Shown: piece after piece, positions 1 through 64,000 of the stretch
How the letters are laid out: each line of letters opens with the position of its first letter
How positions within the stretch are numbered: position 1 is the stretch's first letter
NCBI RefSeq assembly: GCF_000255115.2
Contig: NC_018068.1
Span: 3,071,977 to 3,135,976 of the forward strand
Length of the DNA stretch: 64,000 nt
Reading direction: 5' to 3'
Origin: Desulfosporosinus acidiphilus SJ4
GTDB lineage: Bacteria; Bacillota; Desulfitobacteriia; Desulfitobacteriales; Desulfitobacteriaceae
Notes under the pieces: generated by a model
What the model was told of the DNA's origin: nothing
Seen by the model: the letters and a program-made list of their open reading frames with translations, nothing else
The model's database searches: none
Position numbers and translations under genes: made by a program

Positions 1-1117
1 TTTCCATATCCCCGATTTCATCAAGGAACAAGGTTCCACCGTCAGCGAGTTCAAACTTGCCGATCTTACCTCCTTTTCGGGCCCCGGTAAAAGCTCCCTC
101 TTCATAACCAAACAATTCAGATTCCAGCAGATTTCCCGGAACCGCGGCACAATTTACTTTTATGAAGGGACCTTCTTTGTTTAAGCTCTCCATATGAAGC
201 AATTGGGCAAATAATTCTTTTCCTGTCCCGCTTTCTCCTCTTAAAAGAACCGTAGATTCTGATTTCGCAACTCGAAGAGCAATTTGCACCAAAGAAACCA
301 TGCGAGGATTTTTCCCTTTTAAAAGCTCTATGGCAGAAAAATTTTTCTTCAGAATGGTTTTTTTATAATAATCAAGTTCTGAGCGTAGCGAATTAACTTT
401 TTTCGTCAAAGCATATAGTTCATTGACATCTTTAAAGACAACCTTACCTAACGCCCCAACTATTTTTCCTTCTTGAGTAATAGGAATTCTGCTGGCGATG
501 ATTTCATGACCATTTAAATCATGAATATAGCCATGAACAGGTTGTCCCGTAACCAGTACATCCGTAAATTTTGGATTTTCATAAATTTCCTGGATGTGTT
601 TTCCGATCATTTCCTCAGGAGATTTGTTAAAGAAATTAGCGAAAGCTTGATTCGTCATGGTTACAATTCCCTTTTCGTTCGTGACAATTAAACCATCGTA
701 AGCAGTATTAAGAACAACCTCCAGAGTTCGTTGAAGTTGCTTCGTTTTTTCATGTTCGATTACTAAGTTATCAATTACGTTTTGGAGATCTGTAATATCC
801 TGAAATACTGCCACGGCTCCCACGAGCTCACCATGAATATGAATAGGCGTGCGATTACTTAATAGAACCTTATTATTCATGGTCAACTGCTGGCCTAACT
901 CAGGAATTCCTTTTTCGAATACTCTTAATAACCCGGTTCCGGGAAAATAGGTGGTAATTGATTGCCCAACAAGGTCGCGATCCGGAGTTTGCAGAATATT
1001 ATAGACAGCCCTATTAGCGTAGATTATTTGGCCTTCTAAGTTGACGGCAATCACTGCATTATTCGTGTTATCGAGTATTTTATCTATAGGAATTGTTCCA
1101 GACTGCTGCTCCAGCAT
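1..1117 (-). CDS. PAS-domain sigma-54-dependent transcriptional activator (5' part; C-terminus outside window)
   Basis: I translated this from the minus strand; it is open from ATG 1117 to the window edge (372 codons). Two PAS-like sensor domains come first (about residues 10-110 and 130-235), joined by a helical linker, followed by the start of an AAA+ sigma-54 activation domain. The Walker A motif GESGTGKE is near residue 294, the sigma-54 contact loop GAFTGA near 343, and a Walker [12 protein letters not shown] just before the edge. The family hydrolyses ATP to open sigma-54 promoters in response to a signal sensed by PAS. A G-rich Shine-Dalgarno sits about 7 nt before the ATG. The missing part should carry the rest of AAA+ and a Fis-type DNA-binding domain. 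The ligand and targets cannot be read from this fragment. Confidence 0.93.
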
Positions 1118-1342
1118 CGTTGAGAGCCCCCCTGAAATTTCTGTCTAGTCAATCATATTCGACAGAAATCAAACGAATCCTTCTACTGAAGCGCTTAGTG
1201 TTTTCTTCCCTAACAGTCCTATTTACAACGCTAAAAGGGTCTAATACCGATCAGTTTTTAACCCAAGTCATTCTTGCGGCCTCTAGCGCGGGCGACTGCC
1301 TAGAATGCCGCTAAGCGGCATGGAAGTCTGATAATGTAAAAA

Positions 1343-1379
1343 ATTGAGGAGTGTGCTTACTTATTTCACACTCCTCAAT
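1343..1379 (-). terminator. Rho-independent terminator of the 39-aa gene
   Basis: A perfect 13-bp stem (1343-1355 with 1367-1379) and an 11-nt loop are followed on the minus strand by TTTTTTACATT. It lies 5 nt past the stop codon of the small minus-strand ORF and supports that ORF as a transcribed unit. Confidence 0.85.
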
Positions 1380-1383
1380 CTCT

Positions 1384-1503
1384 TTAACCATTTGGTATTG
1401 TTTTCTGGATATTTCGTTCTTTGTGAGTATCATATTCAGTGTAATGGGGATCAGATTTGGTAACGGGAGATTTCGGTCGAGATACTTTCTTTCGAGCGCC
1501 CAT
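1384..1503 (-). CDS. Small basic protein, 39 aa, unknown function
   Basis: This is a short minus-strand reading frame with all the marks of a gene. AAGGGAGG lies 6-7 nt before ATG 1503, and a strong terminator directly follows the stop. The product starts MGARKKVSRPKSPV, is rich in Lys, Arg and Pro, and has a Tyr/His/Asp-containing middle (DPHYTEYD). It has no signal peptide or membrane segment. An upstream in-frame ATG at 1509 abuts the Shine-Dalgarno and is unlikely to be used. I do not recognise the family. It stands alone between the sigma-54 activator and the Crp/Fnr gene. Nucleic-acid binding is possible from its charge but is only a guess. Confidence 0.55.
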   Translation of the reverse strand: MGARKKVSRPKSPVTKSDPHYTEYDTHKERNIQKTIPNG

Positions 1504-1640
1504 ATCCATCCTCCCTTTCGATCATTTTTACACTCTATATCTTTTCCAAGATAAAAAGTCTTATGCTTTTAATCGTTGTTGTTTAAAGAACGAAATTTTG
1601 GAGAAACACATCTATGAAAAGAAAATCCCATAAATCCGTT

Positions 1641-1669
1641 TTAAATTTTGACTCTTTTTACGCTATAAT
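1641..1669 (+). promoter_or_regulatory. Promoter of the Crp/Fnr gene
   Basis: TTAAAT (1641-1646), 17 nt, then a perfect TATAAT (1664-1669). Transcription would begin near 1676, inside the longest reading frame but upstream of GTG 1713. This supports the shorter protein start. Confidence 0.55.
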
Positions 1670-1712
1670 AAAGAGAAAAGCTAATCGACTGATTGCTACG
1701 GGGAGGTATGAC

Positions 1713-2429
1713 GTGTTTAAAGAGCAAAAAATTAAAGAGTTATTGACGATAAAACCTTTCACAACAATGTCTGATGAATTTATTGATTTTTGTATAACCC
1801 ATGGCCGAACGCGTCATTATGCACCAAAACAATACCTTTACTTTGCCGGAGATGAAGGAAATACTGTCTACTTTCTATTATCCGGAAGAATCAGATTATA
1901 TCTAATGGGAGAGTTAACTGAAAAGATCATCCGAGTCTTAAGCCCCCCGGTATTCTTTCCTGAAGTAATTCTGGATGGAAGGCCATACCCTCATGCAGCA
2001 CTTTGTATCGAAGAAACAGAAGTTCTTGCTCTTAATCGCGAGACTTTAATACATTTTATCCAAAGCAACCCTTCTATTCTTTGGGGGTTCTACAAAATGT
2101 TAGCCTTGGATTTGCGACGCTCTTATCGTCAAATCCGAAATCTCTCCATTGGTGACGCCCGGTTGCGCCTAGGGGCAAAATTGTATGCCCTAGCTCATGT
2201 TCATGGACAATCAACGTCTAAAGGAGTATTGATTACAATTCCTTTATCTGCCACGGAACTTGCCGGGATGTGTAGTCTGGCCCGAGAATCAGTAAGCCGT
2301 ATCTTAAGCGAATTAAAGGAATCTCATTTAATCGAAATTGATAAAAAAAGTATTACCGTTTCTGATCCTCAAAAATTGAGTCTTTGGATCCACGACCGCT
2401 CTGTACGTTCTCGCTCTGCTCTTGAGTAA
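1713..2429 (+). CDS. Crp/Fnr-family transcriptional regulator
   Basis: A regulator of about 238 aa. An N-terminal cyclic-nucleotide-binding-type beta-barrel (about residues 15-120, with the GDEGNTVYFLLSGRIRLY strand-turn pattern) precedes the long dimer helix and a C-terminal winged helix with recognition helix LARESVSRILSELKE. There is no N-terminal Cys cluster like that of E. coli FNR, so it is probably not an Fe-S oxygen sensor; the ligand is unknown. I chose GTG 1713 because GGGGAGG sits 6 nt upstream and a TATAAT promoter lies at 1664. The in-frame ATG at 1614 has no ribosome-binding site. The 3' end overlaps the convergent sulfite-reductase-like gene by 77 bp. Crp-type palindromes near 3.1 and 6.0 kb are candidate targets. 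Confidence 0.9.
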   Translation: MFKEQKIKELLTIKPFTTMSDEFIDFCITHGRTRHYAPKQYLYFAGDEGNTVYFLLSGRIRLYLMGELTEKIIRVLSPPVFFPEVILDGRPYPHAALCIEETEVLALNRETLIHFIQSNPSILWGFYKMLALDLRRSYRQIRNLSIGDARLRLGAKLYALAHVHGQSTSKGVLITIPLSATELAGMCSLARESVSRILSELKESHLIEIDKKSITVSDPQKLSLWIHDRSVRSRSALE

Positions 2430-3018
2430 GATGAATAGAATCCAAAAAATGCGTTAAGCGTTCCTCCGGTTCCCCTTGATCTATATACCGTTGGAGTGTT
2501 TCAATGACCCAAGACACTACTTCATCATCTGTTTTGAGTTGACCGGCCAGTCTGGCAAATTGCGGATGGCGGCCTACTCTTCCACCATATCGTACTATCC
2601 ACCCCTTTTCGGATCCGGACAACGTACCTGTTGGGCAAACTCTTAGACAATCTCCGCAGGATATACATTTGTCTTGATTTATAATAATCTCCTGTGATTC
2701 TCTTGTTATTGCTTTCTCAAGGCAAGCGCCAATACAGACATCACACTCTGCGCAGGGTATTTCAGTAATTTTTGGAACAACATATCCAGATATACCGAAA
2801 TCCTTGATATTGGGTTGCGAACATCCATTAGGGCACCCTGCCACACTGATTTTTGGTAAATGATGATAATGAACGGGTGTAAATTTTTGAGCAAGAGTTT
2901 GTAAAAGGTTTAATTCATCGAGTTTCTTAAGCATTTTTTCATAGAGGTTTTGCCAATTACAAGCAGCTTTAGGACAATTTGGCCGGCAATGTTCAAGTTG
3001 AAATCCATTCTGTTGCAT
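2353..3018 (-). CDS. Sulfite/nitrite-reductase-like protein with 2x[4Fe-4S] ferredoxin domain
   Basis: This 221-aa protein has an early Cys group (CRPNCPKAAC) and ISVAGCPNGCSQP, which is the C-x3-C half of the sirohaem/[4Fe-4S] motif of sulfite and nitrite reductases. A ferredoxin insert follows with two CxxCxxCxxxC-type sets (CAECDVCIGACLEKA and CISCGDCLRVCPTG), then a GGRVGRHPQFA stretch of the reductase fold. It is much shorter than true DsrA or AsrC, so it may carry electrons or bind sirohaem without being a complete catalytic subunit. GGAGGA sits before ATG 3018. A Crp-type palindrome (3105-3120) lies upstream. The 3' end overlaps the Crp/Fnr gene tail to tail. Confidence 0.82.
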   Translation of the reverse strand: MQQNGFQLEHCRPNCPKAACNWQNLYEKMLKKLDELNLLQTLAQKFTPVHYHHLPKISVAGCPNGCSQPNIKDFGISGYVVPKITEIPCAECDVCIGACLEKAITRESQEIIINQDKCISCGDCLRVCPTGTLSGSEKGWIVRYGGRVGRHPQFARLAGQLKTDDEVVSWVIETLQRYIDQGEPEERLTHFLDSIHLTQEQSENVQSGRGSKDSIFEDQKR

Positions 3019-3104
3019 CTTATCTTCCTCCGGGAAACGATTATTTAAAAATTTTTCGCTACTCGTTAGTATAGATTAGCTTAACAAAAAAATTTCTTCA
3101 GTGA

Positions 3105-3120
3105 TGTGTTTTAAATCACA
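3105..3120. promoter_or_regulatory. Putative Crp/Fnr-type operator
   Basis: TGTGTTTTAAATCACA reads as TGTGT-N6-TCACA and is near-palindromic (7 of 8 half-site positions). This is the spacing of Crp/Fnr sites. It lies about 50 nt upstream of the likely start of the sulfite-reductase-like transcript, whose -35 is weak, and the adjacent gene encodes a Crp/Fnr protein. The regulatory link is inferred. Confidence 0.45.
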
Positions 3121-3198
3121 TTTACTGCCATGATATTAGATTTTACTTGTCAACTTTGACAGTCAAGATCTTCTCTAACCATAGTGTGGAGAATAAAA

Positions 3199-3229
3199 AA
3201 ACAGATGAAGTCCAACTTCATCTGTTTTT
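3199..3229 (-). terminator. Terminator downstream of phoU
   Basis: A 12-bp perfect stem (3199-3210 with 3216-3227) has a 5-nt loop and T/A runs on both sides, so it can work in either direction. It lies about 105 nt past the phoU stop. Confidence 0.85.
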
Positions 3230-3333
3230 CTGTTCGTATCTGTTCTCTCCTGTTCTCCTTAGATATCGTTATTTATCCCCATCAAGACTTCCATTTCTAA
3301 CTTCTAGTACGTGGAGATTACTCCATTGTTTTC

Positions 3334-3993
3334 TTAATCGTTCAAATTCACTCTCTTACCCGAACATAGATATACAATTTCTTCAGAAATATTTGTGCAA
3401 TAATCTCCGAATCGCTCTAAGAACCTGCAGGCAAAAAGCAAATAATTTGCTTGATGAACCTGTTCTGGTTTTGACATCATAATGCCTTTTAAATCTTCAA
3501 AGGCTTGAGAATATATTTTATCAACCTCATCATCCATTATAGCCATAGAAGCCGCGGCATCGCAGTCTTCTTGAACATAAGCTTTAAGTCCAAGATCAAG
3601 CATTTCTTTTACCTTAGCGCTCATTTGCTGAATATTCATTAAAGGCATAATCAAGGATTCTTGGCCTATCCTGTTGGTTAACTTTGCCAGATCGACTGAT
3701 AGGTCACCCATTCTTTCAAGATAAATGGCAATTTTTAACCCGGCGACTACTTTACGTAAATCACGGGCATAGGGTTGCTGGGTTGCAATCAAACGAATAC
3801 AATGTTCTTCAATTTTCGCTTGAAGGTCGTTGACCACAGAATCATCGGAGATAACCTTATTTGCTAATGTAAGATCCTGATCAAGCAGAGATTTCACGGC
3901 AGAACTAATTCGGTTATCAACCATTTTCCCCAGATCGAGAATATTCAAACGAAGGTCTTCCAAATCGCGATCAAATTTTTGACGCATTGGCAT
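3334..3993 (-). CDS. phoU: Phosphate-signalling protein PhoU
   Basis: The 219-aa protein is all-helical and built of two PhoU repeats, each with the E/DxxxD metal-binding pattern (ERMGDLSVDLAKL near residue 92 and ERFGDYCTNISEEI near 193). Its length is typical. PhoU proteins dampen the Pst transporter and PhoR signalling and bind Mg or Fe clusters at the membrane. No pst or phoR genes are in the window, so this is an orphan copy. The start ATG 3993 has GGAGGG 9 nt upstream; a second ATG two codons later is less likely. Confidence 0.93.
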   Translation of the reverse strand: MPMRQKFDRDLEDLRLNILDLGKMVDNRISSAVKSLLDQDLTLANKVISDDSVVNDLQAKIEEHCIRLIATQQPYARDLRKVVAGLKIAIYLERMGDLSVDLAKLTNRIGQESLIMPLMNIQQMSAKVKEMLDLGLKAYVQEDCDAAASMAIMDDEVDKIYSQAFEDLKGIMMSKPEQVHQANYLLFACRFLERFGDYCTNISEEIVYLCSGKRVNLND

Positions 3994-4158
3994 CTTTTCG
4001 CCCTCCTCTCCTTCATTATTTACTCAAGTTTATCATCACTATTACCAATAGAAAAATCTCTCTTTTTAATTGCAAAGACATTTCCTTTCCAATTTTTCTT
4101 CATGTCCTGCGACTGCCTAATGCTTTGAGGATCAGACGCTGCCGGGATTTGCATAAAA

Positions 4159-4178
4159 AAACCACGAAAACGTGGTTT
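4159..4178 (-). terminator. Terminator of the CBS-domain gene
   Basis: Stem AAACCACG/CGTGGTTT with an AAAA loop, followed on the minus strand by TTTTTTATGC. It lies about 40 nt past the stop at 4220. Confidence 0.85.
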
Positions 4179-4219
4179 AGCTGCAATTAATCCATCGACC
4201 CATTACACATCGGCCGTGA

Positions 4220-4645
4220 CTAATCCAGGGACTCTTCTTTCTTCTGAAGCAACAACTTAGAACAATATTCAATCATTTCACGACGCCTTACAATTCCAAT
4301 AAAAGTCTGCTGGTCATCCACAACTGGTACGAAATTTTGCACAACAGCTCGGGAAATTAAATCCTCAATTTGTGCATCAATCGTAACCGGTAAATTCTGA
4401 ACATGCTGTTCCACATCGCATAAATGTATATCTTCCGTGTTATGAAATGTTAATCCAGGAGTATTCTTTAGCTTCCAAAGCAAATCCCCTTCAGTTATTG
4501 TCCCTACATATTTCCCATCATTATTGATAAGAGGTACTGCCGAATAGCTGTGATACTCCATCCTCTCCAAGGCTTGGCGCATGGTTGCATTTTCTTTAAG
4601 ATAAACAATATCCTTCTTTGGAATAAGAAAAAAAGCTACATTCAT
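4220..4645 (-). CDS. Tandem CBS-domain protein, CbpB/DarB-like
   Basis: A 141-aa soluble protein made of two CBS motifs (about residues 8-68 and 78-137) and nothing else. The second motif, with NFVPVVDDQQTFIGIVRRREMIEY, resembles Bacillus DarB/CbpB (YkuL), a c-di-AMP receptor that controls Rel and pyruvate carboxylase. CBS pairs generally bind adenine nucleotides. Size and layout fit the DarB group, but the ligand is inferred. GGAGCG precedes ATG 4645. It is a single gene with its own terminator. Confidence 0.8.
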   Translation of the reverse strand: MNVAFFLIPKKDIVYLKENATMRQALERMEYHSYSAVPLINNDGKYVGTITEGDLLWKLKNTPGLTFHNTEDIHLCDVEQHVQNLPVTIDAQIEDLISRAVVQNFVPVVDDQQTFIGIVRRREMIEYCSKLLLQKKEESLD

Positions 4646-4791
4646 ACTCTAACGCTCCGTAATATAAATCATAAAAATAATTATCCTGAAAGCTCTTCAT
4701 TATCTACTTATATTATAGATAAACCCTAGAAAAAAGAAAAGATTACTCCGTCAGCTAATACATTATACTTGATATGTTTCTAAATACCAAG

Positions 4792-5529
4792 TTAAAAATG
4801 TTTGCTAAAACGATTTAATAAATTCACTAAGCTTTCCGGCGTAAACTGCAGAATGGCAGGCTTACCAGCAGGAGCTTCCTGCAAGGGCTTAGCCCCTGTT
4901 GTCTGGGGAGGTACCACCGCTCTGACAAAAATTGTTGCTAATAATTCTAAGATAAACATCGGTAAGGCTCCGCGCAAGCCGGGAAACGTAATGATCGGTA
5001 CAATAAGGAAGACCGTAGGTCCAAATGGATTGCCTACAAAATCTCCCCAAACAGTTAAGGCCACAACAACAGGAGCTTCAGGAGATTCCAAAGTTCCGGA
5101 GGTGACATCAGGTCGATAACCTGGGGGTTGAACAGCCGTGGGTTGAACAGCGGAACTTGGAATAGAACTGCGAGACACTGAATTTAAAAATTCTTGTAAA
5201 TCTCCCATAGACATACTCACAGATTGTTCCGGAGCTAAAACCGTTCCAGATTTAGTAGTACTTAATTCTAATCCAAAAAACCGGTTTATTAGAAAAAGAA
5301 AAATTTGAGCAGAAATCAAAATACCTAAGGATGCAAATACTTTCCCAGTTAATAATGGCTGCAGAAAAAACAGAGTTGAACTTCCGGGCGTTGAGCTTAT
5401 TGGAGCAAAGAAAGAAATTCCAAAATTTAAAGGTTCCTTCGGAATATTGTCTCCAGTGGCCACGGGTTCACATGAATTATACATATTTAAGGGGGCACTT
5501 GATGACGCAGCTATTGGACTATTGTTCAT
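4792..5529 (-). CDS. Uncharacterised Pro/Ser-rich membrane protein
   Basis: I do not recognise this 245-aa protein. An N-terminal low-complexity stretch of about 60 residues is followed by one hydrophobic segment (VFASLGILISAQIFLFLI). Then comes a Ser/Pro/Val-rich linker with repeated AVQP, a second hydrophobic region around VVVALTVWGDFV...FLIVPIITFPGL, and a third (LPMFILELLATIFV). AGGAGAGGAG precedes ATG 5529, which fixes the strand; the opposite-strand frame of 105 codons is a shadow. It may be a small integral or spore-associated protein. No partner is evident. Confidence 0.6.
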   Translation of the reverse strand: MNNSPIAASSSAPLNMYNSCEPVATGDNIPKEPLNFGISFFAPISSTPGSSTLFFLQPLLTGKVFASLGILISAQIFLFLINRFFGLELSTTKSGTVLAPEQSVSMSMGDLQEFLNSVSRSSIPSSAVQPTAVQPPGYRPDVTSGTLESPEAPVVVALTVWGDFVGNPFGPTVFLIVPIITFPGLRGALPMFILELLATIFVRAVVPPQTTGAKPLQEAPAGKPAILQFTPESLVNLLNRFSKHF

Positions 5530-5886
5530 GCTCTAACTCCTCTCCTAATTTAGGTTATGGAGCTTTTTTAAAAATGTAACTGCTGCGTGAGGATCCTCTC
5601 GGTTTAAGTTAATTATATTTGGAATGCCAATATAACTTAATTATGGCAGTAGCCTCTGACTAATAGTGATATAAGTATTTATAATGTTCAACGAAATCAC
5701 AGGTACAGCATTTCACATAATAAGTACTTCTAAAACAAGACACATCATTCTAAAATTTAAAAATCACAGTTGATTTGCATCCATAATCCGTCATGAATGA
5801 CATAAAATATTACAATTCGACAATTAGCATCCATATATTAAATTAATATTAAGCGTGTTGACATAATACGACCCCAATGTTAGTCT

Positions 5887-5916
5887 TTGACTATAAAGAA
5901 AACGCAGGTGTATTAT
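5887..5916 (+). promoter_or_regulatory. Upstream candidate promoter of the ETF:quinone oxidoreductase gene
   Basis: TTGACT (5887-5892), 18 nt, TATTAT (5911-5916). Good consensus, but about 260 nt from the start codon. Confidence 0.4.
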
Positions 5917-6002
5917 TAGTAATTTTTTAAATGAACTTACCGTAATAATCATCAAACGTTTTAAAGCAACCCTTACTCTTTAAGTGTAAAAATTCACAAA
6001 AA

Positions 6003-6045
6003 AAGTGAATTATTTCACTTGTTTAACTTTTCAAAATTTTATAAT
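6003..6045 (+). promoter_or_regulatory. Crp/Fnr-type class II operator overlapping a promoter
   Basis: AAGTGAATTATTTCACTT (6003-6020) is a palindrome with 7-bp arms, readable as AGTGA-N6-TCACT. A perfect TATAAT lies at 6040-6045 with no good -35. With transcription starting near 6052, the palindrome centre is at about -41, the classic position for Crp/Fnr class II activation. The weak -35 agrees with activator dependence. The bound protein is inferred. Confidence 0.5.
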
Positions 6046-6179
6046 TTAGAAGGGGTTGGTATTTACTGGAGCATGAAGGTGGTAGTTCTGGGATCCTAAT
6101 CCTAGGGTTGTATGAGTTTTAGTAGGTTTAATTTTCAATCTTTAAAAAGTAAAGAGTTTATTTAAATGGAGGGAGTTAA

Positions 6180-8240
6180 ATGCGTTTAAGTTGGCTAATA
6201 GTTTTCCTGATCATGGCTGTCGTTGCAATTGGGTTATTTAGTTCTGCCTTAAAGAAAAAGATTGGTATTCTGGCTTTAGGGGCTAAAGTAGAAGATGAAA
6301 GATTTGAAAACCCTCAAAAACGCTTTATGAATTTTGTATCCTTAGTCTTAGGACAAAAGAAAATAATCAACGAGCCTTATGGAATTATTCATTTTTTCAT
6401 TTTCTGGGGATTTATTTTTATCTGTTTGGGAGAATTACCATTAATATTTGAAGGAATTTTTCCTGCCTATTCCTTTCCCTTTTTAGGTACAAACCCTTAT
6501 TTTTATATGATCAAGGATATCTTGACCCTATTTGTTACCATTGGCTTAATTATTAGTTCTATCAGAAGGTGGGTCTTCAAACCAGCTCAATTATATCGTT
6601 CTAAAGAAGCAGCAATTATTGTCTTACTAGTTATCGGAGTCATAGTAACCGAATGGATTTCCAGCGGCGCTAAGGTCGCTCTTGAACCAACAAAAAGCGC
6701 ATATGCTCTTGCAATGATGTACCATACCTTTGCCAATCTATTTATGGGACTAAGCCCAGATACATTAGTCGGAATCCAAACATCATTCTGGTGGATTCAT
6801 ATGGTTGTTGTCTTTAGTTTTCTCGTGTATATTCCGAATTCCAAGCATATGCACCTTTTAGCCGTTCATCCTAACACATATCTTTCATCCTTAAAACCTC
6901 TAGGTGCCCAAATTGAGAAGATTGATCTCGAAGACGAAGAACTCACTGAGTTAGGTGTTAACAGAATTGAAAGCTTTACTTGGAAACAACTATTAGACAG
7001 TTTTGCCTGCGGAGAATGTGGACGTTGTATGTCCAACTGCCCTGCCAATATTTCAGGTAAACCTTTAAACCCCAAACATTTACTCAGTCACCAACTAAAA
7101 GACCATCTCCTGGAAAAAGGTGCAGTTATGAAGGCCAAAGGCTTAACATCCACCGGTGACGAGAATGCCGAAGTGTTGGCTGAAATTGCAGAAAACGATC
7201 CGCAAGCAGCTGAAATTCTGCAAAAATCATTGATTGGGGATATTGTTACAGAAGAAGAAATTTGGGCTTGTACTACTTGCATGTCCTGTCAAGTCCAATG
7301 TCCGGTAGCAAACGAACATGTTAACAAGATCATTAATATGCGTCAATCCCTGGTTATGATGGATAGTAACTTCCCTCAAGAATTACAAACATCCTTCCGT
7401 AATGTTGAAAATAATGCCAACCCCTGGGGTGTCGGGTATACAGAGCGTGCAAATTGGGCTGCTGACCTAGATATCCCCTTAATCAGTGAAACAGAAAATG
7501 TTGAATACCTTTTCTGGGTCGGATGTGCAGGTTCTTTTGACAGCCGAGCTCAAAAAGTAACTGTAGCTATTGCCAAGATTCTTAAAGCTGCCGGAGTAAA
7601 TTTTGCTATCTTGGGAACTGAAGAAAAATGCTGCGGAGACTTTGTACGCCGTTCAGGTAATGAATATTTATTCCAAACCGCTGCTGCTGAAAATGTAGAA
7701 ATCTTAAATAACTATAACGTTAAGAAAATCATTACAGCTTGTCCTCACTGCTTAAATACGTTAAAGAATGAGTACCCTGAATTTGGCGGTAACTATGAAG
7801 TCATTCACCACACTCAATTCCTTAATCAATTAATTAAGGACGGCAAATTAGTACTGAATAATACGGGTTCTGTCGAACCTCAAAAGATCGTTTATCATGA
7901 TTCATGTTATTTAGGACGCTATCAGCAAGAGTTTGATGCCCCCCGCTCTCTCTTTCAAATGATCCCAGGGGTGGAGATCGTTGAAATGGATCGTCATCAT
8001 AATAAGAGCTTTTGCTGCGGAGCCGGCGGCGGACGCATGTGGTTAGAAGAGGAAAATCACCAACGCGTTAATAACTTAAGGGTTGAGCAAGCTCTCGAGA
8101 AGAATGCGGAAGTTATTGGTGCAAATTGCCCCTTCTGTATCACGATGTTGGAAGACGGCGTCAAAGAAAAGGTTGATACCGACAAGCAAACCGTACGGGT
8201 TGTTGACCCAGCAGAGCTTATCGCTAAAATGGTTAGTTAA
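6180..8240 (+). CDS. Membrane (Fe-S) ETF:quinone oxidoreductase (EMO/EtfD-like; NarI + HdrD/GlpC fusion)
   Basis: This 686-aa fusion protein should pass electrons from ETF to menaquinone. Its N-terminal half has about six membrane helices with paired His, resembling the haem b subunit NarI. The cytoplasmic half has two [4Fe-4S] motifs (CGECGRCMSNCP from residue 277; CTTCMSCQVQCP near 363). Two CCG domains of the heterodisulfide-reductase D type follow (CCGDF near 484 and CCGAGGGRMW near 612). The same layout is known in ETF:methylmenaquinone oxidoreductases of syntrophs and in mycobacterial EtfD. GGAGGG precedes ATG 6180. It is monocistronic behind a Crp-type operator. The ETF partner could be fixAB at 20-22 kb. 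Confidence 0.85.
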   Translation: MRLSWLIVFLIMAVVAIGLFSSALKKKIGILALGAKVEDERFENPQKRFMNFVSLVLGQKKIINEPYGIIHFFIFWGFIFICLGELPLIFEGIFPAYSFPFLGTNPYFYMIKDILTLFVTIGLIISSIRRWVFKPAQLYRSKEAAIIVLLVIGVIVTEWISSGAKVALEPTKSAYALAMMYHTFANLFMGLSPDTLVGIQTSFWWIHMVVVFSFLVYIPNSKHMHLLAVHPNTYLSSLKPLGAQIEKIDLEDEELTELGVNRIESFTWKQLLDSFACGECGRCMSNCPANISGKPLNPKHLLSHQLKDHLLEKGAVMKAKGLTSTGDENAEVLAEIAENDPQAAEILQKSLIGDIVTEEEIWACTTCMSCQVQCPVANEHVNKIINMRQSLVMMDSNFPQELQTSFRNVENNANPWGVGYTERANWAADLDIPLISETENVEYLFWVGCAGSFDSRAQKVTVAIAKILKAAGVNFAILGTEEKCCGDFVRRSGNEYLFQTAAAENVEILNNYNVKKIITACPHCLNTLKNEYPEFGGNYEVIHHTQFLNQLIKDGKLVLNNTGSVEPQKIVYHDSCYLGRYQQEFDAPRSLFQMIPGVEIVEMDRHHNKSFCCGAGGGRMWLEEENHQRVNNLRVEQALEKNAEVIGANCPFCITMLEDGVKEKVDTDKQTVRVVDPAELIAKMVS

Positions 8241-8410
8241 TACCGATTTATATCGGATTATTATCCCATTCAATTATCTACGGATTGCCAATAAATACAC
8301 TTAATTTATTGATCAAAAGTCGAGATTTACAAAATTGGGATTAAACTATGTACTTTAGCTATAGCAATTTAAGCACTCTTGAGTAGATCTATTTTTTAAG
8401 GAGGCTACCC

Positions 8411-8821
8411 ATGAATACGTGTGATAAGTCAATTCAAAGATTTACATTAGCAGGCCAAGCTAGCGGTATTAAAGAGCTTCGAGATCATGAAGTCAAAGTA
8501 TATGAATCAATCTATAATGACCTCATGTCCAAACACATTGAAGCCTGTGGAGAAGTTCCTGAGGGATTAGATATTCAGGTAATCAATAAGGTTTATACCC
8601 ATGATGGCGAGAATATCACTCCAATGGGTCTTGTTAATGTAAGTTTAGAATACTTGGCCAGAATTCTTACCTTTGCAAAAGGTCGGGGAATTCAATGGCA
8701 AATCGATAGCAAAGAGTGCTCTACTACCCACTTTAAAAAATTGTCTCACTTTACGGTCAATGTAAATTGTGAAAAGGATCAATTCGTGGCAATGGCCAAA
8801 GAGTTCGGATTTCGATATTAA
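8411..8821 (+). CDS. Conserved-looking cytoplasmic protein, unknown function
   Basis: A 136-aa soluble protein with AAGGAGG ahead of ATG 8411 and its own terminator. I see no recognisable domain. It has two Cys near the ends of its halves (KHIEACGE, DSKECST) and one more in VNCEK, and it looks mixed alpha/beta. It lies 170 nt after the ETF:quinone oxidoreductase with no terminator between them, so the two may be co-transcribed. Function cannot be named from sequence. Confidence 0.7.
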   Translation: MNTCDKSIQRFTLAGQASGIKELRDHEVKVYESIYNDLMSKHIEACGEVPEGLDIQVINKVYTHDGENITPMGLVNVSLEYLARILTFAKGRGIQWQIDSKECSTTHFKKLSHFTVNVNCEKDQFVAMAKEFGFRY

Positions 8822-8863
8822 TCGCAAAGGATTACAATCTAAGGAAATGTCGTAATGACTAGA

Positions 8864-8887
8864 AAGGCATCCTAATCGGGATGCCTT
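8864..8887 (+). terminator. Terminator after the 136-aa gene
   Basis: Stem AAGGCATCC/GGATGCCTT with a 6-nt loop, then TAATTCTTTAT. It lies 40 nt after the stop; the T-run is weak. Confidence 0.7.
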
Positions 8888-8960
8888 AATTCTTTATGCC
8901 CCAAGTAGTTGCATCATTGCTTCGGCATTGCAATTAATCTTCTTTTATGCTCTTTTATCC

Positions 8961-9545
8961 CTATTTAACAACACTAGCTGGTTGATCCAGTTGAGGATTA
9001 GTTTTCGTTTTATCCAACAGTGCTTGAAGTAGTTTGGAGATGGATTTTCGAGCAAGATTATCAATTAACTTCCCATCTTGATCGAATTTATTTTTGGCGT
9101 TGGTTATCAAAACTTTGGGGCTTTTAAGTGTCTGTGAACGAAGTCTCAAACAAACTTGTCGAAGGTGATACTGTACTCTTGCTCCCCCTAACATGTCTGG
9201 AGATGCACTCATTATGGCCAGCGGTTTACCGCTTAACGGCAATTCTGTCCCCCTTGAAGCCCAATCCAAAGCGTTTTTTAAGACCGGAGGTATTGAATAA
9301 TTATATTCTGGGGTTGAAATGAGAATAGCATCGGCCTCTGCAAGTCTTCTTTTAAAATCCGCTACAACTTGAGGCACGCCTTCAGATTCAATATCTTCAT
9401 TAAAGAAAGGGATTGAAGATAGATCCAGTATTTCTAATGTAACCCATTCGGGGAGTAGTTCTGCTGACGCCCTTAAAGCCGCCATATTATAGGATTTCTC
9501 TCTCAAACTTCCAGTTAGGCCAATAATCTTTATTGTTTTTGTCAT
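8961..9545 (-). CDS. NADPH-dependent FMN reductase family protein
   Basis: A 194-aa flavodoxin-fold protein. The FMN phosphate loop is GSLREKSYNMAAL (residues 11-23) and the flavin ring contact is TPEYNYSIPPVLKNALDW (about residues 78-95), as in azoreductases, ArsH and chromate-reductase relatives. It would reduce FMN, quinones or metals with NAD(P)H; the substrate is unknown. GGGGGG lies before ATG 9545. A long gap separates it from the upstream gene, so it is probably monocistronic. Confidence 0.88.
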   Translation of the reverse strand: MTKTIKIIGLTGSLREKSYNMAALRASAELLPEWVTLEILDLSSIPFFNEDIESEGVPQVVADFKRRLAEADAILISTPEYNYSIPPVLKNALDWASRGTELPLSGKPLAIMSASPDMLGGARVQYHLRQVCLRLRSQTLKSPKVLITNAKNKFDQDGKLIDNLARKSISKLLQALLDKTKTNPQLDQPASVVK

Positions 9546-9686
9546 TTAAATCCCCCCTATAACGTTTCAATATAATATGTAGGTATTGTTATAAAAATCA
9601 GTATAGTTTAAACATTCAACATTTTTGATTGTTTTCCTTCCTAATTTAATAAATAATTTTGAAATTCTAAATTTTTTAAATACACA

Positions 9687-9716
9687 AAAAGCCAAACCAC
9701 TTTTGGTTTGGCTTTT
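9687..9716 (-). terminator. Bidirectional terminator
   Basis: Stem AAAAGCCAAACCA/TGGTTTGGCTTTT with a 4-nt loop and T-runs on both sides. It terminates the small membrane-protein gene on the minus strand. Confidence 0.85.
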
Positions 9717-9788
9717 TTAGAAACTTCTCATACATGAAAGGAAAAGTAGACTACTATTTTCATAGTATATTTTTATGTTCACTTGAAT

Positions 9789-10136
9789 CTATGAGGTCAT
9801 TCTTCTTTCCATATCCCCTCGATAGGAATATTCCACCGATGGTATGTTAACCCTCGATCTCGCTCGATTTACCGCTGCCTTTTCTTTTAAGCATTGATAT
9901 TCATAACTTTGCTTACCCTTAAGTTTTCCACGAACTGCGATGGCTTTGATATAGAAGGCAAGTGATCCAATTACGGCAAAAAAGATTGTTAAAACATAAT
10001 ATATCGTCGCTAAGTACAAGTACAAAGTATCATTATAAGTATAAATATGGCCTGTATTAAACATCATACTTTTCGAATACCCTAATCCGTAAAACAAAAA
10101 AGAAGCAATAAAACAAATCACTGAGATTTTAGGCAT
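9789..10136 (-). CDS. Small two-helix membrane protein, unknown
   Basis: A 115-aa protein. Two hydrophobic helices (about residues 4-22 and 43-65) are followed by a basic cytoplasmic tail of about 45 residues rich in Arg and Lys (KGKQSYEYQCLKEKAAVNRARSR). I chose ATG 10136 because GCGGAGG lies 9 nt upstream; an in-frame ATG six codons earlier overlaps that Shine-Dalgarno. I do not recognise the family. It is a single gene ended by the terminator at 9687. Confidence 0.6.
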   Translation of the reverse strand: MPKISVICFIASFLFYGLGYSKSMMFNTGHIYTYNDTLYLYLATIYYVLTIFFAVIGSLAFYIKAIAVRGKLKGKQSYEYQCLKEKAAVNRARSRVNIPSVEYSYRGDMERRMTS

Positions 10137-10400
10137 TATTTTACACCTCCGCATTGACGAAATTCATCCAGTTATAAATAAATTACTCATTTTATGACCT
10201 GCTCAGGCAATGAATTCATTATAGCTATTAGTACATCTATTTGGTTTTTGTTCGAACTTATGTTCTAATTATAGCACTTTCTATATAAATAGCAATAAAT
10301 TTTAATAAAATTATTTATGATATTCTTTTATAGGCTATGCGAATCGTTTTTGAGGGTAACTTTTTATAGCTATTTTGCTTGCGGCACTGTCTTAAATTTA

Positions 10401-10436
10401 AAAACAAGTGTCTTGGTATTCCAAACACTTGTTTTT
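10401..10436. terminator. Strong bidirectional hairpin terminator
   Basis: AAAACAAGTGT/ACACTTGTTTT continues through one unpaired C into TTGG/CCAA with a TATT loop, flanked by T-rich tracts on either strand. It is the second stop behind tRNA-Lys on the minus strand. Confidence 0.7.
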
Positions 10437-10528
10437 ATTGTTGCCGCTGTTTTTTCTTGGTTTAAGTCTCCACTTCTCTATGCGGGAGCACTCCTTCGAT
10501 CTCTTCAGTGTTGATAGGACACAACAAA

Positions 10529-10559
10529 GCAGGTGTCTCAGAAAACCTGAAACACCTGC
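10529..10559 (-). terminator. Terminator of tRNA-Lys
   Basis: Stem GCAGGTGT/ACACCTGC about 25 nt past the tRNA 3' end, followed on the minus strand by TTTGTTGTG. The T-run is interrupted, so termination may be partial. Confidence 0.6.
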
Positions 10560-10583
10560 CGTATCTAGCTTAACAGTAATTTT

Positions 10584-10659
10584 TGGTGCGCCACCGCGGG
10601 ATCGAACCGCGGACCTGCCGATTAAGAGTCGGATGCTCTACCAGCTGAGCTAGTGGCGC
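10584..10659 (-). tRNA. tRNA-Lys (anticodon CTT)
   Basis: A complete 76-nt cloverleaf. Acceptor GCGCCAC/GTGGCGC; D-arm TAGCTCAGCTGGTAGAGC; anticodon stem CCGA/TCGG around loop CTCTTAA, giving CTT; T-arm with GGTTCGATCC. The 3' CCA is genome-encoded. Confidence 0.97.
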
Positions 10660-10778
10660 ATTAACAACACTAATTAGTATACTTAAGAATCATAAAATAG
10701 TCAAGCTATTTCATATGAGTTTTTAACCTCTGACTATTCCTTCTTCTTATTATTCCTCCGGACTATTCCCGCATACTT

Positions 10779-12179
10779 TTAGTGATTTTCAAGATTGCCG
10801 ATATTTACAATAGCTTGAGCATAGACTTTTGTCGTTAATATCAAGTTGTCTATAGAAATATATTCATCAGCGCAATGAATCACTTCCGGTTCACCCGGAA
10901 AAACCGGGCCAAAAGCAACGCCCCGAGGGAGTGCTTTAGCGTAAGTTCCTCCTCCGATAGCAAAGGCATACGGTTCAAGTCCTGTAACATCTGCATAGGC
11001 TTTAAGCAGGGATTTTACGAGCTCACTATCTTTGGGAACATGATGTGCTTTTTGATGGTTAATAACGTCTAACGTAAATCCTTCAGCTTGGATAATTGTT
11101 TCGATAGGCTGTAAAACATCCTCTTGTTTATAGGTCACTGGATAGCGAATATCGAGAACAAATCGCACCCCATCTGACGATAATTCGAATATTCCGAGAT
11201 TGAGTGAAAGTTGACCGGATGGCTCGTCGCTGAAAGCGATTCCGAATCCCTCTCCAAAAAAGCCTCTTCCAGGATGCTTTAAAATGAACTCAAGAATGTT
11301 TTGTTCCTCAGGGCTAAGCGGTAATTGCAGCAAATAGTTTAGAGCATAAAGAACAGCATTCTTTCCGTTCTGAGGAAGGCTGCCGTGTGCCCCTATGCCT
11401 TTAAACGCAAGAATAAGATCCTGAGAATCCACTTGATCCTTCAACTGCGCGCTGACCCCCTCAGGGAAGGTGCCCGTATTGATTGACTGAGCTATAAATT
11501 CATGATCGAACCCTCTTAACGTAACTTCGCAAATATCAGGAACAACATTGGCCCGTTCTCCTCCACGAATACTTACAAGATGAGGTAAGGATTCCTTAAA
11601 AGCCTTTTTCAGTTCCAGATGCAGTATCCCTTTTTCGGCATGAATCAGCGGGAACTCTGCGTCCGGTGCAAAACCGATGTTAGGAACTTCTTCCTTCTTT
11701 AGATAGTAATCCATATCTGCCCAGCCAGATTCTTCATCCGTGCCTAGTATTAGACGAACCCGCTTTTTTAAAGGAATCTTGGCATCTTTAACAGCTTTCA
11801 TGGCGAATAACGCTGCCAAACTCGGCCCTTTATCATCTAAAGCGCCCCGCCCATATATTTTTCCATCCACAATCTCTGCACTGAAGGGAGGGACTGACCA
11901 CCCGTCACCTTCCGGTACTACGTCCAAATGCCCTAATATTCCTAACAGCTCTCCAGCACCCATTTCAATATGGCCTGCATAACCATCGACATTCTTAACG
12001 CTGAAGCCAAGCTTTTTTCCCAATTCTAAGGTCCATTCCAAAGCATCCTGTATTCCGGGGCCAAAAGGAGCTCCAGGTGCTGCATGAGCAACATCCTTAA
12101 CGCTCTTAATTCTAATACAGTCTTGAACAGCGGAGATTAGTTCTTCTTTCATGCTTTCAATTTGCTTATCGAGATCCAT
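10779..12179 (-). CDS. pepV: Dipeptidase PepV (M20 family)
   Basis: A 466-aa dinuclear-zinc aminopeptidase of the M20A family that splits dipeptides in the cytosol. Visible motifs: GHLDVVPEGDGW (metal His and catalytic Asp), GRGALDDKGPSLAAL (bridging Asp), GTDEESGW (catalytic Glu pair) and DAEFPLIHAEKG. A C-terminal His in FPGEPEVIHCADEYI completes the site. A large lid domain splits the catalytic domain, as in PepV of lactic acid bacteria, and the length matches. TGGAGGA lies before ATG 12179. It sits 64 nt downstream of the PBP gene on the same strand and may be co-transcribed. Confidence 0.93.
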   Translation of the reverse strand: MDLDKQIESMKEELISAVQDCIRIKSVKDVAHAAPGAPFGPGIQDALEWTLELGKKLGFSVKNVDGYAGHIEMGAGELLGILGHLDVVPEGDGWSVPPFSAEIVDGKIYGRGALDDKGPSLAALFAMKAVKDAKIPLKKRVRLILGTDEESGWADMDYYLKKEEVPNIGFAPDAEFPLIHAEKGILHLELKKAFKESLPHLVSIRGGERANVVPDICEVTLRGFDHEFIAQSINTGTFPEGVSAQLKDQVDSQDLILAFKGIGAHGSLPQNGKNAVLYALNYLLQLPLSPEEQNILEFILKHPGRGFFGEGFGIAFSDEPSGQLSLNLGIFELSSDGVRFVLDIRYPVTYKQEDVLQPIETIIQAEGFTLDVINHQKAHHVPKDSELVKSLLKAYADVTGLEPYAFAIGGGTYAKALPRGVAFGPVFPGEPEVIHCADEYISIDNLILTTKVYAQAIVNIGNLENH

Positions 12180-12242
12180 TATTGATCATTCCTCCATTAT
12201 TTTGTTTCTTCTCTTGCCACGATGAGTTCGATTAGTTATCAT

Positions 12243-14261
12243 CTAAGGCGTTAAAGGAGAAAACTTTATTTCGAGTGTTGAACCCTTACTCACTACTTTC
12301 CCAGGGAGAGGATTTTGCTGAACTACGAGTCCGCTCCCCGTAAAGTCAAAATGCAGGCCTGATTTTGCTATTAGGTCACCTGCTTGACGCATCGTCATTC
12401 CGGTTAAATCAGGAATAATTGCTTCGTAAACACCTGGCGAACGTTCAGGAATAACGGGTTGGGGCGAAGGCCTAACCTGTGAATCACCAGATGAAATGGA
12501 AACAGTGCTTAGAGTATCCTTTGCTGACGGAATACCAAAATATTGAAGAGCACCTTCAATAATAGCCTTAGCCGGAGGTCCTCCTAAAGTTCCGCCTTGA
12601 TGGCCTTCTGCGCTTTTAGGAGTATCAATAATCACAAGGACTGCGATTTTAGGATTTTCTGCCGGTGCAAAGGCGGCGAAAGAAGCTATAAAATCCGTCG
12701 TGGAATACCCTCCGGTTCTGGGATCCACTTTTTGTGCGGTACCCGTTTTGCCTGCCACATTGATTCCAGGGATTTGAGCAAGATGACCTGTCCCAGCAGA
12801 TACAACTTGTTCGAGAATATTGGTCATTTGTACTGCTGTCGCCTTTGATATGACTTGACGAATGGGCTTAGATTTCAGTTCCTGAACCACCTCTCCATCC
12901 TGAGCAACAATTTTATCCACGATATAGGGCCGATATAAAGTTCCTCCATTAGCAACAGCTGATATTGCCGTCAATAATTGAATAGGCGTCACTAAATTAG
13001 CTTGTCCAAAGGACATTGTTGCTAATTCTAAATCTCGTACATTTTCTTGCGGAACAAGCAAACCACTTTCTTCCCCTCTAATATCTACGCCGGTTTTGGC
13101 ACCAAAACCAAAGGCCTTTAAATACGTAAAGAAGGTTCTTTTGGTTAGTTTAAGTCCTACCTGAGCTAAAACAACGTTTGAGGACAATTGCATTCCCTCA
13201 GTTAAGGTAGGATTTCCATGGGGTTTTTGATCAGAATCCCAGTTCGTGATTAAACGTGGCCCCACCCGCAAATATCCCGGATCAGGAAAGGTTTCATCCG
13301 GACTGACGACTCCTTCTTCCAGGGCACTGGAACCTGTGATAATTTTAAATGTAGATCCCGGTTCATAGGACATACTGATGGCTAAATTACGTCGTTCTTC
13401 CGGTGATGATTTGAGATAATTTGTTGGATCAAAGGTTGGTCGAGAACCTAACCCCAAAATGCGTCCGCTCATCGGATCCATAGCAAGAATTGTCACGCTG
13501 TTGGCTTTTGTATTTTGCTGCAAACTATCTAATTGCTGTTCAATCGAATATTGTATAGCAGAGTCTAAAGTAAGTACCAAAGAATTCCCTGGATGAGAAG
13601 GCTCAAGCTGATCTGCAGTTTCAAAGATAGAACGTGCTCGAGTATCTTGTTCCACTGATTGGAATCCGGGCTTGCCAAATAAGGCTTTGTCATAATATGA
13701 TTCAATACCCTCAGCACCATGTCCTTCTAGATTTACAATACCAAGTGCAGCGGATGCCAAATTTCCCATAGGATATACACGTTTTTCTTCATCTGTTGTC
13801 CCTACCCCCGGAATTTTTAGGGCCATAATTTGATCAGCTTTCTGAAGGTCTACTTGATGAGCTAGACTTATCCACAATAAGTCCTTATTTAACTTACCAA
13901 GAATGTCTTGCGGATTAAGGCCTAAGATCTCCGCAAGCTCTTGAGCCGCATGTTCTTTGGTATCTTTATACTTCTTTTGGGCTATTAAATTGGACAACGT
14001 TTTGGGATCTGCATATACCTCTTTGACAGGAATGCTCTGCGCTAAAACATTTCCCTGTGCATCATAAATCGATCCCCGTTTAGGATGAAGACGCTTATCA
14101 GTTGTCCTTCGTTCAATTCCCTTGGCCTGAAGATTAGATGCCTGAACTACCTGGAGAACCACAAGTCTTCCTGCTACCAAGAAGATAAGTAGAAACAGCC
14201 CTATTTGGACCCAATAATCTCGCGAGAAATAATTTAATAAACCCTTCTTTCGTTTTTTCAA
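12243..14261 (-). CDS. Penicillin-binding protein 2 / SpoVD-type transpeptidase with PASTA domain
   Basis: A class B high-molecular-weight PBP of about 672 aa. One N-terminal membrane anchor (WVQIGLFLLIFLVAGRLVVL) precedes the PBP dimerisation domain (RGSIYDAQGNVLA) and a transpeptidase with SxxK in GSTFKI (near residue 303), SSN (near 360) and KTGTAQ (near 504). One PASTA repeat ends the protein, as in SpoVD and PBP2B. It cross-links septal or spore-cortex peptidoglycan. I chose TTG 14261 because GAGAGGAG lies 11 nt upstream; ATG 14342 is in frame but has no Shine-Dalgarno. No mraY or mur cluster is adjacent, so this copy is outside the usual dcw operon. Confidence 0.88.
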   Translation of the reverse strand: MKKRKKGLLNYFSRDYWVQIGLFLLIFLVAGRLVVLQVVQASNLQAKGIERRTTDKRLHPKRGSIYDAQGNVLAQSIPVKEVYADPKTLSNLIAQKKYKDTKEHAAQELAEILGLNPQDILGKLNKDLLWISLAHQVDLQKADQIMALKIPGVGTTDEEKRVYPMGNLASAALGIVNLEGHGAEGIESYYDKALFGKPGFQSVEQDTRARSIFETADQLEPSHPGNSLVLTLDSAIQYSIEQQLDSLQQNTKANSVTILAMDPMSGRILGLGSRPTFDPTNYLKSSPEERRNLAISMSYEPGSTFKIITGSSALEEGVVSPDETFPDPGYLRVGPRLITNWDSDQKPHGNPTLTEGMQLSSNVVLAQVGLKLTKRTFFTYLKAFGFGAKTGVDIRGEESGLLVPQENVRDLELATMSFGQANLVTPIQLLTAISAVANGGTLYRPYIVDKIVAQDGEVVQELKSKPIRQVISKATAVQMTNILEQVVSAGTGHLAQIPGINVAGKTGTAQKVDPRTGGYSTTDFIASFAAFAPAENPKIAVLVIIDTPKSAEGHQGGTLGGPPAKAIIEGALQYFGIPSAKDTLSTVSISSGDSQVRPSPQPVIPERSPGVYEAIIPDLTGMTMRQAGDLIAKSGLHFDFTGSGLVVQQNPLPGKVVSKGSTLEIKFSPLTP

Positions 14262-14415
14262 AGCATTGCTGCTCTCCTCTCGCTTAAGAAAGTCTTTATT
14301 GGTTAATAACACGAACCTTTTTCTGATACATGATGCAATCATTGTAAAAGCTGATAGATATGCACCTATTGCCCAAAATTACATAAATTAAAGAAAAACT
14401 GAAAGGAGTTTTATT

Positions 14416-14583
14416 ATGAATAGTCCCCAAGAAATCGCGACCCGTATAACCGAAGCCTGGTTAAACGCCTTTGCCACAATTACGAAGGAATTAGGGCACG
14501 TTGATCAACATATTCCTACCCCTCAAGAAGTCAGTGAATTCTTTGCGGAAATTCACAGAACTGCTCAAAAAACTAATACATAA
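14416..14583 (+). CDS. Small protein, 55 aa, unknown function
   Basis: A short plus-strand gene with AAAGGAG 7 nt before ATG 14416. The product begins MNSPQEIATRITEAWLNAF, is acidic and mostly helical, and has a predicted amphipathic N-terminal half, a Pro-containing turn (HIPTPQEV) and a second helix. There is no signal peptide or Cys. It is divergent from the PBP gene, with about 150 nt for both promoters. I do not recognise the family. Confidence 0.65.
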   Translation: MNSPQEIATRITEAWLNAFATITKELGHVDQHIPTPQEVSEFFAEIHRTAQKTNT

Positions 14584-14897
14584 GAGAGCAAGTAACACTC
14601 TTCCCGTAATTCTTGGCTACAGAGACGCTTGAGCAATCCGCACTGAAGGAGTGGGCATAATGAGTTGCAGTGCGGCGATATGCTCATCAGCTTATCTTCA
14701 TGGTCGGTGCGGGTTGTAGTACTTATCTAGAGGGATGGTTTAACAGAAAAGTATACTTACAGATAGTATAAAAAGAGCTTACGCTGTCTTAACTAACGAT
14801 GGCAATTATTAAAGCCACCTCGCTAAGAAACCGCAAGCTCTTGTTTGTATTTTGTCCTTAGATGGGTGGAAACTATGCTTATTAAAAAGAGGTATTT
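14584..14897. other. Gap between the 55-aa gene and the rhomboid gene
   Basis: No gene is supported. It holds an inverted repeat CCGCACTG/CAGTGCGG near 14638-14675 and the hairpin with adjoining promoter described at 14740-14856. The remainder shows nothing I can name. Confidence 0.5.
14740..14856. other. Long hairpin: lar/rhomboid operon terminator or small RNA
   Basis: AAGAGCTT (14773-14780) pairs with AAGCTCTT (14835-14842) across a 54-nt loop that contains its own TGGC/GCCA hairpin. Read on the minus strand it is followed by TTTTTATACT and lies after the rhomboid stop, so it could be that operon's terminator. Read on the plus strand it is preceded by TTAACA-18-TAGTAT (14740-14769) and followed by a T-rich tract, which is the layout of a small RNA of about 75 nt. 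The sequence alone does not decide. Confidence 0.4.
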
Positions 14898-15866
14898 TTA
14901 TGAAAGTTTGGCACTCTTAGGTTTTATAAAGTTTTTCCATGATAAAAGGGCACCCATGAACATTCCTGTAAATAGTCCGCCGAGATGGGCAAAATTATCA
15001 ATCCCCGGCTGCCAAAATCCAAATCCAAGGTTCACTAAAATTACAATGACAAGATTCATACCAAGACCGGATTTCCATAGATAAGGTCGTTTGTAAATAA
15101 AAAACAGTTGAGCTCCCAGAAGGCCCATAATTGCTCCTGAAGCACCTGCCGAAAGGAACGGGGAAAACAAGAAACTTGCCATTGCGCCTCCAAGACCACT
15201 TAACATATAAATCGCAAAATACTTTCCATGACCGTAACTTAGTTCAGTCAAAGGCCCTAAGGCCCATAATGCGTACAAGTTAAAGGCGAGATGAAAATAT
15301 CCAATATGAATAAACATAGATGTTAATAAGCGCCACACTTGCCCGGCTTGAATTAAAGAATTAACTTTAGCACCGAAGGCGATTAATACATCCTGATTTT
15401 CCGATCCGCCCGCTAGAGTCATAAGTAAAAAAACGAGCAAGTTGATTCCAATAAATGCATAAGTAAAATAAGGAATCGGCTGTTTTTGGGGCTGAAGTTC
15501 AGCATTTAGAGAAACCGGTGTCCCACTGGCTATTTGTTTCAGCATTCTGGGAATATCTTGTTTTTTGGTAGGTGGATTGGGGAAAATATTTCCCAATTCC
15601 AGATCCCAATACCATAATTGAATGCCCGGCAAACGAGATTTCTTTAACTGCGAAGAGTCAAATCCCGAGGGACAAAAAATAATTGCATCCCAGGTTGGGA
15701 TTTTAAATTCAGAGATCTTAACCGTTAGATCTTCAGACATCTCATTTAAATATCCGAAAAGAAGCCCACGCTGCAGAGAGTCATGGGTTGCACAAACCCA
15801 GTTTCCTGCAGGATAGCTCACACTCCAGTCAGACTGTCTCAGACTATCGATAATTTTCTCAATCAT
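14898..15866 (-). CDS. Rhomboid-family intramembrane serine protease
   Basis: A 322-aa protein. The N-terminal 125 residues form a soluble domain without a known motif. Six or seven membrane helices follow with the rhomboid signature: LTSMFIHIGYFHLAFNLYAL, catalytic Ser in GASGAIMGLLGA (near residue 240) and catalytic His in FAHLGGLFTG (near 293). Both catalytic residues are present, so it should be active. Rhomboids cleave single-pass membrane proteins within the bilayer; the substrate is unknown. AAGGAGA precedes ATG 15866. It starts 14 nt after larC ends and so belongs to the lar operon by position. YqgP-type rhomboids also carry soluble N-domains. Confidence 0.9.
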   Translation of the reverse strand: MIEKIIDSLRQSDWSVSYPAGNWVCATHDSLQRGLLFGYLNEMSEDLTVKISEFKIPTWDAIIFCPSGFDSSQLKKSRLPGIQLWYWDLELGNIFPNPPTKKQDIPRMLKQIASGTPVSLNAELQPQKQPIPYFTYAFIGINLLVFLLMTLAGGSENQDVLIAFGAKVNSLIQAGQVWRLLTSMFIHIGYFHLAFNLYALWALGPLTELSYGHGKYFAIYMLSGLGGAMASFLFSPFLSAGASGAIMGLLGAQLFFIYKRPYLWKSGLGMNLVIVILVNLGFGFWQPGIDNFAHLGGLFTGMFMGALLSWKNFIKPKSAKLS

Positions 15867-15880
15867 ACTATCTCCTTAAG

Positions 15881-16768
15881 TTATATCTCTCCAATTACAC
15901 CCCGAAGCAGGCTTGGAATGCCATAATCATTTTTACCGGAACCATAACCAACATTATGGATAATCATCTCCGGAAAATCTGTCTGCTGGGCTAAGGCCTT
16001 CATGAGCGCTGCTCCTGTAGGGGTAATAAGTTCGCCTGTAATTCCCGAATCTCTAAATTTGAAGCCACGTAACAGCATCAGAGTCGCCGGGGCCGGTAAG
16101 GGCAGCGTTCCATGCGCACATTGAACAAATCCTTTTGACCAAGGGAGAGTAGAAACACGTATTTCTTCAATATCCAACTGATCCAAAGCTATACAGGTTC
16201 CCACAATATCAACCAGCGAGTCTACGGCTCCAACTTCATGAAAGTGTACTTTATCAATTGTTGTCCCATGAACGTTAGCCTCCGCTTCAGCTAGGACGTT
16301 AAACACTTTTAAAGCACTTTCTTGCGCACGTTCAGACAGGGACCCTGACATTATCATTTTTTGAATATCCGGAAGATATCGATTGTGAGCATGAGTCACG
16401 GGAGTATGATCATGTTGAACGTACTCGTTCTTATACTCATGCCCATGTTCATGGTTATGTTCATGGGCATGCTCATGCTCGTGCTCATGGTCATGGTCAT
16501 GGTCATGACCGTGAGTATGATTATTTGCAAACTCGTGATTGTGACTGAAGTTTTGTTTGTGTTCGTGATTATCTAATACTACAACATCAATGTCCGTTGC
16601 TTGAATGCCTTGAACTTGACGCAAGCGGATATCTAATCGAAATTCATTTAGGCCTATTGAATGTAATTGCTCTATAATCTTTTCCGGATTCGCACCTAAC
16701 GCTATTAAAGAGCCTAAAGCCATATCTCCGCTGATTCCGGCAAATATATCCCAATAGAGAACTTTCAA
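15881..16768 (-). CDS. larC: LarC nickel-insertion protein, N-terminal (LarC1) domain only
   Basis: This is a homologue of LarC, which inserts nickel into pyridinium bisthiocarboxylate mononucleotide to complete the nickel-pincer cofactor using CTP. The start MKVLYWDIFAGISGDMALGSLIALG is characteristic. Residues about 68-127 form a His-rich insertion (runs of HDHDHEHEHEH), a likely nickel store. Conserved VHFHEVGAVDSLVDIVG and the ITGELITPTGAALM motif follow. The protein ends at residue 295 with LLRGVIGEI. The usual C-terminal LarC2 domain, fused or reached by frameshift in other species, is absent: 14 nt later the rhomboid gene begins and no frame continues LarC2. Upstream is larB. Confidence 0.9.
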   Translation of the reverse strand: MKVLYWDIFAGISGDMALGSLIALGANPEKIIEQLHSIGLNEFRLDIRLRQVQGIQATDIDVVVLDNHEHKQNFSHNHEFANNHTHGHDHDHDHEHEHEHAHEHNHEHGHEYKNEYVQHDHTPVTHAHNRYLPDIQKMIMSGSLSERAQESALKVFNVLAEAEANVHGTTIDKVHFHEVGAVDSLVDIVGTCIALDQLDIEEIRVSTLPWSKGFVQCAHGTLPLPAPATLMLLRGFKFRDSGITGELITPTGAALMKALAQQTDFPEMIIHNVGYGSGKNDYGIPSLLRGVIGEI

Positions 16769-16781
16769 TTTGCTGCACCTC

Positions 16782-17543
16782 TTAACGATTTTTATTAATT
16801 CTACGAATGATTGTTGAAGCTAAAGAAGCAGCACCAAAACCATTGTCAATATTTACAACGCCTACCCCTGAAGCACAGCTGTTCAGCATGCTGAGTAATG
16901 CTGCGAGCCCTTGAAAATGTGCGCCATAACCTACGCTTGTCGGGACAGCAATCACAGGCTGGTCAACTAATCCACCGACGACACTCGCTAAGGCTCCTTC
17001 CATTCCTGCCACGACAATCAGCACTTCGGCACTATCCATACTGTCTCGTTGGGCAAGAAGGCGATGAAGACCCGCAACTCCAACATCATAAATTGTCTCT
17101 GCTTCGTGACCCATATAACGGGCTGTGATCCAAGCTTCCCGGGCAACGGGCAAATCTGCAGTTCCAGCTGTCATTATCAGAATTTTCCCCGGAATTGATG
17201 GCTCTTCCAAAGGATGAAATAAGAGACAGCGTGCCAGCGGATCGTACTGAGCGTTTGGAAAATGCTGCAAAATCCGTTCGGCATGGTCTGGAACGAGCCG
17301 GGTTGCCAGGACATTTTGAGATTTAGCACCCAAATGTTTTAAGATAGAGATGATCTGTTCGGGCTGTTTTCCTTGACAAAAAATAACTTCGGATTGCCCT
17401 GTCCGCAGCCCTCGATGATGGTCTAAACGAGCAAAACCCAAATCCTCAAAGGGTAATTCTCTTAATTGACCCAACGCTTGTTCCGGTGAGCAAGCTCCTG
17501 ACTTAACCTCTTCAAGGAGGGCTTTGATTGTCTCTTCATTCAT
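16782..17543 (-). CDS. larB: LarB, pyridinium-3,5-biscarboxylate mononucleotide synthase
   Basis: A 253-aa protein that carboxylates and hydrolyses nicotinate adenine dinucleotide to start the nickel-pincer cofactor. The C-terminal half resembles PurE (AIR carboxylase), with MTAGTADLPVAREAW, GVAGLHRLL, VVAGMEGALASVVGGLV and VPTSVGYGA. The N-terminal part carries the FEDLGFARLDHHRGLRTGQSEV region typical of LarB. It sits 2 nt after larE and 13 nt before larC. No larA (lactate racemase-type enzyme) is present in the window. Confidence 0.93.
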   Translation of the reverse strand: MNEETIKALLEEVKSGACSPEQALGQLRELPFEDLGFARLDHHRGLRTGQSEVIFCQGKQPEQIISILKHLGAKSQNVLATRLVPDHAERILQHFPNAQYDPLARCLLFHPLEEPSIPGKILIMTAGTADLPVAREAWITARYMGHEAETIYDVGVAGLHRLLAQRDSMDSAEVLIVVAGMEGALASVVGGLVDQPVIAVPTSVGYGAHFQGLAALLSMLNSCASGVGVVNIDNGFGAASLASTIIRRINKNR

Positions 17544-17545
17544 GA

Positions 17546-18370
17546 TTAATCATCCTTCTGATCTGGGTTTAGGCTTCCAGAACGAAGCCCTTCTAAGTCT
17601 AATGTTACAAAGCGGAAACCTAATTTTTTGATAGCCGTAACGATTTCTGTATGTTTTTGGATCAATGATGTGAAAGCTTGGATGGGAATTTCAATCCGTG
17701 CTATATCTTGATGCACCCGAAGGCGGCACTCATTAAAACCCAAACTGTTGAGGAGAGCTTCAGCTTGAGCAATTCTCGTTAATAATTCGAGAGTGATCAT
17801 ATCGCCGTAAGGAACTCTCGAAGCAAGACAGGCCATGGAGGGCTTGTCCCAAGTTAGTAAATTACGGCACCGAGACAAAGCTCGAATCTCTTCTTTTTTG
17901 AGGCCGACTTCCAGTAAGGGGCTTATGATCTTTAACTCTTTCAGAGCCTTGCGGCCGGGTCGATAATCATGGTTATCAGAAGCATTGGTACCTTCAATCA
18001 AGGTAGTATACCCCATTCTTTTACCCACAGATAAGAAGGTCGCAAAAAGCTCCTTTTTGCAAAAATAACACCGGTCTGGTGGATTATCACGAAAAGCTTG
18101 CAATTCCATAACATTGATATCGATTACTTTGACCGGAAAATTATACATTTGAGCTAAATTTAAGGCTGAAGTCTGTTCTTGCGCAGAAACCATCGGCCCG
18201 CAAGCAAACACCGCTTGGCAATTTTGGCCTAAAGCTTCATGGGCTATGGCCAGGAGATACGTAGAATCTACTCCGCCTGAAAAGGCTACTAACACCTTTT
18301 TATAGGATTTTATAAGCTCGATAAGTTGAGTTTCTTTGTTTAACGTTTCTTCGCTAAGTGTCAAGTTCAT
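17546..18370 (-). CDS. larE: LarE, ATP-dependent sulfur transferase
   Basis: A 274-aa PP-loop enzyme with the motif SGGVDSTYLLAIA (residues 31-43). It adenylates the carboxylates made by LarB and inserts sulfur. The Cys in KPSMACLASRVPYG matches the sacrificial Cys of Lactobacillus LarE. Further Cys in PPDRCYFCKKELF and SRCRNLLTW are also present; some LarE proteins use three Cys to hold an [4Fe-4S] cluster, so the sulfur donor mode is open. AGGGAGA lies before ATG 18370. First gene of larE-larB-larC. Confidence 0.92.
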   Translation of the reverse strand: MNLTLSEETLNKETQLIELIKSYKKVLVAFSGGVDSTYLLAIAHEALGQNCQAVFACGPMVSAQEQTSALNLAQMYNFPVKVIDINVMELQAFRDNPPDRCYFCKKELFATFLSVGKRMGYTTLIEGTNASDNHDYRPGRKALKELKIISPLLEVGLKKEEIRALSRCRNLLTWDKPSMACLASRVPYGDMITLELLTRIAQAEALLNSLGFNECRLRVHQDIARIEIPIQAFTSLIQKHTEIVTAIKKLGFRFVTLDLEGLRSGSLNPDQKDD

Positions 18371-18614
18371 GCTTTTCTCCCTTCCACTCTATTCTACCTA
18401 TCGTTTAAATGGCTGTCAAAGAAACTTTAGAAAGCAAACAATTAAGAATCCCCATCCCCTATCGATGCTGCCCGACCTGAAGGGATGGCCTGTTTTCATC
18501 ATCCGATGATGTTGCGCAGTGGCATGGAGGTCTAATAGTCAAGAAAAGAGGAAGACTGCAATACGGTCTTCCTCTTTGTCGAGTTTCTAGCATTTTTGTG
18601 AACTGGATATTCAA
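18371..18614. other. Gap between larE and fixX
   Basis: It contains the divergent-free upstream region of larE, a CATCATCCGATGATG palindrome near 18498, a post-terminator motif shared with 1.3 kb (about 18515-18540) and the fix operon terminator. Confidence 0.5.
18545..18577 (-). terminator. Terminator of the fixABCX operon
   Basis: A 12-bp perfect stem (18545-18556 with 18566-18577) with a 9-nt loop, then TTTTCTTG on the minus strand. It lies 38 nt after the fixX stop. Confidence 0.88.
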
Positions 18615-18896
18615 TCAGCCATTTTTCCACGAGACTCCAAACCCGCCTCTAGGATACTTCCAATTGATGTTGCCATAAGGGCAGCCAATCAAACAAGTTC
18701 CGCATTCAAGACACCCTTCGTATCCCACGGAAATACGCTTCTCCTCATCGTCCCAATCATAAACGTGGGCGGGGCAGATGCGGGTACAAGGTTTGTCCTG
18801 ACACTGATTTAAACATATTTTAGGATCATTAATCTTAATATGACTCAACTTATCCGTATTAAATCGCACCAAATAGAGTTTATCATCTAATTTCAT
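18615..18896 (-). CDS. fixX: FixX ferredoxin-like protein
   Basis: A 93-aa [4Fe-4S] protein that works with FixC in passing electrons from the flavoprotein to quinone. The C-terminal cluster motif CLECGTCLIGCPYGNINW follows an N-terminal Cys pair region (CLNQCQDKPCTRICPAHVY), together the usual FixX pattern. ATG 18896 overlaps the fixC stop as ATGA and has GGAGGG 8 nt upstream; an ATG five codons earlier lies over that Shine-Dalgarno and is unlikely. Confidence 0.93.
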   Translation of the reverse strand: MKLDDKLYLVRFNTDKLSHIKINDPKICLNQCQDKPCTRICPAHVYDWDDEEKRISVGYEGCLECGTCLIGCPYGNINWKYPRGGFGVSWKNG

Positions 18897-20185
18897 AATA
18901 AGGCCCTCCATGCACCGTAGAGATCTTTAATGAAGCCGCCTTTTGACCGCTGTTCGAAAAGCATTTGTATAATTTCTTTCTGGCGTTGTTTTTTGGGAGT
19001 TCCATCTGCCGTTAAATACATTTTAGCAGCCTTAGAGAACATTTTGGGATAGATCTTTAGAAGATGGGGATTATCCTCGAAGAATTTACCCATATGGCGA
19101 TAATGATGAAGATCCTTCAAAACAAAAGAATCGCGCAAACGGGATTCATAAACAGCCATAGCTTGATCGCTGACATCTCCGGCTTTGATGGCTTGAGCGG
19201 CAACTTCGCCGGCAATTTTTCCGGATACCATGGCAAGATTTGAGCCTTCACGGTTAAGAGAATTCATCAGCATAGCGGTATCCCCAACGACCATAACCCC
19301 CTGGCGATGAAGCCTTGGGACATGTGTATACCCACCCTCCGGGATGAGATGAGCCAGATACTCCTTAGTTTCACCGCCCTGCAAAAGCCGCTTGACATAA
19401 GGTTTCGCTTTAAGATTTTCCAAGAGATCATTGGGAGTCCAATGTTCCCGTACTACCGATTCCAGGATAGCTCCAACTCCGATGGAAATTGAATCCTTAT
19501 TGGTATAGATAAATCCAACACCCATCATCCCTGCTGTTGAGTCCCCGTATAACTCGATGGTGGCTCCCTGTCCTTCATCGAGGCAGAAACGATCCTCGAT
19601 CTTTTCTTTTGGCAACGAGATGATTTCTTTGACGGTGACAGCGACCGTTGCCGGCTTTAAGGATTTTGCCAATCCGGCTTTAACAGCTAAAAAGTTATTG
19701 ACTCCTTCGGCAATAATAACAACTTTAGCTCCTAAGTCCCCTTCAGCTCTGCCTGTTCGAACTCCCACAACATTACCGTTTTTATAAAGAAGATCTTCAA
19801 CCAGTGTTTCCGTGATGATCATAACTCCGGCTTTTTCCGCTTGTTGAGCCAGCCAGCGGTCAAATTTAACCCTTAAAATCGAATGTGCATTATAAGGTTC
19901 CGCTGCCCAATCCGGATCTCGATAACCGGCCAGAATTGATTCATCTCCGCTTAACATGGCGATCCTCTGTTCAATGATAGGGCGTTCTAACGGTGCCTCT
20001 TTCCAAAATTCCGGCACGACCATATCCGTGGCCTTTGTATAGAGGATCCCGCCCATCACATTCTTCGTACCGGGGTAATCTCCGCGTTCGATGACTAATG
20101 TTTTCATACCTGCATGAGCAGCGCTAATTGCGGCAGATAGGCCAGCAGGACCGCCTCCGACGATGATTACATCAAAGTTTTCCAT
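18893..20185 (-). CDS. fixC: FixC, ETF:quinone oxidoreductase-type flavoprotein
   Basis: A 430-aa FAD protein of the GG-reductase/ETF-QO group. The Rossmann motif VGGGPAGLSAAISAA comes at residues 8-22. A second FAD motif, GVMVVGDTAMLMNSLNREGSNLAMVSGKIAG, lies near residue 300, and the conserved MGGILY segment near 45. It accepts electrons from FixAB and, with FixX, reduces menaquinone. GGAGG lies before ATG 20185, 12 nt after fixB. The C-terminal segment links to FixX by translational coupling. Confidence 0.93.
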   Translation of the reverse strand: MENFDVIIVGGGPAGLSAAISAAHAGMKTLVIERGDYPGTKNVMGGILYTKATDMVVPEFWKEAPLERPIIEQRIAMLSGDESILAGYRDPDWAAEPYNAHSILRVKFDRWLAQQAEKAGVMIITETLVEDLLYKNGNVVGVRTGRAEGDLGAKVVIIAEGVNNFLAVKAGLAKSLKPATVAVTVKEIISLPKEKIEDRFCLDEGQGATIELYGDSTAGMMGVGFIYTNKDSISIGVGAILESVVREHWTPNDLLENLKAKPYVKRLLQGGETKEYLAHLIPEGGYTHVPRLHRQGVMVVGDTAMLMNSLNREGSNLAMVSGKIAGEVAAQAIKAGDVSDQAMAVYESRLRDSFVLKDLHHYRHMGKFFEDNPHLLKIYPKMFSKAAKMYLTADGTPKKQRQKEIIQMLFEQRSKGGFIKDLYGAWRALL

Positions 20186-20197
20186 GATTGCCCCTCC

Positions 20198-21526
20198 TTA
20201 ATTAGCCACGCCGTGCTGAAGGCGTTTTTTAAATTCTGCTGTTAGTGCAGGTACGATTTGAAAAAGATCACCAACAATCCCATAATTAGCGACTTTTAGG
20301 ATGGGTGCCTCTGGGTCATTGTTAATGGCTATAATAAAATCTGAAGTTTCCATACCTACTAAATGCTGAATAGCTCCTGAAATTCCGATGGCAATATATA
20401 CCTTTGGACGAACGGTAACTCCTGATTGACCAACCTGTTGATCATGACTAAGCCAGCCTGCTTCTACGGCTCCTCGGGACCCCGCCAGAGTACCGCCTAA
20501 AACTTCGGCTAATTCTTCTGCCAGGACCAAGTTCCGTTTGGCCGCGAGACCCAGACCCACAGAAACTATAATTTCAGCTTTGTCTAGAAATGCGCTTCTG
20601 GCATCAGCCGGAATGAACTCCAGAACTTTTGTGCGAAAATCGCTTTCATTCGATGTGAATTCTTCGCGTATCAGTTCTCCTTGTCGTCCTTCAACCTTTT
20701 CAGGCATTTCCATGACTCTCGGCCGTACAGTGGCCATTTGCGGGCGTCTGCTGCGGCAAAGGATCGTGGCCATGATATTCCCCCCGAAGGCAGGTCGGGT
20801 TTGCTGCAGGAGTTTCGTCTCAGGATCAATACCTAATACCGTACAATCAGCAGTTAATCCTGTTTGCATCTTCGTAGCGACCGCCGGGAATACATCTCGT
20901 CCCATGGAGGTAGCGCCCATAAGTATAATTTCAGGTTGGTATTTTCGAACAAGGCCCGAAATTGCTTCAGCATAGGGTTCTGTTCTATAGTCCTTAAGCA
21001 CTTCATGATCGATAACATAGACTTTCTCTGACCCGAAGGCAAAAGCTTCGGGAATCACACTATCGACTTGATAACCGGTGATCACGCCGCAAAGTTCACA
21101 GCCCAGAGAATTGGCAAGCTTTCGGCCTTCGCCCAACAACTCCCAAGAAACCGGCGCAACTCTCCCGTTGTTATATTCAATAATTACCCAAACTCCGCTC
21201 CAGACATCGCCCCCGGCAACTGGTTTCACTTGAGAACGAATTGTCTTTTTCGCATTACCTTGAGCATAATCACTTACCGCTTCCGGCAGAGGTTCTTTTA
21301 AATCAAACTTCGAACCAGCCTCCGAAGCAATTTCAGTTTTTGGTTCTTGGGGAATAGAAAGAGATAGAGCGTTTGTCGGACAAACTTTGACGCAGCTCCC
21401 CAGGTCTTTACATTTATTGGGGTCAGGATGAGCAATTCCGTCGACTAAATCAATGGCTTCCAGGGAGCATTCCATAACACACGCTCCACAACCAATACAC
21501 TTTGTCTTATCAATAGCTACAGTCAT
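20198..21526 (-). CDS. fixB: FixB / EtfA with N-terminal 2[4Fe-4S] ferredoxin domain
   Basis: A 442-aa ETF alpha subunit. The first 55 residues are a ferredoxin domain (CIGCGACVMECSLEA and CKDLGSCVKVCPTNA). A 45-residue linker, the ETF domain I and the C-terminal FAD domain follow; the latter has SRGAVEAGWLSHDQQVGQSGVTVRPKVYIAIGISGAIQH and the INNDPEAPI end. Ferredoxin-fused EtfA occurs in clostridial bifurcating ETFs, where it is a likely port to ferredoxin. Its start codon shares one base with the fixA stop (TAATG). Confidence 0.93.
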   Translation of the reverse strand: MTVAIDKTKCIGCGACVMECSLEAIDLVDGIAHPDPNKCKDLGSCVKVCPTNALSLSIPQEPKTEIASEAGSKFDLKEPLPEAVSDYAQGNAKKTIRSQVKPVAGGDVWSGVWVIIEYNNGRVAPVSWELLGEGRKLANSLGCELCGVITGYQVDSVIPEAFAFGSEKVYVIDHEVLKDYRTEPYAEAISGLVRKYQPEIILMGATSMGRDVFPAVATKMQTGLTADCTVLGIDPETKLLQQTRPAFGGNIMATILCRSRRPQMATVRPRVMEMPEKVEGRQGELIREEFTSNESDFRTKVLEFIPADARSAFLDKAEIIVSVGLGLAAKRNLVLAEELAEVLGGTLAGSRGAVEAGWLSHDQQVGQSGVTVRPKVYIAIGISGAIQHLVGMETSDFIIAINNDPEAPILKVANYGIVGDLFQIVPALTAEFKKRLQHGVAN

Positions 21527-22359
21527 TAATGCTTGCCTCCCTTCATCAGGGGATGAACCATGATGACGTTTTGTTGCAGAAGCTTTTGGACAACCGAAGC
21601 AGCAATCCCTGCCGGATCTTTCGTACCATCCATGATCTCCCCGCCGGATCGTCCGGGAGGCGCAAATATCCTGGAAACACTTGTAGGAGATCCCTTAAGG
21701 CCCATCTGCTTCAAGTCAAAAGGTAAGGAATCAACGGTCCAAACTTCCGGTTCGTAGGCAGCAGCATTCATCATATTGGGAAGAGAAGCGTAGCGTATGT
21801 CATTTAGTTCTTTTTCCACCGTAATTAACGCGGGCAGTTGAGCTTGAACTATTTGCCGGCCACTTTCAGTTTTTCGTTCAACGGTGATGCTTGTATCCGT
21901 TAGTTCCTTAATCTTAATAGCATAAGTTAACTGTGGAAAGCCAAGCCTTTGAGCAATGCCCGGCCCAGTTTGAGCAGTGTCGCCATCAATTGCTTCTTTA
22001 CCGGCAAAAACTAAATCAATGGGTTCTGTCTCATGAATTTTTTTAAGAGCCGTCGAAATAATATAAGCTGTTGCCAATGAGTCTGAACCGCCAAAAGCAC
22101 GGTCACTCAAGAGAATTGCGCGATCCGCGCCAAAAGACATGGCTTTTTTTAGAGCTTCTTTGGCCTGCGGAGGGCCCATGCTGACGATAGTTACTTTACC
22201 GCCAGCCTTTTCTTTTAAGCGAATTGCTTCTTCTAAGCCATGAGCATCATAGGGATTAATAATTGAGGGTACTCCCTCCCGCATGAGGGTATTGGTATTG
22301 GGATCAATTCGGACTTCTGAGGTATCAGGTACTTGTTTTAGGCAGACCACAAAGTGCAC
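21526..22359 (-). CDS. fixA: FixA / EtfB, ETF beta subunit
   Basis: ETF beta of about 277 aa. HFVVCLKQVPDTSEVRID starts the protein, and the nucleotide-binding signature is near residues 125-135 (FAGKEAIDGDTAQTGPGIAQRLG). The latter carries the residues that bind FAD, rather than AMP, in bifurcating ETFs. With FixBCX it would couple NADH oxidation to reduction of ferredoxin and menaquinone. I prefer GTG 22359, which has GAGGTGG 8 nt upstream and gives the family's usual N-terminus; ATG 22371 touches the Shine-Dalgarno. First gene of the operon. Confidence 0.93.
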   Translation of the reverse strand: MHFVVCLKQVPDTSEVRIDPNTNTLMREGVPSIINPYDAHGLEEAIRLKEKAGGKVTIVSMGPPQAKEALKKAMSFGADRAILLSDRAFGGSDSLATAYIISTALKKIHETEPIDLVFAGKEAIDGDTAQTGPGIAQRLGFPQLTYAIKIKELTDTSITVERKTESGRQIVQAQLPALITVEKELNDIRYASLPNMMNAAAYEPEVWTVDSLPFDLKQMGLKGSPTSVSRIFAPPGRSGGEIMDGTKDPAGIAASVVQKLLQQNVIMVHPLMKGGKH

Positions 22360-22483
22360 TGAGCATTCCACCTCTATTTTTTAATTAGTTTAAATTGTTT
22401 GAAGTTTACTATAGCATATTATAAGCATTACAAATTATCAAGGTCTTATTTTTCAAAAAACCTTAAAATTCTACAAATAATGC

Positions 22484-23407
22484 TTACTTGTGATGCTGCT
22501 CTGCTAAATACTTCTCAACTTCAACTGCAGCAAGGGCTCCGTCACCAACCGCCGTAGAGACTTGCCGCAGCGGCGTAGTGCGAATATCTCCGGCTGCGTA
22601 CACACCCTCTATATTTGTCTGCAAAAACTGGTTAGTATATATATACCCTCGTTCGTCGGTTTTTATCTCACTATCAATAAACTGAACGTTAGGACTTGTT
22701 CCAACATAAATGAAGACACCATCAGCTTTTATTTCTTTCCTTGTTGAGTCAAGGGCATTACGAACGCGTACTCCTTCGACATGATCTGACCCCAGAATCT
22801 CTTCTACCACATAATTAAGTTCAAAGCGAATTTTAGAGTTTTCCTTGGCCCGGTCAACGATAATTTGTGAAGCCCTGAAACCCTCACGCCGATGAATAAG
22901 AATGACTTCTTCAGCAAATTTAGTAAGGTATAATCCTTCTTCAATAGCCGAATCTCCTCCGCCAACGACGACAACTTTTTTTCCGCGAAAGAAAGCTCCG
23001 TCGCAAGTGGCACAATAAGACACTCCCCTCCCTTTGAAAAACTCTTCACCAGGAACATTCAGCAGCCTAGGCTTAGAACCTGCCGCAATAATCAGGGCCT
23101 TTGCTTCTAAAACAGAGCTGTCGGTATGAATTTTCTTCACGGTTTCCTTGAGATCAAGGCCTTTTACTTCTTCATAAACAAATTCAACTCCAAATGACAA
23201 GGCTTGCTGATGGAAGGCGTTCATTAGTTCATAACCGTTGACACCTTCAGGAAAACCAGGATAGTTTTCGATTTTGTCTGTTGAAGCTGCTTGTCCGCCG
23301 GGCATTGCTAATTCAACGATGGCCGTTTTAAGTCCTCCACGGGAGGCGTAGATTCCTGCAGTAAGACCTGCAGGACCTGCTCCAACGATTATTACATCAT
23401 AAATCAT
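22484..23407 (-). CDS. trxB: Thioredoxin reductase
   Basis: A 307-aa FAD/NADPH pyridine nucleotide-disulfide oxidoreductase. FAD motif VGAGPAGLTAGIYASRGG; redox-active CATC in SYCATCDGAFF (near residue 130); NADPH motif VVGGGDSAIEEGLYL; C-terminal AAGDIRTTPLRQVSTAVGDGA. It keeps thioredoxin reduced. ATG 23407 has AGAGGAG 9 nt upstream; the ATG at 23440 has no proper spacing. The region downstream (22372-22483) carries the fixA promoter region, with a TATAAT but no clear -35. Confidence 0.93.
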   Translation of the reverse strand: MIYDVIIVGAGPAGLTAGIYASRGGLKTAIVELAMPGGQAASTDKIENYPGFPEGVNGYELMNAFHQQALSFGVEFVYEEVKGLDLKETVKKIHTDSSVLEAKALIIAAGSKPRLLNVPGEEFFKGRGVSYCATCDGAFFRGKKVVVVGGGDSAIEEGLYLTKFAEEVILIHRREGFRASQIIVDRAKENSKIRFELNYVVEEILGSDHVEGVRVRNALDSTRKEIKADGVFIYVGTSPNVQFIDSEIKTDERGYIYTNQFLQTNIEGVYAAGDIRTTPLRQVSTAVGDGALAAVEVEKYLAEQHHK

Positions 23408-23610
23408 TTGTAACAACTCCTCTAACAATACTGTCGACATACCCCTTACGGGTATTTTTTATAGTATACCATATTAATGCTAAGGTTAGAAAGACTCTAA
23501 TTGCAATTTCGAAAAAATTTGGAAGGGATTTTTAATTCTTGGGAAGAATATATGAATACTAGCTTAATGAAACAACAATTTATTGTTATAGTTTGAAGGG
23601 GGATTCTCTA

Positions 23611-26364
23611 TTGCAACGTTTTTACAAAATTCTCGTTGGCCTAATTCTAATTGCCGCTTTACTAAAAGCATCCAGCGGCTTATATGAAGATTGGTTATGG
23701 TTTAAGGACTTAGGTTACACACAGCTCTTTTGGACACCGCTCTTAAGTAAGGTTCTTTTCCAAGCTGTCAACGGAACGATTCTCTTCTTATTTATTGCCG
23801 GAACTCTTTTTTCCATACGGCATGCCATTGTAACCTTCGTTAATGAACGTCTGCGCCTTAGGTTACGTCTGGTGCAAGATATGAACAAACCTGTCTTGAG
23901 CCTAAGCCAGCGCAGAGTGACGATTTGGCTGCTCATCATATCGGCTGTCGTAAGCTTTGGGGTGAGCTTTATCGCTGGGTTTACCGGCTGGCTGGACGTT
24001 TTATCCTTTATCCACGCTACTCCTTTCGGTCAAACCGATCCAATTTTCGGTAAGGATTTAGCATTTTATTTCTTTCAACTACCTTTTCTAAGAACTTTAT
24101 TTAATGCTTTCTTTGGCCCTCTCTTTCTTTTGACCTTATTTACGGCAATCTTTTATATTGTGACAAGAGTGCTGAAACTTCATTCCCTAAAATTTTGGCG
24201 TAAGGGATCGGTAGAAATTACAGCGGGAGCCCGCAGGCACCTTGCATTATTAATATGTATTCTTTTTGCCCTCAAAGCCTTTGGCTATTATCTTAACATT
24301 TTTCAGTTACTTTATTCTGTCCATGGTCATGTTGTTGGTGCAGGTTACGTTGATTTAACGGCGACTCTCCCTGCCCTCAAAGTTTTAATAGTTATCAGCA
24401 TCATAGGCTTTATCTCAGCTATCATTGCCCAATCATTTAAAGACCCTCGTCTTCTGACACTTCCGGTTGCCGGAATCGTTGTCGTTGGAATTCTCATCTA
24501 TGGCATCTTTCCATCTCTGCTGCAATCGTTTGTTGTAATTCCTAACGAACTGACTAAAGAACAGCCTTACATTCAAAATGAAATTGCCATGACTCGTTAC
24601 GGTTATGGTTTAGACCATATCGCTGAAACAAATTATCCCGGAAACACTCCGATTACCTTGGGCGCGTTAAAAGCGGATCAGGGGACTTTAAACAATATCC
24701 GTCTCAATGATACACGTCCTCTGCTGCAAACGTTCACCCAAAAACAAGGAATTCGTCTTTATTACAAGTTCAATGATATTGATATCGACCGTTATACGAT
24801 TGATGGTGAATACCGCCAAGTGATGCTAGGACCACGGGAAATCTCAACACCCGACTTAGACCCTAAGGCTCAAACCTTTGTCAATTTACACTTTGTGTAT
24901 ACTCACGGTTATGGTGTCGCCGCCTCCTTTGCCAATGCTGTCAGTCCCGAGGGATTGCCATCGTTTGCAATCAGCGACATCCCTCCTGTCACTAATTTCC
25001 CTGAACTCAAACTAAAGGAACCCCGTATCTACTATGGAGAACTTACCAACGATTGGGTGGTTGCCGATACCTCAGTTAAAGAGTTTGATTATCCTCAGGG
25101 CGACTCTAATGCCGAAACCTCTTATACCGGCAAAACAGGTATCCAATTTACCCCCCTCAACAAATTCATGCTTTCCCTTAGTCACGGAACTTTACGCTTC
25201 TATCTTGCCAGTGAAATAACCCCCAATAGCAAAATGCTGATCTATCGCAATATTAAGGAACGGGTGCAAAAGTTAGCTCCCTTTCTCACCTATGATTCTG
25301 ATCCCTATATGGTCATCGATAATGGCCGTCTTAAATGGATCATTGATGCTTATACTACTTCCGATGCCTTACCCTACTCGAATAAATACTCTGACCAAGA
25401 ATTCAACTACATCCGTAACTCCGTGAAGGTAGTTATTGATGCCAATGACGGTACTGTTGATTTTTACGCTGTTGATCCCCAAGATCCTATCCTAAAAACC
25501 TACATGAGCATTTTCCCAGGGGTCTTTAAAGATTTCAGCAGTTTCCCACCATCACTGAAGAGTCATCTGCGTTATCCTGAAACTCTTTTCACGATTCAAA
25601 GTAATATGCTTAGAACGTTCCATATGACTGATCCTTCAGTCTTCTATAATAAGGAAGATGCCTGGGACATTGCTAAAGAACTTTACCAAGCAAAACCTCA
25701 AAATGTTGATCCCTATTATACGATCATGACCATTCCCGGCGAAACAAAACCCGAGTTTGTACTTATACTGCCCTTTACACCTGCTTCCAGCGAATCTAAT
25801 TCTCGTAACAATATGGTGGCTTGGATGGCCGCCCGAATGGATGGAAAACATTATGGCCAGCTCTTGCTCTTTAAGCTACCGAAAAATATTGAAGTCGACG
25901 GACCCTTGCAAATTGAATCGCGCATTGATCAGGATCCGGATATTTCACGCCAATTGTCCCTGTGGGATCAAAAAGGTTCAAGTGTCATCCGCGGAAACCT
26001 CTTAGCCATTCCCATAGGGGGAAACTTCTTATATGTTGAACCGATTTATCTCCAATCTGATAAAGGCGGAAGCATCCCAGAAATGAAACGAGTCGTACTC
26101 GCTTACGAAGATAAGTTAGTGATGACGGACAATTTAGGATCAGCCTTAACCCAAGTATTTGGCGAAGGAACTCCTCAACCAACAACCCCAGGACAAAGCG
26201 CTGTTCCGCCGACGCAAACCACTACGCCCCAATCGCAAAACCCAAGTAATCAATCACAATCCATTACCTCAATCCTTGACCAAATGAACCAAATGCGGGA
26301 CTTACTTGATAACTTAGAAACTCAGCTAAAAAATCTACAAAGTGGCTCAAGCACGGCACAGTAA
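23611..26364 (+). CDS. UPF0182 (COG1615) large membrane protein
   Basis: A 917-aa protein of an uncharacterised but widespread family. About seven membrane helices fill the first 310 residues, followed by a large extracytoplasmic domain with conserved tracts such as IQNEIAMTRYGYGLD, IRLNDTRPLL and YGVAASFANAVSPEGLP. A Pro/Thr/Gln linker (residues about 845-880) and a terminal coiled coil (ILDQMNQMRDLLDNLETQLKNLQ) end it. TTG 23611 has GAAGGGGG 8 nt upstream; TTG 23593 is in frame but overlaps this site. It is convergent with the 26.6-kb gene. The function of the family is unknown to me. Confidence 0.88.
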   Translation: MQRFYKILVGLILIAALLKASSGLYEDWLWFKDLGYTQLFWTPLLSKVLFQAVNGTILFLFIAGTLFSIRHAIVTFVNERLRLRLRLVQDMNKPVLSLSQRRVTIWLLIISAVVSFGVSFIAGFTGWLDVLSFIHATPFGQTDPIFGKDLAFYFFQLPFLRTLFNAFFGPLFLLTLFTAIFYIVTRVLKLHSLKFWRKGSVEITAGARRHLALLICILFALKAFGYYLNIFQLLYSVHGHVVGAGYVDLTATLPALKVLIVISIIGFISAIIAQSFKDPRLLTLPVAGIVVVGILIYGIFPSLLQSFVVIPNELTKEQPYIQNEIAMTRYGYGLDHIAETNYPGNTPITLGALKADQGTLNNIRLNDTRPLLQTFTQKQGIRLYYKFNDIDIDRYTIDGEYRQVMLGPREISTPDLDPKAQTFVNLHFVYTHGYGVAASFANAVSPEGLPSFAISDIPPVTNFPELKLKEPRIYYGELTNDWVVADTSVKEFDYPQGDSNAETSYTGKTGIQFTPLNKFMLSLSHGTLRFYLASEITPNSKMLIYRNIKERVQKLAPFLTYDSDPYMVIDNGRLKWIIDAYTTSDALPYSNKYSDQEFNYIRNSVKVVIDANDGTVDFYAVDPQDPILKTYMSIFPGVFKDFSSFPPSLKSHLRYPETLFTIQSNMLRTFHMTDPSVFYNKEDAWDIAKELYQAKPQNVDPYYTIMTIPGETKPEFVLILPFTPASSESNSRNNMVAWMAARMDGKHYGQLLLFKLPKNIEVDGPLQIESRIDQDPDISRQLSLWDQKGSSVIRGNLLAIPIGGNFLYVEPIYLQSDKGGSIPEMKRVVLAYEDKLVMTDNLGSALTQVFGEGTPQPTTPGQSAVPPTQTTTPQSQNPSNQSQSITSILDQMNQMRDLLDNLETQLKNLQSGSSTAQ

Positions 26365-26652
26365 AACTAATCCATTGCAGGCCTGTAACTCAAAGACATT
26401 TTCGCAATCCCAAGGTTAAGCTTTCTAACTCTGATAAAACTTTCCGAACACAATCGACCTCAAGGGAAGTTAGCTCCGCCCAAAAGAGTGAACTTATTGC
26501 CTGGAGAGACGGTAAAGCTAACAAAGCTTTCTTGATAGAAGTGGAGCCGTGGCAGGTATCTGAATACTAGAAGAATAAATTAAGGAGCGCTGATAAGCGC
26601 TCCTCGATTTTTTTACCGATTTAATTGTGAATTGTCTTACTCATTCCTTCAC
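26365..26652. other. Convergent gap after the UPF0182 gene
   Basis: A frame open from 26313 to the stop at 26570 has no usable start codon and is probably chance or a faded gene. A shared terminator sits at 26583-26604. Otherwise I see nothing. Confidence 0.45.
26583..26604. terminator. Bidirectional terminator between convergent genes
   Basis: Stem AGGAGCGC/GCGCTCCT with a 6-nt loop, followed by CGATTTTTTT on the plus strand. It ends the UPF0182 transcript. Confidence 0.85.
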
Positions 26653-28071
26653 TTATGATTTTAGCGGCTGGAGTTCAGCAAGAGTTGAATCCCCATTTTT
26701 GGTAAGCTGTACAAGTTCCGCGCCATCCACGGAGACATAATTTTCGTCACCTTTCAATTGAACTTCTGAGAGCTTGCCTTTATTGCTAATAATATTGGCA
26801 GTTTGATTATCATAGACTACAACTTGCCCATTTGCTCCAATGAGAGTTCGCACTGAATCATCATAAGGAATTGATCCTTCCCAAAGGGTGTTAAACGATG
26901 GGTTACTCGTTACGTGGTTGGGATCATTGGCCGTTTTCACTCTGATAAGATGGTTATTTTCTATTTCTCCGATATAGACGTTACCATCTCTAATACCTAA
27001 AATTTGATCATTATTTTGCTTAGAAATGGTAACACGCTTAGAACCATCTAAAGCAACGACTTCGTGATTATAGCCAACTTTGCTGTCCAGGTAAAGTGTC
27101 CCATAGCGATCAGAAGCTGCCATATTATCTATACTTTCTCCTGACTTACTTAAAGTTTTCACATTTTTCATAACATCAATTTCCAGAAGCAATTCGGATT
27201 TCTCACTTTTTACTGTTAGGTACATCAAATTAGTAAATGTAGAAACCACTAATTCCTCGATCTTTCCGCCGGCAGGGAAGTTATCAATCGTTTGATTAAA
27301 TCGATCATCAGGTGCAGTCGAGTCATCATTGCTGTCTGGAAGGTCGAGAGAATATAACTCGGTTAGTTGTGGGTTGTTATAACGTTTCACGGTATAAGGT
27401 TTAGCAGACTGTTCTTTAGTTGTATCTTTAGCCGCTGAATTAGAATTAGAATTAGAATTAGAATTAGAATTAGAATTAGAATTAGAATTAGAATTTGTGG
27501 TATTTGTATTCGTGTTTGAATTGGTGTTGGTGTTCGTACTAGATTTACCCGTAGTTTTATCGTTTGTTTTCGAATTAGCCTTTTCATTCGGATCTTCGGT
27601 TTTGGGCTCCGAAGTTGTTGGTGTCTGAACAGTCGTCTTTGGAGTTTGACCCGATGATTGGGGATCAGTTTGCTTGGGATAAACAGTTACTAAGGTATAG
27701 GGATTAGGATTTTTCTTAGCATAGAAATACAGCAATGTATTTCTGTCCGGCAGCCATTGATAGGTTAAAACTCCCAAGGTTTTATCGTTGCCGGAGGGAG
27801 GGGCTTTCTCAAATACAACTTTTTGTTTTTGAAGATTAAAAACCTTAAGAGTTCCATCTTCCGTATAGGCTAAATAATCCTTGGCATAGGAAACTTGCAC
27901 ATTTGTGAGGTTCGAGCCGGGAATTGTTGCTTTAAGCTGGGTTGTGATTATTTTAGTACCTTGATCCGGGGAAATAACTTGTTGAACTTTGTTATTTAAA
28001 TATGAGTATCCCGCATATTGCAATAATAAGGAAACTAAGGTCCAAATGGCAATGATACGCAGCTTCTTCAT
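26653..28071 (-). CDS. Membrane-anchored extracytoplasmic protein with Asn-Ser repeat linker
   Basis: A 472-aa protein. One N-terminal membrane segment (residues 5-23) is followed by a first domain (about 30-140) with propeller-like blades (YLAYTEDGTLKVFNLQKQKVVF, YQWLPDRNTLLYFY). A low-complexity linker rich in Thr, Lys, Asn and Ser (about 145-225) contains an (Asn-Ser) run coded by a hexamer repeat. A second domain of short beta repeats (about 230-465) follows. I do not recognise the family; the repeated strands suggest a beta-propeller sensor or scaffold. AAAAAGGAGA precedes ATG 28071. It lies 31 nt after the glycosidase-like gene and is probably its operon partner. Confidence 0.75.
   Translation of the reverse strand: MKKLRIIAIWTLVSLLLQYAGYSYLNNKVQQVISPDQGTKIITTQLKATIPGSNLTNVQVSYAKDYLAYTEDGTLKVFNLQKQKVVFEKAPPSGNDKTLGVLTYQWLPDRNTLLYFYAKKNPNPYTLVTVYPKQTDPQSSGQTPKTTVQTPTTSEPKTEDPNEKANSKTNDKTTGKSSTNTNTNSNTNTNTTNSNSNSNSNSNSNSNSNSNSAAKDTTKEQSAKPYTVKRYNNPQLTELYSLDLPDSNDDSTAPDDRFNQTIDNFPAGGKIEELVVSTFTNLMYLTVKSEKSELLLEIDVMKNVKTLSKSGESIDNMAASDRYGTLYLDSKVGYNHEVVALDGSKRVTISKQNNDQILGIRDGNVYIGEIENNHLIRVKTANDPNHVTSNPSFNTLWEGSIPYDDSVRTLIGANGQVVVYDNQTANIISNKGKLSEVQLKGDENYVSVDGAELVQLTKNGDSTLAELQPLKS
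27437..27495. repeat. Hexanucleotide tandem repeat (GAATTA)9
   Basis: Nine perfect GAATTA units plus five bases, coding alternating Asn and Ser on the minus strand. Copy-number change would alter linker length without shifting the frame. Confidence 0.95.
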
Positions 28072-28102
28072 GAGATTTCTCCTTTTTTACTGGGATTGCT
28101 TG

Positions 28103-29074
28103 TTAAGGGGTTACGACGAAAGCTGTCGGGATATAGCGTTCGCCAAAAATATCCCACAACTTATTTTGGACTTTCCCATTATAGACGAGTTCAGAAGAAG
28201 AACCGCCATCAAGATTAACCGCATTGATTGCATGATAGTCACTAAAAACATTCATGAGATCCCGCAGTGTCGCTCCAATGCTCCAAGTAGGTTGACGACC
28301 GTCAATTACTACGAAAATTACGGTTCCATCGGCCGTTTGCCCAATTCCCGTCCTTGGGGCGATACCCCATCCTCCATCTCCCGATATCACCTTTTGTCCA
28401 TTAACAATAAGATTCGGTCCGAAGGAAACAGCTTGTTGAATATGTTTTTCTTCCAATTGACTCGCAGTCATATTTCCGATCACTAATTTTCCTTGATCAT
28501 CAAAGCCAACGATATTTACAGTTTGATTCCCGACATTATTATGAACCAATTTACCATTTTGAACAGTCAATCCATCAGGAAAGGCGCCATTACCTTTTCC
28601 GTTAGGATCATAAAATCCTCCCGCATTAATTCCTGCAATGGCCCCCATATCTTGCACAAGATCGCTCACTCGTTCCCCTGTGGTCCCAATTTCTTTTGTT
28701 ACGGCTAATTTCACGCGTTTAGGATCTTTAATTAACATAACTTTTCCCTTAAAACTTGGACCTTTGATGTCTTCGATTGTTATACCCGAGCTGGCATCAT
28801 TGACAACACTGTTACGCGATATGTCCTGCCCGCTTAAAACGCCTTTATCATAGTTACTGTCCATAATTTTATTAATTTCATCCTGTGATAAAAAGGCTTT
28901 AACAACCTGTGGATGACGCGAGGTATAAACAGAACCTACCGCTACGGTTTTAAGTGCCTGAAATGGTCCCCAGAACAAAACAAAAGGCGCAAGAATTACT
29001 GCAAGGATAAGATTATAGCCCAGAAAGGCTAAAATCTTCTTGAATCTAATTGTTCGCTTTTTTTTCATTTTCAT
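28103..29074 (-). CDS. Phosphodiester glycosidase (NAGPA-domain) family protein, membrane-anchored
   Basis: About 323 aa: a basic N-terminus, one membrane segment (ILAFLGYNLILAVILAPFVLFW), then an exported domain of the NAGPA family. Its signature runs through GAIAGINAGGFYDPNG, FPDGLTVQNGKLV, WGIAPRTGIGQTADGTVIFVVIDGR and AVNLDGGSSSELVYNG. Bacterial members cleave GlcNAc- or sugar-phosphodiester bonds in cell-surface polymers or act in exopolysaccharide work. I chose ATG 29074 with GAGAAGGGG about 12 nt upstream; ATG 29098 has no Shine-Dalgarno. The gene is followed on the same strand by the 26.6-kb anchored protein. Confidence 0.85.
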   Translation of the reverse strand: MKMKKKRTIRFKKILAFLGYNLILAVILAPFVLFWGPFQALKTVAVGSVYTSRHPQVVKAFLSQDEINKIMDSNYDKGVLSGQDISRNSVVNDASSGITIEDIKGPSFKGKVMLIKDPKRVKLAVTKEIGTTGERVSDLVQDMGAIAGINAGGFYDPNGKGNGAFPDGLTVQNGKLVHNNVGNQTVNIVGFDDQGKLVIGNMTASQLEEKHIQQAVSFGPNLIVNGQKVISGDGGWGIAPRTGIGQTADGTVIFVVIDGRQPTWSIGATLRDLMNVFSDYHAINAVNLDGGSSSELVYNGKVQNKLWDIFGERYIPTAFVVTP

Positions 29075-29142
29075 AAGTATTATTTTCCCCTTCTCCATTT
29101 ATCTATGGATAGAAATAAAATAAAATAAATTAAAAAATTCTC

Positions 29143-29265
29143 TAAAGAAAACTTAGCTGGCGCTAAGCCTCTGGCGAAAGCGGCAGGTTAGTTGCACTTA
29201 TGCTAGAAGACGAAGACACTGTCTTCGCACGAATTAGCTCTTCTTGCAGTATACAACCAAAGGTT
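29143..29265 (+). repeat. Intergenic repeat copy 1 (structured)
   Basis: Starts TAAAGAAAACTTAGCTGGCG and ends ACCAAAGGTTA. Two hairpins: CTTAGC/GCTAAG with TGGC loop (29152-29167) and CGAAGAC/GTCTTCG with ACT loop (29211-29227). It matches the copy at 30879-30954 except for an extra 40 nt or so between the hairpins. Confidence 0.7.
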
Positions 29266-29286
29266 ACTGATAGTGTAAAAAACAAA

Positions 29287-29302
29287 GCCGCATTTTTGCG
29301 GC
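29287..29302 (-). terminator. Terminator of the 91-aa membrane-protein gene
   Basis: GCCGC/GCGGC with an ATTTTT loop, followed on the minus strand by TTTGTTTTTTACAC. Confidence 0.85.
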
Positions 29303-29329
29303 CTCGAACCCTTATTGACCTTTTGTCAT

Positions 29330-29605
29330 TTATTGACCTCGTTTTTTAAATTCCGATATCAACTTCCAGATAGAATAAACTATAATTACTAAATAAAAAA
29401 ATATGCTAAACTGAATAGAAGACCACTGAGCCGTTCGCTGATATACCTCAATCAGTTGGATAAAGAGCCCGGAAGCCATACCAACAATTATGATAGTCCA
29501 TAAATAAAGTGTAACCTGATGATTTTTTCGCTTGGAAAAATAATAAAAATAAAGTATGACCGCTATAATAAATATACTTCTTAAAGCCATCAATAAAATT
29601 GACAT
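29330..29605 (-). CDS. Small membrane protein (91 aa), unknown
   Basis: Three hydrophobic helices (about residues 3-21, 31-50, 63-83) separated by short loops, with a basic C-terminus (EFKKRGQ). It looks like a small integral membrane protein with no motif I know. GAGGATG lies ahead of ATG 29605, and it ends in its own terminator. It is the middle element of the block flanked by the two intergenic repeats. Confidence 0.6.
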   Translation of the reverse strand: MSILLMALRSIFIIAVILYFYYFSKRKNHQVTLYLWTIIIVGMASGLFIQLIEVYQRTAQWSSIQFSIFFYLVIIVYSIWKLISEFKKRGQ

Positions 29606-29730
29606 TCTTCATCCTCATTCATCACAAATTTACACCCATAACGCCGTATCTAGTATAACAAAACATAGTAATTCAATCAAGGATTGTCTTAGGATTATAC
29701 TTTGGAGAATTCACCCAAAAAGCTAGAAAA

Positions 29731-29751
29731 GAGTCGTTCAAAGAACGACTC
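29731..29751 (-). terminator. Terminator of osmC
   Basis: GAGTCGTTC/GAACGACTC with an AAA loop, directly abutting the osmC stop codon, then TTTTCTAGC on the minus strand. Confidence 0.87.
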
Positions 29752-30180
29752 TCAAGGCTGTACTTGATCGGGATTCACTTCAATCCTATAGGTCAAATTA
29801 GCTGCTTTATCAATCATATTGGCCACACTGCAATATTTGTCCATAGAGAGCTGAACAGCCCGACGCAATTTATCCTCGGGAAGAGATTCACCCCAAAACT
29901 TATAAACAACTTCAATATCTTTAAATACCTTGGGATGATCGCTGGACCGTTCCCCTTCTACTGTTGTCTCAAATCGTTTAAATTTCACTTGCATTTTACC
30001 TAGGATTGAAACGATATCCATACCGCTGCAGCCCGCAATAGCCATTAAAAGAAGTTCCATAGGATTGGAGCCATGCCCTGAACCACCGGCAGTTATCGCT
30101 GTATCAATATGAGTTATCGTTTTCGAGCTTCCTTCACCTTGAAAGTACATTCCTTTAATATATTTTACCTTAACTTTCAT
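29752..30180 (-). CDS. OsmC/Ohr family redox protein
   Basis: A 142-aa protein of the OsmC fold (YhfA-like branch). The GSGHGSNPMELLLMAIAGCSGMDI segment carries the first reactive Cys and the second is in DKYCSVANMI. Such proteins reduce organic hydroperoxides with a Cys pair, in the cytosol. ATG 30180 has AAAGGAGATG at good distance; the longer frame begins over that site. It lies 40 nt downstream of the ANTAR gene on the same strand, so the two are likely co-transcribed. Confidence 0.88.
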   Translation of the reverse strand: MKVKVKYIKGMYFQGEGSSKTITHIDTAITAGGSGHGSNPMELLLMAIAGCSGMDIVSILGKMQVKFKRFETTVEGERSSDHPKVFKDIEVVYKFWGESLPEDKLRRAVQLSMDKYCSVANMIDKAANLTYRIEVNPDQVQP

Positions 30181-30220
30181 AATAAAATCATCTCCTTTTT
30201 CCAACAGTTTAAAAGTAAAT

Positions 30221-30796
30221 CTATGCAGGCAGCCACACGCCTTTAAGAACTTCTTGAGCTACAGTCCTCATGGATTTTCTGGTAGACATCGCCTGATCGC
30301 GAAGCGACTTGTAAGCCTCCTGCTCGGTAACACCCCGTTTTTGGATGATGCATAATAACGCTTGAAAAATAATCTTCCGAGTCTTGAGTTCTTCTTCTAT
30401 ACGCTGTACTTGCTGATAATGTTCTGATTCACGCTGATAACGATGTTCCGCCATTTGTATACCCGCTACCATTTCCAAAACGCGCGAAGGGTATACAATG
30501 ACATGATGTGCATCTGCTTCTATGACTTCTGGAAGCACATAATGTTCTTCCTGCGTTAAGACAACTACTATTGGGCAAAGGTGTTGCAGCACGAGATTTT
30601 GGAGAACTTCCGATGAACTTAAGCCACGAAGATTCCACCCCATAATTACGAGATCCGGTTCATAACGATGAATAAAACGAAGGGCCTCCATACCGTTGTC
30701 AGTTGAAGCTAGAAGTTGATAATTAGCCAAGGGCAGCATAGATTTAATTTCCTGATTTAAGGAAGCTTTTCCCGAAACTAAGATAGCCCTTTTCAA
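30221..30796 (-). CDS. ANTAR-domain regulator with degenerate receiver
   Basis: A 191-aa AmiR/NasR-type protein: receiver-like domain (1-120), coiled coil (about 118-135) and a C-terminal ANTAR RNA-binding domain (about 130-188, with QALLCIIQKRGVTEQEAYKSLRDQAMSTRKSMRTVAQEVL). ANTAR domains bind twin RNA hairpins and prevent termination. The receiver lacks the key acids: the N-terminal acidic pair is replaced in AILVSGKAS, and the phosphoacceptor Asp position reads VIMGWNLRG. Regulation therefore cannot be by Asp phosphorylation. No partner kinase or sensor is adjacent. It is upstream of osmC. Confidence 0.88.
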   Translation of the reverse strand: MKRAILVSGKASLNQEIKSMLPLANYQLLASTDNGMEALRFIHRYEPDLVIMGWNLRGLSSSEVLQNLVLQHLCPIVVVLTQEEHYVLPEVIEADAHHVIVYPSRVLEMVAGIQMAEHRYQRESEHYQQVQRIEEELKTRKIIFQALLCIIQKRGVTEQEAYKSLRDQAMSTRKSMRTVAQEVLKGVWLPA

Positions 30797-30878
30797 AGAA
30801 TTTCACCCATTTCACTTCCGTAATTAACCTTGAATAATGTTATTATTTCTTCGACATAACTATGTACTTACCTGCTTT

Positions 30879-30954
30879 TAAAGAAAACTTGGCTGGTGCC
30901 AACCAAGACACTGTCTGCGCACGTATAGCCCTTTTTACGGCATACCACCAAAGT
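30879..30954 (+). repeat. Intergenic repeat copy 2 (structured)
   Basis: Starts TAAAGAAAACTTGGCTGGTG and ends ACCAAAGTTA. The first hairpin is TTGGC/GCCAA with TGGT loop (30889-30902); compared with copy 1 (TTAGC/GCTAA) one pair has changed on both sides, keeping pairing. The second shares AGACACTGTCT and GCGCACG. Same orientation as copy 1. Confidence 0.7.
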
Positions 30955-30978
30955 TAATACTTTTCGATGGTATTAAAA

Positions 30979-30996
30979 AACGCTCGCAGGAGCGTT
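30979..30996 (-). terminator. Terminator of the 31.0-kb gene
   Basis: AACGCTC/GAGCGTT with a GCAG loop, then TTTTAATACC on the minus strand, 13 nt past the stop. Confidence 0.85.
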
Positions 30997-31008
30997 TTCT
31001 TTTATAGT

Positions 31009-31671
31009 TTATTTTGCTACCGCACCAATATGATCTTCATTGGCGCAAAACTCAGGATCTTGCTGACTCGCGGCAGGATTATATTTGACAGAATCAATTC
31101 TTAGAGGAAAGACGAGAACAAATAGAGCAATTCCTCCAAAAGCAAAGGCTAAATATTGTATAGATAATAAGGCAAAAACAATAGGGATAAACTTCCCAGG
31201 GGTTCCAATAGCATAACTAAAAGGCTGAATCAATTTAAGGTTAGCATTCTGTAATTCATTGGTGGTCGAACCAGATATCGGGCTTTTGTCAGGTAAAATC
31301 CAAACAGGTTTTAGATTATTTTTATCTTCAACAGATTGAATGATCTGCTGACCAATTTTATAAAAAGGATCTATTGAGGAAAAATAAATAAACCCCTTTG
31401 TCGTATATATTTTATCGAGCTCTATAGGTGTCCCGGTTAAACCTGCTTTGGTATCAGTATATTCTATCCGCAAAATATCGTTTTTGCTAAAATTTACTGG
31501 TCCATTACCAGTAACAACAGTATACAAATCGCCATCAACCAATTCGATATTTGAGACTTTAACATCCAGGAGCTTTATGCCAACCATTGACAGGAAGATA
31601 ACTAATATGCTTAAAATGATCACAGCTCCCGCTATACGTTCGCGATCGAACTGTCTTTCTTTATTAAACAA
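31009..31671 (-). CDS. Membrane protein with two helices, unknown
   Basis: About 220 aa. An N-terminal helix (IAGAVIILSILVIFLSMVGI), an external domain of about 120 residues with beta character, and a C-terminal helix (IQYLAFAFGGIALFVLVFPL) with a short tail. I do not recognise the family. The start is uncertain: GTG 31680 is only 1-2 nt from AAAAGGA, while TTG 31671 has it 10 nt upstream, so I prefer TTG. It is a single gene with its own terminator. Confidence 0.65.
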   Translation of the reverse strand: MFNKERQFDRERIAGAVIILSILVIFLSMVGIKLLDVKVSNIELVDGDLYTVVTGNGPVNFSKNDILRIEYTDTKAGLTGTPIELDKIYTTKGFIYFSSIDPFYKIGQQIIQSVEDKNNLKPVWILPDKSPISGSTTNELQNANLKLIQPFSYAIGTPGKFIPIVFALLSIQYLAFAFGGIALFVLVFPLRIDSVKYNPAASQQDPEFCANEDHIGAVAK

Positions 31672-31812
31672 CTCCGACACGTCCTTTTCTTATCTTCTCA
31701 GATACTTGTAGTTTAACCACAAAACTCATTGTACTATAATTTTTTTTTGGAAACAAATATTAATTAATTTATCAATAGGAACAATCTATCAAGAAATGGA
31801 TAGAAAATGAAA

Positions 31813-31835
31813 AAAGAAGGCTCACAGCCCTCTTT
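31813..31835 (-). terminator. Terminator of the PHP gene
   Basis: AAAGAAGGCT/AGCCCTCTTT with one mismatch and a 3-nt loop, followed on the minus strand by TTTTTCATTTT. Confidence 0.75.
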
Positions 31836-31897
31836 AAATCCTATTTCTGTTCTAAACACAGGTTTAAAACATTCCCGGAGATTATATAACCACCTAT

Positions 31898-32638
31898 TTA
31901 TTGCTTGGCCGTAAAACGCTTTTGACGTCGTTCTTCCAAATAAGCAAGAACGCGTTCAGGTGAGGTATTGAAAATTTGTTCCTCCTTAATTCCAACCTCT
32001 TGAGCTAAATGGAGAGAGCGATCCAATACTCCCACCCGATCCCAAAAGTGAGCATCACTTCCCAGGATAACGGGACCTTTATATTTAGCCATATAGCCTG
32101 CAAAGCGGTGGCAATTCTCCTGAGTTTCTTTTTTCCCCGACGCAAGAGAACTATTATTGATTTCCACTGGGACATTTAATTGAGCCGCCATATAAGCAAC
32201 CTTTTCCAGGTCCAGCTCGAATTCAGGTCTGCCTGGGTGTACCATCATATCGGTAAAAGGGTTTTTCATAGCGTTAATATAAGCTTGCGTATTTTGTTCA
32301 ATAGTGCCTCCAGGATAACATTGTACATGAAGACCTGCTAAAACAAGTTTCATCCGAACTAAATAGTTTACCGGCAGATCCAGCTCTCCTTCATGGCTTA
32401 TAATGTTGGCCTCTATTCCTGGTAATAGACGGACTCCGTAAAGTTCTTCCGGCAGAATAGATAAATTCCCAAAATGATATAAAGATGGTGCTCCCAGCAT
32501 ACTGGGACCATGATCTGTCATTCCAAGCAATTGTAATCCTTTACGAGAAGCAGCTAAGGCATTTTCAGAAATGGTACTATAGGCGTGTCCACTAGTAATT
32601 GTATGGGTATGTAGATCTACTAATATTGTTATATTCAA
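31898..32638 (-). CDS. PHP-domain phosphatase (YcdX-like)
   Basis: A 246-aa single-domain PHP metalloenzyme. All four metal motifs are visible: VDLHTHT, GMTDHGP, PGIEANII with its acidic residue, and ILGSDAHFWDRVG. The middle MMVHPGRPEFELD adds another His. YcdX-type proteins hydrolyse phosphate esters using a trinuclear zinc site. The likely start is TTG 32638 with AGAGGTGA 5-6 nt upstream; GTG 32647 overlaps the Shine-Dalgarno. Its promoter region contains a palindrome over the -10. Confidence 0.88.
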   Translation of the reverse strand: MNITILVDLHTHTITSGHAYSTISENALAASRKGLQLLGMTDHGPSMLGAPSLYHFGNLSILPEELYGVRLLPGIEANIISHEGELDLPVNYLVRMKLVLAGLHVQCYPGGTIEQNTQAYINAMKNPFTDMMVHPGRPEFELDLEKVAYMAAQLNVPVEINNSSLASGKKETQENCHRFAGYMAKYKGPVILGSDAHFWDRVGVLDRSLHLAQEVGIKEEQIFNTSPERVLAYLEERRQKRFTAKQ

Positions 32639-32649
32639 CCGTCTCACCT

Positions 32650-32685
32650 CTAGAGTATTATAACACTCTAGAATGGAGTAAACAA
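32650..32685 (-). promoter_or_regulatory. Promoter of the PHP gene with operator-like palindrome
   Basis: Minus strand: TTGTTT (32685-32680), 17 nt, TATAAT (32662-32657). The -10 lies exactly inside CTAGAGT/ACTCTAG (arms 32650-32656 and 32665-32671), 12 nt before the start codon. A repressor bound here would block RNA polymerase. If transcription starts about 7 nt beyond -10, the leader is very short. Confidence 0.45.
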
Positions 32686-32706
32686 AAGTTCGAAGGAAAA
32701 AGAAGA

Positions 32707-33285
32707 CTATTGCTTATTAGCGGTTGCCGGAGCCTTAACAGTAGTGTCAACCACAAAACGGAAGCTTGCTTCAGTAGCCTGGTCAACGCCGCCCACCGGA
32801 TTAGGTTTAATTCGTACACTCATTAAATGTTGTCCGGCTGTCGCACTTTTTCCTAAGGCATCTCCTAAGCACTTTATTTGACGAAAAGCAACTCTAGCCT
32901 TAGCTCCGGGCTCTAATGAAGGCAATACACCGGGAGAAATAACCTTTTTAGTTTCATCTCCCAGTAAAGAAACCTGCAATTCAACCGGGATATTGGTCAT
33001 CTTTTTGGCAGTATTATTTTGCACAGTTACAATTAGATCAAACGTTTTACTGGTAATTACTTGTGCACCTTTTAAGGTAACATTACCATAAGATAGATCT
33101 TTCACAACCACTGCGGGTTCTACAGTTACCCCCAACATTTGAATTTCCGGTGTGCCTTTAGCGCTATTTCCGCTAGTTTGCTTTGTTTGCCAAAGTGAGA
33201 ACCCTGCTATACCAATCAGACAAATTATTAGGACACTGGTCACCATCACGAGGTACTTACGGTTAAGAGCTATAATTTTAGTCAA
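32707..33285 (-). CDS. Membrane-anchored extracytoplasmic beta-domain protein, unknown
   Basis: About 192 aa. Signal anchor YLVMVTSVLIICLIGIAGFSLW, then a domain of about 150 residues with immunoglobulin-like strand pattern (FDLIVTVQNNTAKKMTNIPVEL, LEPGAKARVAFRQIKCLG). The phrase NNTAKKMTNIPVEL resembles CARDB-type adhesive domains. I infer an extracellular structural or binding role. GGAGG directly abuts ATG 33294, so TTG 33285 (9 nt) is the better start. It ends just before the PHP promoter. Confidence 0.65.
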   Translation of the reverse strand: MTKIIALNRKYLVMVTSVLIICLIGIAGFSLWQTKQTSGNSAKGTPEIQMLGVTVEPAVVVKDLSYGNVTLKGAQVITSKTFDLIVTVQNNTAKKMTNIPVELQVSLLGDETKKVISPGVLPSLEPGAKARVAFRQIKCLGDALGKSATAGQHLMSVRIKPNPVGGVDQATEASFRFVVDTTVKAPATANKQ

Positions 33286-33320
33286 AGCTGACATCCTCCT
33301 TTTTCAAATTTATTCTATAG

Positions 33321-33360
33321 AAAAGCTATGCATGTCCCTTTAAAGACATGCATAGCTTTT
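33321..33360 (-). terminator. Terminator of the dnaD/dnaI-like operon
   Basis: A perfect 16-bp stem (33321-33336 with 33345-33360) with an 8-nt loop, ending AGCTTTTCTATAG on the minus strand, 35 nt past the dnaI-like stop. Confidence 0.85.
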
Positions 33361-33394
33361 AAAAATTTTCTTATAAAATCTAAAAATATTTAAG

Positions 33395-34207
33395 TTATTT
33401 TTTGACTCTACCTTCCCGCTCTTGATATTTCTGATGACGAATATCGCTCTCAACGGTTAAGCGAAAAATACGTGATGCTTGAATAATTCTCGAAGTAGTA
33501 CGAACCCCTAAATACTCTTCCATTTCCTCAAGCGTAAGATTTGAAGTGAAAATAGTGGGAAGTTGCTCATTCATGCGATAGTTAATAATTGAATACAATC
33601 GATTCCTTGTCCAATCAGTGTAATTATGGGCACCTAAATCATCTAGGATTAGAATTGGTATCGTTCTGGCCGTATCTAGCAAATCCAATTCATTGACTTC
33701 CGATTTATAGGTTGCTCTCAATTCATCTAAAAGATCAGGCACTACTAAAAAGAGGACCTGTTTTTGCGCATCCATAAGCTCATTGGCAATAGCAGCCGCC
33801 AGAAACGTTTTTCCAGACCCTACTGGGCCCGAAAACATGATTCCCAGGATATGGGGATTTTTTCGATATTCGTCCACAAAACTCCGGGAGGCTCCTAAAG
33901 CTTTTATGGCTGTTTCGTAATGAGTTTGATCTCCGGTTTGGGAAAGGTAGTAATCAAGCTTAAAGTTCTCAAATCGGCATTTCTTTAGCTCCCGAGATAT
34001 CCGAGCGGTACGAAATTGATTATCCAGTTTCTTTGAATTCATACAACTGCAGGGAAATGCCACATCTCCCTCGAGCAGAATGCCTCGGTCCTGACAAAGC
34101 GGGCATTTATATGCTGCAGTAGGTTGAACTATTTCCTTGGTTTCCTTGCTATGTGAAGGTATTGAAACGTCTGCTTTGACGTTTAAGATCTCATTAATGT
34201 GTTTCAT
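33395..34207 (-). CDS. DnaI/DnaC-like helicase-loader ATPase
   Basis: A 270-aa AAA+ protein. An N-terminal zinc-binding region (CPLCQDRG...CSCM, residues 35-55) precedes Walker A GPVGSGKTFLAAAIANE (near 127), Walker B ILILDDLGAHN (near 185) and sensor 1 FTSN. DnaI loads the replicative helicase onto DNA. Its partner 30 nt upstream is DnaD-like, so the pair is probably the cell's primosome loader rather than a phage module, as no phage genes are near. A cysteine-rich head with AAA+ is also seen in phage DnaC. ATG 34207 follows a suitable purine-rich site. Confidence 0.88.
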   Translation of the reverse strand: MKHINEILNVKADVSIPSHSKETKEIVQPTAAYKCPLCQDRGILLEGDVAFPCSCMNSKKLDNQFRTARISRELKKCRFENFKLDYYLSQTGDQTHYETAIKALGASRSFVDEYRKNPHILGIMFSGPVGSGKTFLAAAIANELMDAQKQVLFLVVPDLLDELRATYKSEVNELDLLDTARTIPILILDDLGAHNYTDWTRNRLYSIINYRMNEQLPTIFTSNLTLEEMEEYLGVRTTSRIIQASRIFRLTVESDIRHQKYQEREGRVKK

Positions 34208-34237
34208 GTCTAATCACTCCCGACTAAAGCTCCTAGA

Positions 34238-34996
34238 TTAAAGGTAAAAATTATCATATTTGTTTGGGGAAGTTTTGGGGACTTGCTTTTTTGATCTTGA
34301 AACCTTCTTCTCTTGGCGAGATTGAAAATAGGCATCTTCAGCTTCAATTTCGGCTTTTGTCCTAAGTCCTTTCTTCTCCCATTCTCGAAGTATAGAGTCC
34401 AAATACCGAAAATTTCGAATTCCCGCACTAACTCCTCGTCTCAACGCTTCAATAATGAGTTCTTCGGAAAAATGAGTTGCCAACCACCGATCCAAGTTTT
34501 CGCACTCGATACCTGTTAAGGGTCTGCCAAGTTCTTGTTCAAAAACTCGTACTAAATTCTCCAGAGACTTCTTGGCTGGATTTGTAAAGGCCATCGATTG
34601 AGCTTGACTTAATGTACGTTCTTCTTCTAATTGCTGAGAGCGTTCTATGGCCCACATTTCCGCAAGTTCATCTATTAAACCAACAAAGCGATAACAATTT
34701 GACCACTTTTCCTCAGTGGGATTCCAATACCTCTCAATTGCCAGTAAATTTCGTTCAACCAAATGACCTACACTTTCTTCTATTTCAGATAAGGTCGCAG
34801 TCATACGCGCAGCTAAAGAAGTCAGAGTCGGGTAGGGATTTGTCTCTGCTTCACAGAGAATCTGAATTAATACCATGACTTCCCTATCTGTTATATCGAG
34901 CATTTTATAGTGGGTTAAAAGATACTTTGGAACGGACACAACCCCGGAAAAGAAAAGAGCTTGTGTAAAGCTCCCATAAACACTTACCTTATTCAT
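34238..34996 (-). CDS. DnaD-domain replication-initiation protein
   Basis: A 252-aa protein. The N-terminal winged helix (about 20-100, ITDREVMVLIQILCEAE...LTSLAARM) is the DnaD/DnaB' DNA-remodelling fold. A C-terminal DnaD domain (about 140-210) ends with the YLDSILREWEKKGLRT motif (like the YxxxIL...W box). A basic tail completes it. It recruits the DnaI-helicase complex to the origin. It is first in a two-gene operon with the dnaI-like gene and divergent from the HD hydrolase. Confidence 0.88.
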   Translation of the reverse strand: MNKVSVYGSFTQALFFSGVVSVPKYLLTHYKMLDITDREVMVLIQILCEAETNPYPTLTSLAARMTATLSEIEESVGHLVERNLLAIERYWNPTEEKWSNCYRFVGLIDELAEMWAIERSQQLEEERTLSQAQSMAFTNPAKKSLENLVRVFEQELGRPLTGIECENLDRWLATHFSEELIIEALRRGVSAGIRNFRYLDSILREWEKKGLRTKAEIEAEDAYFQSRQEKKVSRSKKQVPKTSPNKYDNFYL

Positions 34997-35209
34997 TTCA
35001 ATATCACTCCCTGTATATCTATCAAAATATTCCTAGAATATTCATGCTTTTAAACTATTTTCCTTCTTAAAAACCAAAGACCTGACCCTTTATATATCGA
35101 ATAAACGATATCTAAGTGTCATTAGCACCTAATATATTACCAATATTTAGGAGGATATTTCTCTTCCTTTGGCGTATATAGTTCTCAAAAGAAACAAGGA
35201 GGCTAATTT

Positions 35210-35800
35210 ATGGAGTTCCGTCAAGAACTTATTCAAATTGTGGATAAATCTGGTGCTCATCCCGCCTGGGGAACAAAGCATTGCTTTAGGGTCTATCATT
35301 TGGCAAAAGAACTTTCCTCGCATTTGATTCTCGATGACGAGGTATTATTTGCTTCTGCGCTGCTGCATGACACGGGAAAATACCCCGTTTATGCTATTAA
35401 AAATGTTGATCATGCTTTGCGGTCAAAAGGAGTCTCTGTAAACCTTTTACAACAAATGAACTTCCCACAAGATAAAATACCCTTGGTTTTAGATGCCGTT
35501 GAAAATCACATGTATTATTCGGAACCTGGCCGCAGTGATGAAGCGGTTTATATACGTGAATCAGACATCTTAGATAATTTGGGGAATATCGGCTTAATGA
35601 GATTATTCAGTCTTGTAGGCCATGATGAATTAATCCAAACTCCAGAGCAGGCAATCGAAAGGGCCCGACTATTTGCAGATGCTTTGCCGGATAAAGTCTC
35701 CACAAAATCAGGAAAACGGATAGCTATTAAACGACGTGAAGAAACACTGCGGTTTCTTGCAGGAATAAAACGCCAAACCGCCGAGTTTGAAATGGTTTAA
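35210..35800 (+). CDS. HD-domain phosphohydrolase
   Basis: A 196-aa HD-superfamily metal phosphohydrolase. Ordered metal residues: [12 protein letters not shown] (His), LLHDTGKYP (His-Asp pair), and DILDNLG (Asp) near residue 125. Related YedJ/YqeK-type proteins hydrolyse nucleotides; the substrate is not known. AAGGAGG precedes ATG 35210. Its end overlaps the convergent beta-CASP gene by 4 nt. Confidence 0.85.
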
Positions 35801-37533
35801 CGACGATTTGCCTGATCATGTTCTTCAAGCCAATGTGTCAAACCGTCAAGTAAGTACACAACTCGATCGAAATTGCGGGAACGATTGCCTTCATCAATAA
35901 TCTTTTTAAGATGATGTCGAAGTCGAAGGTAAGCCTTGTTAACCTGAGCTCGAGAATGATGCGGTTCCTTACGGCTTGTCCGTTTGGTCGGCAAAGGTGC
36001 AGACTGTAAACAAGATTTCTTCAGAGGGCTCTCAGAAGGAACGGATGGTGATGGTATTGTCTCCCCGGAGATAACCGAAGAATCCTCCGTTAACCATGAT
36101 TTTTCGGGAATATGTCGGATAAATTCATGAGAAGTATACTCAAATACTTCACCTAACTGAGGAATGAGAGGTGTCTTCCCAAATGTTTCTTGAATTTTAG
36201 CAGAAAAAGCTGCTTGTGCTTCTAATTCTCCATGAATAAGAATAATTTGCTCTGCCTTTTTCCCTAAAAGAGAAAGCCAGTGAAGAAGTTCGGCCTGATC
36301 GGCATGAGCCGACAAACCATCCATATGACGTATTCGAGCTTTTACGGCTATTTCCTCTCCGTGAATAGTAACCTTTTCTGCTCCTTCGGAAAGTAATCTG
36401 CCAAGAGTTCCTTGAGCCTGAAAGCCAACAAACAATACCGTAGCATTATTGCGCCATAAATTATGTTTTAAATGGTGTTTGATCCTGCCGGCATCTGCCA
36501 TTCCGCTAGCAGCAATAATAATAGCCCCGCCTTCAATTTCGTTAAGAGCCATAGAATCTTCTGCTGTCTGACTGAAATGCACATTCGCCATAGTAAGCGG
36601 ACTACTTCCATGTTTTATTAACTCACGCGTTTCTAAGTCAAAGTGTTCTGTATTTTCTTGAAATATCTTGGTTGCCGCAATTGCTAAGGGACTATCTATA
36701 TACACAGGTAGAACCGGTATTCTATGTTCATCCTGCAGTTTCCGCAAATAAAAGAGAAGATCTTGCGTACGTTCAATAGCGAAAGCAGGGATAACTAAAT
36801 TCCCCCCCGCCTCATAAGTAGAACGAATCGTCTCGGCGAGCTGCTCCTCACGATCTGTCTTTTTCCCGCCGTCATCATGAAGACGATCCCCATAGGTTGT
36901 TTCCATAATAACCATTTCTGCATCACTTAAAATGCTGGGTTCCTCGAGATAGGGTTGGTTTACATTCCCAATATCGCCGGAAAAAACAATCGATTTATTG
37001 AAGTCAGGTTCTTTAACGTGAAGCACCACATGAGCCGAACCTAAAATATGACCGGCATCATATAATTCAAAGGATACTGTAGGGACTAGTTCGACATTTT
37101 CGTGATACGATACTGCCCGAAAATTCGGAAGACTATCCAAGGCATCTTGAACGGTGTATATCGGTACTAAAGGTTTTAATCCTGCTCTCAAGCGTTTTCT
37201 ATTTTTTCGTTCAATTTCCATCTCTTGAATGTGACCACTGTCCGGCAACATTATCGAGCACAGCTTAATGGTTTCAGGAGTAGCCCAAATGTTCCCTTTA
37301 AACCCTGCTTTCACTAATTTTGGCAGCATACCTGAGTGATCCGTATGTGCGTGGGTCAAAATAACAGCGTCCAGGCTTGCAGGATCAAAAGGAAAGTCTC
37401 CATAATTTAATTCTTTAAGAGCCTTAGAGCCTTGAAACATTCCACAGTCAATTAAAATTCGTGATTTGTCGGATTCCACGAGATATGATGATCCAGTTAC
37501 TACTTGAGCTGCACCAAAAAAACTAATCTTCAT
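35797..37533 (-). CDS. Metallo-beta-lactamase-fold beta-CASP RNA nuclease
   Basis: A 578-aa hydrolase. The MBL motif [12 protein letters not shown] (near residue 60) binds two zincs. [16 protein letters not shown] and METTYGDR give the remaining MBL and beta-CASP motifs, with [20 protein letters not shown] and [16 protein letters not shown] completing them. This is the prokaryotic CPSF-like group (RNase J relatives) that cuts or trims RNA. A C-terminal extension of about 95 residues is basic and absent from many family members; it may bind nucleic acid. ATG 37533 has GGAGG 7 nt upstream. The longer frame begins seven codons earlier without one. Confidence 0.87.
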
Positions 37534-37647
37534 GACTAATCCTCCATTTTCCAAGGTCTGAAGCTAAAAGATCCAAAAATAATTTAATTTAATCTTACCT
37601 GCAAAAGATCTAATACGCAATACATTGAGTATTGACTTTAAGGAAAT

Positions 37648-38283
37648 TTAATCGAGTTGAATTAATTTAAGTTTTACAGCCTTTAAGGCAGCTTGTGTGC
37701 GATCTTCTACTTCTAACTTTCTATAGATACTTGATAAATGATTTTTTACTGTTTTTTCACTAATAAATAAAGCGGTTCCTATTTCACGATTCGACGCCCC
37801 ACGAACTACATAGTGAAGAATTTCTAATTCTCGCTCACTAAGCCCACAAGTGTTCCTTACTAAAGGCTGGGTTAATTGACCCATCAATTTACCCGTAACC
37901 GTTGGAGACAAAATTGGTTCACCATTGAATACTTTATAAATAGACTGAATCAATGTCTTTGAGTCTACGTCTTTAAGCAAATAGCCTGCCACACCTATCT
38001 GCAGAACTTCAAGAATCTTATCATCAGAGTCGTCAACTGTAAGAACCAAAATACCGATATTTGGCTTTTCTCGGCGAATAACCCGCCCAGCCTCTAAGCC
38101 ATTAACTCCCGGCATATTTAGATCCATTAACAAAATATCAAATTCCAAACTTCTTGCAATATTGATGGCACCTTGTCCATCTCCGACTTCGGCAACGACT
38201 TTTATCCCATCTTCAAATTCTAAAATGCGGCGCAAGCCCTCTCTCAACAGTGGGTGATCATCAGCAATGACAATGCGTATCAT
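37648..38283 (-). CDS. DegU/NarL-type response regulator
   Basis: A 211-aa receiver-LuxR protein. Receiver: IADDHPLLREG acid pair, phosphoacceptor Asp in LLMDLNMPGVNG (near 54), Lys in YLLKDVDSKTL. DNA-binding domain: GLSERELEILHYVVRGASNREIGTALFISEKTVKNHLSSIYRKL. All catalytic residues are present. It directly follows the DegS-like kinase with 4-nt overlap, so the pair is cognate. Targets are not visible. Confidence 0.92.
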   Translation of the reverse strand: MIRIVIADDHPLLREGLRRILEFEDGIKVVAEVGDGQGAINIARSLEFDILLMDLNMPGVNGLEAGRVIRREKPNIGILVLTVDDSDDKILEVLQIGVAGYLLKDVDSKTLIQSIYKVFNGEPILSPTVTGKLMGQLTQPLVRNTCGLSERELEILHYVVRGASNREIGTALFISEKTVKNHLSSIYRKLEVEDRTQAALKAVKLKLIQLD

Positions 38284-39422
38284 AGTTTGTCCCCTCTCTC
38301 ACCCCTCGATGGAATTAAAAATTTGATAATTGTTCCTTTTCCAAAACTAGATTGAATAGATAGACGTCCATAAAACATTTCAACACGTTCCCGCATACCT
38401 ATAAGACCGAAGTGTTCTCCGGGTGTTTGCATGGCAGAATCAACTTCAAATCCTATCCCATAATCCTGAATTCGAACAGATGTCCAATCGTCTTGGAAGT
38501 TTAGTAAGATATTTACTTTGGCGGAGTGCGCGTGCTTGGCTACATTTGTTATACCTTCTTGTATTAATCTGAAAAGAGCTGCTTCCATACCTGGAAGAAG
38601 CCTTTTTTCATGTCCAGCTACCTTAAATTCACAGGTTATTCCATAGGTGTTACTAAAATTATCCAGGTATTTGGAAATTGCAGCACTTAATCCCTGATCA
38701 TTCAAGGCCAAAGGGCGCAGATCAAAAATAATCCTTCGGATATCTTGAAGATTGGCACGAACTAAATTCTTGAGATCAATTAGTTCCGCTTTTACATGAC
38801 TAGGATTATATTCCATTAACTTTTCAGCAATCTCTAAACGCAGAACAATATTTGCTAGAGTTTGAGCCGGGCCATCATGTATTTCCCTGGCAACTCGCCG
38901 TCTCTCTTCCTCCTGAGCTTTTATAATACGCAATCCTAACTCTTGTCGTTGTTCGTGGCTATGGGAATTAAGCGCTCCCTCAATCTCACCTTGTAAAAGA
39001 CTAATGGCCATACTTACCTGAGTCATCAAATTTTGGGCCCGATCAATGGTTTCCTGCATCTGATTCAAGGATCGTTCCAACTCATTCCTTCGCTTACGCA
39101 ATTCAGCTTCTCTAGACTGCAGGAGCTGCAAACTCACCTGAGCATCCTTGGCCTCTGCATAGGCCTCAATCATCTCTTTTTGGGTGTATTGTTGATAGGA
39201 ACTATTGACTGCCATTAACCGCATTCGTTTTTGGCGATCAACTTTCTCCTGGGCATCAACTAGACAGATAGTATCTGAAATATCAGACTTTAGCTGAGAG
39301 AGTTCATTTGTCAAGCGAAGGGTTTCATTGCGTGTAGTTTCAGCTATAAAAAAAATTTCTTCTTTTCCCGACTCGATAGCTTCTAAAGTATTTTTTATAA
39401 TATCTCCCAACTTATCAGACAA
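38280..39422 (-). CDS. DegS-like cytoplasmic sensor histidine kinase
   Basis: A 380-aa kinase without membrane segments. The N-terminal two-thirds is a long coiled coil (about residues 15-155, LSQLKSDISDTICLVDAQEK...RKRRNELERSLNQMQETIDRAQNLM). HisKA_3 follows with phosphoacceptor His in RRVAREIHDGPAQTLANIV, and an HATPase domain with DYGIGFEVD and FGLIGMRERVEMFYG. This layout is that of Bacillus DegS, which senses cytoplasmic or flagellar load. The gene is translationally coupled to the downstream regulator. Confidence 0.92.
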   Translation of the reverse strand: MSDKLGDIIKNTLEAIESGKEEIFFIAETTRNETLRLTNELSQLKSDISDTICLVDAQEKVDRQKRMRLMAVNSSYQQYTQKEMIEAYAEAKDAQVSLQLLQSREAELRKRRNELERSLNQMQETIDRAQNLMTQVSMAISLLQGEIEGALNSHSHEQRQELGLRIIKAQEEERRRVAREIHDGPAQTLANIVLRLEIAEKLMEYNPSHVKAELIDLKNLVRANLQDIRRIIFDLRPLALNDQGLSAAISKYLDNFSNTYGITCEFKVAGHEKRLLPGMEAALFRLIQEGITNVAKHAHSAKVNILLNFQDDWTSVRIQDYGIGFEVDSAMQTPGEHFGLIGMRERVEMFYGRLSIQSSFGKGTIIKFLIPSRGERGDKL

Positions 39423-39555
39423 AAACGATACCTCTTTTCCATTGTATCTTGCACTACGAAATTATGTTTTAAAGGTTTTCTCGAGAATTAGCTTAAAGTT
39501 TAATATTCGACAAAGAAATAGTATTTCCTACTACCTGGGGTATAAAAAAAACCTG

Positions 39556-40581
39556 TTAATTTAATGGTTGTTTCTGTTTTTGACGTGAAATCTGTCGTAT
39601 TCCTCGTTCCAATCTGCGGGGAAACATTAAATCGTCTGAATTGCAAATTAATACCTTCCAGCCTTGTCGATTTAGTAGTTTTATATCGCAAGATTTCTCT
39701 GTTTCATGTAAACAAATCAGTAAATCCTCGACTTGAGCAAAAACTGACTGATTCATTACTTTTATATTCCATTGAATTGATTTACCCGGAAAGATTGTTT
39801 GTAATACATTCTTCAAACGATTCTCTTGGTTTGGTTCACAACTGGACTCCGCTGAAATCAATGCTTCCTGAAGTTCATTTTTCCTCTGAAAAGTTATATT
39901 ATTATCATCATTATTCAGAATTACTAAATCATGCTGAATTGCTTCATTACTTGACTCTAGACCCTCTAGATTATGTTGCAGCTCTTGGACATTATCCGCT
40001 AGTTCTTTCTCTCTTTCTAAAATCCCAGCCGCTTCAGTGAATCCTTGTTCCGTTTCTTGACGATCCTTATTAACCTCGTTTACTACTGCGAAAACAGGAG
40101 ATGCACTTTCGATACCTTCGATACCTTCCTCGTGTTTCTTCTTAGATAAAGCTTCTTCGCTTTCTATTCTTGGATCTTGATCGTTAAAAGATACAGAACC
40201 GGTAATATTCTCCTCTCTTTCAGAAGTTACACTAGAAATCTCTGCTTCAGATATGTTCTCTTTCGTCGTAGTTTGTATTGCCTGAGCTGTCCCTTCAGAG
40301 AGCATTCGTTTTTTAATATCATCGAAGGACTCAAAGTTATTAATAATCCGCGCATCGGGAAGTCGTTGTTCGATAAGCTGCTTTACTCCATCTTCAAGAT
40401 ATTCGGCGGGAAACAGTGCGATACTTTGTAGTAACGAAGTTAACTTTGCAACAATTTGACATCCTTTATTAAATTCTGTCTCAGCATCCAAACCTTTTAA
40501 AAGGCAAACAGTAAAAATCCTTTCAATAATTTGATCAATCCATTCATTAATTCGCGAATCATTGTGGAAAAGTGTCTCCAT
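39556..40581 (-). CDS. Uncharacterised 341-aa acidic coiled-coil protein
   Basis: I do not recognise it. The N-terminal 100 residues are helical. An acidic, low-complexity middle (about 105-195, Glu/Ser/Gln-rich) follows, then a coiled coil (about 190-240, ELADNVQELQHNLEGLESSNEAIQ). A C-terminal globular domain of about 80 residues (IQWNIKVMNQSVFAQVEDLLICLHETEKSCDIKLLNR to RGIRQISR) appears to be the conserved part. Cys occur near the C-terminus. It ends 133 nt upstream of the degS-like gene on the same strand but with its own start signals, so co-transcription is possible. Confidence 0.6.
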   Translation of the reverse strand: METLFHNDSRINEWIDQIIERIFTVCLLKGLDAETEFNKGCQIVAKLTSLLQSIALFPAEYLEDGVKQLIEQRLPDARIINNFESFDDIKKRMLSEGTAQAIQTTTKENISEAEISSVTSEREENITGSVSFNDQDPRIESEEALSKKKHEEGIEGIESASPVFAVVNEVNKDRQETEQGFTEAAGILEREKELADNVQELQHNLEGLESSNEAIQHDLVILNNDDNNITFQRKNELQEALISAESSCEPNQENRLKNVLQTIFPGKSIQWNIKVMNQSVFAQVEDLLICLHETEKSCDIKLLNRQGWKVLICNSDDLMFPRRLERGIRQISRQKQKQPLN

Positions 40582-40700
40582 AATAGCACACCTCCGGTTT
40601 TACTTTCTGTAGATAGCTATGCTTGCTTATGGTTAGGTATGAATATCTATCAAGAATATCTCAATATCGCTTTAAGGAAACTTAGCTAAATCGGCAATAT

Positions 40701-40728
40701 AAAACTCCTCAGTGTTCTGAGGAGTTTT
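40701..40728 (-). terminator. Terminator of the acs operon
   Basis: AAAACTCCTCAG/CTGAGGAGTTTT with a TGTT loop, about 80 nt after the acsE stop. The T-run is contained in the stem, so the element works best as a bidirectional stop. A partial match to the 29.1/30.9-kb repeat (TTAAGGAAACTTAGCT) lies just beyond, near 40674. Confidence 0.8.
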
Positions 40729-40806
40729 ATCGTTAGGATGGATAAGTACATTTTCCATCCATTGGAGCTATAAATACTTGTAAGATATAGTATGATTTTG
40801 TGACAT

Positions 40807-42632
<1,826 letters not shown>

Positions 42633-42647
42633 GAACTTCTCTCCTTT

Positions 42648-43409
42648 CTAGTTAAAGATTCCGGCACGATTCAAGATGCTTCCAACAGCCTTGACCGAGA
42701 CGGCATCATCGGGTAACTCAAATAATGGCTTTCCTGCCAAGTCATATTCCACAACCATCGGGTCGAGGGGAATATCCCCTATTAAGGTGAGGCCTGTCTG
42801 CACAATTTCTTCTTTCAGCAATTCCACGCTGTCCTCATTTGTTTTAGTAACAATTAAAAACAATTTTCCCACTGCTGATTTCAATCCTTGAATAAGATCA
42901 TAAACCCGCCGGGCCGAACGTACACCACGTGCAGATGAATCACTGATCACAAACATGACGTCAATATGAGGAATTGTTCGCCGGCTAATGTGTTCGAGAC
43001 CCGCTTCGGAATCAACAACCACATAATCATAGCCTTCTCCGATATCCTCTAAATGCTTGCGCAGGATATCATTAGGATAGCAATAGCATCCTGCTCCCTG
43101 TGGCCCGCCCATGACGAGAAGATCAATATCCTTAGTCTCCACAAGAGCCTGCTGAAGTTTATACTCAATAAAGATATTTTTGGGCATTCCTGTGGGAATT
43201 GCTTTAGGATCTTTGCTTTGTTCAAGTACCTCTGAAATTGTCCCAGTCACTTCTAAACCTAAAGCCTCATCCAAATTTGCATTAGGGTCGGCGTCAACGG
43301 CCAGAATAGAAATTCCCTTTTTTTGTTGAACCATTTGCCTTAACAATAATGAAGTGAATGTGGTCTTCCCTACCCCGCCTTTTCCTGCAACTGCTATATA
43401 CTTTGCCAT
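42648..43409 (-). CDS. CooC/AcsF-type nickel-insertion ATPase
   Basis: A 253-aa MinD-like P-loop ATPase. Deviant Walker A AGKGGVGKTTFTSLLL at residue 8, a VDADPNANLDEALG box, and a CxC pair in GAGCYCYPNDIL that binds metal at the dimer interface. It inserts nickel into CODH or acetyl-CoA synthase; its place between RACo and acsD corresponds to acsF of Moorella. A second paralogue begins the operon. Confidence 0.92.
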   Translation of the reverse strand: MAKYIAVAGKGGVGKTTFTSLLLRQMVQQKKGISILAVDADPNANLDEALGLEVTGTISEVLEQSKDPKAIPTGMPKNIFIEYKLQQALVETKDIDLLVMGGPQGAGCYCYPNDILRKHLEDIGEGYDYVVVDSEAGLEHISRRTIPHIDVMFVISDSSARGVRSARRVYDLIQGLKSAVGKLFLIVTKTNEDSVELLKEEIVQTGLTLIGDIPLDPMVVEYDLAGKPLFELPDDAVSVKAVGSILNRAGIFN

Positions 43410-43432
43410 TTAGAAAACCTCCATTAATCACA

Positions 43433-45352
43433 TTAATGACAAGATGGAAATAGGGATAAATCTGTATGAGGCAAGAACAACGCCGATACATACTCGTCCA
43501 TGAATGTTGCCCCAACCGACAGTTCTACATAAGTCATTTTTCGCCCCAACTCTTCCGCTTCGCGCCAAGCCCTTTGGGATAACAAGGCTAGACGAGCTCC
43601 TTTCACTGAAGAATTTCCGATAAACTCAAAACGTTCCGGTTCAAGGTCCGGCAATAATCCTATGCGGACAGAATCATGGACATTGAGATAATTACCAAAA
43701 CCACCGGCGATCACAATACGGCTGATCATTTCCAGATCTACGGCAACCATATTAAGCAGCGATCGGATCCCAGCGTAAATAGCTCCTTTGGCACGAATGA
43801 TGTTTTTTACATCATTTTCAGTAATGACCACATCTTTTTGTCCGCCTGCTTGGTGAGCCCAAGCCAGGACAAATTCTTTGTCATCGGCAGTTTCCCGCAA
43901 TCGTTCAGAGCCAGAAGGATGACCTAATTGAAAATTGCCGGCCCGGTCAATAATACCGGCACTGAGCATTTTGGCCAGACAATCGACAAGTCCTGATCCA
44001 CAGATACCCACAGGCAAACCTTTTCCAATCACCTTAAGTGAAACATCCAAGGTATCAGAATCAATCACAACACGTTCAATAGCTCCTGGCATAGCTCTCA
44101 TACCAAAGGTTATTCCGCCGCCTTCAAAGCTCGGGCCTGCAGAACAGGCACAGGATACAAGCCAATCTTGGTTTCCGAGCACAATTTCCCCGTTTGTTCC
44201 GATATCAATAAATAAGGTAATATCTTCCCCATTGGCTAAATCGGTGACTAATGTTCCCGCAACGATATCTCCGCCCACGTAGCTTGCCACAGAAGGATAG
44301 CAATGAACTAGGGCCTCCGGCAGCATGTGCAGGCCAAGGTCCCGCGCCGTAACTGAAGGAACTGTTGACATAGTGGGAATATAAGGTTCCAGTCGAATAT
44401 ATTTCGGATCAACTCCTAAAAACAACTGGGTCATTGTTGTATTCCCTGCCACAACAGCACTTGAAATATCAGTTTGGGGTATTGATTGCCGGCTCAGCAG
44501 TTTGTCCACAAGGTCATTAATGGTTTCTACAACAGCTTGACGAATTAACTGTAAGTTTTCTTCGCTTTCTACCGCATAGACAATCCGGGAAATAACGTCA
44601 TCTCCATATCGCGCTTGCTTATTATAAGAGCCCTGCTGGTCGACAATCTTTCCATTGGAAAGATCTATCAGATAGACCACCACTGTCGTTGTACCAATGT
44701 CAATAGCCAAACCGAAAAGCGGATTATTATTGCCTGCTTCAACATGGGTCACTGTGAAGCCGGATTCGAGATCCGTTAACGTCACCGAAATGTCCCAGTT
44801 GGCTTTACGCAGCGTCTCAGGTAAATTCTGAAGAATTGACAGTGGAATGTGGATTGGTCTATCACCGGCTTTCAGAACACGTCGCAGTTCCATAGTAAGC
44901 CGTGCCCAATCACTGGTATTTTCCGTCAAGGTCGGAGATGACAACACTATTCTTTGCTTCGTTGCTAAGGGATGATGCCCAAATGTTTCAAGCAAATCAT
45001 GTTCGCTTTCCTGTAAAAGTCCTTTTTGAGTATCTCCCAATAAAACTTGGTGTTCTTGCAGCCGGGACTCGGGAGGCACCTCAATAATCATGTCTCCTTG
45101 AATAATTGTTTTGCAGGCCAGCCGAACACCTTTGGAGAGTTGATCGGGGGTCAGGTTTCCAGTCCCTGTTACTTGAGGCTCCCCGCTTTGAACGACGACT
45201 TTACAGGCACCGCACGTTCCTTTACCTCCGCACCCAGACTTAATAAATATTTCAGCTTGAGCAGCCGCAGCAAGCAGCGTTGTTCCCTCTTCAACTTGAA
45301 TAATGCGGTTATCCGGCATGAATTTAATTTGAGCTATGGGCATCTTTTTCAC
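43433..45352 (-). CDS. RACo-like reductive activator of the corrinoid protein (2Fe-2S + ASKHA)
   Basis: A 639-aa protein. An N-terminal [2Fe-2S] ferredoxin (CGGKGTCGACKVVV with LACKT, residues 41-83) and linker precede an ASKHA-type ATPase domain (from about 205, LAIDIGTTTVVVYLIDLSNG). Further motifs are GNTTMTQL and IDIGTNGEIVLGN with SAGPSFEGGG. RACo uses ATP to reduce Co(II) to Co(I) in inactivated CFeSP. Moorella has the same gene (orf7/acsV) between acsC and acsF, and the order is conserved here. The start is ATG 45352 with a purine-rich upstream region. Confidence 0.93.
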   Translation of the reverse strand: MKKMPIAQIKFMPDNRIIQVEEGTTLLAAAAQAEIFIKSGCGGKGTCGACKVVVQSGEPQVTGTGNLTPDQLSKGVRLACKTIIQGDMIIEVPPESRLQEHQVLLGDTQKGLLQESEHDLLETFGHHPLATKQRIVLSSPTLTENTSDWARLTMELRRVLKAGDRPIHIPLSILQNLPETLRKANWDISVTLTDLESGFTVTHVEAGNNNPLFGLAIDIGTTTVVVYLIDLSNGKIVDQQGSYNKQARYGDDVISRIVYAVESEENLQLIRQAVVETINDLVDKLLSRQSIPQTDISSAVVAGNTTMTQLFLGVDPKYIRLEPYIPTMSTVPSVTARDLGLHMLPEALVHCYPSVASYVGGDIVAGTLVTDLANGEDITLFIDIGTNGEIVLGNQDWLVSCACSAGPSFEGGGITFGMRAMPGAIERVVIDSDTLDVSLKVIGKGLPVGICGSGLVDCLAKMLSAGIIDRAGNFQLGHPSGSERLRETADDKEFVLAWAHQAGGQKDVVITENDVKNIIRAKGAIYAGIRSLLNMVAVDLEMISRIVIAGGFGNYLNVHDSVRIGLLPDLEPERFEFIGNSSVKGARLALLSQRAWREAEELGRKMTYVELSVGATFMDEYVSALFLPHTDLSLFPSCH

Positions 45353-45382
45353 TTCCTTAAAATCCGAGAAATTCCCAGACCC

Positions 45383-46711
45383 TTACATTAATTGAGATTT
45401 TGCAAAGGAAATGATTCCACTGGATTCACGAGGGCCGACAATTACTTTCCATCCGGTTAATTCCGCTAGTTTTCCTGATACTACTGCGACATAACCCGGA
45501 ATAATAATATTGCGATGCTTTACTTTATCCCCGATACCGCTTGCTTCCATGGCTTGAGCAATTTTGTCAGGCTCAAATTTACCGGCGGCATAGGCAGTTA
45601 GCACCGAAGTTCCGTCAGTATCAATGGGGAGAATATAGCTGGGAATTTTTGTTGCTTCAACTTCTCCTTCTACGCTGTAATAGGTTAAGGAAAAGTTCGT
45701 CGTAACATAAAATGGAGAGTTTTCGTTTACGTCTCCAACTGTATGAAGTTTTGGTTCAACTTGAATCGGTTTTTGCGGATCAGTATAGAGGTTTTGACGC
45801 AACGTCATCAACGGTAAAAGATGAGCTTTAGTACTGGTATTTAAAACGACAGCACTGGCATATTTAGAGACATAAACTGAAGCTTCCATGATTTCATCCA
45901 AAGGTTCGGAATGACTGGAATATGCAATGACCGGATATCCAAACGGGCGGAATTTTTTCTTAATGGCTAAACGACGCAGATGGGTTAAATTAGCTAACGT
46001 TTCCACCGGAGTTCTCGAACCAGGATCTAAAACGAACTCTTTATAGCCCAATGTCTGAGCCTTTTCCACGAGGTCATTTAAAGCATCAAGGCCTTCTGCT
46101 TTTAAAATCACCGGAACTGAATTTTCTTTAGCAATATTAACTATCGCTTCATAATTTTCTGCCGTCGCTTCTCCGATTAAGGGTTTACGGGCCGCTAAGG
46201 GGGCAAGTGCCGCTTTCAAAGCTGCTGGATCGCTGCTGATCAGGAGCAATGATTTATCTGTTCCTGCTGCCACAATCCCGGCTGCTTTTTCGAAACGAGC
46301 GGCATCTCCCGATTCATTGACAACTGCAACGCCGTCGATGGCATAGTGAAGGCCCACACGATCAAACTCTAAGCTGTCAATTTCCTTAACCTTCGCTTCA
46401 ATTTCAGCATCACTCAATTTGTCAGAAACTCGAATCAATAAAGTTGTCGGATGATAGAACGTCTTATCATGACGGAAAAGAACATTTTCGTCGCCAAGAA
46501 CCGAGTCTTTCCCGAATTTAATAGCTTTGATCGGAGGAGCAGAGGCAGAATCCAAGGCCTCTTTGGCAGCTGCCGTGACATAAGGGCAAGTGTCTAAGGC
46601 TGCTTTTCCAGAAGCTAAGGCCATAGCAAAAGCAAGACAAGTTGGTACTCCACACTCTCCGCAGTTTTTCTTAGGTAATTGCTTATAAATTTCTAAACCT
46701 GTTAGTGCCAT
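45383..46711 (-). CDS. acsC: AcsC, corrinoid/Fe-S protein large subunit
   Basis: A 442-aa subunit with the N-terminal [4Fe-4S] motif CGECGVPTCLAFAMALASGKAALDTCPY (residues 17-43). A TIM barrel follows, then a C-terminal cobamide-binding domain (VTNFSLTYYSVEGEVE...VVSGKLAELTGWKVIVGPRESSGI). It carries the cobalt cofactor methylated by AcsE. A strong hairpin sits in the 95-nt gap before it. GAAAGGGG precedes ATG 46711. Confidence 0.95.
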   Translation of the reverse strand: MALTGLEIYKQLPKKNCGECGVPTCLAFAMALASGKAALDTCPYVTAAAKEALDSASAPPIKAIKFGKDSVLGDENVLFRHDKTFYHPTTLLIRVSDKLSDAEIEAKVKEIDSLEFDRVGLHYAIDGVAVVNESGDAARFEKAAGIVAAGTDKSLLLISSDPAALKAALAPLAARKPLIGEATAENYEAIVNIAKENSVPVILKAEGLDALNDLVEKAQTLGYKEFVLDPGSRTPVETLANLTHLRRLAIKKKFRPFGYPVIAYSSHSEPLDEIMEASVYVSKYASAVVLNTSTKAHLLPLMTLRQNLYTDPQKPIQVEPKLHTVGDVNENSPFYVTTNFSLTYYSVEGEVEATKIPSYILPIDTDGTSVLTAYAAGKFEPDKIAQAMEASGIGDKVKHRNIIIPGYVAVVSGKLAELTGWKVIVGPRESSGIISFAKSQLM

Positions 46712-46748
46712 AGTTAAACCCCTTTCTTATTGAGTATCAAGCAAGCAG

Positions 46749-46792
46749 ACTCGAAGGCCCCGGAATTCATAAAACATGACAGGGCCTTGAGT
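46749..46792 (-). other. Intercistronic hairpin between acsB and acsC
   Basis: ACTC-AAGGCCC pairs with GGGCCTTGAGT (one bulged base), closing a 21-nt loop, with possible extension through AAGCAG/CTGCTT. No T-run follows, so it is not a terminator. Such structures can act as RNA-processing or stability barriers between enzyme subunits. Confidence 0.55.
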
Positions 46793-46806
46793 TTTAACAG
46801 CCTGCT

Positions 46807-48987
46807 TTACATTAATGGGTCAAGAGTGAAGCAGGGATGTCCGTTTTCCTCCAGGAATGGGACTATTTCCTCAGCAGTGGTTCCGATGGACTCATCGGCA
46901 ATTTTGTCGATGAAGTCAGCACCCAACCCTTCATCAATGGAACGCTGTACAAAATCCTCACGCAAAAATTCTTTCAATTCCTTGGGCATCCAGATAATAC
47001 GTGCGATACCGCCGTCCGCCGGAATGAATTTTTTACTAAGGATGTAGGAGCGCCCAATTCCCATAAAGCCCGGAGTCTGCATACCACCACCGCAAGTTCC
47101 TGCCAGTGTTGAGAAGGTCATACCGGAGGGAGTCATACCAGAATGTTCACGAGTGGTTATCATGAGACCGTTTGCTTCCGGAACAATCGCCATAATGGCT
47201 TCAAAGCAGCCGCAGGAGGTCATTGGCCGATCCATCAGGGTATAAAGGTTAACTTCTTCCAGAGTATTATTCGAAGCTTTATACAGGTAATCATTGCAGG
47301 ATTGCCACATTCCCCTTAATTCGTCAATGGCCGGTCCTTTGGGAATCGGCTGATTTGGCCCATTGGGGGCAATTTCATGTGATGCTTTTGCATCCAGCCA
47401 GCTCACTGCTCCGCAAAGGCCAACCCGTTCAGGTGTAACAATGCAGACGTGGTTTGGAGCAAAGGACTGACAAAGCAGACAGGAATAAAAATCTTCCACA
47501 GATTCATCCGTCAGGCTCCTCATGCGATCATCACGAGCTCTGTAGCGTTCGCGGGCAAGAACGATGCCTTCATCCACTGCGGCCTGATCGAGCATAATTG
47601 TTACTTCGACCCGGTCAATAATTGCCGGGAATTCCTCTTTCAACTTAGCAATTAAAAGTTCCCCGAAGTGTTTCATTAAGAAGCCCTTGGCCCGGGCATC
47701 TTTAGAAATCCGGACCCAGCACAAATCCCGTTGGGCTACGTGCCAAACACCTTCACCATAGTTGGCGAAATAGTGAATTCGACGTTCAAAGACGCCTTCA
47801 AAATCCGCCTGCATTTTTCGTCCATAAATATCGATTTTAATTCCTAAAGGAAGTTTGGAACCTTCAGGAACAGTATCAATATCAGGGCCAATAACGGTGA
47901 CACGACCGTCTTGGATATTCTCGGGTCCAACCATTTGCACAAGCTCAAAAGCAGTTGTACGGCCGCCGCCAAATTCGACGTAGGTATCTCCTTTGCGAAT
48001 CGTCTCGCCTTCGAAGGCCGGACCGAAGTTAACAGGAATCGGTAATTCGATGTTCGTTAATTTAATTCCTCGGACCTCCAAAGCGAGAGGTACGATTTTT
48101 TCATAATCTGGTTCTGAAATATACCAATCAGGGATCTGCATATCCTCCCCAAGAGTTTGATCCGTCAGAACCGGGAAGCCCATGAAAATGGCGCCCATTT
48201 CTGCAGCTACTTTAACATCATCAAGTTCGCCTAAATGAAGCACGAAGGCCCGAACTCTGCGTCGCTGATAGTCGCGATGGTTTTCTCTTTCCCCGGCAGG
48301 AATTCCACCGAAAGCCAGACCTGCGCGGAAAGCATAGTTTACAGCATGAATAACCTGGGTAAAGTTTCCTAAGGGGAAAGCGATATAATCTTCTCCAATT
48401 TTCACGTTCTCTTCAAGTAATTGTTCAATAACCTCATCGCAGAGGAAGATCATAAACCCTTTACCCATCAAATTATCAACGATTTTCTTAGCAGCCTTAG
48501 AATCCTTGGCCCGTCCAAGGATTACCGCCACACCGGGAATAGTCCAGTCAACCATCTTAATTCCGTGTTTCCGAACAACAGGGTCACCTAGGAATCCTGT
48601 CCACGGTTTTACCTTTGGTTCATCTCCTCTGAGATAATGAATCGTCTCAATGACTTCGGCAGCATAAAGAACCGATTCACCCCAGAGTCTGGCGTTATCG
48701 AAGGTAAGTTCAGTGCGAACTTGATTGCGCACTCTGTTCAAAATAGGAACTAATTCACCCAGCGTGGTTACCTTTTCGCCGGAAAGACATGTGATAACCG
48801 GGAGATGATAAGCAGTGTCAGGATAAGCAATCGCCTGAGCTGCCCCATAATCTTTAATCGCGCGGTTAAGGAGAATTTCAGCGTAAGTCATGGCAATTAC
48901 AGTTCCGTCATAAGCTTTGCGCAGCAATTTTTTGGGTTGATTATTAGGGTCCTTTATAGCTTCTGCGTAGATTTGTTCCATTGACAT
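46807..48987 (-). CDS. acsB: AcsB, acetyl-CoA synthase subunit
   Basis: The 726-aa alpha subunit of CODH/ACS, which joins methyl, CO and CoA to form acetyl-CoA. The A-cluster cysteines are seen in CLLCQSFAPNHVC and in LCGAVSWLDAK, together with MTSCGCFEAI further on. Length agrees with Moorella AcsB (729). I chose ATG 48987 with AAAGGAGG 8 nt upstream, giving MSMEQIYAEA; the longer frame starts eight codons earlier without a Shine-Dalgarno. It follows acsA by 17 nt. Confidence 0.96.
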   Translation of the reverse strand: MSMEQIYAEAIKDPNNQPKKLLRKAYDGTVIAMTYAEILLNRAIKDYGAAQAIAYPDTAYHLPVITCLSGEKVTTLGELVPILNRVRNQVRTELTFDNARLWGESVLYAAEVIETIHYLRGDEPKVKPWTGFLGDPVVRKHGIKMVDWTIPGVAVILGRAKDSKAAKKIVDNLMGKGFMIFLCDEVIEQLLEENVKIGEDYIAFPLGNFTQVIHAVNYAFRAGLAFGGIPAGERENHRDYQRRRVRAFVLHLGELDDVKVAAEMGAIFMGFPVLTDQTLGEDMQIPDWYISEPDYEKIVPLALEVRGIKLTNIELPIPVNFGPAFEGETIRKGDTYVEFGGGRTTAFELVQMVGPENIQDGRVTVIGPDIDTVPEGSKLPLGIKIDIYGRKMQADFEGVFERRIHYFANYGEGVWHVAQRDLCWVRISKDARAKGFLMKHFGELLIAKLKEEFPAIIDRVEVTIMLDQAAVDEGIVLARERYRARDDRMRSLTDESVEDFYSCLLCQSFAPNHVCIVTPERVGLCGAVSWLDAKASHEIAPNGPNQPIPKGPAIDELRGMWQSCNDYLYKASNNTLEEVNLYTLMDRPMTSCGCFEAIMAIVPEANGLMITTREHSGMTPSGMTFSTLAGTCGGGMQTPGFMGIGRSYILSKKFIPADGGIARIIWMPKELKEFLREDFVQRSIDEGLGADFIDKIADESIGTTAEEIVPFLEENGHPCFTLDPLM

Positions 48988-49004
48988 CAGACATTCCTCC
49001 TTTC

Positions 49005-51023
49005 TTACCAACCTTGGGCTATAGGTGTTTCATTTTTTTCGGCCGTTTTCTTATGGATATTAAGTTTCCAGGTACGATACTCCAAAGCATCTAATAGTTT
49101 TTGGGCACCAATAAGCGGATCGACTTCAAAGATGAAGTTTCCACCAAAAACGTCATGAGCGATTTGCGTTGTGACACCATAAATCAAATCACTGCCTTCA
49201 ACCGGCGGCAACGAGCCTACATGAGTCGGCAGACCTAAGCTCACACACCAAGTACCGATAGCAACCGCTTTTTCATGCATAGCCTCAGGAGCTGAAGCTA
49301 CAAACGGAACTTTCGGGATATCGACTCCAAGTTCATTAGCCATAGCCACTGCTAAATCAGCACCTCTGCTGTTATCAACGCAGGAACCGACATGGAAGAC
49401 TAAGGGCAAACCAGTTGACAATTGTGGATTAGCATCTTCAAGGGTTTTAAGGAATGACTTAAGCCCTTCCCCGGCATATGCCTCAACAGCTAAAGGCGAC
49501 ATGAGACCGAATTTGGCGTAAGCACCTGCCGAGCAACCGGTTGCTATGACAAATACATCGTTTTTAACAAGTTCTTTTAAGACTGTAACATGGCCTTCAT
49601 CTTGAGTCCTCTTTAAATTGTTGCAGCCTGCCATTAAGGCAACTCCCTTAAGCTGACCGCTTAAGATGGCATCTGTTAACACGGAAATCGGCCGTTCCGG
49701 ACAAATTTTAGCGAAGATATCTGTAAGAGCCTCCATACTGAAGCCGGCTACAAGTTTATGACGTTCCGAGGGAATCGAAATCTTATTAGGATCTCGTTGT
49801 TTATAAGCTTCAATTGCAATGCTTATAAGTTTCTGAGCATCTTCCATGGCCGTTTCAGGTTTAAAGGCAACATGCTGGGCACCGGGAGTTTTCATGATGC
49901 CTTCTGTGGTAACAATTTTAGTGTGGAAGCATTCTGCGGCAGTTTGAACAGAAGGATAGATACATTGAATATCCACGATCATAGCATCCAAAGCCCCAGT
50001 CATAATTGCCATTTCTTGCGAAGCTGAAGACGTTGCTAAATAAACTCCTTCCCTCATGAGCAGTTCATTACCGGTACAACAAATACCTACAACGTTAACC
50101 CCTTCTGCCCCAACCTTTTGAGCTTCCGCTTTCATTTTCCTGGCAGCGGCAACGACCATTTCGCTGAGGACAGGATTGTGACCATGAACAGCTATATTTA
50201 CCATTTTGGGATCAATAACTCCCAGATTAGCTTCGGAAACAATGGGTTCAGGGACTCCAAACAACACATCGCTGAGAGTTGTTCCCACATATTCCCCAGC
50301 TAAATCCGCAAGAGCAGTTTTAATCCCACCGAAAATAATATTGACGGGGTCATTATCAACTCCCATAGCAGTTTGAGCTAATAATTCAGTAACTGTGCCG
50401 TCAATTGCTTTGGGCATAACATTAGTGTGTTGAAATTTATTACGACGCCCTTGGGTCATGAAAGAATCCAAAAATGCCAACGGACGGTCTTGATAGCGTC
50501 CAAAATCAGCATATCCCAGCTCAACTACATCTTTGAGAATTTCCTTATCCTCGCGGTCAAGAGTTGATATCCCTAATTTTTGAGCTAAATTATGAAGTTT
50601 ATCTGCTGATTTTATTTCATAATCCGGGGCGTGACCTTCGACTAAAGCATGAGCGGTATGAAGAACGTGACGTGCGTGCTCCGAATGGGATGCTGCTCCT
50701 CCGGCGATTAAACGTACAAGATTACGAGAAACAATGGTGTAAGCTGATGCTCCACAAATTCCACGACTGCCAGGACCATCTTCCTTTTTGACTCGACATG
50801 GACCGGCGATGCAAATCCTGCAGCACACACCTTTATAGCCAAAAGTACACTGCGGTTGTTGAGCTACTACGCGATCAAAAACCGTTTCGATATTTCTGCC
50901 TTCTAGCATTTTTAACATTTGGAGAGTACCTGGATCCGTTGTACGAACAGGATTCTTCGGATCAACAACACGCGGTGCATCCGATGGCCGGGCAGTATGG
51001 GTTAAATCCCGATATCTAGGCAT
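49005..51023 (-). CDS. acsA: AcsA, anaerobic carbon-monoxide dehydrogenase catalytic subunit
   Basis: A 672-aa Ni-Fe CODH. N-terminal clusters B and D are held by CCRICIAGPCRVKK and the CGAS motif; C-cluster ligands include the His near HGHNPVLSEM and Cys in GICCTGNELL, IQCIYPS, AGCNNL, ATGCSAGA and VGSCVDNSR. It interconverts CO and CO2 using ferredoxin and delivers CO to AcsB through the tunnel. Closest layout is Moorella AcsA. A CooC gene lies upstream. Confidence 0.96.
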   Translation of the reverse strand: MPRYRDLTHTARPSDAPRVVDPKNPVRTTDPGTLQMLKMLEGRNIETVFDRVVAQQPQCTFGYKGVCCRICIAGPCRVKKEDGPGSRGICGASAYTIVSRNLVRLIAGGAASHSEHARHVLHTAHALVEGHAPDYEIKSADKLHNLAQKLGISTLDREDKEILKDVVELGYADFGRYQDRPLAFLDSFMTQGRRNKFQHTNVMPKAIDGTVTELLAQTAMGVDNDPVNIIFGGIKTALADLAGEYVGTTLSDVLFGVPEPIVSEANLGVIDPKMVNIAVHGHNPVLSEMVVAAARKMKAEAQKVGAEGVNVVGICCTGNELLMREGVYLATSSASQEMAIMTGALDAMIVDIQCIYPSVQTAAECFHTKIVTTEGIMKTPGAQHVAFKPETAMEDAQKLISIAIEAYKQRDPNKISIPSERHKLVAGFSMEALTDIFAKICPERPISVLTDAILSGQLKGVALMAGCNNLKRTQDEGHVTVLKELVKNDVFVIATGCSAGAYAKFGLMSPLAVEAYAGEGLKSFLKTLEDANPQLSTGLPLVFHVGSCVDNSRGADLAVAMANELGVDIPKVPFVASAPEAMHEKAVAIGTWCVSLGLPTHVGSLPPVEGSDLIYGVTTQIAHDVFGGNFIFEVDPLIGAQKLLDALEYRTWKLNIHKKTAEKNETPIAQGW

Positions 51024-51087
51024 GTTACAACCTCCTCTTTAATAAGTTCCCCTTCTCATACTCTTATTGCTGCTAAAGAAACTCCTG

Positions 51088-51852
51088 TCATCTCCCTTCT
51101 TCGGCAATTTTTTCATAGATTTTATTGAGCTGAACTCCCAGAGACCCTTCAGGCAATTGAAAACCGCCTGTATTGATGGACATTTCCAACAGTTCGTCGC
51201 TGTAAGGGATGATGCCAATAAGCTGCTCTTCAGAAAAGCGGTCTCCAAGAAAATTTTCATCATTCAAATTGCGAATTTTATTGCCTATAACGACGACACG
51301 GGGAATACCAAGCTCATTAGCAAGTTGTTGAATCACATGGACAGTTTGTACGCTTACCTTAGACGGTTCTGTAATAATTGCCAGAACATCAACGCCTAAC
51401 GCTGTGCCACGTGTCAACTGTTCTATACCCGCGCCCATATCCAGAATCACAGTATCTTTTTCTCCAAGAATCAGCGAGTTAACTAAAGCTTGCAAGAAGC
51501 TGTTTTCCTTACAATAACAAGAAGTTCCTCCGCCTTTGATATTCCCCATCCTGAAAAAGCGAAGCTGCCCAAGAGATACACTGTAATCATTTAAGATATC
51601 ATCGACATTAGGATTAAGAGGATAAAATGCTCCGCTCCCTCCCATCCGTTCTTCAATTAGTTCCTTCATATCAACAATAGCTTTCAAATTTGTCAGTACC
51701 TCATCCGGAATTCCCAATATTGTCCCCAAACTTGCATCGGGGTCCGCATCAACTGCTAAGACTGTAATTCCTCTGTTTACTAACCAACGGGCAAAATTTG
51801 CAGTAAAGGTGGTTTTTCCGACACCACCTTTACCGGAGATCGCGATTTTCAT
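51088..51852 (-). CDS. cooC: CooC nickel-insertion ATPase of CODH
   Basis: A 254-aa MinD-like ATPase. Deviant Walker A ISGKGGVGKTTFTANFAR, VDADPDASLGTILG, and a CxC pair in GGTSCYCKENSFL. CooC inserts nickel into the C-cluster; it is placed directly before acsA, its likely target. ATG 51852 has GGAGAGGTG upstream; the in-frame GTG 51861 overlaps the site. Leading gene of the acs operon. Confidence 0.93.
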   Translation of the reverse strand: MKIAISGKGGVGKTTFTANFARWLVNRGITVLAVDADPDASLGTILGIPDEVLTNLKAIVDMKELIEERMGGSGAFYPLNPNVDDILNDYSVSLGQLRFFRMGNIKGGGTSCYCKENSFLQALVNSLILGEKDTVILDMGAGIEQLTRGTALGVDVLAIITEPSKVSVQTVHVIQQLANELGIPRVVVIGNKIRNLNDENFLGDRFSEEQLIGIIPYSDELLEMSINTGGFQLPEGSLGVQLNKIYEKIAEEGR

Positions 51853-52018
51853 GAGGATCACCTCTCCTTTTAGCTACAGTTAAGCTACCATTACCTGGAA
51901 CAAGTCTTGGTTATACAAATATATATTCTTTTTTTCTTTCCCGAATCCTTCAAACATTCTTAATTTATTTTAATATTTTTATTTTTTTACATAAGGTAAA
52001 TAAATCCATATTCATTTT

Positions 52019-52047
52019 ATATTATGATTGTATTTTATATTCAGTAA
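52019..52047 (-). promoter_or_regulatory. Candidate promoter of the acs operon
   Basis: Minus strand TTACTG (52047-52042), 17 nt, TAATAT (52024-52019). Other AT-rich -10 options exist nearby. It would give a leader of about 160 nt. Confidence 0.4.
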
Positions 52048-52064
52048 TTACTTAATATTCTGAT

Positions 52065-52083
52065 ATTAGTATGTGGTACTAAT
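52065..52083. promoter_or_regulatory. 19-bp palindrome upstream of the acs promoter
   Basis: ATTAGTA-TGTGG-TACTAAT has perfect 7-bp arms. Its centre (52074) is about 62 nt above the predicted start, the position of class I activation by Crp/Fnr proteins. The half-site differs from those at 3.1 and 6.0 kb, so a different family member or another regulator type is possible. Confidence 0.4.
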
Positions 52084-52287
52084 TCTTATTTTCCCTTTTA
52101 ATTTTTTTTAACCTGTTAAATTCATATGTATTCTCGTAAAAAATCATGATTCTTAATTACATGAGGACGGTAACTTTTAGTCAATCTAAGATATTTACTA
52201 CGTGACTCTTAGTGTTGAGGCGCAACTAAAAACAAATCATAAGATTATACCTCAGGCTTTAGAGGAAACTTCAATTTTTGCACACCT

Positions 52288-53145
52288 CTAGAGTAGAGGC
52301 CAAGGATGAAATACCAATCCAAATGCACCCGTTCCCACATGAGTCGCTATTACAGCCCCTGCTTCAAATAAGCATATCTCATGTTCTGGAAAGCGACGTT
52401 TAAGTTCCGACATGAGTTCTTCCCCTTCTTCAGGAACGTTTACATGCATGACACAAATACGGAATCTTTTTCCACTTGACAACGCTCTCACTAACTCTTC
52501 AAGTACACGCTGCCATGCTCTTGATCGAGAACGAACTTTATCAAAAACATCGATTTGACCTTGTTGGTTAAAATATAAGATCGGTTTTATCTGAAGTAAA
52601 GTTCCCAGCAAAGCAGCCGCACCGCCTATTCGACCGCCTCGTCGCAAATTTTCCAGAGTATTGACGATAAAATAAAGTTCCGTCTCTTTTTTTAACATCT
52701 GAAGTTTTGGTAATATTTCCGATGAGTCTAACCCTTGCTCTGCCCATTCTGCGGCTGCCCATGCTAAGGCCCCGAGTCCTAGAGCTGATGATCCCGAATC
52801 AAAAACATGGATTTTCTTATTAGAGGCCAAATCAATTGCCATTTGAGCTGAGCGTATAGTACCACTGATAGCACTGGAAAGATGAAGACTAATGATTTCT
52901 TCAATACCTTGTGCAAACAAGGATTCGTAGGCATCAAGAAAAGCTCCCACTGGTGGTTGGGAAGTCGTTGATAAACTATTAATATGATTAAGCTTTTCGA
53001 AATATTGCTTATTCGATAATTCAGTTTCTGGAAATGTCTCTGCACCAATCGTGACTGCAAGGGGAACGACAATAACTTGGAATTGTTGTAAAATATCTTT
53101 CGTTAAATATCCTGTAGAATCCATAACGATTCCGATTTTTCTCAA
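52288..53145 (-). CDS. DegV-family fatty-acid-binding protein
   Basis: A 285-aa protein that binds a fatty acid for the FakA kinase system. KIGIVMDSTGYLTKD at the start, TSQPPVGAFLDAYESL (the conserved T-S-x-P segment) and SSAISGTIRSAQMA with the phosphate-contacting residues are visible, followed by VFDSGSSALGLG and RRGGRIGGAAALLGTLLQIKPIL. The start is TTG 53145 with GAGGAGA 9 nt upstream; the ATG 42 nt earlier has none. No fakA is adjacent. Confidence 0.92.
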   Translation of the reverse strand: MRKIGIVMDSTGYLTKDILQQFQVIVVPLAVTIGAETFPETELSNKQYFEKLNHINSLSTTSQPPVGAFLDAYESLFAQGIEEIISLHLSSAISGTIRSAQMAIDLASNKKIHVFDSGSSALGLGALAWAAAEWAEQGLDSSEILPKLQMLKKETELYFIVNTLENLRRGGRIGGAAALLGTLLQIKPILYFNQQGQIDVFDKVRSRSRAWQRVLEELVRALSSGKRFRICVMHVNVPEEGEELMSELKRRFPEHEICLFEAGAVIATHVGTGAFGLVFHPWPLL

Positions 53146-53199
53146 AATTCTTCTCTCCTCAAAATTTATGCCAAGAATATAATTCATTAAGGAATAAGG

Positions 53200-53228
53200 T
53201 TGACAGGATTAAAGTGGTTTGTTATTAT
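53200..53228 (+). promoter_or_regulatory. Promoter of tRNA-Pro
   Basis: Perfect TTGACA (53200-53205), 17 nt, TATTAT (53223-53228); transcription near 53235, 18 nt upstream of the mature tRNA. Confidence 0.8.
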
Positions 53229-53252
53229 AATACTCGTTGTAACAAACGATTG

Positions 53253-53329
53253 CGGGGCGTAGCGCAGTTTGGTAGCGCGCTTGGTTCGGGACCAAGAGGC
53301 CGTGGGTTCGAATCCCGTCGCCCCGACCA
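53253..53329 (+). tRNA. tRNA-Pro (anticodon CGG)
   Basis: A 77-nt cloverleaf: acceptor CGGGGCG/CGCCCCG, anticodon stem CTTGG/CCAAG around TTCGGGA giving CGG, T-arm GTGGGTTCGAATCCCGT, and encoded CCA. Confidence 0.97.
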
Positions 53330-53342
53330 CTTAGCTTTGATG

Positions 53343-53369
53343 AAAGAGTTCTGATGAGAGGAACTCTTT
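53343..53369 (+). terminator. Terminator of tRNA-Pro
   Basis: AAAGAGTTC/GAACTCTTT with a 9-nt loop, then a T-rich tract. Confidence 0.88.
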
Positions 53370-53371
53370 TT

Positions 53372-53658
53372 TATTTTACACTTTATACGTTATTTTCCTT
53401 ATGAGCTTCTACCCTACCCACTTGTTCATGGTGTAATTTTATTCCATCTGTACAATCATGTAAAGCATTTAATTATGATTACAACCGTTTAGTTAATTTT
53501 CGACGTTAATCTCGTCTAATAGAATTGATTATAATTTTTATAAAAATATAACGAGTGATATAATTAGTTAATTGCACTTGTCTGTCTATCGCTAATTGTA
53601 CTTATGCCGCTCAGGGTACGAAGGCCTGAGCGTAAAACCAACTGAATAGGAGCCTAAA
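53372..53658. other. Gap before the acetyltransferase gene
   Basis: AT-rich, no gene. A hairpin CGCTCAGG/CCTGAGCG (53608-53632) lies 26 nt before the start codon and leaves the AGGAG free. The promoter is not clear. Confidence 0.45.
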
Positions 53659-54228
53659 ATGCTAGAAGGTAAGAAAATAAAAATCCGGCCCATCGAAGAA
53701 GAAGATATTGATACTCTCTATCAATGGTCAAATGATGAAGAAATCAACTATTGGTCCAGCGGTGCCTGGCCGTTGAATACTCTTTATACCAGAGACCAAA
53801 TCATTGATAAATACCTCGAAAATCCCTCGGACACTTATCGCTACGCAATGTTAAATGAAAATGATTTATTAATTGGTACCATTGGTTTTAAAGAAGTCAA
53901 TATTCCATGTCGTTCGGTAACCCTTTTCATTGTCATAGGGGAAAAATCCTATTGGGGACTGGGCTACGGTACAGATGCTCTTATAACCTTTGTGCGTTTT
54001 CTGTTTACTCAGTGGAACTTCCATAGAGTTTCCCTTGATACTTGGGATGAAAACCTTCGCGCCATCCGAACTTACGAAAAAGTCGGCTTTAAAATCGAAG
54101 GCCGGCAGCGAGAAGCGCGCTTTATCCTGGGAAATTATCATGATGCTGTTCTGATGGGGGTATTGCGCGATGAATTCTTGGCCCTTCATGGAAAATTACA
54201 GGTTGCTAAATCTGGCCGCCTAGAGTAA
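53659..54228 (+). CDS. GNAT-family N-acetyltransferase (RimJ/RimL-like)
   Basis: A 189-aa acetyltransferase. IKIRPIEEEDIDTLYQWSNDEEINYW opens the fold. The acetyl-CoA loop is VIGEKSYWGLGYGTDALITFVRFLF (near residues 95-120), with the RVSLDTWDENLRAIRTYEKVGFKIEG motif following. Members acetylate ribosomal protein N-termini or small amines; the substrate is unknown. AGGAG precedes ATG 53659. It sits between tRNA-Pro and the FMN riboswitch, apparently unrelated to riboflavin synthesis. Confidence 0.87.
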   Translation: MLEGKKIKIRPIEEEDIDTLYQWSNDEEINYWSSGAWPLNTLYTRDQIIDKYLENPSDTYRYAMLNENDLLIGTIGFKEVNIPCRSVTLFIVIGEKSYWGLGYGTDALITFVRFLFTQWNFHRVSLDTWDENLRAIRTYEKVGFKIEGRQREARFILGNYHDAVLMGVLRDEFLALHGKLQVAKSGRLE

Positions 54229-54251
54229 ACTATAAATAATTTAATCATGAA

Positions 54252-54363
54252 ATATCCTCTGGGGTTGGGTGAAATTCCCTACCGGCGGTAAAGCCCGCGA
54301 GCCTTTTGGCAGACTCGGTTAAATTCCGAGGCCGACAGTAAAGTCTGGATGAGAAGAGGAATA
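54252..54363 (+). promoter_or_regulatory. FMN riboswitch (RFN element)
   Basis: All the conserved blocks are present: GGGTGAAATTCCCTACCGGCGGTAAAGCCCGCGAGCC is the core (quoted in part: GGGTGAAATTCCC, ACCGGCGGT, AGCCCGCGAGCC), then GACTCGGTTAAATTCCGAGGCCGACAGTA in outline and GTCTGGATG, with P1 TCCTCT/AGAGGA. It controls the rib operon: FMN binding lets the terminator at 54413 form. Confidence 0.97.
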
Positions 54364-54412
54364 GGTCGTTAAAAAGTGTTTTTTGCGCGCTTTTTTATTA
54401 TGACTTTAACCC

Positions 54413-54442
54413 AACACTCGAGGATAAACGAGTGTTTTTTTT
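54413..54442 (+). terminator. Regulated terminator of the FMN riboswitch
   Basis: AACACTCG/CGAGTGTT with an 8-nt loop followed by TTTTTT, between the RFN aptamer and ribD. It is the expression platform. A weaker G-U-containing hairpin lies at about 54371-54396. Confidence 0.88.
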
Positions 54443-54517
54443 ATTTTCCTAAATTTAAAAGTTTTTCGATTTTCTTTTGGGGAAAACTAAACTATCAAAT
54501 ATTAAGAAAGGATTCTT

Positions 54518-55690
54518 ATGCAGCCAAAAAATACTTCGCAAAAATTAACAGACGAAATATACATGTCTAAAGCCCTAGAACTTGCGGCACTGGCCTTGGG
54601 GAGAACCAGTCCTAATCCCGTTGTCGGTTGTGTAATCGTTAAAAACGATCAAATTGTGGGAAAAGGATATCACCGGAAAGCCGGCACACCTCACGCTGAA
54701 ATTCATGCCTTGTCAGAAGCGAAAGACCAGGCGAGGGGTGCTACGGCCTACGTAACTCTGGAACCTTGCTCGCATTTTGGCAGAACTCCGCCATGCTCGG
54801 ATGCTTTGATCAGAGCCGGAGTAAAACGTGTCGTTGTCGCCCTAAAGGATCCCAATCCTCTGGTAGCAGGTGGTGGAATTCAGCGCTTGCATGAAGCCGG
54901 AATCCCGGTTGAGGTGGGAGTCATGTCTCATGAGGCTGCTATGTTGAATGAAGCATTTTTTAAAGCCATAACAACAAAAATGCCATTTGTTCTTTATAAA
55001 ACAGCTCTAACCTTAGACGGCAAAATTGCAACGGAAACCGGAGATTCACGCTGGGTAAGCAATGAAAGCTCGCGCCGTTATGTTCACCAATTACGTAATT
55101 ATTACGATGTTATTCTCGTAGGAAGCGGAACGATCCTCCGCGACAATCCCGCACTTACTTGCCGCTTACCCGGCGGACGAGATCCAATCCGACTTATTGT
55201 CGACGGAGAATTGCGTATTCCAGAAAACTCACAGGTTCTTACTTCTTCCGGCGAGAGCCCTTGCATCATTGCTACGACGAAGGCAGCGCCGATTGAAAAA
55301 CTCAAACAGCTAACAAAGCTTGAAAACCTAGAAATCTGGCAATATGATACACCACGCCATGTCCCCGTTAAAGAAATGCTTAAAGATCTATTCAGTCGGG
55401 GTTGGAACAGCGTCTTACTCGAAGGCGGCGGGACCCTTGCCGGTACTCTCATCCAAGAACAATGTGTTGACAAACTGGAATGTTTTATTGCACCCAAACT
55501 TGTGGGAGGAAACGGTCCCTCTCCCCTCTCCGGATTACATATCCCGTTAATGAGTGAGGCAATTGACCTTCATGATCTCCAGGTAGATACCACTTTTGGA
55601 GATATTCATGTAACGGGATATCTGACGTCCCGACAAATAATCAATGACGAGAATTCAAAAGGAGGATATTCGTGTTTACCGGAATTGTAG
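54518..55690 (+). CDS. ribD: RibD, bifunctional riboflavin deaminase/reductase
   Basis: A 390-aa enzyme. The N-terminal deaminase has zinc site HAEIHAL and PCSHFGRTPPCSDAL (residues about 60-100), and the C-terminal reductase binds NADPH (from about 155, KTALTLDGKIATETGDSRWVS...LLEGGGTLAGTLIQE). It carries out the second and third steps from GTP toward riboflavin. AAAGGA lies before ATG 54518. The N-terminal extension is about 15 residues longer than usual. First gene behind the FMN riboswitch, overlapping ribE by 19 nt. Confidence 0.96.
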   Translation: MQPKNTSQKLTDEIYMSKALELAALALGRTSPNPVVGCVIVKNDQIVGKGYHRKAGTPHAEIHALSEAKDQARGATAYVTLEPCSHFGRTPPCSDALIRAGVKRVVVALKDPNPLVAGGGIQRLHEAGIPVEVGVMSHEAAMLNEAFFKAITTKMPFVLYKTALTLDGKIATETGDSRWVSNESSRRYVHQLRNYYDVILVGSGTILRDNPALTCRLPGGRDPIRLIVDGELRIPENSQVLTSSGESPCIIATTKAAPIEKLKQLTKLENLEIWQYDTPRHVPVKEMLKDLFSRGWNSVLLEGGGTLAGTLIQEQCVDKLECFIAPKLVGGNGPSPLSGLHIPLMSEAIDLHDLQVDTTFGDIHVTGYLTSRQIINDENSKGGYSCLPEL

Positions 55691-56325
55691 AAGAACTTGG
55701 TATCGTCCGCACTCTTCGTCTCTTACCGGACTCCGGTCAGCTTACCCTTCAGGGAAAAAAAGTTCTTGAAGGTACACAGGTGGGTGACAGCATTGCTGTT
55801 AATGGGGTTTGTCTAACAGTTATTCATCAAAACCAAAATGAATTCACTGTTGACGTTATGGCTGAAACGCTGGCAAAAACAAATCTCGGTGAACTGAAGA
55901 ACGGCAGCCATGTGAATCTGGAAAGAGCCTTGCAGCTTCAAACCCGTCTGGGGGGACATTTAGTAAGCGGACATGTCGATGGAGTTGGTTCAATTCGAAG
56001 GACAACTCCTTGGGGAATTGCACAACTTCTCGAAATCAGTGCCCCCTCCACTCTTCTTTCCTTCATCCTGCCTAAGGGTTCTATTGCCATCGATGGGATT
56101 TCACTAACCGTAATTGATGTAGAAGATGATTATTTTACAGTATCTCTAATTCCCCACACGTTTAAGGAAACCACCTTAGGCATAAAAAAAATCGGTGCTA
56201 CAGTTAACTTAGAGACAGACCTTATTGGCAAATATGTTGCCCGCTTCATGGGTCTCCAGAAGACACCCGCTAAATCCAAAGAAAATCTATCCCTTAATTT
56301 TTTAGCAGAAAATGGCTTTACCTAA
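55672..56325 (+). CDS. ribE: RibE, riboflavin synthase alpha chain
   Basis: A 217-aa protein with two lumazine-binding repeats. MFTGIVEELG begins it, and SIAVNGVCLTV and SIAIDGISLTVID mark repeat sites with FTVSLIPHTFKETTLG. It dismutates two dimethylribityllumazine molecules to riboflavin. Start GTG 55672, inside ribD, has AAAGGAGG 7 nt upstream. The two-repeat length is normal. Confidence 0.96.
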   Translation: MFTGIVEELGIVRTLRLLPDSGQLTLQGKKVLEGTQVGDSIAVNGVCLTVIHQNQNEFTVDVMAETLAKTNLGELKNGSHVNLERALQLQTRLGGHLVSGHVDGVGSIRRTTPWGIAQLLEISAPSTLLSFILPKGSIAIDGISLTVIDVEDDYFTVSLIPHTFKETTLGIKKIGATVNLETDLIGKYVARFMGLQKTPAKSKENLSLNFLAENGFT

Positions 56326-56398
56326 CTTATAACTGAGGAAAGGATATGAAGAAGATACCTTGCTGAAAGTACAAGAAATTTCTTGAGGAGTGATTATC

Positions 56399-57601
56399 AT
56401 GCATTTTAATACGATTGAAGAAGCCATTGAAGATATTCGCCAAGGTAAAATGATCGTCATGGTTGATGATGAAGACCGAGAAAACGAAGGCGATCTGGTT
56501 ATGGCCGCAGAGCTTTCTACCCCCGAAGCAATTAATTTCATGGCAACTTACGGAAGAGGTCTTATTTGCGTTCCCATGACCAAGGATCGTATTCAAGCCC
56601 TACAATTGGAGCCTATGGTTACCCAGAATACAGATCCGCATGGAACAGCCTTTACAGTCAGCGTCGATGCCTCTGACAGTTCCACGGGAATTTCTGCTTT
56701 TGAACGCGCAAATACCGTTAAAGTTCTGATGGATCCCAAGAGCAAACCTGACGATTTGCATCGCCCGGGACATATCTTTCCTCTTCAAGCCCGAGAAGGC
56801 GGCGTGCTGGTACGAGCCGGCCATACGGAAGGTTCCGTAGATTTGGCTCGTCTTGCCGGATTACAACCGGCTGGTGTTATTTGTGAGATCATGAATGAAA
56901 ATGGAACTATGGCCCGAGTACCTGACTTACAAATTTTTGTCGAGAAACATAATCTCAAAATAGTAACATTAAAAGATCTTATTGCCTATCGTCGTCAATC
57001 CGAAAAGCTGATTGAAAGAGGTGAAACCATCCATCTTCCGACAGATTACGGTGATTTCTATGCCACCGGTTATCTCAGTATCATTGATCAAAAAGAACAT
57101 TTGGCTATTGTTAAAGGAAATGTTGATAATGGAAATCCGGTTCTTGTAAGAGTTCATTCAGAATGTCTCACAGGGGATGTCTTCCATTCCCGCCGTTGTG
57201 ATTGCGGTGACCAACTTGCAGCTGCACTGGAAGAAATTGAACGTGAAGGTCGTGGTGTCTTGCTTTACATGAGACAAGAAGGCCGCGGTATAGGTCTCTT
57301 AAATAAACTTAAAGCTTATAAACTGCAAGAAGAGGGCAAAGATACAGTGGAGGCAAATCTTGCTTTAGGATTCCCGGAAGACCTGCGCGATTACGGTGTA
57401 GGCGCCCAAATCTTAGCGGATCTAGGTATTTCTAAAGTTCGTCTGATGACAAATAACCCCAAGAAAATTGTCGGACTGGAGGGCTACGGCTTAAATGTCG
57501 TTGAAAGAGTGCCTCTGGAGATCCCTTCAAAGCCCGAGAACTTCAAGTACCTTTGTACAAAGAAAACAAAGTTAGGTCATTATTTATCGGCCGTAAGATA
57601 A
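56399..57601 (+). CDS. ribBA: RibBA, DHBP synthase / GTP cyclohydrolase II
   Basis: A 400-aa bifunctional enzyme. RibB domain: [16 protein letters not shown] near residue 26, with [14 protein letters not shown]. RibA domain: zinc cysteines in [21 protein letters not shown] and [16 protein letters not shown]. It supplies both precursors of riboflavin. ATG 56399 has GAGGAG 8 nt upstream; GTG 56390 overlaps it. Confidence 0.96.
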
Positions 57602-57637
57602 TACCATAAACTAAGCAATAGAAAGGATGCACTTACT

Positions 57638-58099
57638 ATGAGAACCATTGAAGGAAATTTGTTAGCTCAAGAATTAAAGATTGGAATTATCGCTGCTCGA
57701 TTTAATGAATTTATTACCGGCAAACTTGTAAGCGGAGCTTTGGATGCCTTAAGACGTCATGGTGCCCGCGAGGAAAATATTGAATTAGCTTGGGTGTCGG
57801 GGGCTTTTGAAATTCCTCTTGTTGCCCAAACCATGGCAAATTCGAAAAAATATGATGCCGTGATTTGCCTGGGAGCCGTCATTCGCGGTGCAACTCCGCA
57901 CTTTGATTTAGTGAGTAATGAAGTTAGTAAAGGAATCGCTCAAGTCGGCTTACAAAGCGGTATTCCAGTTATTTTTGGAGTATTATCCACGGACAGTATA
58001 GAGCAAGCTATTGAACGCGCGGGAACGAAATCAGGAAACAAAGGATTTGATGCGGCAATGACTGCCATTGAAACCGCTAACCTACTTAAAGCATTTTAA
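57638..58099 (+). CDS. ribH: RibH, 6,7-dimethyl-8-ribityllumazine synthase
   Basis: A 153-aa lumazine synthase. [35 protein letters not shown] and [27 protein letters not shown] are the conserved active-site blocks, followed by [23 protein letters not shown]. It completes the operon order ribD-ribE-ribBA-ribH, as in Bacillus. Confidence 0.96.
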
Positions 58100-58152
58100 A
58101 TGATAGACAAAAACAATATTAATTGGTAGAATATGGTTGACCGTCCACCAAT

Positions 58153-58218
58153 AACTCCTTGTCAAAATGGTTGATCTTTAATAGACTCATTAAGATGACT
58201 AGTTTTTGACAAGGAGTT
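58153..58218 (+). promoter_or_regulatory. Perfect inverted repeat that buries the sigma-factor Shine-Dalgarno
   Basis: AACTCCTTGTCAAAA (58153-58167) and TTTTGACAAGGAGTT (58204-58218) are perfect complements of 15 bp; inside, ATCTTTAAT and ATTAAGAT add a second helix. The right arm contains the AAGGAG at 58211-58216 that would start the sigma factor 9 nt later. In RNA the ribosome-binding site is therefore paired. Confidence 0.75.
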
Positions 58219-58225
58219 GAGTGCT

Positions 58226-58840
58226 ATGTCTTCTAAAGAAAGTGAATTTGAAACTTCGATGCTTAAGGCAGCGCGCTCAGGTGATAGAGATGCTTTAAAC
58301 CAATTGATAGAGTATTATGAACCTGAAGTACGTATGATTGCCTGCAAATACTTTTTGCCGAGGGCCGATTATGATGATCTCATCCAAGAAGGACGAATAG
58401 CCATCTATCGAGCAGTTTTGTCATATGATGACCGCTTAAATATCCCTTTCCTTCATTTTTTGAGAATGGTTGTTAAACGAAAGCTAATCGATAGTATCAG
58501 AAAATATACCCGTAATAAGCATGTCAATCTGAACAATGCTTATTCCCTGAATAATACAATTTCCGACTCGGAAGAAACAAGCTTCATCTCGCTTCTTCCT
58601 AATGCTGAAGATCCCGCCACTACAGTTATTGCCAGTGAAGAGGCTCGTTCTATTATTAACGATTTAAACCGAGATCTCTCCAAACTTGAACGAATCGTAT
58701 TTGAGCACTATTTTCTTCAAGGATTCAAACAGCGAGAATTGTCTGAGCAACTCGGACTTCAGCCCAAATCTTTGGACAACGCTATCCAACGTATTAGGCG
58801 AAAAACCGTTCTTTATCGTTCTCGACAAATAGCTGGTTAA
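58226..58840 (+). CDS. SigH-like RNA polymerase sigma factor
   Basis: A 204-aa sigma-70-family protein. Region 2 (PRADYDDLIQEGRIAIYRAVLSYDDRLNIPFLHFLRMVVKRKLIDSIRKY) and region 4 (LERIVFEHYFLQGFKQRELSEQLGLQPKSLDNAIQRIRRK) are joined by a short linker. TRNKHVNLNNAYSLNN and LDNAIQRIRRK resemble Bacillus SigH, the stationary-phase sporulation sigma. It is not in the usual sigH neighbourhood, so it may be a paralogue. ATG 58226 has AAGGAG 9 nt upstream. Translation may be limited by the upstream hairpin. The next gene overlaps its transcript closely. Confidence 0.88.
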   Translation: MSSKESEFETSMLKAARSGDRDALNQLIEYYEPEVRMIACKYFLPRADYDDLIQEGRIAIYRAVLSYDDRLNIPFLHFLRMVVKRKLIDSIRKYTRNKHVNLNNAYSLNNTISDSEETSFISLLPNAEDPATTVIASEEARSIINDLNRDLSKLERIVFEHYFLQGFKQRELSEQLGLQPKSLDNAIQRIRRKTVLYRSRQIAG

Positions 58841-58866
58841 TTACCAGCCCTGTGGAGGAGTATCGA

Positions 58867-59400
58867 ATGCTTTCCTTTTCCAGTTTCGTTTTCTCTTGTC
58901 GAATGCGTCTTGCAAAACTTAAGCATCATAAATTAGCACTGAGTTCAACTCTAATCGTCCTAATGATCGTAATATTCATAGGCCCCCCAGTTTATAAAGA
59001 AAGTTGGCTCGATCCTTTTAGTACCCTGAATCTAAGTAATCGCGAGCTTCATCCTCATACGATCACAATGCTTGGTATGCTTAAATCGGACGATCCTTAT
59101 CATCCCTATTATTTCTCTGACCAAAAAACCATAAGTGAATTAATGCATGACTTACAGCATACCACACCAGTTTCCCTATCGGATCTTCCCGCAGATTTCT
59201 CAAAAGATCAAAAAACAGAATTCTTTACATTGCATCGTGCTTCATCAAAGTTTCATTCTGAAGAGGATTATGCACTTCAATACAACCCCCGACTAGGAGT
59301 TGTTTATTTTCGCCAACAATTATTTCATATTAATGAATCGGCTATTTACACCTTAAACAAAATCACGAATAGCATGACTCCGGGATGGTGGAAATCCTAA
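58867..59400 (+). CDS. Single-pass membrane protein next to the sigma factor, unknown
   Basis: A 177-aa protein: a short basic N-terminus, one membrane helix (LSSTLIVLMIVIFIGPPVY, near residues 30-48) and an outer domain of about 125 residues with repeated Tyr/His (HPHTITMLGMLKSDDPYHPYYFSDQKT). GGAGGAG lies 6 nt before ATG 58867; a GTG 15 nt earlier overlaps it. It begins 26 nt after the sigma gene, so the two are co-transcribed. A role as a partner or anti-sigma is possible by position only; there is no zinc or ASD motif in the short cytoplasmic tail. Confidence 0.7.
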   Translation: MLSFSSFVFSCRMRLAKLKHHKLALSSTLIVLMIVIFIGPPVYKESWLDPFSTLNLSNRELHPHTITMLGMLKSDDPYHPYYFSDQKTISELMHDLQHTTPVSLSDLPADFSKDQKTEFFTLHRASSKFHSEEDYALQYNPRLGVVYFRQQLFHINESAIYTLNKITNSMTPGWWKS

Positions 59401-59448
59401 AGGATCATGAATAACCCTTGAAATACATTGGGATTCGTAATAAAATTG

Positions 59449-59480
59449 GGCTGTAACAAATTGGTAAGTTTGTTACAGCC
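59449..59480. terminator. Terminator of the sigma-factor operon
   Basis: A 12-bp perfect stem (59449-59460 with 59469-59480) with an 8-nt loop, then TGTTTTCTTT on the plus strand. It also lies past the convergent CotF-like gene. Confidence 0.87.
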
Positions 59481-59502
59481 TGTTTTCTTTAGCATTCGCT
59501 TT

Positions 59503-59700
59503 TTAAGCAATTCCACCATTTTGATTAATTAACTTGCTAGCTTTACTATGTGCATTGGTAGCCTCGTTAGCTAAGCGTAAGTAGATATCTCTCAATTGCC
59601 CGTGATGAGCCCGAGTAGCCAAGGTCATGTATCCCATGGCAGCACTTGCGGCATCTTTCTCATAATCGTAAAGCATATCTAAATCAGTAAAATCACTCAT
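59503..59700 (-). CDS. Small CotF-like spore-coat protein
   Basis: A 65-aa all-helical protein (MSDFTDLDMLYDYEKDAASA start; LRLANEATNAHSKASKLINQ end) of the size and pattern of clostridial CotF fragments, which form ferritin-like helix pairs on spores. AAGGAGG precedes ATG 59700. It lies 15 nt after a second such gene, which it resembles weakly; the two may together make one full CotF fold. The assignment is by composition and helical layout. Confidence 0.6.
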   Translation of the reverse strand: MSDFTDLDMLYDYEKDAASAAMGYMTLATRAHHGQLRDIYLRLANEATNAHSKASKLINQNGGIA

Positions 59701-59715
59701 TTTAATCCTCCTTTT

Positions 59716-59925
59716 CTATTGGATTTCGTTGATACCCTTTTTAAAGTATCCTATAACGTCTTCCAAACCTTTGGCCTGATCTTTAAAAAATCCTTTTACA
59801 CTAGGATCTTTGGCCATTTCAGAATACAAAGCGCATTTCTTCATGGCAGTTTCGTTTTCAATAATACTTCGTGTCAGCATTCCTTGATCCAGAAGTTTTT
59901 TCATTTCCATCTCATTAAGCTGCAT
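59716..59925 (-). CDS. Small CotF-like spore-coat protein
   Basis: A 69-aa helical protein with start MQLNEMEMKKLLDQGMLTRS and a second helix AKDPSVKGFFKDQAKGLEDVIGYFKK. The same type as the 65-aa gene 15 nt downstream and surely co-transcribed. AAAAAGGAGG lies before ATG 59925. A single Cys (KKCALYSEM) is present. I infer a role in the spore coat from the family resemblance. Confidence 0.6.
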   Translation of the reverse strand: MQLNEMEMKKLLDQGMLTRSIIENETAMKKCALYSEMAKDPSVKGFFKDQAKGLEDVIGYFKKGINEIQ

Positions 59926-60042
59926 TTTGGTCCCTCCTTTTTGAAACTTATTCCATATAACAGTTTCAGGATGTGTAAAAATGACATAAATTATTCACCA
60001 AATCCAAATTTCTTATTATAGAAATGGATTTGTCCCTATACC

Positions 60043-60071
60043 TTTAACCTAATTTGACTTTTTCCTATAAT
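60043..60071 (+). promoter_or_regulatory. Candidate promoter of the DivIVA-like gene
   Basis: TTTAAC (60043-60048), 17 nt, perfect TATAAT (60066-60071), 39 nt before the start codon. Confidence 0.45.
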
Positions 60072-60109
60072 ACCTATTTCATACAAGACAAAGAAGGAGG
60101 CTTAGAGAT

Positions 60110-60661
60110 TTGGAAATGCCAGACTTTAAAAGAGTACTCCGGGGTTATGAGCCCGAGGCAGTCGATCAAGCCTGGGCTGAAACAGATCGCCAATTATCAG
60201 AAGCAAACACGGCAAACAAAGAACTTCGTTTGCAAATTAACAGTCTCAGAGAGCAAAATACAGAATGGGGAAATCGTCTTAAAGCTTATGAAAAAATTGA
60301 AAGTGATCTGCGAGATGCTTTATTAAGCGCTCAGAGAGTTGCTAATCAAGTTCGGGAGGAAGCAGCAAAAAATGCTGAAACTATCATAAAATCGGCTCGA
60401 GATGAAAGTGAAGTCATCCTTCATGAAGCAACCCGTCTCTCTGAATCAAAGGAAGCGGAAGTCGAAACAATGCTTGTTGAAAAAAGACAAGAGGTTCTTA
60501 AATTAGAAGACGAAATTCAGGCATTGCTATGTAGGAAAGATGAACTCCAAGGTCTCGTCGAAAAAAGCATCCATCATCTAGACGTTGTTCAAAAATTATT
60601 GGGAGATCTCCATAGACCTGTTTCTTCCAATATCATCTCCGTGATTACTGAAGTATCTTAA
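60110..60661 (+). CDS. DivIVA-like coiled-coil protein
   Basis: A 183-aa protein. PDFKRVLRGYEPEAVDQAWAE is the DivIVA N-terminal domain (usually F-x-x-x-x-x-GY), which binds curved membranes. Nearly all the rest is coiled coil (about residues 30-160). Such proteins mark poles and septa or tether other proteins. TTG 60110 has AAGGAGG 9 nt upstream and is the likely start; an ATG follows two codons later. A single-gene unit with its own promoter. Confidence 0.8.
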   Translation: MEMPDFKRVLRGYEPEAVDQAWAETDRQLSEANTANKELRLQINSLREQNTEWGNRLKAYEKIESDLRDALLSAQRVANQVREEAAKNAETIIKSARDESEVILHEATRLSESKEAEVETMLVEKRQEVLKLEDEIQALLCRKDELQGLVEKSIHHLDVVQKLLGDLHRPVSSNIISVITEVS

Positions 60662-60832
60662 TCTCGATTCGCCGTAGCTTCGAAGACACTCGAACAACCA
60701 CACTGAATACGCGTCGTTAGATGCCCCGGGCCATAAGCTAATCTGCATATCGCCAGCGGCCAAAAAGAGGCTGTACCAAAACTTCTCAGCCTCCTCATTG
60801 CGTTCTCACGTTTGCTCCCCTAATCATTAAAG

Positions 60833-60877
60833 AAAGGCGTTATCACTCCACTATAGTAGTGAATTGATAACGCCTTT
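60833..60877 (-). terminator. Terminator of the ubiD-like gene
   Basis: A 13-bp arm pair AAAGGCGTTATCA/TGATAACGCCTTT with inner CACT/AGTG, next to the stop at 60884, then TCTTTAATG on the minus strand. Confidence 0.82.
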
Positions 60878-60883
60878 GGCTAT

Positions 60884-62650
60884 TTAAAGGGACAACCCGT
60901 ATTTATTCCAACGATCATCAACCTGGCGGACCGTAGCCTCATCAGGAAGAACTTCCCCGGGATAATCGGGTTTCATCCGGGCATCAATTAAAATGGGGCC
61001 GTGATAGACGAGTCGATTCTGCTTAACTTCAGTGACCGCATAAATATCGTGAGCAGGATTAAAACGGGTAAATACTTGCCATAAGAATCCGGTATTATCC
61101 AGTGCTAAATCAAGATCATCAACCATCACTATGAAAGGCCAATTCTTAAACTGTTCATCTTGGAGATGGGGTAAAATTTCCTCAGCGAGTTCCGGGGCAT
61201 CCCTATAGGGCAATGACTCTAATATAAGACACCCTGGGCAAAAGGGTTTGATTCGAGACAGTCCAGCCAGAGTTTCGCCTTCAAATTGCCCAGGCAAATC
61301 TCTTTTTGTATCACCCAAGCCAAGCATGATTGCCTTGCTGCCATGATTGAGTCTCCGCCCAGTGTAATCTAACGTATCCATCGATGTTTCACTTAAAATC
61401 ATAAGATCAGATTCAGGTTCAAAGCGAGCGAGCACTGTTTCCAATAGGCCCCGGAAATTCTTGAGATCAAGCTGAACATCCGTAAGAAGCAAGAATTTTG
61501 TTAAGGTGAGCTGTCCTTCCCCAAGGATTCTAAAGGCATGGGCTAATGCTTCCCGGCGATAACTTTCTCTGACAACGGCAGCTGCCAGAGCATGGAATCC
61601 TGTCTCGGCATACGTCCAAAGTGATTTTATGCCGGGCATGACTACCGGAAACATGGGGGATAATAAAGATTGTAAATATTCCCCAATAAAGTAATCCTCC
61701 TGGCGAGGTTTGCCAACCACTGTCGCTGGATAAATCGCATCCCGCCTATGGTAAATTGCCTGGACATTAAAGACAGGAAAATCGTGGGTAAGAGAATAAT
61801 AGCCATAATGATCCCCAAAAGGTCCCTCAGGTTTGCGGAGATGCGGAGGAACATTTCCGCAGATAGCGAACTCCGCTTCAGCGATAAGGGGGTGATCATG
61901 AGAAGGAACATTTACCCGTGATAATTTTTCTCCCATTAAAAAGGAGGTGAACATTAACTCGGGCAGCATTTCAGGAAGTGGTGCTATGGCCGAAAGGATC
62001 AAAGCCGGCGGGCCTCCCAGAAAAAGGGTTGTCGGGAGATCCTGCCCTAGCCGTTCTGCTTCAAAGTAATGAAAACCTCCGCCTTTATGTATTTGCCAAT
62101 GGATACCTGTCTGTTGTTGATTAAATATTTGAATGCGATACATGCCAAGATTATGTTCTTTGGTAATGGGATGTTCTGTGTAAACCAAAGGTAAGGTCAC
62201 AAAAGGACCACCATCCTCCGGCCAACTTGTTAGAACCGGAAGACGAGTTAAATCGACGGACTTCTCTCTGATTTCAAGAACGGGAGCATTATTAGGTTTT
62301 ATCAAACGCATGCCGCTTTTGGCCATGAACATAAGCCAGTCTTTTTCTTGCCATAGCATTGACGGTTTCGGCGGAAGCAGACGATTTAGAGCCGATACCG
62401 CTCTTTGGACAGTTTCTTCCGGCCTAGGTCCCACAGCTAAATCTACTCTTCGCCGAGTACCAAACAAATTCGTCACAACCGGAAAATTACTGCCTTTAAC
62501 TCTTTTGAAAAATAGGGCCGGCCCTTCTGCTTGAATAACTCGGCGATGAATTTCGGCCAGCTCAAGATAGGGGTCAACTTCAGCCTCGATTTCGACGATT
62601 TGCTTTTCCTTTTTAAGAGTATCGATAAACTGGCGCAAATTAATATGCAT
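60884..62650 (-). CDS. UbiD-family prenylated-FMN decarboxylase
   Basis: A 588-aa decarboxylase that uses prenyl-FMN. Recognised by GPALFFKRVKGSNFPVVTNLFGT, the substrate-side MYRIQIFNQQQTGIHWQIHKGGG and the EGPFGDHYGYYS acidic motif. It is in the 590-600-residue branch that includes the menaquinone-pathway decarboxylases (MqnL type), which fits a menaquinone user, but aromatic-acid decarboxylases are also this size. An LpdD-like gene lies 38 nt upstream; no ubiX is in the window. Confidence 0.88.
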   Translation of the reverse strand: MHINLRQFIDTLKKEKQIVEIEAEVDPYLELAEIHRRVIQAEGPALFFKRVKGSNFPVVTNLFGTRRRVDLAVGPRPEETVQRAVSALNRLLPPKPSMLWQEKDWLMFMAKSGMRLIKPNNAPVLEIREKSVDLTRLPVLTSWPEDGGPFVTLPLVYTEHPITKEHNLGMYRIQIFNQQQTGIHWQIHKGGGFHYFEAERLGQDLPTTLFLGGPPALILSAIAPLPEMLPELMFTSFLMGEKLSRVNVPSHDHPLIAEAEFAICGNVPPHLRKPEGPFGDHYGYYSLTHDFPVFNVQAIYHRRDAIYPATVVGKPRQEDYFIGEYLQSLLSPMFPVVMPGIKSLWTYAETGFHALAAAVVRESYRREALAHAFRILGEGQLTLTKFLLLTDVQLDLKNFRGLLETVLARFEPESDLMILSETSMDTLDYTGRRLNHGSKAIMLGLGDTKRDLPGQFEGETLAGLSRIKPFCPGCLILESLPYRDAPELAEEILPHLQDEQFKNWPFIVMVDDLDLALDNTGFLWQVFTRFNPAHDIYAVTEVKQNRLVYHGPILIDARMKPDYPGEVLPDEATVRQVDDRWNKYGLSL

Positions 62651-62688
62651 AATTCACCTTCTTAATTTTAATTAAGGCGATATTTATC

Positions 62689-63174
62689 TTATGCCTTGGT
62701 AACAGATTTTAAGGACCTTAAGGCAGCCTGTGTAAGGTTCCTGCAGTTTCTCATAATTTCATCTAATTCTTCCGAATTTAAGTGATCCGAATGTATGCCC
62801 GAAGTAATAGACACAGGAGACAAGATTTCCTGAGCCAATATTTCCGCCATGGTTCGAGCTACCTCCACGTCTTTGTGTCCTGGTACCGGAGTCATATAAA
62901 CATCCGAGCTCCACCCCTCTCCGCGTAAACTCGGACGTGGAGTGGCCAGGACTACTCCCCCGACATGTGGTTTTTCTCCTCCTGTCAAAAGGCCTTGCAG
63001 ACCACTGCCTGTATCGATTAGGGTTAGCCAAACCTGACAGCGCCCAACTCCTTCTTGCCATTGATATAACTTTAAACAGGAGCGGCTATCAAACAGCAAA
63101 AGTGATCCCCACCTCTCAAACGTTATATCCCGCTTTATTATACGTTTGACCGTGTTATTAGACAAGTTTTTCAT
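62689..63174 (-). CDS. LpdD-like partner of UbiD decarboxylase
   Basis: About 161 aa, recognised by GGEKPHVGGVVLATPRPSLRG and YMTPVPGHKDVEVARTMAEILAQEI, with SITSGIHSDHL following. These match the small LpdD family, which helps load prenyl-FMN into UbiD-type enzymes. No membrane segment. The start is uncertain: ATG 63174 has TGGAG about 15 nt upstream; GTG codons at 63213 and 63222 are in frame but lie in the adjacent structured element. Directly upstream of the ubiD-like gene on the same strand. Confidence 0.65.
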   Translation of the reverse strand: MKNLSNNTVKRIIKRDITFERWGSLLLFDSRSCLKLYQWQEGVGRCQVWLTLIDTGSGLQGLLTGGEKPHVGGVVLATPRPSLRGEGWSSDVYMTPVPGHKDVEVARTMAEILAQEILSPVSITSGIHSDHLNSEELDEIMRNCRNLTQAALRSLKSVTKA

Positions 63175-63203
63175 TAAAATAGGCAATGCTCCAGGTAGGG
63201 TAT

Positions 63204-63426
63204 CTTCGCTCACATCGTTCACTCAGCAATCCGAGGCTCGCTCACTTGCTTGCGTGGGAGCTACGCCGAACCTCTGGGAATTACCTGATGTGAACCGCTG
63301 GCCAGGACGGCCGAGTGTCCCCGAAGCCAAGGACGGCGAAAGGGGACCACGGCTCCGCTTCTCCCCACGCAAGCTTTGTGAGCTTTACCGCCTCTCCTTG
63401 CAATGAGCTCACTCTTGTGGACGAAG
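63204..63426. ncRNA. GC-rich, highly self-complementary element of about 220 nt (structured RNA or palindromic repeat)
   Basis: A long irregular helix folds the whole segment. CTTCG/CGAAG (63204-63208 with 63422-63426); CTCA-GCAA with TTGC-aa-TGAG (63222-63229 with 63398-63407); GAGGC/GCCTC (63233-63237 with 63390-63394); GCTCAC/GTGAGC (63240-63245 with 63378-63383); GCTTGCGTGGGAG with 63361-63374, one bulge. Inside are GGCC-AGGAC-GGCC (63300-63312) and a nested hairpin GTCCCC-gaa-GCC...GGC-gaaa-GGGGAC (63317-63347). GC is about 60%, far above the flanks. No T-run follows and no frame in it looks coding. Confidence 0.65.
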
Positions 63427-63493
63427 CTACCTTCCTTTGAGGTCTATAGTGTTCGGGACAGTTTTTTCAGAATAGAATGTAAAGTATAAAAAG

Positions 63494-63528
63494 CGGCTTC
63501 CGCCTAGCAATGCTAAGAGCGGAAGCCG
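63494..63528 (-). terminator. Terminator of clpB
   Basis: CGGCTTCCGC/GCGGAAGCCG with inner TAGC/GCTA, then TTTTTATACTTT on the minus strand, 70 nt past the clpB stop. Confidence 0.88.
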
Positions 63529-63598
63529 AAAGATATATTGTTTTGCTGAACAAATGGCCAAAATTCTTCGTATTCTTTTACTTGTGCTTATTCTGTAC

Positions 63599-64000
63599 TT
63601 ATACTTGGAAGGTATAATCTCCTGAAACATCTACATCTACAACTATTTTTTGTCCGTCCTTGAATTCACCTTGCAGCAATTTAAGAGCTACCGGATTCTG
63701 AAGACGTTGTTGAATCACTCGTTTAAGAGGTCTTGCCCCATAAATAGGATCATATCCTTCGTCTGCCAACTTCTGCAAGGCCTGCTCCGTCAATTCTAGG
63801 GATATCTTTCGCTCACTCAAACGCTTGCGTAAAAGACCGAGTTGGATTTCGACAATTTTGCCAATGTGTGAACGGTCAAGCGGATGAAAGACAATGACTT
63901 CATCAAGCCGATTGAGGAATTCAGGGCGGAAATGTTGCCTCAGTTCCTCATTGATGGCTGATCGCACTTCCTCTTGGGCTGCATTTCGCCGGGACATTTC
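63599..64000 (-). CDS. clpB: ClpB chaperone, C-terminal fragment (5' part outside window)
   Basis: 133 codons to the edge: end of the second AAA+ domain with sensor 1/arginine region (FRPEFLNRLDEVIVFHPL) and the D2-small domain GYDPIYGARPLKRVIQQRLQNPVALKLL with sensor 2 Arg. The chaperone disaggregates proteins with DnaK. The C-terminal tail is short (DGQKIVVDVDVSGDYTFQV). Reading continues past 64000. No ATG here is the true start. Confidence 0.93.
   Translation of the reverse strand, partial: EMSRRNAAQEEVRSAINEELRQHFRPEFLNRLDEVIVFHPLDRSHIGKIVEIQLGLLRKRLSERKISLELTEQALQKLADEGYDPIYGARPLKRVIQQRLQNPVALKLLQGEFKDGQKIVVDVDVSGDYTFQV

Follow-up and report, generated by a model that had tools for sequence, protein, structure and literature searches.

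Upstream of a gene for a sigma factor in Desulfosporosinus acidiphilus SJ4, a perfect inverted repeat covers the ribosome-binding site with one arm and the -35 box of a conserved promoter with the other. We suggest that its hairpin insulates the sigma gene from RNA that reads in from the riboflavin (rib) genes, and we hold this to be a plausible explanation, slightly short of a probable one. The gene's own promoter, TTGTCA-17-TAGACT, would give an RNA from about position 58194 that lacks the left arm, and on this RNA the ribosome-binding site would stay free in a short leader. RNA entering from the riboflavin operon would have both arms, form a long hairpin and hide the site. As an outcome, the sigma factor would be produced off its own promoter and not off stray rib transcription. 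Taken together, the promoter, the pairing and the gene order are most simply explained by a hairpin that works on read-in RNA alone. Where genes follow closely on an operon that lacks a terminator, they need a means of keeping their own control. If the explanation is true, one sequence would serve the DNA as a promoter box and the RNA as a lock on translation, and the locked gene would be that of a sigma factor whose mistimed production could mis-programme the cell.

The inverted repeat and its predicted fold

The analysis started from one stretch of 64,000 nucleotides, called the window here, and all positions refer to it. The arms of the repeat, AACTCCTTGTCAAAA at 58153–58167 and TTTTGACAAGGAGTT at 58204–58218 on the forward strand, were located by repeat search. 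They are 15 nt each, 100% complementary, and separated by a gap of 36 nt. The left arm holds the -35 box. The right arm contains the whole of AAGGAG (58211–58216), which lies 5' of the ATG start codon of the sigma gene at 58226. The repeat was thus found as it had been described in the initial annotation, and the same is true of the inner helix said to extend its stem. In the predicted fold of the RNA from 58145 to 58260, the arm stem and the inner helix form together with an energy of -29.8 kcal/mol and a z of -3.24, and only 1 of 200 shuffles folded as well or better.

Perfect repeats of at least 11 bp with a gap of 3–100 nt were counted over the whole window. There were 12 of them, and the only ones with a gap of more than 20 nt were the 15-bp repeat and one 11-bp repeat. 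In 30 base-composition shuffles of the window (500-bp blocks), no repeat of at least 14 bp with a gap of up to 100 nt was obtained, which bears out the earlier view that the repeat is unexpected by chance. A scan of positions 50000–64000 with Rfam at gathering score returned no family at the repeat, and the only matches in this region were an FMN riboswitch and a tRNA.

To compare relatives, the sigma protein was searched against 60 genomes, all of which gave matches; in most of the more distant genomes the best match was a relative of at most 39% identity. The window's genus, Desulfosporosinus, makes up 29 of the 60 genomes, and for each of these we compared the leader belonging to the best match (L001–L029, the window's own included). 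Outside this set, two extra copies in genome G011 were read, as were eight stretches from other genera. The 29 leaders are not independent of one another, and the tree-based counts given below allow for this kinship in part.

The repeat had been described as conserved as a full complement, and this holds for its core but not for its ends. Standard pairs make up 85.5% of the pair cells in the 29 species. As read from the alignment, the eight core pairs (columns 5–12) all form in 24 of the 29 when G-U pairs are allowed, but at the outer end the last four pairs are formed in 20, 24, 13, and 22 species, and the innermost pair in 16. Compensatory changes between the arms had been proposed as a check in relatives, and there was no covariation signal above shuffles in the 29 species. 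The -35 side of the stem shows little variation. RNAalifold retained no more than 6 pairs, and its covariation term was -0.04. A single double change, from A-U to U-A in the outer stem, is common to two species and is the only one of its kind.

The left arm and the promoter of the sigma gene

The left arm looks like the -35 region of a sigma-A-like promoter that belongs to the sigma gene itself. The -35 box TTGTCA (58159–58164, forward strand) is inside the arm, and the -10 box TAGACT (58182–58187, forward strand) follows it at a spacing of 17 bp. All 29 Desulfosporosinus genomes have TTGTCA, the exact 17-bp spacer, and a -10 box of the form TA[GAC]A[CA]T. This arrangement is that of a sigma-A-type promoter, with a TTGACA-like -35 box, a spacing of 16–18 bp, and a TATAAT-like -10 box. 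In the consensus scan, the window's promoter has 9 of 12 consensus matches. The -10 box is weak, with an average of 4.1 of 6 matches.

On the tree, parsimony required 0 changes at all six positions of the -35 box and 0 changes at four of the six positions of the -10 box. Per site, the mean number of changes rose from 0 for the -35 box and 1.3 for the -10 box to 5.8 for the six bases that follow the -10 box and 12.3 for the 12 unaligned bases ahead of the right arm; at 30 fourfold sites of the sigma gene it was 8.4. Among the 29 species the distance from arm to arm varies between 43 and 61 nt while the promoter spacing stays fixed. Since the -35 box stands exactly 17 bp from a conserved -10 box in 29 of 29 genomes, transcription from this promoter should begin between the two arms, near 58194 (58193–58195 on the forward strand, as predicted from the position of the -10 box), and the resulting mRNA should lack the left arm.

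Similar boxes are found outside the genus. The sequences L076–L080, which were anchored by hand, have TTGTCA or TTGCCA 17 bp before TAGACT, TAAACT, or TAAGCT, and L030 has TTGTCT and TACACT when its spacer is taken as 18. Within the genus, L009 has a tandemly duplicated -10 region (TTTATTAGACTC twice), the second copy lying some 35 nt downstream of the first base of the -35 box, and this duplication gives the longest arm spacing, 61 nt. We also considered a wider regulon of the promoter pattern and rejected it, since TTGTCAAA-N15-TARACT barely recurs outside the sigma locus: it had 29 matches in the 29 genomes, 25 at the sigma locus and four elsewhere, and the reversed control had three.

Farther upstream, a dyad TGG-N8-CCA (58134–58147) starts 25 bp 5' of the -35 box. 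This distance is exactly 25 bp in 26 of the 29 species and 26 bp in one, and the dyad is absent in two; each of its six bases has 0–2 parsimony changes. Judged from this spacing and conservation, the dyad is probably the site of a DNA-binding regulator, and we treat it as a candidate for a dimeric one. A wider regulon of the upstream block was rejected, as its matches elsewhere were no richer than the reversed control; with one mismatch allowed, there were 52 matches, 24 at the sigma locus and 28 elsewhere, and 46 in the control. The Spo0A box is TGTCGAA, and inspection by eye revealed no exact copy of it.

The right arm and pairing in the long and the short RNA

Judged by its rate of change, the right arm is constrained as well. 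The eight positions before AAGGAG, TTTTTGAC, have 0–4 changes, compared with 10–15 in the unaligned leader 5' of them. Slow change at AAGGAG and at the TTGAG that follows is expected of a ribosome-binding site, but at TTTTTGAC it is not. The exact 11-base core has only four other copies in the genome, and none of them is followed by AGGAG.

Pairing was predicted for the long RNA with both arms and for the short RNA. In the long RNA, the mean probability that GACAAGG pairs with the left arm is 0.84 or higher in 28 of the 29 species; L024, in which arm pairing is lost, is the sole exception in the genus. AAGGAG as a whole is predicted to be less open in the long than in the short RNA in 27 of 29 species (the exceptions are L007 and L008, the latter with its anchor corrected). 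For GGAG alone, the predictions make it nearly fully hidden on the long RNA (less than 0.05 open) in 14 of 29 species, and more open on the long than on the short RNA in 8 of 28 (L008 left out). On the short RNA, only 6 of 29 species, the mis-anchored L008 among them, have GGAG more than half open. The final G of AAGGAG faces a left-arm base with which it can pair in just 13 of the 29 species. When the left arm of each species was shuffled 20 times, at least 5 of the shuffles matched the real arm in hiding GGAG in 15 of the 29 rows, including the mis-anchored L008, and 0 or 1 of 20 did so in the other 14. The earlier claim that the ribosome-binding site is hidden in RNA therefore agrees with the predictions for an RNA in which both arms are present, but mRNA from the sigma promoter is expected to begin between them.

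Six relatives from other genera were folded, and the pairing was absent in three of them (L076, L077, and L079). These three retain the promoter though they lack the arm pairing, and L079 also retains the upstream ribH. In G011, which we take to be D. fructosivorans through the matching contigs L064 and L065, two further sigma copies (L084 and L085) keep the region of the ribosome-binding site, and the promoter and the left arm are absent. The bases before AAGG in these copies depart from the usual form, which fits a dependence on the left arm in these two cases only.

The upstream riboflavin genes

Gene calls and neighbourhood comparison place ribH, which encodes lumazine synthase, directly upstream of the sigma gene and co-directional with it (57638–58099, forward strand). 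It is upstream of the sigma gene and in the same strand direction in 28 of the 29 genomes. A simple scan recognised no terminator between ribH and the sigma gene in any of the 28 loci preceded by ribH. In these loci the end of the ribH match is 42–233 nt from the -35 box; the match stops short of the stop codon in L002, L003, and L026. The FMN riboswitch identified by Rfam (54251–54364, forward strand) is ahead of the rib genes, and the transcript of these genes may run into the sigma gene.

L013, the one genome of the 29 without this order, comes from a metagenome assembly and has the sigma gene and its leader inverted between ribH and the next gene, so that they face ribH. It could be a natural case without rib read-in, and an assembly error is possible. 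The 10-bp core of L013 has three changes, each of which leaves a G-U pair.

Alternative explanations

The -35 box and the Shine-Dalgarno region might each be kept separately, with their complementarity being a by-product without function. TTGTCA and AAGGAG do make up part of the pairing, there is no covariation, and the pairs beyond the core are poorly kept. The three of six other-genus relatives without pairing, and the full hiding of GGAG in only 14 of 29 species, also speak for a by-product. However, TTTTTGAC, 5' of AAGGAG, evolves slowly yet is not Shine-Dalgarno sequence, and the -35 box is preceded by two C, one retained in 27 and the other in 28 of 29 species. Moreover, the three species with changes in the flank of the left core (L010, L013, and L024) are all within the nine that have a changed right core, an overlap with a hypergeometric value of about 0.02 when calculated post hoc, by hand, and with relatedness ignored. 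A by-product seems to us rather doubtful.

The repeat might also act in DNA, as two binding sites for a regulator that represses the promoter: CCTTGTCAAA, which overlaps the -35 box, and its inverted counterpart in the leader. Such an operator would account for the coincidence of the left copy with the -35 box and for the conservation of the core at both places, and TTGWCAA is nearly palindromic in itself. The distances between the arms (43, 44, 46, 47, 49, 50, 51, 54, and 61) do not keep the two copies on a fixed helix face, however. In addition, the 11-base core CCTTGTCAAAA is not enriched in its own genome (6 sites vs. 9 for the reversed control), and the promoter pattern is hardly found elsewhere. 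We consider a DNA operator unlikely.

The initial annotation proposed a hairpin on the main mRNA, through which translation would respond to temperature, a protein, or an sRNA, and this is improbable: the stem over AAGGAG is stable, and a promoter-like pair at 58104–58132 with 10 of 12 matches in the window would start RNA 5' of both arms, but the invariant promoter begins RNA between them (the predicted start at about 58194 is between 58167 and 58204, the interval in which a start would refute the proposal according to the initial annotation itself), the upstream -10-like box is without a conserved -35 partner (at least 4 of 6 matches in 4 of 29 species, and in 16% of shuffles), and no Rfam family is found at the repeat. 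This proposal is largely displaced. The -10-like hexamer of the upstream pair does have A2 in 29 of 29 species and T6 in 25 of 29, and it leaves some room for a hairpin on the main mRNA; these conserved bases may belong to the adjoining regulator site. An inverted repeat over a ribosome-binding site is not necessarily a leader riboregulator, as its left arm may be absent from the main mRNA.

Similar arrangements in phages and mobile elements

In the fold-back inhibition of IS10/Tn10, the extra arm of an outside transcript hides the transposase start, and it is the ends of a mobile element that are involved there. Phage genes come closer in layout. For the lysozyme gene e of phage T4, PMC3014915 describes longer early transcripts that adopt an inhibitory structure, and a promoter of T4 and related phages within the region encoding the 5' strand. 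For I-TevI and segB of T4 and mobE of phage Aeh1, PMC2988022 describes transcripts from upstream promoters that hide the ribosome-binding site and transcripts from adjacent late promoters that free it.

The layout of gene e and I-TevI, in which the long RNA hides the start and the gene's own promoter skips the 5' strand, is like that proposed for the sigma locus. As in gene e, the promoter of the sigma gene shares DNA with the 5' strand; here it is the -35 box that lies in the left arm, and the start would be downstream of that arm. However, gene e belongs to a phage and owes its timing to a late promoter of that phage, whereas the sigma gene is chromosomal and follows a rib operon, and its control is predicted from sequence. 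I-TevI, segB, and mobE are mobile homing endonuclease genes, whereas the gene here is a host regulator. By analogy, the sigma locus would work like gene e and I-TevI, as a possible member of their class. In searches of the open-access literature, PMC8450116 included, we met no cellular sigma factor with a start-hiding long RNA or with 'long undecoded transcript isoforms', which does not prove that there is none. Somewhat more tentatively than for insulation itself, we propose that the chromosomal sigma gene of one genus has a -35 box that doubles as the arm of a translation-blocking hairpin, as a phage-style two-level insulator that would leave the flavin-operon RNA silent and confine translation to RNA from the gene's own regulated promoter.

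The sigma factor and its neighbour

Protein and profile searches assign the product of the sigma gene (58226–58840, forward strand; 204 aa) to the sigma-70 family and to the wider SigH group. The label SigH-like is a fair description, as the likeness to the SigH (Spo0H) family spans nearly the whole length, but the protein is not SigH itself. It scored 120 bits against TIGR02859, for which the cut-off is 294.8, and among the SigH equivalog models listed there was none whose cut-off it reached. A second gene in the same genome encodes a product with 37% identity to the sigma protein. The gene 3' of the sigma gene (58867–59400) encodes a protein with one membrane segment, as judged by eye, and no Pfam match. 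At E 1e-5, its product was found near the sigma gene in 17 of the 29 genus loci, some of the loci being cut short, and in L030, and it is possibly a partner of the sigma factor.
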